Origin: Gloeophyllum trabeum ATCC 11539
Lineage: Eukaryota > Basidiomycota > Agaricomycetes > Gloeophyllales > Gloeophyllaceae
Reading direction: 5' to 3'
DNA: 34,712 nucleotides
NCBI RefSeq assembly: GCF_000344685.1
Contig: NW_006920421.1
Coordinates: forward strand, 734,613-769,324
Shown: one piece after another, positions 1-34,712 of the stretch
How positions within the stretch are numbered: position 1 is the stretch's first letter
Layout of the letters: each line of letters opens with the position of its first letter
Notes under the pieces: model-generated
Database searches by the model: none
What the model was told of the DNA's origin: nothing
What the model saw: only the letters and a program-made list of their open reading frames with translations
Made by a program: the position numbers and the translations under genes

Positions 1-502
1 CAAGTCACCTGGCCCAGGCTCAGGGGGGCGGGTTTTCTAGGTGGATGCCGTGGGGGAAGCTGGGACGAGGAGGTCGGCAGCTGTTGGTCTTCGGCATTTC
101 CGAGTCTGCTGATATCATGGCGGACTCGCAAGGGGTTGGGAGTCATCTTGATACAAGTCTGTCACCCTAGATATATGTGCAGGTGTTACCTAGCTAGTCG
201 ATGGCTAAGTCAGTGAGGTTGCATATTTAACATGAGATAGAAAGCGTAGCCAACGCACGGCGAGGATACAACATATCGGAGATATCCGGACCGTAGATAG
301 AAATGAACAGATCAACTAGTCTGAGTATCTTAAGGACGGATTGCAATGCTCAACTGGCGCAGTTTCCCGACCGGTATCCAAAGTATCTTATACAGGACAG
401 TCTACCGGATAATGAAACTAGATCTAATATCTTAGGGGTCTTGACCGGTGGATAATCTGCAGGAAACGCAGTGATTGAACGCAAAAAATAGGCCGCACGC
501 AC
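1..502. other. Sequence beyond the laccase break, no gene seen
   Basis: About 500 bases that should hold the laccase terminal exon but do not. I looked on the minus strand for an HCHIDxHLEAG-type sequence and for a usual laccase C-terminus and found neither. No other recognisable ORF or repeat was seen. Confidence 0.5.
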
Positions 503-2884
503 CAGTGGAGGAACCATGGTCCCGCGTTGTCCGTCTCAAAACGGATGGTAACATTGTCAGTATTGACGGGATCATTTCCACCGACGCTAACTACATCGCG
601 ACGGACTTCGCAAGGATATGTCAGGCGAGTGATACACTTTCATAGACGAACGAACGTGCCTGGATTATCATAATTGTACGCGGTGGTACCGGCACTCCGA
701 ACCACGGAGAAGGTATGCTGAAGATCTCCTCAGTGAGACATGGGAAGAAGAACAGCGGATGACATCTTACGCCGTGCAAGTGAATTGGATGCTGTTAGAG
801 ACGTGCCTTCAGCTGTTGCTACGGTGAACCAAAAATGGAGGATACGGACCGGAGCCCCCGCACTCATCCCGGCGCCCATCGGGAACGATATCTCAACGAC
901 CTTGTTCGCTGTATTCACAAATCACATTAGCACCGGGCAACTTGAACGGAGACGACATGCATACCTGGGAGAGATATCACGCTGCCGGGTGGCATTAGGT
1001 CACTCGCCTTCTGCGCCCCGCTGAGGATCTGCAGGAGAACCGGGACGGGCGGGTTAACATAAGCGGTGTTGTTAACAGTAAACTGCGCTCCGTTCTACCA
1101 TAAGAAAGACTGAGTGACGATGGCAGGTAGAAGGCGGGCATGTCCACCCACCGCAAAATCAACTTCGAGATTGAGAGCGAGGTCGACGCAGCCCTTGCAC
1201 TTCCCGCCAGGCTGAAGAGCCAGTCATTAGAGCGAATAGCGAGTAAAGGGGCACTGAACTCACGGCTGCGGGGTTCACGAGGGGCTTGAATTAACAGATG
1301 CAAATGTGAGTACATCCACCACGGTCCCCCTGACATTGCATATCGTACATACGTGGAGGTCCGTCTCCTTCAAAGGAATGATACTCGGTGTTTGGGTAGT
1401 AGTCGGTTCTGAGTTCATCGCACCGAGGTAACGCAGAATTGCAGCATTGACGCCGTTGGAATTATGGTTGAGTGAGTCGCCGCTACTTGGGAGAGCACGC
1501 ATCCCTGACATAATGATTAGTTGGGTTCAGATATCTTCACGTCATTCATACACACAGTAATTCTGGACTTTCTGGTTCGCTTGTAGCTGAAAGATATTAG
1601 TATACATCGGTTAGTGAAGTCCCAGTCGGGGAGAAATCCGCTCACGATAAAAGAGTACCGCTGGCCTGGAAAAAGACGTAGTTCATACGATCTGTAAGAC
1701 TGGCTGGAGGTGGTAAACCTACCAGCAAGAATTTGAATCGAATCCACAGTATGCGGCTGGTGATTTACACCATCGACTTCGATGATTGTCATATTATGCC
1801 CATCGATGCTGAAGGTGAAATTGGGATCACATGACATTGATATCAAGCGCATACGGTAACTATGGAGCATTTAAGCGTCACCTTCACATTACAGTTGATA
1901 AACGTACCGTTTGCCATGCTGTACAGATATCACGGATAGACTGGAGTTGGTGACCCCAGGGTAACGGCCTTTTCCATTAATCACGACCGAGTTGGCCATG
2001 CTGCGAAGATGGAAGTCAGTGCTGGAACTGCCTTGAGTGTAGGGTAACATACGGGAACGGTCCTGCTTTAGGGTCAGTGGAGACTATGTGATACCTAGAA
2101 GAGGGTTCGAAATCAATTTTTGGTACTTGGTATCATGGGTAGGTCCTACCAATCCGCAAGCGTTATAATGGTACTCTCTGCGATCATTCTATCACTCGTT
2201 GCCCAGACAGCCAAAGAGGAGATGCCTTACCATCATCGACATCGTACATCCATTTGAACGGATCAAAGGGATCATAGATGACCAAGGGTCCTCTCAGCCC
2301 GTCGCAGTACTGGTTCCCGAGATGCGAGTGATACCAATATGTCCCGGCTTGGTCGGGGACACTGAAGTCGTACAGGAATGAGCGACCGGGGCTGATAGGA
2401 CACTGTGTCACCATCGCCGTCCCGTCAGCCCAGTTCGATCCGCGCAGGTACAGACCGTGCCAATGCTACATGACAATATAATCGTTTGGGTAGGACACGA
2501 GCAGGCGCAGAAGTTAGCACGTACTACTGTGGTGCTCGTGAGCATACTGTTGTTGGTCAGTTTGTCTTCCACATTGATCTGGAATCGCTCGCCCTATCCA
2601 CAGAATATTAGACGTTGTCTCAGCCTTGAAATCTGCGTACCTTCTGACCGCTAATAAGAGGGCCGGGAAATGTACCACCGGCAACGACAGTCCTGATTGA
2701 AATGAATTCAGCAATGCCTTCGCTCATAAGAGCAAAAGGAGTTGACTCACGACCGGCTATCATATCCATCCGGATTTAATTGAGTGTTCACAATAGGAAG
2801 ATTAACGTAGGTGGCGTGGACATGTCCAGCAGTCGCAACGATTACGAAACTAGTAAACTTGACAATGATTGACATTAGTACCAT
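503..2884 (-). pseudogene. Laccase (multicopper oxidase), 3' end missing
   Basis: Blue copper oxidase that would oxidise phenols and reduce O2 to water outside the cell. Eighteen exons can be read on the minus strand: 2884-2751, 2692-2641, 2593-2528, 2465-2231, 2177-2150, 2094-2053, 2000-1908, 1859-1723, 1665-1646, 1586-1556, 1504-1353, 1284-1264, 1211-1152, 1094-965, 908-850, 791-771, 717-660 and 605-503. All keep phase and give about 480 residues. A hydrophobic signal peptide opens the protein. Copper motifs L1 (HWHGL), L2 ([16 protein letters not shown]) and L3 (HPIHLHGH) are present. Intron 17 has a GC donor (GCACGT). After WFLH the expected last exon with L4 (HCHxxxH, type-1 and trinuclear ligands) and about 40 residues is absent. 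A good intron follows (502-457), but the next codon after splicing would be TGA. No L4 is visible down to base 1. Without L4 the enzyme should be inactive. A truncated gene or a misjoined assembly are both possible. Confidence 0.88.
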
Positions 2885-3762
2885 AGTCTATCAGGGCATG
2901 CAGAGGAAATGTGTCGCAGGCGCAAGTCTATACTACTCGACGCCCCCAGATAATGATGATACTTTTATATTCTGGCATATTAAATGTCGTGCCTAACTCT
3001 ACGAAAGCTATGGCAGTGACTGATTTCTCTCCGTAGTAGAAAGCGCAACATACGAGTCATTCCTTGACTTGGTATGGGCGGTGAACGTGGTAGCGGTCAT
3101 AGAGATACGATGGGACAAATCTGGCCTTTTGTTGTGAGAATGGTGAGCGCAGCAGCTACTGCAGTCTGCCACACAGAATGTAGCGATTGGTCATGCTCAT
3201 CCGGTGGTCCAAAGAGTGATCCAGGCAGCTGTTCCACTTCATGTAGCTCAGTAGACATGAGTTTAAGTATCGTCTCAGATACTATACGGCAGTTCGAGAC
3301 GGATACCCATAAGATCTTGCAGAATCCAGCGGCGGATATGACAGATATGGCAGTGCGGCCAACATGATCGCACACGGGCGGCATTTACATACCGATTCTT
3401 CCAGAGAGCGCAGCAGGAGAGAAAGGTCAGGTCATCAGAGTCACAGCGGTCTCTGGTAACTGAGTACCGAGCGGCACCGGGCTGTACTATCAGTGATAAA
3501 AGACATGAGGAAACAAGGAGTCGCCGCATCTCACGCTGGACTTGAAGAACGACTGCCTATCACAGTCAAGCTTGGGATCACGCCCGATGCTCTGTTTACA
3601 GCTCGCTGTTGTCGGTACATGCCATAGATGCAGAGCTTTGCGTAGTCTCAGTGAAGCCTCAGTCTCAGGGTAATGAGTGACGCGAATACATGTACAATGC
3701 CATTGGCCAGTGGCTGTGTCGCGGTGGTTGCGCTGGCAGCCCAAGAACACTCTCAGTCTCAC
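2885..3762. other. Laccase 5' flank, nothing convincing
   Basis: Intergenic stretch upstream of the laccase start. Short ORFs of up to about 97 codons exist on both strands, but none shows a motif, a believable splice pattern or a family resemblance. It probably contains the laccase promoter. Confidence 0.4.
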
Positions 3763-3764
3763 TA

Positions 3765-3861
3765 GGTGTGCTCAATTCTGCAATTCGACCATTCGCTCGA
3801 GCAATCGTTCGCGCTTTCGTTCGCGCCAGGAATAGCTCAAGAAGTGATGCGGGAGAAGGCC
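3765..3861 (+). repeat. Left terminal inverted repeat
   Basis: Left 97-bp arm of the 3765-4208 element. It matches the reverse complement of 4112-4208 at about 94%. Confidence 0.75.
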
Positions 3862-4111
3862 CAAGGGAGCCGAGCGTCTGCTCCCTCGAGCGGCTCGAAC
3901 TTCAAAGTTTTGCAACGCCTCCTATTCACTGGCAATAAGCTCGTTACATGGGGTAACGTAGTAACAAAACATATGTTTAGTTCCTGTCATCGTTATTTAA
4001 TCCCCGTCCTACGGCGCAGGTCCAGTAGTACATTCCTAACCATATATTTGGGTCACACAGAGAGCTCGAGCGAGCCAAACCAGCGAGGAGGAGAAAGTCA
4101 CATGATTATTC

Positions 4112-4208
4112 GGCCATCTCCCGCATCACTTCTTGAGCTATTCCTGGCGCGAACGAAAGTGCGAACGATTACTCGAGCGAACGGCCGAATTGTAGAATTG
4201 AGCACACC
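4112..4208 (-). repeat. Right terminal inverted repeat
   Basis: Right 97-bp arm, the reverse complement of 3765-3861 apart from about six substitutions. Confidence 0.75.
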
Positions 4209-4471
4209 TACTCTTTCCTCAGCAACTCCGAATCTGTGGAATTGATAGTCCAAGTGACCTGAGCACGATATTAGCAATTTATCTGCTAGATCATGGTGTG
4301 TTTAGTTTTGTTGTTTTTGGTTCACTTCATGCATCCTTTTCCCGGCGCCGCCGATTTACGGGAAATACGGCTGCATCCGGCCACACGGGCCAAGTCCGAT
4401 TGCTGGCATTAGAAGGCCTGAAGTGTGCACATAACTCAGACCATATCAATGCTGACCTCCGCAAGCTCTCA

Positions 4472-5074
4472 ATGCCAGACGCGGTCGGTCCCATTACCAC
4501 ATTTGTCCAGAAGATCATGTCGCCACACCCGCTGACGAAAGTTGCTGTCACAAAGACGTGTAGAAAGCGGGTTGTTGCACGACTATACGAGGGCTATACC
4601 GCGTGGCGGGTTGCACCGGAGGTTGTCAGTGGCGTATCGCCGTCAAGTCAAACTGTTTCCACTATCGTTCATGCCGGGGGACGTCCCTGGGAGACTCCAT
4701 CGCCCCATGAGAACGAGCCCAGCCAAATACGGGATGCTCTGCTTAGTTCTCCAGTATCAGAGCACTTGGCATGCCTTCAAATTGAGACGCCCATAGCGAC
4801 AACAGACTGGAAGCGAAGAATCCAAGCCGAACCTCCTCGTATAAACATTGCGGATGCGACGAGCACCGAGTACCTCTGCGCAAGTATGGGAAAAGTATGG
4901 GAAGCATCGCAGGCGGGTCAAGAAGAATTAGATTGGATCTGTTCCGGGCTGCTGCGGCGCCATTGGACAAGTGCACAAATGCACAGCGTCTCTCAGAAAG
5001 ATGATCAAGCCTTACCGAGGATGCTCCCCGCTATAAAGGGCTTTTGGACGAGCACTTCATGTTGCAGCCCATAG
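4472..5074 (+). CDS. Unrecognised ORF, 200 residues
   Basis: I do not recognise this protein. The frame is open from about 4298 to the stop at 5074. The first ATG in frame is at 4472, giving 200 residues. At roughly 50% GC an uninterrupted run of about 259 codons is unlikely by chance, so it is probably coding or recently was. It has no obvious signal peptide, membrane segment or zinc-binding pattern. The composition is mixed and basic, with a Trp-rich C-terminal third (DWICSGLLRRHWTS). It lies just right of the TIR element and could be one exon of a larger gene, but no clear upstream exon was found. Confidence 0.4.
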   Translation: MPDAVGPITTFVQKIMSPHPLTKVAVTKTCRKRVVARLYEGYTAWRVAPEVVSGVSPSSQTVSTIVHAGGRPWETPSPHENEPSQIRDALLSSPVSEHLACLQIETPIATTDWKRRIQAEPPRINIADATSTEYLCASMGKVWEASQAGQEELDWICSGLLRRHWTSAQMHSVSQKDDQALPRMLPAIKGFWTSTSCCSP

Positions 5075-5921
5075 AGATGTGGCTGGTACATACGATTCCC
5101 TACGCAGTCCCATGAATGACTGTGTAGACCTGAGCCTACTTGTGTCAGATAGTTCTGAGTCGTCCGTTGTCAGACCACATTCCTCCTTCTAAGAATTCTG
5201 TCAGTGATCCTATACAACTTCTTAACGATGACTCAGAGCCAAAACGGTACGCACCCAGTCGATCCTTTGGTGGCTGCGGGTCCGGAGTAAACGCCTGGTG
5301 GGGCGTCCGACCGTGGGAGGGTGAGCGGAGGGCCGAGTAACAAAAACGTTGAGAGTCAAGAGAGTGTCACCAGGAATTATAGATCCTTAGCATGATGGCT
5401 TAAAATCCTATAAAACTGTACTGCATTGCGAACAGGTATGTGAGGGTATCATTCGCGTCGTCCACCGCCTTCCGGACTAACGCAATTTGAAAATTCATTA
5501 AAAAAATTATGATTCCCATGTTCTCCGGAGAGAGAAGGCCTATCCAGTGAAAAGCAGAAGGCAACAGCGATGTGGCGGAGAATGTGGCATTTGGCCGGAA
5601 GAAGCCGGAAGACTGCCAAGGGGTGAGTTTGCGTTTCTGCGGCCCGATCTTCCCGCCACGAAGTGACCTCATCGCCGGCTACGCTGCTCTCCACAACGCT
5701 CACGGTCGACGATGTAACGTCGACGCTGGGACATACGCTATCATATTCGTCTCTACATCACCATTGTTACTATGCAGACGCGACTTGGGCACCTCATTCG
5801 GCGAAGCAATGCTTCCGCTCTGCATACACGAGATGCTCGAAGATTATGTCGAAGGAGCTACGCGACGAGAGGTGTAGATCGAAATACGACCTCGCCGCAG
5901 GTGAATGCGTCTAATGTCGAG
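5075..5921. other. Flank with possible upstream exons of the 5922-6271 gene
   Basis: No protein family is recognisable here. A possible upstream exon starts at an ATG at 5570 and ends at the GTGAGT donor near 5621. A further exon could run to the GTGTAG donor near 5872, whose intron ends with a good branch site (CTAAT) before 5922. The frame is consistent with the exons downstream, but the start of the gene stays unresolved. Confidence 0.25.
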
Positions 5922-6271
5922 GAAGTGGGCTACCGGCTTATTCCAAATCATAAGGAGGGGAAAGCTGACACTAGTCTGGACCCCGCTTCTTCGTCCCCGC
6001 ATGGGAAGGACACTGTGCAAAGCACTTCCGTGAGCAGAGCAGGCTGTCTAAACTGTTTCCACTGACACCTATGAGTTAGACACTACCCGCGGACCAGGAA
6101 GAAGACTCTCCACGATCAAAGGTCAAATCCCTCGCCGAACGTGACGAAGCGCTGAAGAGTGCGCTCGAAGACATGTCTGGCGAAGGCGGGGCGGCTGGGC
6201 TTGAGCTCGAGGACGGGCAGCCTGTGGCTATGAAAAGGGGCGTTCGGAGTAATATGTTCCGATACATCTAA
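5922..6271 (+). CDS. C-terminal exons of an unrecognised intron-containing gene
   Basis: Two exons in the same phase are supported: 5922-6029 and 6080-6271, joined over a 50-bp intron with GTGAGC donor and TTAG acceptor, ending in TAA. They encode a charged, low-complexity tail of about 99 residues. It contains a possible helical segment (KVKSLAERDEALKSALEDM) and ends VRSNMFRYI. The acceptor before 5922 is preceded by CTAAT, so at least one more exon lies upstream. I cannot name the family or the start. Confidence 0.4.
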
Positions 6272-7539
6272 TGGGGCGGCCCCGGTGCCTCGGAGGTGCA
6301 GATACACGAATGAAATTTGGGATCAGCGATGCTTAATGTGTATCCATATGAACGTTGATAGATTGGCAGAATGAACTGTATTCTTTAATTACATCTTCCC
6401 GTTTGACTTTTGAGGCTAAGATACATCGTTATGGGCCACGCACCAGCGATGTGTCTTTCCACTGCATTACCTGAATTCATCCGTTCGCTCTTTGCATGAC
6501 GGAGGAGATAGATGAGATGGAGAGTTGGAGTAGTCTCGGAATCCGAGGAGGCAGCAGCTTCTGTGCCAAGTCGTACGGCCATTGGGATGAACTAAGGATA
6601 TCTCACCTGACTAGGCCTTTGACTGAGATCCTCGCACCGGTAGTTCGGATCGATTGCCTTTAAAGAGAGCAAAGGCTATTCGAGGTAAGTAGCTAAATCA
6701 GGAGAGCAGATCGCTGAGATGAAAGGATCCCTAAAACTGAGCACATGCGCTAAGTCATACAGATGGACGTAGTCCTGAGACGAATGCTGAATTCAGGGGG
6801 CAAGGAGGGCCCAGCTAGAGCGATGACTCGGCTGACATCGGAGGAAGACTGTCCGCTCATCCCCACGTAAACTGGACCAGAGTGAGCCCTGAGCTTAGGA
6901 AGATCCCCGCAAAAGCTTGTTTTAGGACGATCAACCTTCGAGCTGGTTGATTGTACCAATTGCAGAGTCGCTCTTGACGAGCAGATGCGCCCTCCGGGCG
7001 CTGGCGGCGATATCTCGGGTGCCAGGTTATATAATCACCGATAATTGCGACTAAAATTCTACGAAAGGCCGATAGGGTGCACTGTTGCAGTTCCAATGGA
7101 TGACCTTGATAAGATGCACGTCCATGCGAAGTCTCGAAGGATCCCGAAGGTGGCCGGGGTGAGGCCGAGATGAACTAGCCTCGTCAGCCCACACAAGCCT
7201 CATCGTTGCAAGAAACCAGAACATAGAGTAGTATTTGCGTGAGTCGCCCACCCAGGAACATGCAACGATTCGAATAGTACAGAGTTAGAGGAAAGAAATC
7301 CTGAATTATTTACTTCAATTTCTCCGGACCCGGGCCGGCGGCGAGGGCTGAAGGAAGATCAAGCAAGATCGGTCGGCCAAATCCGGACGACTCAAGTATG
7401 ACGTCCTGCGAGACGAAATCTGCAAAAGACCCTCCAAAACCAAGTCCCTCCGCATCGTCTTATATCTCTCCCTTAACTATTCCTAAATTATTGTTATCTC
7501 CCCCTACCACCGCCTCCATCGTCTCCAACAGCGACCACG
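6272..7539. other. Intergenic, includes the TPS1 promoter
   Basis: About 1.27 kb with no supported gene. Minus-strand ORFs of 60-80 codons lack ATG support or motifs. The last 150 bases before 7540 are pyrimidine-rich (CTCC, CCTCCAAAACC, TCTCCCCCT), which is usual for a fungal 5' leader. A CCCCT stress-element core sits at 7501-7505, probably in the leader. Confidence 0.4.
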
Positions 7540-9479
7540 ATGCCCGGTCCCAACGGCGACGCACCACAGTCCCCTGTCAATGGCTTCGACGGGGGCGACA
7601 AGACCCGCCTCATCGTCGTCGCCAATCGTCTGCCCATCACCATCTCGAAAGATGACAAGGGCGAGTACAGCTTCAAGATGTCCTCCGGCGGTCTCGTCTC
7701 TGCCCTCGCCGGCTTCAAAAAGTCCATGACATTCACCTGGATCGGCTGGCCAGGATTCTACATCCCCCCTAAAGACCGCCCCATCGTCGACAAGCGGCTG
7801 CACGAGGAGTTCTCATGCCAGGCCGTCTACCTTGAAGACGAGCTCGCCGACCGACACTACAACGGCTTCGCCAACTCCATCCTCTGGCCGCTACTGCACT
7901 ACCACCCCGGTGAGATGAACTTTGACGAGGAGAACTGGCTCGCATACCGCCAAGCGAACATGCGCTTCGCAGAGGCGGTGCGGCAGGTCCTGACCCCCGG
8001 ATCGATGGTCTGGGTACAGGATTACCACCTTATGCTGCTGCCAATGATGCTCCGAACACTCGTCGACGGCAAGGAGAAGGCGGGCGAGACGACCAGGACA
8101 GAGCTGCCGAAGATCATTGAGGGGATCGAGGCTGAGGACGGAGGGCTCCCGGAGTCGCAGTCTTTCGAAGGAATCAAGATCGGTTTCTTCTTGCATACGC
8201 CGTTCCCCAGTAGTGAGATTTACAGGTGGGTAATGTCACATGACATCCATCCAGCAGATATTTATGGTTCTGCAGAATATTGCCTGTGCGGAGAGAGATT
8301 CTACTGGGTCTGCTCTACTGTGATCTCATTGGGTTCCACACATACGACTATGCGCGGCATTTCCTCTCATCATGCACGCGTATCCTCGGTTTACCGACCA
8401 TGCCCAACGGCGTCGAGTTCGAGGGTCGACTCGCTCACGTCGGCATGTTCCCGATCGGTATCGAGCCAGATTCCTTCATCCAGGTTTGTGCAATCCCTTC
8501 TATCCTTCTCGTTCATTATCTCACTCTATTCTGCAGAACTTGAAGAAAGACTCCGTCAAGCAACGGATTGCTCAACTCGAGCAACGATTTGGGGATGTGA
8601 AGGTTATCGTCGGTGTCGACCGTCTAGATTACATCAAGGGTGTACCTCAAAAACTGCACGCGATGGAGCTTTTCTTGACGCAACATCCAGAGTGGGTCGG
8701 CAAGGTTTGTCGCCGAATCGAATCGCGCAATGTCAGCGGCTGATCCGAGGTTCCATTAGGTCGTCCTAGCGCAACTGGCAGTGCCTTCGCGACAAGATGT
8801 CGAGGAGTACCAGAACCTGCGGGCGACCGTGAACGAGCTCGTGGGGAGGATAAACGGCCGGTTCGGCACCGTGGAGTTCATGCCGATACATTTTATGCAC
8901 AAGAGCTTGCCGTTTGACGAGCTCTGCGCGCTGTACGCCGTGAGTGATGTCTGCCTCGTCACTAGTACCCGCGACGGTATGAACTTGGTACGTACGACCG
9001 TCATCGGTCTTGGAAATATAGTCTGACGTGCGATAGGTGTCCTACGAGTACATCGCGTGCCAGCAGGAGCGGCAGGGCGTGATGATCTTGTCTGAATTCG
9101 CGGGTGCGGCGCAGAGCTTGAACGGGAGTATCGTGGTCAACCCGTGGGACAGCCAGCAAGTCGCGGATGCGATCCACGAGGCGGTCACCATGGACGCGGA
9201 GACGAGGGCGGAGAACCACAGGAAGTTGTTCAAGGTTGGTCCTGCTAGTATTGTGCTTCGATGACATGGCAATCTCATTGGGACATTTAGTATGTGAAGA
9301 AGTACTCTGCATCGTATTGGGGGACGTCGTTCATCAAGGAGATGAGCAAGATCCGGTCGCCGGAGGAGGCTGCGCCGGAGAAGGTGCATGAGGAGCTGCA
9401 GCCTAATGATGACCCGAAGAGCGGGCTGCTTCACGGGACGAAACCGAGCGGGCCTGAGCAGGCTGCTAATGCTGCGTGA
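7540..9479 (+). CDS. TPS1: Alpha,alpha-trehalose-phosphate synthase (UDP-forming)
   Basis: Cytosolic GT20 glycosyltransferase that joins UDP-glucose and glucose-6-phosphate to trehalose-6-phosphate, the first step of trehalose synthesis. Six exons keep frame: 7540-8225, 8276-8483, 8537-8704, 8760-8987, 9037-9234 and 9291-9479. They give 558 residues, usual for fungal Tps1 without a phosphatase domain. Family landmarks in order are the N-terminal LIVVANRLPI, the SGGLVSAL glycine loop near residue 50, VWVQDYHLMLLP, GFFLHTPFPSSEIYR, LIGFHTYDYARHF, VGVDRLDYIKGVPQK with the substrate-contacting Arg and Lys, STRDGMNLVSYE and LSEFAGAAQSL. All are intact. The start follows a C-rich leader and precedes a short disordered N-terminus. 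The C-terminal 50 residues after KEMSKI are poorly conserved and charged. It looks functional. Confidence 0.97.
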
Positions 9480-10299
9480 TCCAGCTGCTGCCCAGATTTT
9501 GTATCTTGTGATTGGTGTTGCTCGAGGGTAATCGCATCGGATGATTCATGCTTGCGGTTCAGGCTGGATCTTCTGCTGCAGGTCCAGTCGATCTTGATTT
9601 GCACCCATGCTATGTTGGGTTACACACGTGCAGAGCCAGGGGAAGGACGAAGTTTGTTGTATTGTAGAAGTAGCTCTTTCATTGCATGTTCTAGATGTCA
9701 TTCTGTATAGTACGATACATTCACGATGAAATCGCAAAGGAAATATTGGCAGAAGCTGAGTGGTTCGTCAAGCGGTTGCCGTTAGGGACATGAGTCATAT
9801 ATAACTTCAAGATCGGAGGACGCAGGGGGGATGTTTAGGACATCGTATCATCGCAGCACATGTACAGGCTGAGGACGCGTCGCGTTAATTAGACGCGTGA
9901 CGTCACGCGTCTCCGTGGACGAAAATACAGAACGCGGCTTCCCACTGACGTGCAGGAAATCCGATTGACCATGACAGCGAGCTGCACGTATGTAGAGGAA
10001 GCTCGGATTAACGATTCCCCATCAAGACAAGAGGCGCGAATGTGGTGAGCACCAGGGACAGGAATGTCAAGATTCCCAACCAGCTTCACAGGAGGCAACG
10101 AGGGGACGAGCGGCTGGGATCATGATCAATGTTTTCGTGGAGAGGGCCGTATTTGATAGGTACCAGCGAACAAGGGGGCCGGTTAAAGACTAGTGAGTGA
10201 AGGCTTCATCGAGTGAATACAAGTGATATTTATTCGCATAGCACCGGAGAAACTGATATCGTAGCTTTGACTACAAACAATTGGATTGTGAGGCCAATT
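9480..10299. other. Convergent intergenic region TPS1 / F-box
   Basis: The 3' flanks of TPS1 and of the F-box gene meet here. No gene was found. The only striking feature is the 22-bp palindrome at 9891-9912, listed separately. This lies between gene ends rather than in front of a recognised gene, so an unannotated transcript or a distal element is possible. Confidence 0.4.
9891..9912. promoter_or_regulatory. Perfect 22-bp palindrome: ACGCGT + TGACGTCA core
   Basis: AGACGCGTGACGTCACGCGT plus CT is its own reverse complement. It contains ACGCGT (MluI box, the MBF site in yeasts) on both sides of TGACGTCA (CRE/ATF site). A further GACGCGTCGCG lies just upstream at about 9874. Regulatory use is inferred from these known consensus sites. 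Confidence 0.5.
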
Positions 10300-11884
10300 T
10301 CATCGCCGCAGGTCGTCGTCGGGTCCGTCGTAATCCATGCCCCAATCCACGATGCCCAGGGCTCGCCTCATGGTTCTACGCATTTTCCAGTCGACTTTTC
10401 GGAGCTGCTGTTCGGTATTGGGGTTTTCATAGCCGCCCCTAGGACTGTCTTCTTGGGGAAGACAATATATCCAATACAGTTCTGGCTCTTGGCCTCCTGT
10501 CTCGTAGGAAATATATTCCAAGGAGGGAACAGTCGCTGCTAGATCAGGTAACCACTTTCCGCGTATCGAATCCATATCTGGACGACGATCACCGAGATCA
10601 CCAACGGTGTCGATGTGAACGTAAGTGACGTGAGCTTCATTTAGAGCATCACGAAGAAAAGGCTATGAGGACGATGCCAGTGGTCAGGCGGCGCGTGCGC
10701 TCGGGAAAATACTCAATACGCACCATGGCTTGTAAGGCTCGCGAGTACCGGCCACGCCTAGTAAGAGCGGATCCGAACTTCACCGCGAGATGTCGCAGGC
10801 TAGTCAGACTGCGGAACACGGTTTTGTCAAGGCACATCGCTCCAACTCGCTCTGCATCCATATTAAGAGAGAGGAATTTGGGATTGGCGGTCTGCAGGAG
10901 CTCAGCATATGCCCTCGGTACTTCGTTACCCAACTCGCTGAATGCTAAGACTCTGATATCCAACTGTATGAGGGGCTGCGTGACCACTCCGGCATTCCAA
11001 ATGTGCTCTAGATCTCCTCCGACCACTTCCATGGACTTGAAAGGAGGGTTGGTGGTAGCGGGTACCGTAATCGACAGTGGATATGCGTCATGGAAAAGGT
11101 GCTTTTGGAGGTCTACCTCGACTCGTATGTGCCTCACATTCGGAAAAGCATGAAGAAGCTCCGACCGATCGAACGTGGAGGTGGACAAAGAGAGCTCATA
11201 GACACGCGGCCATTGTCGATTCCGCACGATCGGGAACCTAAAGGATTGGTTATGGGTCCTGGGGTGAACTATAAGGGTGAGTACATCTAGGCTATCTCGG
11301 AGAGGCTCCAGAATTGCTCCGTAGTCGACAGTACCAGGAACCGTTCGTAAATACAATCGGCGAAGGCGACCGCGAAACTGGTCGAATAGATTTACATCAA
11401 TCACATTGTGCAAGTGATCAACGAGTTTCAGCTCCGAGATGTTGTTGCAGTGAGCGGCCAGGCCAACGAAGGAACTCGGGATAGGAATGGTGCAGATAGG
11501 AAAGACCGCGGATCCCATCCTAACACTCGCCGATGCCAGATTTGTGGCATGGGGCAAAATCTGTAAGAGCCTGTCGAAGGCTTTGCCCACTGGCATTGTC
11601 AGGAAGGCCATTGGCGAGTCTTCATTATCCGATGGCATGAATTCGTCGTCAGCTAGGCTGATCTGGAGGGAGTGCACGAGAGACATTCGTTCCGGGACCC
11701 TCTCGATGGAAGTGCAGAAGGATTTTATGTGCCGTCCGAAGCGCAGATAAACATGGCGATATACATTGTAGATTGCAATATCATGCAATGATCGGCAGAC
11801 CAACGCCAGATGAGAGGCATCTGACGAATGCAGGAAGTCGAGAATTAGCTGGAGTGTGTCGTGGTCGAGCTCTGAGAGTATCAT
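10300..11884 (-). CDS. F-box protein with a one-base frameshift
   Basis: Probable SCF ubiquitin-ligase substrate adaptor. The F-box is at the N-terminus: LDHDTLQLILDFLHSSDAS followed by HLALVCRSLHDIAIYNVYRHVYL, typical of agaricomycete F-box proteins, then an LRR-like stretch of repeated leucine-rich segments. The start at 11884 (MILSELDHD) is preferred. The frame is open up to 11968, but the piece before it contains a possible leader intron. The reading frame stops at 10649 just after a TTTT run (10657-10660 on the plus strand). Dropping one T continues smoothly (FLRDALNEAHVTYVHIDTVG) into the frame ending at 10300, giving about 527 residues. So the gene is either a recent pseudogene or carries a homopolymer sequencing error. 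No intron signals explain the break. It is convergent with TPS1 and divergent from RFC5. Confidence 0.8.
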
Positions 11885-12244
11885 TCTTATGCTGCAAATG
11901 TAAATTAGCCCGGCCTGGTTCAGATATACGTGCTCCGGCAGGAGCATCAGATGAAGACCCTCACTCAAGCAAGGTGGCTGGATACCAATGAATCGTTCGA
12001 GTTGCGAATGCGACGCGCCGTGACTGTATTGCCTAGTACCAGTGGCAGCGAAGTGTTGTCAGAAAAGTACCCGACACACTTCGCGTTATGGCAAAGATCG
12101 CTATATATACACGGGTGGTGGCACGCGCCGGAAACACGCGCCGACTCATAAAAACGCGTGACGTCACGCAGTTGCGGACGCGTCGCTCAGCTTCCACCGG
12201 CGCGTCCTACCAGTTCATCGCTCACATATACCCTGCACACCGAC
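11885..12244. other. Divergent promoter region F-box / RFC5
   Basis: 360 bp between two divergent starts. It holds the MCB/CRE cluster listed separately. A possible 39-bp leader intron of the F-box gene (GTATAT..GCAG on the minus strand) lies at about 11892-11930. No ORF of note. Confidence 0.5.
12154..12183. promoter_or_regulatory. MCB/CRE cluster in the RFC5 promoter
   Basis: ACGCGTGACGTCACGC at 12154-12169 followed by a second ACGCGT at 12178-12183, about 60-90 bp before the RFC5 ATG. CACGCGCC and ACACGCGCC lie just upstream. ACGCGT is the MBF-bound G1/S box of many replication genes in yeasts, which fits the downstream clamp-loader gene. TGACGTCA is an ATF/CREB-type site. Confidence 0.6.
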
Positions 12245-13874
12245 ATGTCCCTATGGGTTGACAAGGTATACTGAAAAATCTGAAAAATCTGGGTACTAGT
12301 GTCTCTAACGCGTTCCGACATTGAAGTACCGCCCCAGAACCCTCGATGATCTTCATTACCATCATGACTTGACAGCCCGACTCAAGTCTCTAGTATGTTA
12401 CACAACTTCTCTACATTGAAAGACTCTGATATCTTTACTTAGGCTGCGTCAGGAGACTTCCCGCACATGCTATTCTATGGGCCGTCCGGCGCTGGGAAGA
12501 AGACTCGGATAGCGTGTACACTTCGACAGTTGTTTGGGCCTGGAGTGGAAAAGGTGTGTTCTGTTTCACTCAGTAATGCCATGCGCTCAAGCCTGGACAT
12601 AGCTTAGGATCGATCAAAGAGTGTTCCTCACCCCGTCAAAGCGGAAGCTAGACCTGAATGTGGTTCAGAGTAATTTTCACATAGAGATCACGCCAAGGCT
12701 CGTCTTGCACAGTCGCACTTATCTTCCTCGAAGCTCATGCATATATACTGTGAACAGCGAAGTCGGCATGTACGATAGAGTGGTCATTCAAGAGATCCTC
12801 AAGGAGATCGCCCAAACGCAGCAAGTGGACTTGAACGCCAAACAAAGATTCAAGGGTAAGTCCCCATACCTCCTACGCGTCACATGTCTTTCATGTTCCA
12901 ACTCTAGTTGTGATCATCAACGACGCGGATACACTATCGAGAGACGCCCAAGCAGCTCTACGTCGCACCATGGAAAAGTACATGAACAACATGCGAATAA
13001 TTCTCTGCGCAAACAGCACGAGCAAACTGATCGCACCCATCAAAAGTCGATGCTTGTTGGTTAGGGTTGCAGCGCCGAGCAGTGAAGAGGTATAGGAAAC
13101 TACCTCTCTACGAGGCCGTCTGGCTAATGGTCTTGTGTTTTCGCGGGGCAGATGCACAATGCCCTGGAGTACGTAGCGAAGCGGGAGAAATTCGACCTTC
13201 CTCCAGAGGCATCGCAACAAATCGTGGAGGATTCAAATGGTAACCTGCGGAAAGCAATTCTAGTGCTTGAGGCACTGAAGATGCAGTCGTAAGTTGAACG
13301 ACCCTTTTCGGAACCACACAGCTTAACTCTGCTGGCTAGGCCTGACCTCTCAGGACCACTGAGCATTGCGAAGCCTGATTGGGAAACGTATTGCCACAAG
13401 GTTGCCGATATGATAATCCAGGAACAGTCGCCGCAGCGCGTCATGGATGTGCGAGCAAAACTCTACGAGCTTCTGAGTCACTGCATCCCTGCCACCGTTA
13501 TACTCAAGGTAAGAGGTTTACAACTTCTACCATGGAGTGGTCGTTCGCTGAGCAAGTCAAAGACGGTAGCGGAACGCGTGGTGGATAAGGTGGATGAGAG
13601 TATAAAGGCAGATATCATGCATTGGGCTGCTATATACGTAGGTGTTATCTTACCCTTGCAAGGAGTGATGTACTGACTTCTGGTTCCAGGAGGTGCGCAT
13701 GAGACAAGGGAACAAAAAGATATTCCACCTGGAAGCATGGGTGGTCAAGGTGATGAGCTTATACAAGGTACATCCTAGATGAATAGCTTAATACATTTCG
13801 CGCCACCACTAATGCTCTTTCCCTTACTGTAGCACTCCTTCTACGGTATCGATTTGGATGATTTTGAGGAATAA
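12245..13874 (+). CDS. RFC5: Replication factor C subunit 5 (human RFC3 type)
   Basis: Subunit of the clamp loader that opens PCNA and places it on primed DNA in the nucleus. Eleven exons keep frame: 12245-12265, 12327-12392, 12443-12553, 12603-12697, 12758-12855, 12908-13089, 13152-13288, 13340-13508, 13563-13637, 13690-13767 and 13833-13874. They give 357 residues, the usual length. It opens MSLWVDKYRPRTLDDL. Walker A is GPSGAGKKT (residues 42-50). The Walker B region reads VVIINDADTLS, the non-canonical form of this subunit. It is followed by RDAQAALRRTMEKY, CANSTSKLIAPIKSRC (SRC motif) and LDDFEE at the end. Intron 4 (12698-12757) has a GC donor (GCTCGT). The first exon is only 21 nt. The promoter carries MluI boxes. 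The gene looks complete and functional. Confidence 0.97.
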
Positions 13875-13958
13875 GCATCTTTCTTGCCTTGGTGCCGTGT
13901 AGTATCTATCTATCCCTGTATCCATATCTACCGACTCATAATATCTCACTGGCCGACG

Positions 13959-14855
13959 TCATGATTGGACGTCGTACTCTTCATCGACTGCTTCGAGGAA
14001 ATCGAGCATCTGCGTATAAATCAGCATTTAACTACCCTTCCTAGAGAACCGAATGCGTACCAACTGATGCCTATTCTGTCCTAACTGCCTCCCCGGCTCA
14101 GTCTTCAGTCTTTCCCGGATATGAAGCAATTTGTCATGGAAATGCTGTATGGCCGACTCCTCGAAGCCTGGGGCGCCGACGGGGATATGCAGTGCTCTGA
14201 GACCCTCAAGTTGAGTACAATGACTACCGATCGCGAGCCGTATGTTCGTACCGGTTGGTAGCGGCACTGAAAGCGGAGCAGCGCATAATACCGAACGCCC
14301 CTATGGCATCAAGCCTGTCTGCATCCTGCACGCAATGCAGCTCCAGGCACTCATCGTGCCAAGTACCCCACTCGCCCGTCTGCCTTCTCTTTTTCTCGGT
14401 ACTCCATGAAACGTTATCGACGATCTTAGCTATTTCCTTCGCCCTGCCGTCGCTCACGAAGTCGATTTGCGATGCCTGGGCCCACGTTCGAAAGAACGGT
14501 AGGAAGTACGAGTATGGATCTGCCGCTTCCTCTGCTGAGACGTACTTCTTGTCCAGGACGTCGTGCAAAAGGGCAGCTAGTTCGACCGTAAGTAGGTCTG
14601 GTTGCTTCTGGGAAGCACTTTCCGAGGAAATGCTCCTTGCTAGGGATAACGCTGTCTTACGGACGCGTTCCACTGGAGGCCGTGTTCATAAGTGATTGAG
14701 CATGCACTAACACGTCCATATTTTACGACCGAATTATTTGAAAGCATAGGCTTACCGTGGTACGCGTCATGAGAGGGGTCGTATCTGGCCATAGTCTTTT
14801 TCATCAGCTGCTCGGCAGCCTGAATCACCGAAGCTTCAGCCTTCGTAGGGTACAT
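13959..14855 (-). CDS. HD-domain metal-dependent phosphohydrolase
   Basis: Small HD-superfamily protein resembling the YedJ/uncharacterised fungal HD hydrolases. The substrate is unknown, though nucleotides are common in the superfamily. Exons on the minus strand are 14855-14756, 14672-14252, 14196-14061 and 14009-13959, giving 235 residues. Metal-ligand motifs are DPSHDAYHVERV (His33), AALLHDVLDKKY (HD at 70-71) and the later QDADRLDAIGAFGIMR with its conserved Asp. A helical FHDKLLHIRERLKTEPG segment and a short acidic C-terminal exon follow. The ATG at 14855 is the first in frame. An alternative GTG lies slightly upstream. The stop lies 84 bp from the RFC5 stop (convergent). The start is divergent from the ZIP gene, with a shared promoter of about 170 bp. 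Confidence 0.85.
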
Positions 14856-14914
14856 CTCTGACACCAAAGCAGCCACGGAGTTCAGAAGTGTCTGGGCAAT
14901 ATATGTGGATTGAG

Positions 14915-14953
14915 ACGCGTGAGACGCGTCCGACGCGCCGCCACCGGACGCGT
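14915..14953. promoter_or_regulatory. Three ACGCGT boxes in the HD/ZIP divergent promoter
   Basis: ACGCGT occurs at 14915-14920, 14924-14929 and 14948-14953, with GACGCGCC between. A CACGTG-type site follows at about 14971. This is the third MluI-box cluster in 5 kb. It could serve the HD hydrolase, the ZIP gene or both. Confidence 0.5.
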
Positions 14954-15025
14954 TACATTAGGCGCGCAGACACGTGTCATCAATCCCGAGGACGCGCTGT
15001 CTTCTCCTCGCGACCGTGACTGGCA

Positions 15026-17064
15026 ATGGCGGCCGTGAAAGCACATCGAATCCAGAAACTGTGCGCAGCTGTGCTGCTCTTTTCTGCTGTCTCGATAGCA
15101 TATGCGCAAAGAAGCCAAAAGGAGGACTTACTCATCGTTCGAGTGAGTACTGGCCGTATCCTGAACCTGGGAGTCTGATGGAAGTTGTGCTTACTTGCGC
15201 ATTTGCCTTAGGAAACCGAGATACGGGAATGTCAGCCCGTACAGCAGCTAAACGTGCTGAAAGCTCGGCTAGCTGAGGGCGAATCGCCTATCATGCGCCA
15301 AGTCTTCGCATGGCTATTTCCCTTTGGTCCTGGATGGAATTCCGGTATGTTCAGTTATGCACTTACTCCGGTGATACTGGAACAAGAGGTGACAGTCAAA
15401 TTGCAGTACTGGGTACCTTCTATATTAGCTCGTGGGTTGTTCCCGTGGTCCGACCGTACCCTAGCTTCATGGGTGGCCGGTCTTTTCTAGCGTCCCTAAT
15501 TTTATCCTGGCCTTTATCCCGGCCGAAATCAACTCCAACACGCTCAACACCATGACAGCGTTTGCGGCGCGTCCCATTTGATATTTTAATCCTCTCCTTT
15601 GCTCTGAACTATCCATGTAGACAGGCGGCCTTCTATCAGACGTCTTCCTGCACCTTGTGCCGCACTCGTTTATGGGCGAACACCAAGACGAGAGCGTGCA
15701 TTTCGTAATGGTCCAAGAAAAGAGGAATATTCTCGTAGGGTAGCTGCATTACGTTTCGGTCTGGCACGCACGTTCACCGACACTTTTCTCTCAGGCTGGG
15801 TATATTCGTCGGGTTCGCCTCTTTCTTCATGATGGAGAAGACTCTGCGAGTGCTTGGCGGTGACTCGGACGCACCGGGTCACTTGCATTCGCACTCCCAT
15901 GCTCCCAGCCCGGCCGAGCATGCTCATACCTCAGGCGTAGAAGTCACTTCGACGGGAAGCGACATCCGCATGCGCGGAGAGAAGAGCTCAGAGGTCGCTG
16001 ACACATCTGACCTAACGAAGCTCCAGCAGAAAGAACCGGCCGGCTCCGTCTCGAAGCTCTCAGCCTACTTGAATCTTTTCGGAGACTTCGTACACAACAT
16101 GTGAGGGACTCCTTTTGCCCATCTGCCTGCCTTTCCTGATATACACGGCCCTATAGCACCGATGGATTGGCGTATGTGACGTTAACTACGGTTTATGCGG
16201 CTGTCACTAAGGACCTATAACCCAGGATGGCCGCTTCTTTTTATTCCTCCCCCCTTATAGGCGCGACGACCACCCTAGCGTGCTTCGCGCATGAGATTCC
16301 ACACGAAATCGCGGATTATTCAATTCTTATACGGTCCGGCTTCACGAAGCGCCAGGCCATGCAGTCGCAGTTTATTACCGCTGTCGGAGCTTTCGTACGC
16401 TACATTGTCCCCGTTGAGATCCGGGTTATTTGTACTGACCTTGTTCGGTTAGATCGGGTATAGTGGCTTCGTTTCATGCCCCGCCTTGTAACTCAAGAGT
16501 CTCCCGTTATGATAGAACGTTCATGGGTATCGCCATTCACAACATGGCTGCATCTGGCAGTGAGACGAATGAAACCACCGACCTAGCTTCTGCTCTCCGG
16601 CAGACTGCGTCTGGTATACTAGGAACTACTGTTCAGGCTGCCGACTTGGTCAGTCACTGTTTTATTTTTGCTCTACCACCCTATAGGTATTGACGGTATA
16701 TGTTCTCTGATTTTATGATCCGCTTGATCCATTCGTATAGGTCATCCCGTTCGTCGCCGGCGGTTTTCTGTACATCGGAGCCGTTGCCGTGCTCCCGACG
16801 TGAGTATTTATGTCTTTCCACGCTCAAATGGACCAGTGCTGACGCCCAAGCAAGGCTGCTAGAAGACAGCAAAAGTGGCAAACAAGCGCTGCGAGAGGTC
16901 TGGACTGCTTCCACTCGCACAGTTGTCGTATTGAACTTTCTCGCCATAGTTCGGGGCTATGGCCTTCGGTGTCTTATGCATGTTCCTAGTTGCGTGAGTA
17001 CATTGCTGTCGGGCATCTAGAGCGCTGCTAATAGATCCCTCGTCCTCAAAGATGGAACGAATAA
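15026..17064 (+). CDS. ZIP zinc transporter, LIV-1/KE4 (Yke4-like) type
   Basis: Membrane zinc transporter of the secretory pathway by family. Fourteen exons keep phase: 15026-15142, 15212-15344, 15407-15431, 15491-15566, 15621-15739, 15795-16100, 16157-16171, 16226-16394, 16453-16457, 16516-16648, 16741-16799, 16855-16897, 16950-16993 and 17052-17064. They give 418 residues ending VAWNE. It has an N-terminal signal peptide, then TM segments including SSVPNFILAFIP and GGLLSDVFLHLVPHS. A His-rich loop follows (HLHSHSHAPSPAEHAH). The metal-binding TM4/TM5 motifs are HNITDGLA and HEIPHEIADYSIL, and the C-terminal TMs include VAGGFLYIGAVAVLP. Exon 9 is only ATCGG (5 nt), and exons 7 and 14 are 15 and 13 nt. 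Intron 4 (15567-15620) has a GC donor (GCGCGT). It looks functional. Confidence 0.93.
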
Positions 17065-17892
17065 ACCGTATCCGGTGCTCGGTATTGATACGGCATGCTT
17101 CTCTGGTGTTTCGTGGGGGTCGAAGGGTCGATCGCAGTCATCTCAGCAAACTCCGAAAGCTTCGCTATGAAAGACCCGGTGGTAGATCTACATTAAGTCG
17201 GTCGTGTAGTCCGCTGGCCAGTGGGATTAATGTTATAAAGCTTATGAAAGAGAGATCACGAAATAGTAAGGCACCACCCAAGATGACGTTTCTGAGAAGG
17301 CATCATCACGGGCGGCTTGCGTTGCTGGTTTGCCGAGGAACGTGCGAGAACGGAGGACGCCTGTTGGTTGCCCTCCACAAATGCCTTCCGCCGCATGCCA
17401 AACCCTCCGTAAATTAGCCACACGCCTGCAATAATTCTTCGAGCATACGCTGCACTCGCTGCCTCCAGTTCTTACCTTACACTGCCTAAAGCGCGAATTA
17501 ACTGCCCCCGGTCCTCCGTTTGTGCGTCTTCTAGTGCTCTTCGGTGCTGCGCGCAAATTGGCCCGTCTTTCCTGGCGTGCGCCTTCGACTCACAGCTACT
17601 GTGTTTCATACAGATTCCGTATTTTTCAGCTGCTTGGTCGGCGATCTAATACCCTTCAAGTTCCTGACATCTCGTGCCCGGCGTGCACCCGCCTTCCATC
17701 ACGCCCTTTCACTCAAAACCGCCAGGTGTCTCAGTCACCGATCCTTTTCAGTCGCATCGACAACTCGTCCGCTCGCCTTCTACTGTCGTACGCAACACCG
17801 GCGGAGACGCCTGCCTCATTATCTCCGCAGCGTCTTCTCGTAATACTGAATCCAAACTGGCTATCGATCGCTTGTCGTCGAGAACCGCAACC
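17065..17892. other. Intergenic between ZIP and Nudix genes
   Basis: 828 bp. ORFs of 100-125 codons on both strands show no motif or splice logic. The last 250 bases are C/T-rich and probably form the Nudix promoter and leader. No gene is supported. Confidence 0.4.
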
Positions 17893-18536
17893 ATGAGCAA
17901 CAAGGGTCGCTCAACGCCGCGTGTCGTGTGCTGCGCCATACCCATAGCGAGGGCAGCGGGAAAAGTCCTGATAATCACCAGTCGTAAAAGGCCGGATAAC
18001 TGGGTCTGTGAGTGATCGATTCTTTGGCCCGTTTTATCAGTCATCTGCTGTCTTCTCCGCACACACATTCGCTCTTCTTTCATCTTGATAATGACCGTGG
18101 AAACTAACATATTGCGTCTCCTCATCTGGGTTCATCCGTGATAGTGCCGAAAGGAGGTTGGGAGCCGTCGGATGGAGTGTTGGAGGCAGCAGCGCTGCGA
18201 GAAGCCTTAGAAGAAGGTCTCATCCTTTCTCCTTCTCTTCCTCTCCCCACCCCCTCCTGATGCCCTCTCGCCCTGTCTCCCCATGCCTTACATTGTCTGT
18301 CCATTACAGCGGGCGTTCGCGGCAAGATCACCCGATTCGTGACCACCATCCCCTCCGCGTCGTCAACGTACCACTTTTACGAGTTGGATGTGGCGGAGCT
18401 CGATCAGGAATGGTTGGAGAGCAAGGAGAGGAAGAGGGAGTGGGTGGACTACGCAGAGGCGGTGCAGCGGGTGTCTTGGAAAGCCGAGCTGGCACAAGGA
18501 CTGTCGCTGTCGTCGCTGGCGCCCCCTCGCCGGTGA
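17893..18536 (+). CDS. Nudix hydrolase, diphosphoinositol polyphosphate phosphohydrolase type
   Basis: Likely cleaves the beta-phosphate of inositol pyrophosphates and/or diadenosine polyphosphates, like yeast Ddp1 and fission-yeast Aps1. Three exons: 17893-18007, 18145-18216 and 18310-18536, 137 residues. Early strands read VVCCAIPIA and KVLIITSRKRPDNWVLPKGG. The Nudix box is GGWEPSDGVLEAAALREALE followed by EAGV, with the REx2EE glutamates for metal binding. The exon 2/3 junction lies inside the box. DYAEAVQRVSWKAELAQGL matches the C-terminal helix of the DIPP group. The stop at 18534 is taken as the end. Weakly coding-like sequence continues in another frame to about 18726 but needs no extra exon. 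The phosphatase gene downstream also acts on inositol-phosphate-type substrates, but no co-regulation is shown. Confidence 0.88.
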
Positions 18537-19382
18537 CCCCGGCGCCGCGGGAGGTGGTATCCAGGCCGAGGGCGAGGACGAGGCATCTTCGAATTCACGC
18601 CCAAAATCCACGCTTCCGACACGCCACAAACTCTCATCGTCGTCGCATTCAACAAACCGGAACTCATCACTCACCATAGAATCGCCACTCTGTCCTCGCT
18701 CGCATCCCGTACCTTATCCGCCCTGAATTATTTTGAAGATACCTCGACGCGGCTTGGCATAACGTCGGGTCCTCACTGTCCGGATGTCACCCTTGTTCAA
18801 TCATGATCTCTCTGCATCTATCGCTTTGCATGTACAATCTAATCCTCGCTCGCAGTAGTATAGACACGTCCCGGCTTCTATCATGGACTCTGCGTATCGT
18901 ATTGCGTTGATATAGTCGTCGGAAGCCGGGACATCATAATCTTATGCATGCTCAATACCTCTCGGCACTGCAGTCACTGGTAATATCTATTCGTACAGAA
19001 CGCGATATTTCTGCCTGAATTCTGACCTTCGTGCAGTCGTTACGCATCCGAATGTACCCGCTGATGGCATTGGCACCCGATGTGCACCGTGCACGATCCT
19101 GCATCTTGCTACGTCCCTTCAGCTTGCCTTAGGCTTCAGCTCTGCAATGCACGTTCCTCTGTCTTACGGACCCGGACAACATCGAGCGCCAAAATTCAGT
19201 GCTATCAATACCGAGAGGAACACCATATGGTACTCCCACCCAGGCACAGGATGCCGTTGATAGGCCATATCTCACTGACGGGCGACGCCAAATGATACTC
19301 CCGACGCCCATCAACCAGCTCATATATAAGGCCGTGGAGGGGAAAATGGGGGCGTGCAGCATTCTGTGCCTGCTCGTCGAGG
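18537..19382. other. Intergenic between Nudix and phosphatase genes
   Basis: 846 bp without a supported gene. It contains the inverted repeat at 18868-18932. A TATA-like CATATATAAGG lies at about 19320-19330, some 55 bp before the phosphatase ATG, and is a good promoter candidate for it. Confidence 0.45.
18868..18932. repeat. Inverted repeat, 11-bp arms
   Basis: GTCCCGGCTTC at 18868-18878 and GAAGCCGGGAC at 18922-18932 are perfect complements around a 43-nt spacer. It lies about 330 bp after the Nudix stop. It may be a 3'-end hairpin or chance. Confidence 0.4.
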
Positions 19383-21083
19383 ATGTTCGTCTGGTCCCTC
19401 CTGACTATCCTTCCCTTGCTTGTTGCTGCCGCGCCCGCCTCGACCAAGGAGGAGGCCATATGGGACAGGCTAGGCAACTTGTCCCCTTACCACCCGGCAC
19501 CCGTGCCCTCAGGGATGAATGTGGAGTTGCCTGGGGACTGTAAGGTCGAGCAGATCATGTATGTGAGTATTCAGACTGTATCCAGTGTATTCCGTGCTGA
19601 GCCCTTGGATGCTATAGCTGGGCAGACATGGCTCTAGATACCCCTTGGCATCTGAGTTGGTTTACATTCAGAACTTGACGTACAAGTTGGGCAACGCGTC
19701 CGCTGCTGTTGCGAGGGCGAAGCTGCCTAAGAGTATGCAGTTCCTGAAGGAGGGGTACAGGACTACGCTGGGCCATGACGATTTGACGGCACCCGGCAGG
19801 CTTGAGCTTTTCAAGCATGGCGTCAAGTGAGTTTTTGCCTTCATGCTCATGTGGGTGCCTCTCTGACCGTGGAGTAGTTTCCGCTTGAAATACCCTCAGT
19901 TCAATGCCACGAGCATTCTTGCGGGTGGTCAGGATCGGGTATTCACTCAGGATAAGTACGGAGTTGTATAGGATCCTGACAGTATGAATAGGTCATCGAA
20001 TCTGCTCAGTGGTTTGCGAATGGCTACTACGGTCGCACCTGGCCCAATATCTCATCCACTGTGTTCTCTGAGATAGCCGAAAACAATGTCACGGTATCGT
20101 GGATCACGCCTATGGATACTTGCCCGAAGTGGGACTATAATTATGGTAATAATGTACGTTGCCTGCCACCCATGTCCTCGTCTATCTCTTACCTCCCGCT
20201 ATATCATAGGCGACTATTAAATGGGGCAGCATATACTTGCCCCCGATTACAAAACGGTTAAACAGCCTGCTCCCGGGCGTTAACCTAACGGACAACGACA
20301 CCCACGGCGCTCTTTACGCATGCGCGTACGACCTGGCGGCTTACGACGTGTCGCCCTGGTGCGACGTATTCACGACGTCGGAAATTCAGAATTTTGAATA
20401 CGAGTTGGACTTGCTCATGGACGGCGCGTTCGGGTATAATCTGCCGGGTGATATGGGACCCCTGCTTGGGTCGCTCTATGTCCACACGCTGATTGATCGG
20501 TGGGTCTCGCCACTTACCTTCTGGATTTCTATGCCAGTTTGCTCATAACACAACCGCTAGTTTCTCGAACTCAAGTGCCGAACCTGTATATCTCGAGTTC
20601 GGGCATGATACAACCATTGATATGGCTCTCACCGCTCTAGGTCTTGCAAAGTGAGTTGTCAGCGTGGTTCTAGCTTCCGATCGACATCCTTATGTCGCCT
20701 TGATTCAGGGATACGCCTCCCCTGTCCGCAACTGGCCCCGTGAACCCGAACCGCAAGTTCCGTACTTCGACCCAGGTCCCCTTCGCGGCTCAAATGCTCT
20801 GGGAGAAAATTGCCTGTTCCTCCACGTACGTAGCTTGCAAGATCCTGTGGCTATTCTTCCATCTGGGCTGACGGAGACTTGTATATATAGATTCCATGGT
20901 CCCCAGATCAGGCTAGTTCTGAACGACGCGCCATTCCCGCTGTCCACTTGCGCCCAGTCTAAGACGGACAAGACGTATGGTACCTGCTCGTTCGACGCTT
21001 TCGTGGCGGCGAATAACTTCAGCACCTCTGTAACATGGGGTGACTCAGCATGGAACTCGACGTGCGGGAACCCTGGGTTCTAG
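19383..21083 (+). CDS. Secreted histidine acid phosphatase (phytase-like)
   Basis: Extracellular phosphomonoesterase that releases phosphate from esters, possibly from phytate. Eight exons keep phase: 19383-19562, 19618-19826, 19878-19938, 19992-20153, 20210-20499, 20561-20650, 20709-20825 and 20891-21083, 433 residues. A signal peptide (FVWSLLTILPLLVAAAPA) opens it. The catalytic motif LGRHGSRYP is at about residues 61-69, with His64 as nucleophile, and starts exactly at exon 2. SILAGGQDRVIESAQWFA and SWITPMDTCPKWDYNYG follow. The proton-donor motif is EFGHDTT (His316, Asp317). Several Asn-X-Ser/Thr sites and paired Cys in the C-terminal third (STCAQSK, GTCSFDAF) fit a secreted enzyme. The overall pattern matches fungal HAP2/phytase-like acid phosphatases. 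Substrate preference cannot be read from the sequence. Confidence 0.92.
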
Positions 21084-21723
21084 GGCGTTGGTTTCCGGCC
21101 TTCGTTCATCACATTTTATCAGGATATGATGAGAAGGTCTTTGCCTGCCCTTGGACTGACTCCTTTGAAAAGTGTGATCTATGGAAGGCGTGAAATGTGA
21201 GTGTCACTGGCGCTTCGTCCTCTCTTCGTCTAGTTCTGGGGAAAGGCGTGAGTTACTCAGTTAACCAGGCATGGTTCCTACGACTCGTCCATTTCAGTTA
21301 ACCCGGGAGGCCCTTGAGCAGGATGCACAATTAGGCTTCCCAGATCGTGCGTTGTCACAGCACGTGAAGGATCGTCACGCGTATATGCGCGTATGTCATG
21401 ATTTTGGCTTGGCGTGCAACGATCTTGTCCTGGATCCACCGCACTCCGGTCTATTGCTACGCGTTACCTGAAGTTATTGTCAGTGAGCAAGCTTTCTAAA
21501 GTGATGACCCATCAATCTATGAAACAATTGTACGGATGGTGAGGGCCGTTTATCGTGCCTTTCCACGTACAAAAATGCTTCCTGCACATTTGATATTGAC
21601 CAACCTGGTCCACGATATCTCTGGTTCAAATTGGGGTGAATGCTTTGCATCAAAGTTCATTAATGTTTCACAAGATGGCGAAGTCATGACTGGTGCGGAG
21701 ACCTGCACAAGTCCCAGTTGTCC
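21084..21723. other. Intergenic, nothing seen
   Basis: 640 bp between the phosphatase stop and the stop of the ART C-terminal exon. Small plus-strand ORFs (66 and 77 codons) have no recognisable motif. Confidence 0.4.
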
Positions 21724-22053
21724 CTATGTAGTCGTTAAATCATCAAATACAGCTCTCTCTTCCAGATAGACTCGCTCATATTCCGAAACATCGGCCTCCA
21801 ATCCATAACTCCCGGCCACTTGCTGACACACCTTTGCCCTCGCCATCCCTACCAGACACGCAATCAGTCTTCTTGCACCATCCTGATCAGTACCGAGCTC
21901 CATCTGGCTTGGATGATCCCTGTTCGTGTTGACGATGACTCCCTCGACGACGTCAATCATGGCACCTCCTGGCATAGGCCGCCGATACACGTGCACCAGC
22001 TGGAAGAACGGTCCTCGCAATACCACCTCTTCCTCCGGGTACGCCGAAAATTC
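21724..22053 (-). CDS. C-terminal exon with ADP-ribosyltransferase E-motif
   Basis: An exon of 110 codons opens after a clean TATTTATCCAG acceptor and ends in a stop at 21724. Its first residues, EFSAYPEEEVVLRGPFFQL, match the third conserved element of R-S-E (arginine-type) ADP-ribosyltransferases, where the ExE glutamates are catalytic and are followed by a strand reading VLxxPFF. The rest (about 85 residues) is a helical tail with a Cys and several acidic residues. It therefore looks like the last exon of the ART gene whose R and S motifs lie further right. About 0.9 kb separates them, far longer than the 50-60 bp introns here. I found no phase-compatible single intron that links the two parts. 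An insertion or a truncated second gene is possible. Confidence 0.65.
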   Translation of the reverse strand, partial: EFSAYPEEEVVLRGPFFQLVHVYRRPMPGGAMIDVVEGVIVNTNRDHPSQMELGTDQDGARRLIACLVGMARAKVCQQVAGSYGLEADVSEYERVYLEERAVFDDLTTT

Positions 22054-22067
22054 CTGGATAAATAGGG

Positions 22068-22107
22068 CGGTAGGGCCGTGCGAGCACGGCAGAGCCCGCT
22101 ACCGTAG
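22068..22107. repeat. GC-rich imperfect hairpin
   Basis: GCCGTGC and GCACGGC pair directly around GA. Outside them CGGTAG and CTACCG pair with a bulge. The right half (GCCCGCTACCGTAG, 22094-22107) recurs inverted at 22592-22605. Confidence 0.5.
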
Positions 22108-22605
22108 ATATAGATTGATATTTGGTAGCAAGCTGAACACTTCACATCCTGAGCAGCGTCATATATATATATTTTGCGAAAGCAGCTGTGTTCCAGCAAT
22201 TATTTCTGACTGAGCATTCAACTCAATGGCCTGGAGTCCTGAGAGATGTCCACTCATCCCTCCCTCAGGTTTCGAGAATACAAGTTACATATGCAAAACA
22301 ACTGACAGCGGGGTATTCTGATTTCACCTTGAGACCGCAAGGTCCAAGGCCCCAAGCAAGGTCAGTTCTTGACAGTCATCCGCCACCTTGGCTATAAAGG
22401 GGAAGAGAAATGACACGTGGCGTGACTATCGGGGTCCTTTAAGGACCCCACCTTTGATTGGTCCAAAGCCCTGTCCCGCTCTTGCCGTTCACCATATACG
22501 GTTAAGCGCCAAATAGTGTCAAATAAATCGCGTAGATCTTGAAACGATCGCAGGAAACCTGCGAACGGCCGGGGGGTCCAAGACCCACTACCTACGGTAG
22601 CGGGC
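22094..22605. mobile_element. Possible insertion bounded by 14-bp inverted repeats
   Basis: GCCCGCTACCGTAG at 22094-22107 is repeated as its exact reverse complement at 22592-22605. The 512-bp interval lies between the ART catalytic body and its E-motif exon, where an intron of about 55 bp would be expected. Inside are a 9-bp-arm hairpin (22431-22449), an AT repeat (TCATATATATATATT, about 22160) and GGCTATAAAGG (about 22390). It has no ORF with a recognisable product. No clear target-site duplication was seen, so a mobile origin is only suggested. Confidence 0.35.
22431..22449. repeat. Perfect 9-bp-arm palindrome
   Basis: GGGGTCCTT and AAGGACCCC around a single T. It lies inside the interval described at 22094-22605. 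Confidence 0.55.
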
Positions 22606-22905
22606 ATCGGTATCGTAGCGGCGCAAGCGCCAATCCCCGACTCCAGTCAGAAACCATCAAGTATTCCAGGTACTTGTGTCTGGTCAAGTTGCGGAATGCC
22701 AGTCTTGACGCGTACGGACACATACATCGATATAGTCCTGTCTTATATCTACATCAATATTTAAAGGGGTTTCCTCCCAGTCCCCGCTCAGAGATACTAG
22801 TCTCATTTGTCAGCCTCACTTGTGTCAATGCATCCTTTCATCGAATGCTACGCACTGCATCACTTTGACCTTTCATGTCAGGTGTGTGTGGGCAGTTGTC
22901 TTCAA

Positions 22906-23863
22906 GTCAAAACGAAAGTGGCGTCGGTCCGGTCGGGACGTTGCTTACATGAGGTTCTCACGGCGAGAGCGAGTTGTATGGTGGAGCGACCATTTCTTCC
23001 CGACAGAACCCTCCTCCCAACTACCGTGGGAGTCGGGGACTGCACACATTGTTGTCACGACGCTCATAGGGTAGTATTGATGATAAACACGGAGGAGCTC
23101 TGGGTCTAGGTTAGCGACGTGGATGCGCCACAGGACGGGGTGCATATGCTCCGTCCCATGAGCGGTCGCCTGCTGGAGGGCGAACTTTACCGCGATGTCT
23201 TCATCCATACTGCAGGATACGATTGCTAGGGGAATAGACCAGAATCTCTCCCTGATGGGCATGCGGGCCAGCTGGTAGAATGCGTCGAGCTGCACTGTGG
23301 AAAGGCACAGACCTCGATGGACAGTCCCGGTAAACCCGACATCCCTCATCCCCTGCTCGGTGATGTATTTGAAGAGTTCTATATTCAAGAGCTCCACGAA
23401 AAAGACGGCAGACACCAGCCGCTCATTATCGATGTCGTGAGTGCGGAAGACTTCGTTGATGATCTTGAAGGCATGTAAATATCCCACTGGAGTGGTGTAT
23501 AACCGCAGGAGACCATAATCCTCAGGGGGGTCGCCGCCCCGTCGTCTGTCAGACCACTGCTTGAACCGGGGCAGAGTGTCCAAGATAGGAGAGACGGTTT
23601 CATGTTCACCGAGCTGCAAGAGCAAGTCGCGCAAGCGGGACAGAAAATCGGCATAAAGATGCCAATTTCCCCGAACGTGATGGATAGCTTCGCGAATGTG
23701 GCTCATGCGCATATCAACCTCTTTCCCGTTATAGAACGACCGCAAGGATCCACCGCCATTTCCGACAGTGAAGAAGCTCGACGTTGAGTCGGTGTCGCCG
23801 AAGCGAGCCAAGCGCGTCTGCAACAGGAGTGGTGATCGAGTGTTCAATTGCAGAGTGGGGATG
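22906..23863. repeat. Left copy of a 958-bp repeat, abuts the N gap
   Basis: Appears identical to 24118-25075 over its full length. Its right end is exactly the first N. See the finding on unmerged contig ends. Confidence 0.95.
22945..23863 (-). pseudogene. ART body, left copy, cut by the assembly gap
   Basis: Partial copy of the ADP-ribosyltransferase gene body. It encodes the same residues as the right copy, including VHRGLCLS (R motif) and SCSMDEDIAVKFAL (S motif), and is truncated upstream where the N gap begins. It ends in the same stop/donor region (the frame stops at 22945, with a GTAAGC donor alongside). Because it matches the right copy base for base, it is probably not a separate gene but the same locus assembled twice. 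Confidence 0.8.
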
Positions 23864-24117
23864 NNNNNNNNNNNNNNNNNNNNNNNNNNNNNNNNNNNNN
23901 NNNNNNNNNNNNNNNNNNNNNNNNNNNNNNNNNNNNNNNNNNNNNNNNNNNNNNNNNNNNNNNNNNNNNNNNNNNNNNNNNNNNNNNNNNNNNNNNNNNN
24001 NNNNNNNNNNNNNNNNNNNNNNNNNNNNNNNNNNNNNNNNNNNNNNNNNNNNNNNNNNNNNNNNNNNNNNNNNNNNNNNNNNNNNNNNNNNNNNNNNNNN
24101 NNNNNNNNNNNNNNNNN
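23864..24117. other. Assembly gap, 254 N
   Basis: A run of N between the two copies of the 958-bp repeat. Any ORF spanning it is artificial. Confidence 1.
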
Positions 24118-25075
24118 GTCAAAACGAAAGTGGCGTCGGTCCGGTCGGGACGTTGCTTACATGAGGTTCTCACGGCGAGAGCGAGTTGTATGGTGGAGCG
24201 ACCATTTCTTCCCGACAGAACCCTCCTCCCAACTACCGTGGGAGTCGGGGACTGCACACATTGTTGTCACGACGCTCATAGGGTAGTATTGATGATAAAC
24301 ACGGAGGAGCTCTGGGTCTAGGTTAGCGACGTGGATGCGCCACAGGACGGGGTGCATATGCTCCGTCCCATGAGCGGTCGCCTGCTGGAGGGCGAACTTT
24401 ACCGCGATGTCTTCATCCATACTGCAGGATACGATTGCTAGGGGAATAGACCAGAATCTCTCCCTGATGGGCATGCGGGCCAGCTGGTAGAATGCGTCGA
24501 GCTGCACTGTGGAAAGGCACAGACCTCGATGGACAGTCCCGGTAAACCCGACATCCCTCATCCCCTGCTCGGTGATGTATTTGAAGAGTTCTATATTCAA
24601 GAGCTCCACGAAAAAGACGGCAGACACCAGCCGCTCATTATCGATGTCGTGAGTGCGGAAGACTTCGTTGATGATCTTGAAGGCATGTAAATATCCCACT
24701 GGAGTGGTGTATAACCGCAGGAGACCATAATCCTCAGGGGGGTCGCCGCCCCGTCGTCTGTCAGACCACTGCTTGAACCGGGGCAGAGTGTCCAAGATAG
24801 GAGAGACGGTTTCATGTTCACCGAGCTGCAAGAGCAAGTCGCGCAAGCGGGACAGAAAATCGGCATAAAGATGCCAATTTCCCCGAACGTGATGGATAGC
24901 TTCGCGAATGTGGCTCATGCGCATATCAACCTCTTTCCCGTTATAGAACGACCGCAAGGATCCACCGCCATTTCCGACAGTGAAGAAGCTCGACGTTGAG
25001 TCGGTGTCGCCGAAGCGAGCCAAGCGCGTCTGCAACAGGAGTGGTGATCGAGTGTTCAATTGCAGAGTGGGGATG
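24118..25075. repeat. Right copy of the 958-bp repeat
   Basis: Starts at the first base after the N run and matches 22906-23863 at an offset of 1212. Beyond 25075 the ART gene continues into unique sequence. Confidence 0.95.
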
Positions 25076-26378
25076 GACATGGGTGTCGCATTGTATGCTT
25101 GCCACACTCTTTCGTCGCTTCCTGGGGCAAGTAGTCCGGAGATGAAGGCCCGGCAGATGGATTGTTCCGTCGTCGATCCCGTGTTTGCGTAACTGAGCAC
25201 GTACCCCGTGCCTTGGATACTGGATCCGCAGTAGACGAGGATGGGTGCCTGATACTGACGGCCACGCATGTAGCGGACGATGTTCTCTCCGGCCGAGAAG
25301 GTGAAGATACCATTAGCCCCGCCACTTTCCGGTTTCGAATTATCGATAATGATACGCAGACTGGATGACCTATCCAAATCCTGCATCTCTGGAGACGTGC
25401 CACAGTCAGAACTGGTACCACACGGCATCTAATACTATACTTACCTGGGTGTTGCTCAAGCCAGTCCTTGAGGACGGCGGTCGAAGTAAATCGCTGGACT
25501 TGGATATGGTGCTGGAGAGCGAACATTACTTCCTCTATTTTGTTCTCTGGTTTATCATCGACCCAGAGCAAGCATTTATATACGTGATTACTAGAAGCAG
25601 GTGGTGCTGCAGTATCGATTATGTCGCAATCCGGTCCGAACGCAATGTCTCATACCTTCACCACTGCGGATACGCTGTACGGCATCTGTCAAGAAACTTT
25701 GACCGCCAAATCTTTCCAAGGTTGCTGGTGTTACCACATTGATCCGGAATTCGTCGAGGCGTAGCCAGAGGGTATGGAAGTCTTCTTCCGAGAGATTGAA
25801 CAGCGAATCCAGAGCCAGCCTGAACCGTGCTCGTGCAGCATATGCATCCTTCAGTACGTGCCCACTTTAGAGATATGGACGAGTTCACAGTAGAAACGTA
25901 CCTCATTGCCAAAAACATCAGACCAGGATTGCCGTACATTTGGATTACCGACGGAACCCAAGATGCCGATATCAGCCTGAGGTGGAGGGGCGTCAGTGTG
26001 TTCAGCCTGACACGCAGTCTTCAATAATAGAGCGCGCTGCAGTAATAGGTCACTATCACGCTTCAACTTGCTTATAACCCGTGACGGGAAGAAGAACGCG
26101 TGAATTGTCGCAACGGACACCTGCCCTCCTTTGAGCGCCGTGAGGCCTTGGTGTATGGAGCATAAATTGTCCCCAATATCAAGCAGGCATAGAACAAGGC
26201 CTGGGGGGAGACTCCTTCGTGTAGCGAGAGGATGGATGATCTCTTGAATGAATCGAACATTGTCGTGAACTGCATCAACGGTGACATCAGCCTGCTGAGA
26301 GCCGTCGAGGCAGGTGAATATGGAGGTCGCGGCAGAACACACAGAGGACAGGATGGCGAAGGGGTGCATGGTCTCCAT
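24157..26378 (-). CDS. Helical domain + receiver-like domain + ADP-ribosyltransferase
   Basis: Putative NAD-dependent ADP-ribosyltransferase with signalling domains. Minus-strand exons are 26378-25902, 25848-25656, 25606-25445 and 25388 to about 24157. Exon 1 (159 residues) is all helical, starting METMHPFAILSSVCSAATSI, and resembles N-terminal bundles of fungal STAND/HeLo-like proteins. Exons 3-4 hold a receiver-like fold: LLWVDDKPENK (acidic pair after strand 1), LRIIIDN (Asp at the end of strand 3) and APILVYCGSS (strand 4). The C-terminal half carries the ART R motif (TVHRGLCLS) and S motif (SCSMDEDIAVKF), then a VLWRIHV strand. The E motif is not in this piece but in the exon at 21724-22053. 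The frame stops at 24157, beside a GTAAGC donor, so the true 3' end runs into the gap or the left contig. Fold assignments are by eye. The substrate is unknown. Confidence 0.7.
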
Positions 26379-26474
26379 CCGGTAAACATGATAGATGATA
26401 GCTTATAACACCCACCGAGCCTATCGCCGGATAACTAGATAAGCTTGAGTTACGTCTACCCTACTTACGTGAAT

Positions 26475-26765
26475 ATGAGCAGCGCTTGTTATATGTATGA
26501 CGAGTACTACCTACATAGCAATCCGGTCACAGGACACTTGCGTTCTCAGTCAAAGTTCATCCACCCGGGCTTCACTAGGAGGCCGATGGGGCTTCCTCAC
26601 CTGCCGGCATTTGCGCAGAAGGTCGGGATCCAGGTCATCGAACGTCAGACGGTCCCCTGCGGAGGCCTCGAAAGGACGTACGTCGTGGAGGGAGGTAAGA
26701 GATTATGGGAGTCGGGACCATACTATATGCAGGACGAGTTCCTGCGGGTGCTCGCGGACCGTTAG
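26475..26765 (+). CDS. Unrecognised small ORF, 96 residues
   Basis: The frame is open from about 26445. The first ATG is at 26475 and the TAG ends at 26765. Codon choice in the second half is GC-ending like real genes here (ATCCAGGTCATCGAACGTCA). The protein is Tyr-rich at the N-terminus (CYMYDEYYLHSN) and ends MQDEFLRVLADR. I do not recognise it. It starts about 100 bp from the ART gene start, in divergent orientation, and may be the last exon of something longer. Confidence 0.35.
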   Translation: MSSACYMYDEYYLHSNPVTGHLRSQSKFIHPGFTRRPMGLPHLPAFAQKVGIQVIERQTVPCGGLERTYVVEGGKRLWESGPYYMQDEFLRVLADR

Positions 26766-27110
26766 ATGAACTCCCTATTCACCACACGCTCGGATCATGA
26801 TATGTGACTTTGTAAAAGGGGCCACAGAGGCAAGAGACTGAGGTGCAGAAACGCACGAGAGCCCCTGATGTCCATGTCAACAGCTGTCCCCGTTGACTTC
26901 TCCCATATGCATGCAATCGAACATACGTGACGTTCGGTGGCTCGGGCTAGTCTTGCTCAGGGTCTAGCTCTGCAGCATATATAGACCCATCGAGTCCTTG
27001 GGCGATCGGCGCGCTACCAGAGGGCAGACGCCATAGCCATGTACTTACAGTCACCAAGCAGTGGTTAACCACGATCACCTATCCCGAACCGAAAGACGTC
27101 AAAGCTAGAG
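26766..27110. other. Intergenic, TATA-like motif only
   Basis: 345 bp without a gene. GCATATATAGACC at about 26969-26981 could be a TATA box for the weak plus-strand gene at 27111. Confidence 0.3.
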
Positions 27111-27621
27111 ATGCCGCTTGGACTGTGTGCGGCTGCATTCCTGCAAGTACTGGAACGTGAGCCCTTGTGCGATCCTTGGCCACTGGTCGTCGGGGAGTAT
27201 GCCTCTGCGCAAACTACAGGTCGGCTAGCAGCGTTTTCTTTCAAATTTCACAGGAAGTAACTTACGGGTTCTAGGTCCTCCCTGTATTCGAACAGCAGGT
27301 GCATCCTGTGGCATTACGGGCAGCAAGCACTGCATACCTGCGAGTACCGCACGGAAGCCAGAGGCTGCGTCCGAGAAGCCTGAGAATTCGGCCGCCGCAC
27401 CGGGATGGGCAAATCAATGGGAAAAGACAGATGAGATTGGTATCGATATCGTGAGCCAAAAGCTAGAATGTGCAGTAAAGGAGATCGGTCAAATTCGGAA
27501 GTATGATCATACTGTATCTGATCAAATCCACGTACATGTACCTGCAAGGCGTGCTTTCATACCGACTCGATCATCCGGGCTAATGTCGGGCAACCGGGCC
27601 CGCAGATGGAAGAGGAGGTGA
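27111..27621 (+). CDS. Tentative two-exon hypothetical gene
   Basis: Weak model. A short first exon starts at ATG 27111 (MPLGLCAAAFLQVL, signal-like) and ends at the GTGAGC donor near 27157. An acceptor before about 27254 (TTTCACAG) keeps frame into an exon open to the TGA at 27619-27621. The second exon encodes KPENSAAAPGWANQWEKTDE and a charged, helical-looking stretch (DIVSQKLECAVKEIGQIRKY). I do not recognise a family. The opposite strand also has short ORFs, so this could be non-coding. Confidence 0.27.
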
Positions 27622-28116
27622 TTGACTTGGCCTGGTCCTCGAACCAGACAGACGTCTCTAACTTTCATTTCAGTTGGACTTCTGTCATAGTTTATAGTTC
27701 ACGGCGCAGAGCGTCCCTCGTGCTGCTGCTGGGTACGATATGGATCCAAGTTGTTCTCCTCAGAGCCTCGCGCAGACAAGCTGCAATTGCAGATCTACAA
27801 CCTCGAGATGTCACGCGTCAGCTGAACAGAGGGCTCAGATCATGATTGGCTCCTGGCGACGTCGTCCGACAGCTTGTTGTTGAACTTAGCATTGCCCAGC
27901 TGTAGGCCGCCGAGGCAGAAACCTCACGCACACTCCGCACCCCCGCATTGCAAGGGTCGCTGCCGCGCTGCCCGTCGTCGGGCCTACGAAAGACCGTCCC
28001 CAAGCCTCCCCCGGCGACGACCCCCACCTGACCCCGTCTACCCCAGGCTGCACCGCCACCGCCGGACTCAAAAGGCGGCCGCGCATTCCCACCCCAGGTC
28101 TGGCTGAAATAATCAC
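27622..28116. other. bHLH gene 5' region
   Basis: 495 bp upstream of the bHLH ATG. GC content rises sharply after about 27900. No supported gene. Confidence 0.4.
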
Positions 28117-29392
28117 ATGAAGGCCCGCGCTGGCATCACCCCGCACTGCAGCTTGGCCATGCCCGCGGCGTCCGACCCCCAGCTGCTCTCCGCGGGCGAG
28201 GCGCACGCGTTCCAGAGCTTCCTCGCCGCCGTCGACGACGGGCTCGCGCCCGAATGGCACATGTACGCGAGCGGCGGTGCGCATGGGGGGGGAGGGGGCG
28301 CGGCGATGGCGGGCATCGAGGTGCCCGCGGGGAGGGAGGCGCTGGCGAAGGCGACGAAGGACCTGATGGCGCTCGACCACCGCGCGCCGCCGCCGCCACA
28401 ACAACAACAACAACAACAACACCAACAACCGCAGCAGCCGAGCAGGCATGCGACGACGGACGCGCCGAGCTACGCGCACGAGCCGCACTACTCGTTCGGG
28501 TACGTGCACTCCCGTCCGCCCGCCCGCGCGCACTCGTCGTCGGCCGCGCCGCCGCACACGCTGCACCCCCTCCCCGCGCCCGCGCCCTCCGCCCTGCCCG
28601 CATCCGCATCCGCATCCCGCCCGCCCGCCCCGCGCCGCCCGCCCAAACGGCCTAGCACCTCCTCCAGCACCTCCTCCAGCACCACCACCACCACCACCAC
28701 GACCACATCCACGAACGCGAAACGCCGGCGCGCCTCGCCCTCGCCGAAGCCCGCGCTGCTCACGCCGTCGCAGAAGAAGGCGAACCACATCCAGAGCGAG
28801 CAGAAGCGGCGCGCGAACATCCGGCGCGGGTACGAGGCGCTGTGCGACGCCGTGCCCGCGCTGCGCGCGGCCATCGCGCGGGAGGAGGCGGAGGAGAGGA
28901 GGGAGAAGGGCAAGGCGCGGAGGAGGGGCAAGGGGAGGGAGGGGAGGGAGGCGGAGGCGGAGGCGGCGGAGAGGGCAGACGGGCGGGCGGGCCCGCGGAG
29001 CGAGAATATCGTGCTGCAGAAGAGTGAGTGCCGGTTCCCATCTTGTGCTCGTATACGCGCCCCTTTCTCCCCATCCGCTCCGTGGTTTTCTGCTTCCCTA
29101 CCACCCCGCCCATCGTAATCATCCGACCCCCGCCCCCCCCCCTTCCCGTTACCCGCCCACCCTCCTCGTCACTGCGGCCGCCTGCTAACCCCACTCCACC
29201 CCAGCAATCGACTACATCACTGCCCTCCTGGACGAACGCTCCGCGCTGCTCACGCGGCTGCAGCACGCGCGCGCACGGCTCCCGCCCTCGCACCCGGCGC
29301 TGCACCCGCCGTCCGCGCCGCCTCCACTGTGGGAGCGCGAGTGGACCGGGGGGACGGGGGACGGTGAGGAGGAGGCGGGGGCGGGGGAGTGA
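28117..29392 (+). CDS. bHLH transcription factor with long charged loop
   Basis: Nuclear DNA-binding regulator. Two exons, 28117-29023 and 29205-29392, give 364 residues. The basic region and helix 1 start near residue 220: KKANHIQSEQKRRANIRRGY then EALCDAVPALRAAI. The NHIxSEQKRR pattern (His and Glu contacting CANNTG, Arg at the second arginine position) suggests E-box binding. Helix 2 (SENIVLQKTIDYITALLDER) is split by the intron. Between the helices sits an unusually long loop of about 38 residues made of Glu, Arg, Lys and Gly. The N-terminal 200 residues are low-complexity: poly-Gln from CAA repeats (28399-28428), Pro-, Ser- and Thr-rich tracts. A later start at 28159 (MPAASDPQ) is possible. 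Very GC-rich sequence creates many false antisense ORFs here. It is convergent with the zinc-finger gene. Confidence 0.9.
28399..28437 (+). repeat. CAA/CAG triplet repeat (poly-Gln)
   Basis: Seven CAA codons, one CAC, two CAA, one CCG, then two CAG, inside the bHLH coding frame. Likely variable in length between strains. Confidence 0.85.
28681..28700 (+). repeat. ACC triplet repeat (poly-Thr)
   Basis: Six to seven ACC units in the bHLH coding frame, encoding a Thr run before the bHLH domain. Confidence 0.85.
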
Positions 29393-29764
29393 TCAAGGAA
29401 AGGAAAAGGAAGGGAGAAGGGACAGGGAAGAAAGAAAGGCAGTCCAAGTTATTGTACTATTATACCCGGTGCGCGAGATGTCGGACGGGACGCAGATTCA
29501 GCAGAGGCGGGAGGAGGTGTTCTGTTGCTACATTAGGTTATCTTATCACTGTGCTACTGACCGCCGTCCATCGCTAATCACGAATCTTCAAGTTCCCGGC
29601 GGTTGTGCAGATGCCCTGCATACACCTACCCGCCCGGTCCCTGATGCCAGTACAATACATACACCATAACGGTATTACATTACTTCTAACCTACGACCCC
29701 TATCCGGATCTACTTTCCCGCCCATCCATTCTGCGCATCCGGTCCCCTTACCCTCGAGTCTGAA
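29393..29764. other. Convergent 3' flanks of bHLH and zinc-finger genes
   Basis: 372 bp between two stops. Purine-rich just after the bHLH stop. It should hold both polyadenylation regions. No gene seen. Confidence 0.45.
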
Positions 29765-30885
29765 TCACGCCACCCCGACCCCGCCGGCCCCCTCAAACAC
29801 ACACGTCCCCTTCTCCAGGTGGTACTTCAACCCGTTCGGGTTGAGGTAGCTCTTCACGCACCCGGGCTGCGGGCAGCGGAAGCCGCGCTCCCTCTTCGCG
29901 CGCTCGCGTCGGCGCTCGAGCTTTGCGCCGCTGGATTTCTTGGGTTTCTGTGCGGCGGTGGTGGTGGTGGGGTGGGGGAGAGGCGAGGTGGAGGGGGCGT
30001 GCGGGACCGTGAACGCTCCGGGGGGCAGGCCGACTTCGTCCGCCGATGATCGTCGGGCTTGGGCCTGGGCTTGGGAGGGCGCAAAGGACACGTCGGGGCC
30101 CACCCGGCTAGGACCGTCGCCGGGCTCTGCCGCGGAGGCGTCCCACCACTCGCCGTCCTGGTACGGGGGGAGATACGGGTATGGCGGCGGGCGGTCGTAC
30201 TGGTGCTGGAGGATCGCGCACGGGTCGGGGTCGTACGCGAACCCGCAGTCGGCGGGGGGCGGCGGGGATAGCGACGACGGGCGCGGGCAGCTGTGGCTGA
30301 CTACCAGCCCGGGGCGAGGTTTTGACGCTTCCCGCTCCGACGGGTAGTCGGGCTCGGGGCTGGGGTTGGGGTAGGAGAGGACGCGCGGGTAGGGGTGGTA
30401 CCGCTGGGCGACGAGGACGTGGGACTCCTCGAAGTGGTCGACGAGCTCGTGCAGGTCCGAGAGCGAGAGCCCGCAGCACGTAAAGTTCGTGCACTGTCGC
30501 CGGGGTCAGCACTGCAGGAGGAGACGCGGTGGGACGCGGGACTCACGAACTCGCGCTCGAAGGAGGGGATGCGGTCGAGCGGGGCGGGCGTGCCGGGGGC
30601 GGAGGAGACGGGGGAGAGCGTGGAGAGGGACGAGGACGGCGGGATGGGGTGCAGCGACGACGTGAGCGGGCGCGCGACGGGCGGCAAGTCGAGCGGGTCG
30701 GACCACGCGGGCTCGTGGTAGGCAGCGGAGGCGGTGCTCATCGTGCGCGGCAGGGCAGCGGCGGGGGTGGGATGGGACGCCGCGGGACCGCTACTAGTAC
30801 CATCGCCGCCGGGGTGCGCATCGCGCTGCTGCGGATCAGGACGAGAAGACGACGGCGGTCGGGTCGACGCGTCCGACACTGTCAT
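29765..30885 (-). CDS. SFP1-like C2H2/C2HC zinc-finger factor
   Basis: Putative transcription factor. Two minus-strand exons, 30885-30547 and 30493-29765, give 355 residues. Exon 1 is Ser/Pro-rich and ends at RIPSFEREF. Exon 2 starts at once with a Cys/His-rich element, CTNFTCCGLSLSDLHELVDH followed by FEESH, the atypical first finger found in fungal SFP1-like proteins. A Pro-rich middle follows. Near the end (residues 320-344) lies CPQPGCVKSYLNPNGLKYH with a final GTC, a finger whose last ligand is Cys (C2HC). A basic stretch (KLERRRERAKRERG) precedes it and may be the nuclear signal. In yeast Sfp1 controls ribosomal-protein genes. The same role here is only a guess. The ATG at 30885 is chosen as the nearest in-frame start. 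The frame stays open upstream to 31218. Confidence 0.85.
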
Positions 30886-31084
30886 GCTAACGTCGGAGAG
30901 GATTGTGTGTCTGCTCGCGTGCGGCCGGCTGCTGGGTATTATAACCCAAGCACGGGCGGACGTCATCTGTCCGTGCGTGGAGGCAGGCGCGCCAACGCTC
31001 GACGCAGAGCCGAGCACCGTCCAGTCCTCCCCGAGCCCCGCCCGAGCCCCCTGGCCTCGGCGCATCGGGGCCTTCCAGCGCAGC

Positions 31085-31962
31085 TCATCGCCTGTCCATC
31101 GGCGCTCCCGGGCTTGACACCCAACGCTCCTCCGTCCGTGTCCGGAAGGCGCTGCTCCGGATCGGGTCGCTGGCGTGTCCTCCGTGTCCTCGAGAGTCGA
31201 TCCCGCTGTCTCCACCAATCAGGGTCGTCGCTCTCCGCCCTGCGCATACCGTAACGCGGTTGGAGTCGCCCACCTGCCCTGGGGCCTCGCTGGTGTACTC
31301 GTCATACTCGCTTCCCCTACTCCAACTTCCAGTCAACCGCTCGCGTCCAATCCCAGTCGAGCGATGCCCGCGCTATGGCAACCAGCGCTGCTCGGGAGAA
31401 GAGCAGGCACTCCATATTCAGGCACACGCCTGCCGCGTTGGCTAACCGGGAACAGAGCGCCTTGACAGGTGAGTTCATTATGGGTGGCGCGAGGCTCCAG
31501 GTCGTCGCTTGCCGAGGGTATACCCGAGAGAGGGAGCGCGAGCACTGGCCTCGGTATCGAGCGTACTTGCAGTGCTCGCGTCGGTGGCTGTCGAGGGCGG
31601 AGACGTACCCATCCTTTCGTTCCGGCGATTGCTCACGACAGCATCTGCATCCCGCCAGAAGACCCGTCTTGCGTACTCCATCCAACCCAGGGAATCGCAA
31701 ACCACCATCGAAGCCCGCGTCATCCGCATCCATAGCCAGACTTCCCATAGAATTTCCGCCTTCCGTCGTGTTTCATCCCGGCCAGGGTCGTCCTGACATG
31801 ATCACCACCAGCAGAAGAAGATCAGAAAGACCAAGTCGGGGTGGAGCTGCTCGCCGCTGGCTAAACACGCACTGGCAGGTGGTGGTGGGGGGAGCAGGGA
31901 TGTCATGCGTTCCCACGATACTCGTGGCGTTCATAGCCAATCAGAGGATGGGGGCGCTTTGA
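31085..31962. other. Ambiguous region, overlapping open frames on both strands
   Basis: On the minus strand, 31729-31478 (Ser/Thr-rich: SPPSTATDASTASTLDTEAS) and the frame after an acceptor at 31372, ending at 31085 (GSEYDEYTSEAPGQVGDSN), both look like exons of one low-complexity protein. I could not join them with a short intron. On the plus strand an ATG ORF runs 31375-31962 (195 codons) without recognisable motif. At most one strand is real. The minus strand reads more like protein. Confidence 0.2.
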
Positions 31963-32487
31963 TAGGCTCGCGCGCACTCGACGATCGCACGAGGGTTTGG
32001 CTCCTATGGATTCGTCTTTCTCTCAAGTCAACAGCGAGCACTGGAGCGACGATGACCACGATGGCTCTAATCAAGATGTCAAATAATAATTGCATACAGC
32101 GATCCCAATCAATGTACAGCGTCTCCTATCGACGGCACCGGGTGCGACCCCGGTGGACAACCTTCGACCCCAGTTCGCACAGCTGTCTAGCACAAAGCGA
32201 CGTTATCCACCTTGCCACACGGGCACGTGGAACAACTGCAGCATCTGGAATTAGCCATGCCGCAAGCACCACAACTCGCAAGTGTACTCGTTGTGTGCTG
32301 AATGTAGAAGAAGGCCTCGCGGCTTCCTACATAGTGGGCCGGATATGTATAATATCACGAGTTAGCGGAGTGTCGCTCACGTCGCGATATTGCTTCGTGC
32401 TCAGCACCGCAGTGCCCTTGGAACAGCGAGCGTCACTGGCGTTGCCAGAGACAATTCACTCCCGTGCAGACGCCGCGCGGGAGCGTC
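31963..32487. other. Intergenic, nothing seen
   Basis: About 525 bp. Part of a 219-codon plus-strand open frame with no motif crosses it. I see no supported gene. The 3' end of the helical-bundle gene may extend into its right edge. Confidence 0.3.
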
Positions 32488-33536
32488 CTATCCCTGCCGC
32501 TCATGACAAAAAAATGCAGACAACGCCGATGTGTGCGTCGATCTTGACCCGGGGCCAGCCTTGAGTTGCAGGCGCGTAGATCTCCGCTGCGAACCAGGAG
32601 CTACACATTGCAGGCCATGTTCAGCGCGGCTGAGGACAAACGAGAGTAAATACTCACTTTCGGCCGTCCCCCTGTAGAATCTGTATCCGCATCGTTCAGC
32701 GGCTAGTGAGCCGGGCACCATCCGGAATCGTGCTTACCGTAGGCTTCTGCACCGCGGACTCTCCAGCCTTCTCTTGCTCTTCACCATTCTGTTCATACAG
32801 ACGCGGATCTGTAAACCCTGTGTCGACTCCGGCGTGTCGAACAGGGTTCACATCTCCGCTCTGCCTCCCAGTATGTTGTACTATCTGCGCATAAACCTGA
32901 CAAGTATCTGAGAACAGGATGACAAGCGGGATGCGGGAGTGACATACCAGAAACTTCATCTGGGCTTGGCTCAGCTTCTCTCGACATTCCCCTATCCTCG
33001 CGCGGTCGGACTCGAGCTTGATCATACCCTTGAACAGACTGCGCGATCCGATCTCCACCATGCATCTGCGGATCTCTTCCATCTCACTAGCAAGCACTCT
33101 CTATCAGACTGTCTCTACGATGACAACGGCATGGCTCACTCGCTCAGTCGCTCAACGCCTATCTTGAACCTGTGGCTCACGCTGTCCTCGGAACATCCAG
33201 ACGTAGCGGACAACAGCACCTCTATGACTTGACGAGTACCTTGCGCTAGCATCTGACACTCTTCTTTGTTCGTTCGGGCATTCTGTGGGCAACCCGCAGG
33301 TACGGGGGTGTCTCGAACTTCAGCAGCCCCAAGGATAACATCCACGGCGAACGAACCTGGGCTAGGCTGATGATCTGATTCGCGATGCCACAGACGGCCT
33401 TCAACCCAGGCACGCTCAAGGCGTCGTCAGCCAAGATCGCAAGAGTAGTGGTGGCGAGCTGGGCGTGCTCCAGTGTGGCTGTCGACCTGCCCATGAAGGG
33501 CTTGCGCTTCTTTTTTCGTGCTGGAGGCTGAAACAT
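32488..33536 (-). CDS. Stand-alone four-helix-bundle protein, MLKL/HeLo N-terminal type
   Basis: Small helical protein resembling the N-terminal bundle of MLKL and the fungal proteins that share it (4HB/HeLo/RPW8-like), domains that act at membranes in cell death. Minus-strand exons are 33536-33357, 33282-33140, 33086-32948, 32896-32738 and 32702-32658, plus a last exon that is uncertain. The stop is at 32488 or slightly beyond, depending on the acceptor. Core motifs are LAILADDALSVPGLKAVCGI, NARTNKEECQMLA (the conserved NKxEC helix), EMEEIRRCMVEIGSRSLFKG and IGECREKLSQAQMKFL. No kinase, NB-ARC or repeat domain follows, so it is about 230-250 residues. A Lys-rich stretch (PPARKKKRKP) follows the preferred start. 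A longer start at 33575 is possible. Family assignment is from the pattern of helices, by eye. Confidence 0.65.
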
Positions 33537-34185
33537 GGCAGCTCTGGGAAACCTGTCAGCAGCCTCCGTGAGCATAAGACCGCTGTAGGGCTCTGTATAT
33601 GTATTCCACCAGGACTACACGTGTTGTAGCTTCTCGGGCGCTTGACAAAGTTGACATAGCCTGCATGACGGAACCGTTCACAGCACGAGATTCCGTGAGG
33701 AACAGAGTGACCTGTACTGCCCCGAAACCGCCTGGGCAATCGTTTGTATAGCATCACAGTCATGCACAGTCTTCCGTCAACTGATGGGACGCAGCACACA
33801 GGAACAGAATCAAAAACACATCTGGACATTTAGACCTTCAGACCTTCCCCTTTTTCCTGATGCACACCCAGTGCATACGAGTATGCAACTCAACTTGGAC
33901 AGATGGTGTGCCTTCCTTCACATAGGGCTAATATCATCATTGCCGTGTAATTGCGCCCTCGCGGCAACATGCGCAAGGCTGTTCACGGTGAGCGATCCCA
34001 GTTGATGCTGTGTGTTGGTATTTGACGGTGCCCAGGTGACCGCTGAGCCTCGCACGAGATCAAGCGATGCGTCTCTCATCCGGCCATGTCAATGCCCGAC
34101 AAGTGCTCTACCGTAGGGAAAAGGTCATTCTGCTGACGGCCAACGACAAAATGATAGACTCCCCGGATTTTTTCACGATGGAGTC
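33537..34185. other. Intergenic, nothing seen
   Basis: About 650 bp upstream of the helical-bundle gene. Short ORFs on both strands have no motif. Probably promoter sequence and retroelement flank. Confidence 0.35.
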
Positions 34186-34633
34186 TGTTATGATTTTCCC
34201 ATGCTTATCTCATTCCATTTCCATTCCGAGCATTGCTATTGGACAGTACCTTTCTCCGAGTAGACCTTCCCATGGACGCTATCTTCTTCTCACACGTTAT
34301 CTTCCTTGACTCACCTTCTACCAATGGGCGCCCTTGTATTTCTCATTTCTCTGAGTTACGTTCTCACAGGATGGCTTACGCGTCCTTTCTTATTGTTCTC
34401 TTCTTTGGGTATTAACCCCTATACCAGTTACTATATATACTGTAGGAAAACCCATGTATTCCTTAGTTCAACCTCCTGTTGAATACAGCGATTACCTGGA
34501 CTCTTGACTTGACCGTTGGCATTGGCCCGGCCAGACCTACCTTTCAGTACGCTTACTGAGGTAGTGACGACATAACTGTTGGCACGTGGCCCAGTTATCT
34601 CAAGACGACTAGTTAGGATATCGCTTCCTAACA
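34186..34633. mobile_element. Candidate LTR (5' LTR of a retrotransposon)
   Basis: The segment starts TGTTATG and ends CTAACA, giving TGTTA..TAACA inverted ends with the standard TG..CA borders, over 448 bp. It contains CTATATATACTG near 34432, a promoter-like TATA. It is C/T-rich as many fungal LTRs are and has no ORF with a motif. The next bases (TTAGGTTGAACTC) could be a primer-binding region, but I could not match a tRNA end. The window stops at 34712, so the second LTR and coding region cannot be seen. Confidence 0.3.
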
Positions 34634-34712
34634 TTAGGTTGAACTCTTCTACGACACTTGCCGACTTCTTCAAGCCTAGGCAACCCCTCCTCTACTCCTG
34701 ATCATCCTCGTT

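What the first reader, a model, noticed from the sequence alone, without database searches (positions are those of the whole stretch)
21724..26378. Receiver-like domain fused to an R-S-E ADP-ribosyltransferase with a helical N-terminus
Seen: an all-helical exon 1, a segment with LLWVDDKPENK, LRIIIDN and APILVYCGSS spaced like the acidic pair, phospho-acceptor strand and strand 4 of a CheY-like receiver, then ART R and S motifs (VHRGLCLS, SCSMDEDIAVKF). Nearby is an exon with the E motif (FSAYPEEEVVLRG). Known: R-S-E ARTs modify protein arginines or other targets using NAD, receiver domains are usually phosphorylation switches, and fungal HeLo-like bundles serve in death signalling. Inference: a one-protein sensor-effector in which the receiver-like part gates an ART, possibly for non-self recognition or stress. 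It may be a pseudo-receiver, since the usual strand-4 Thr/Ser and strand-5 Lys are not obvious.
Basis: partly seen in the sequence, partly recalled or inferred. Interest (0 to 1): 0.8.

Follow-up and report, generated by a model that had tools for sequence, protein, structure and literature searches.

The report
Mushroom enzyme with built-in bacterial-type switch
A wood-rotting fungus carries a gene whose protein joins a bacterial-style switch domain to an enzyme of the kind that tags proteins with a piece of NAD; relatives of the two parts sit side by side as separate genes in some bacteria, which suggests that they work together, although the copy in this window appears to be cut by two small transposable elements.

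The parts
25902..26378 (-). exon 1: helical N-terminal domain (about P0001 residues 1-130) and the start of the EF-hand-like part; deposited start codon at 26369
   Evidence: dN/dS 0.36 against the paralogue
25656..25848 (-). exon 2: rest of the Cbl-type EF-hand-like pair (P0001 residues about 135-221 together with the end of exon 1)
25445..25606 (-). exon 3: first half of the receiver-like domain (LLWVDDKPENK, acidic pair)
24253..25388 (-). exon 4 up to the MITE: second half of the receiver (LRIIIDN, APILVYCG; to about 25120), helical linker, ART R motif (Arg codon 24526-24528) and S-x-S (24421-24429)
   Evidence: dN/dS 0.16 against the paralogue
23864..24117 (.). assembly gap (254 N) between overlapping, unmerged contig ends
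   Evidence: 958-base identical blocks on both sides
22906..23863 (-). second copy, 100% identical, of 24118-25075 (same gene segment from the neighbouring contig)
22610..23040 (-). MITE-like element A, inserted directly after the codons for ...VVTTMCA; also read into the tail of P0001
   Evidence: 17 other matches at 88-97% identity in the own genome, ends compared with 2 copies, inverted repeat 22631-22644 / 23029-23042
22062..22607 (-). MITE-like element B, abutting A; inverted repeat 22094-22110 / 22589-22605
   Evidence: 31 other matches, some fragments, in the own genome, ends compared with 7 copies, repeat
21724..22061 (-). 3' part of exon 4 cut off by the MITEs: ART E motif FSAYPEEEVVLRG (E-x-E codons 22033-22035 and 22027-22029) and C-terminus
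   Evidence: 84% identical to the paralogue, where it is contiguous with R and S

Best explanation
It is a gene for an intracellular signalling enzyme in which a receiver-like domain controls an R-S-ExE ADP-ribosyltransferase, with an N-terminal helical plus Cbl-type EF-hand-like module as the probable docking or sensing part. Supported here by computation: the domain order, the predicted folds, the conserved ART triad, purifying selection, and that the receiver and the ART belong to the same two families that lie side by side in actinobacteria. Inferred: the ART is held inactive or mislocalised until an input reaches the receiver or the N-terminal module; it then uses NAD to modify arginine (E-x-E type) on a cell protein, most likely in a stress, non-self or cell-death response. 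Since no conserved Lys is seen (and fungi have Cys for Thr/Ser), the input is more likely Mg/nucleotide binding or a partner protein than a classical histidine-kinase phosphate. The copy in the window is probably no longer functional, because two MITEs separate S from E; the paralogue about 22 kb away has an uninterrupted frame.
For: Folds. Triad in 85 of 90 (97 minus five without ART and two without the E part). Receiver and ART in one chain in 6 of the 97 collected proteins (P0001, P0002, P0006, P0008, P0011, P0048; of these P0008 and P0048 start inside the receiver). Bacterial neighbours: a receiver gene with a hydrophobic N-terminal stretch next to the ART in 3 of 3 actinobacterial loci (L033, L034, L039), and one strong receiver copy in each of those genomes (304, 383, 361 bits, next best 29.7). 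Fungal and bacterial receivers related: hhalign Prob 97.7, E 1.5e-12, against 2.2 or less in 20 column-shuffled controls and 0.04 and 0.2 in two unrelated comparisons. Selection: dN/dS 0.16 (R-S exon), 0.23 (E part). Paralogue.
Against: No enzyme activity or regulation was tested. No Pfam domain reaches its cut-off in the fungal proteins scanned. 86 of the 97 collected proteins show an ART without a receiver in the deposited length (two of them, P0003 and P0005, are partial models of receiver-bearing genes), so the ART can probably act without it. The spirochaete ART locus (L035) shows no such receiver, and one strong bacterial receiver (L053, 203 bits) has no ART within 1.5 kb. The ART part of P0001 itself, which lacks the E motif, is not among the PDB rows shown for its model. 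The N-terminal model is poor (pLDDT about 34-66), and the stretch after receiver strand 4 has pLDDT under 50. Export was not tested.
Confidence: 0.55

Rival explanations
1. The receiver-like domain is itself an enzyme or a binder of NAD-derived or cyclic nucleotides, like the cRec domains proposed in phage and bacterial conflict systems, and limits or clears the ART's signal rather than gating it by phosphorylation.
For: The three Asp are invariant while no Lys (and, in fungi, no Thr/Ser) is conserved; it is linked to an ART by fusion and by adjacency; no histidine kinase among the neighbour frames scanned; cRec precedent in PMC7824862 section 3.4.8 (passages read).
Against: The bacterial members match ordinary Response_reg (28-29 bits, cut-off 30.2), and no cRec family is listed in the Pfam scans. 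No ligand data.
Confidence: 0.2
2. Ordinary two-component output: a histidine kinase and an HPt protein phosphorylate the receiver Asp and switch the ART on.
For: Receiver fold and intact Asp triad; fungi have hybrid histidine kinases (general knowledge); the bacterial members keep Thr at strand 4 in 3 of 3.
Against: No conserved Lys in the 9 fungal and amoebozoan rows; DLP, QTP and ETP where Lys-Pro is expected in the 3 bacterial rows; Cys in place of Thr/Ser in 9 of 9. No kinase among the neighbour frames scanned; a 13-bit HisKA hit inside the Actinokineospora ART I take as chance.
Confidence: 0.12
3. The protein is a defensive toxin against predators or competitors, released on wounding, and the other domains are for delivery.
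For: The ART part resembles bacterial ART toxins in fold, and mushrooms defend themselves with protein toxins (PMC13324453, start of abstract and passages).
Against: No lectin or delivery family was listed; the EF-hand/receiver front end and the bacterial receiver partner point to intracellular signalling. Export was not tested.
Confidence: 0.08
4. Only a decayed gene cluster: degenerating copies without present function.
For: The window copy is cut by two MITEs, and a second paralogue stops before the ART (P0097).
Against: The paralogue L032:4986-7443 is open with R, S and E; dN/dS is 0.16-0.36; relatives with receiver and ART in Neolentinus, Obba, Gelatoporia and Grifola.
Confidence: 0.1

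Closest known systems
R-S-E arginine ADP-ribosyltransferases (ART2.2, HopU1, Vis)
   Different: No sequence match above a curated cut-off; own conserved helical front part beginning near RF.DW; fused to a receiver instead of a secretion or delivery part.
Response regulator receiver domains (PF00072), e.g. PorX, a receiver with an enzymatic output (output recalled)
   Different: No conserved Lys, Cys for Thr/Ser in fungi, invariant DN after strand 3, an ART as output; no kinase among scanned neighbours.
cRec domains (cyclic-phosphate processing Rec; PMC7824862, passages read)
   Same: Divergent receiver linked to NAD/ADP-ribose enzymes outside histidine-kinase systems.
   Different: No cRec family listed in the Pfam scans; bacterial members resemble ordinary Response_reg; the partner here is an ART.
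Cbl N-terminal module (4H + EF-hand + SH2)
   Different: A receiver follows instead of SH2; no RING was listed; the 4H resemblance is unproven (joint alignments of 131-141 residues only at about 14 A).

Membership tests
R-S-E ADP-ribosyltransferase | Arg of the R motif | tested here: met
   R562 of P0001; R in 90 of the 90 rows with R-to-E complete
R-S-E ADP-ribosyltransferase | S-x-S/T motif | tested here: met
   SCS 595-597 in P0001; first Ser in 87 of the same 90 rows
R-S-E ADP-ribosyltransferase | E-x-E motif in the same chain | tested here: met
   Met in P0002 and in the paralogue and, together with R and S, in 85 of 90 rows; in the window copy it is separated by MITEs
R-S-E ADP-ribosyltransferase | ART fold | tested here: met
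R-S-E ADP-ribosyltransferase | Match above the Pfam cut-off (ART PF01129 or ADPrib_exo_Tox PF03496) | tested here: not met
   Best 12.0 bits (cut-off 22.3; P0006) and 12.8 bits (cut-off 23.4; L034 ART)
R-S-E ADP-ribosyltransferase | NAD-dependent ADP-ribosylation | not testable with these tools
   needs an assay
Canonical response-regulator receiver | (beta-alpha)5 fold | tested here: met
Canonical response-regulator receiver | Acidic pair and acceptor Asp | tested here: met
   9 of 9 fungal and amoebozoan rows; acidic pair and Asp in 3 of 3 bacterial rows
Canonical response-regulator receiver | Thr/Ser at strand 4 | tested here: not met
   Cys in 9 of 9 fungal and amoebozoan rows; Thr in 3 of 3 bacterial rows
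Canonical response-regulator receiver | Conserved Lys at strand 5 | tested here: not met
   No column with Lys in 5 or more of 9 rows in the last 40 columns of A8; VVDLP, VVQTP, VVETP in the 3 bacterial rows; alignment of this part is uncertain
Canonical response-regulator receiver | Partner histidine kinase | tested here: inconclusive
   None among the frames scanned near the pairs (1 other frame in L033, 8 in L034, 3 in L039); a distant kinase is possible
cRec | Linked to NAD/ADP-ribose enzymes | tested here: met
   Fusion to the ART in fungi, adjacency in 3 of 3 actinobacterial loci; the ART's activity itself is inferred
cRec | Sequence match to a cRec family | tested here: inconclusive
   No such family listed in the Pfam scans; weak matches can be lost by the filters
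Cbl-type N-terminus | EF-hand-like domain | tested here: met
Cbl-type N-terminus | Four-helix bundle | tested here: inconclusive
   Low-confidence model, about 14 A over the joint alignment
Cbl-type N-terminus | SH2 domain after the EF-hand | tested here: not met
   A receiver fold follows
HeLo / HeLo-like | Match to a HeLo-type family in the N-terminal helices | tested here: not met
   None listed up to E 10 for P0001 (only MukF_C, E 0.094, at 230-291) or for 4 N-terminal segments (only ATG5_UblB, E 0.13, in one); fold not resolved

The most novel reading that the evidence does not exclude
A previously undescribed NAD-based conflict or cell-death system shared by bacteria and mushrooms: in actinobacteria a membrane-anchored, Lys-less receiver and an R-S-ExE ART form a gene pair; in Agaricomycetes the pair is fused behind a Cbl-like EF-hand front end, and a slime mould keeps the same front end plus receiver, apparently without the ART. 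The receiver works without a histidine kinase, reading a nucleotide or ADP-ribose signal through its Asp triad, and releases the ART against the cell's own proteins.
Probability: 0.25. Interest if true: 0.8.

Novelty: new variant of a known kind. Interest (0 to 1): 0.6.

Why it matters
If true, it joins two signalling worlds that are usually kept apart (receiver switches and protein ADP-ribosylation) in one chain, and shows the same pairing as neighbouring bacterial genes and as a fungal fusion. That gives a handle on what controls an unannotated ART family that is frequent in mushrooms, and makes it testable whether receivers without the Lys act as kinase-independent sensors in NAD-using conflict systems. 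It also corrects deposited gene models: P0001 and P0003 describe one MITE-interrupted gene, and P0001 ends in MITE sequence.

Tried and rejected
HeLo identity of the N-terminus: no HeLo-type match. Gap hiding an exon: rejected, it is a contig overlap. E motif as an ordinary separate exon: rejected, the paralogue and P0002 have it contiguous with S; the deposited model P0003 removes both MITEs as an intron, which without transcripts I cannot confirm or exclude. Phage or plasmid origin: no match to P0076 in the plasmid and phage collections and none to A6 in viral contigs. Known defence system: of 9 proteins scanned the only PADLOC match is a marginal pAgo hit (E 0.046) for P0002. Sequence-only PDB searches: single protein P0002 gave nothing better than E 0.72; the receiver profile nothing better than E 0.43; the ART profile three helical-bundle chains, best WA20 at E 0.0045, outside the catalytic part; the N-terminal profile listed Cbl from E 0.085 (17 of 18 rows). 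The third protein search returned 4 proteins and did not find P0006 again although it is in the query, so its candidate cap hid relatives and it says little about how widespread the front end plus receiver is. Weak hits taken as chance: MukF_C, IL17R, uroporphyrinogen synthase, TbpB_C, Sif, UBA_7, PH_31, HisKA, ATG5_UblB. Foldseek on the P0001 model gave no match at E 0.001 or below; the viral library neither (best a receiver at E 0.041). Foldseek rows for P0002 below the ARTs include large multi-domain chains with poor superposition, not followed. Not in print: the ten searches listed no paper on a receiver-ART fusion that I could recognise from titles and abstracts; PMC7159879, PMC8195603, PMC7824862, PMC13324453 and PMC4986451 were seen in passages only, and the library lacks most subscription journals.
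Full report
What is there. The window's proteins are those deposited for Gloeophyllum trabeum ATCC 11539, an agaricomycete; it lies at C12:734613-769324 of its assembly. The gene is on the minus strand. Four exons (26378-25902, 25848-25656, 25606-25445, 25388 onward) join through introns of 53, 49 and 56 bases with GT..AG ends into one frame, the same protein as deposited GLOTRDRAFT_131861 except that the latter starts three residues later (P0001).

The gap and the E motif. The 254 N at 23864-24117 are flanked by two identical 958-base blocks: overlapping contig ends that were not merged. Between the S motif and the E-motif segment lie two abutting repeats, 23040-22610 and 22607-22062. A search of the own genome with this stretch gave 49 matches: the place itself, 17 to the first repeat and 31 to the second, some of them fragments; the ends were read from 9 copies outside the locus, 2 of the first and 7 of the second. 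The paralogue at C12:782485-784942 (L032:4986-7443) has R, S and E in one open frame of 518 codons, and the Neolentinus orthologue P0002 has them contiguous too. So the MITEs cut a coding exon. The deposited annotation splits the gene: P0001 runs into the MITE and P0003 removes both MITEs as an intron. A second paralogue (C12:779031-780454, P0097) stops before the ART. In this genome exon 1 matches these three copies only (3 rows), and the EF/receiver query likewise found only these three genes (5 rows), at E 0.1 or below.

Selection. Window copy against paralogue: exon 4 dS 0.44, dN 0.071, ratio 0.16; E part dS 0.16, dN 0.037, ratio 0.23; exon 1 dS 0.62, dN 0.22, ratio 0.36. The two copies thus seem to have diverged for a long time under constraint; the MITEs are 91-97% identical to the 9 copies compared, so the insertions look younger (inference).

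The ART family. A profile search gave 96 proteins at E 0.01 or below; with P0004, which one search had found, I hold 97. Six carry receiver motifs and ART (P0001, P0002, P0006 Obba, P0008 Gelatoporia, P0011 Grifola, P0048; P0008 and P0048 start inside the receiver). Four have the receiver but no ART (P0093-P0096; they end at about the same place after it, but three come from contigs of about 1 kb, so absence of the ART is likely rather than proven; P0094 is labelled Phypoly, which I take to be Physarum polycephalum). P0097 is the truncated paralogue. The remaining 86 show an ART without a receiver in the deposited length; two of them (P0003, P0005) are partial models of the G. trabeum genes. 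The length filter of that search and fragmentary metagenome proteins limit these counts. Leaving out P0093-P0097 and the two without the E part (P0001, P0048), 85 of 90 have R, S and E-x-E; the five others differ at one of the four places. In a FastTree of 93 ART parts (97 minus P0093-P0097, P0003 and P0020, plus three bacterial loci) the receiver-bearing genes fall in one clade of 22 tips (support 0.98) with 14 ARTs that show no receiver and one long branch (P0082), so the fusion is old within that clade or arose twice.

The bacterial link. One scan of GTDB genomes gave three loci from 53 candidate stretches: Actinokineospora (L033), Actinomadura (L034) and a spirochaete MAG (L035). Genome searches found the ART in 2 of 345 genomes (order of Actinomadura, adding G267/L039) and in 1 of 397, 1 of 392 and 1 of 394, the single hits being the starting genomes; only the best few candidates per genome were scored. 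In all three actinobacterial loci the adjacent gene codes for a hydrophobic N-terminal stretch, which I read by eye as a membrane helix, plus a receiver (VLWVDDxP...), scoring 28-29 bits against PF00072, just under its 30.2 cut-off (the L034 piece used there and in A9 lacks its last dozen residues). Orientation differs: convergent in L033, receiver upstream on the same strand in L034 and L039. Each of these genomes has one strong copy of that receiver (304, 383, 361 bits; next best 29.7), so adjacency by chance is very unlikely. Against: the spirochaete genome has no match to that receiver, and of the other 13 genomes in the order with a receiver match at E 1e-12 or below, none has an ART within 1.5 kb, including one at 203 bits (L053). 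So the ART predicts the receiver (3 of 3 in actinobacteria), but the receiver does not always predict the ART. Likely bacterial relatives on contigs that I could not read (such as P0072, P0078, P0080, P0088) were not checked. The fungal and amoebozoan receivers (9 sequences) and the three bacterial ones are related: hhalign Prob 97.7, E 1.5e-12. Controls: 20 column shuffles reach at most 2.2; N-terminus and ART profiles reach 0.04 and 0.2.

How it may work. All 9 fungal and amoebozoan receivers keep both acidic residues and the acceptor Asp, all have Cys at the Thr/Ser position, and none of the last 40 columns has Lys in five or more rows; the bacterial three have Thr but DLP, QTP, ETP where Lys-Pro is expected (the canonical residues are recalled, and the alignment there is uncertain). 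No histidine kinase was seen among the neighbour frames scanned. I therefore favour control of the ART by a receiver that binds a ligand or partner over phosphotransfer, at modest confidence. E-x-E suggests arginine as acceptor (general knowledge of the family). Precedents: receivers tied to NAD enzymes outside two-component systems, the cRec proposal (PMC7824862, passages read), and kinase-independent receivers proposed as nucleotide-responsive switches in conflict systems (PMC8195603, passages read). The main text of a survey of fungal NLR effectors (PMC4986451, passages) holds neither 'ADP-ribosyl' nor 'ART' as whole words.

Verdict. Real and informative, with the window copy itself probably broken; the open paralogue and the orthologues carry the interest. 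It is not filed as a canonical receiver (Lys and Thr/Ser tested and not met), as Cbl (SH2 not met) or as HeLo (no match). It behaves in fold and motif as an R-S-E ART, though below curated cut-offs.

Noticed in passing
window 24118-24252 and 22906-23040: The C-terminal tail of deposited P0001 is translated from a MITE; 25 of 29 own-genome matches lie only in this end of the query, so other gene models in this genome may carry the same artefact.
   Followed up: partly
window 22062-23040: Two MITE families inserted back to back; the deposited model P0003 uses GT at the very start of element A and an AG beyond element B as intron ends, so whether the fungus splices them out could be read from transcripts.
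   Followed up: partly
window 21724-22061 against L032:7111-7443: The E part is much closer to the paralogue (dS 0.16) than exon 4 is (dS 0.44), which may mean gene conversion of the 3' end.
   Followed up: no
L032:1532-2955 (C12:779031-780454): A third family copy, in opposite orientation to the open paralogue, ends just after the receiver and lacks the ART, like the receiver-only homologues P0093-P0096.
   Followed up: no
L035:7356-9041; P0089: The spirochaete ART and P0089 have their own N-terminal extension; P0089 begins with what reads by eye as a membrane helix, so membrane attachment may recur on the ART side.
   Followed up: no
window 28001-32000: G+C jumps to about 68% against about 49-55% elsewhere; one frame here (28108-29118 +) has a weak helix-loop-helix match (E 0.0014).
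   Followed up: no
window 7477-8769 (+) and 10649-12058 (-): A glycosyltransferase family 20 exon (PF00982, E 2.8e-54) and an F-box-like frame (E 4.5e-5).
   Followed up: no
L033:130-441: An integrase-core frame (rve_3, E 4.2e-15) lies about 1.1-1.3 kb upstream of the Actinokineospora ART, a hint of mobility.
   Followed up: no
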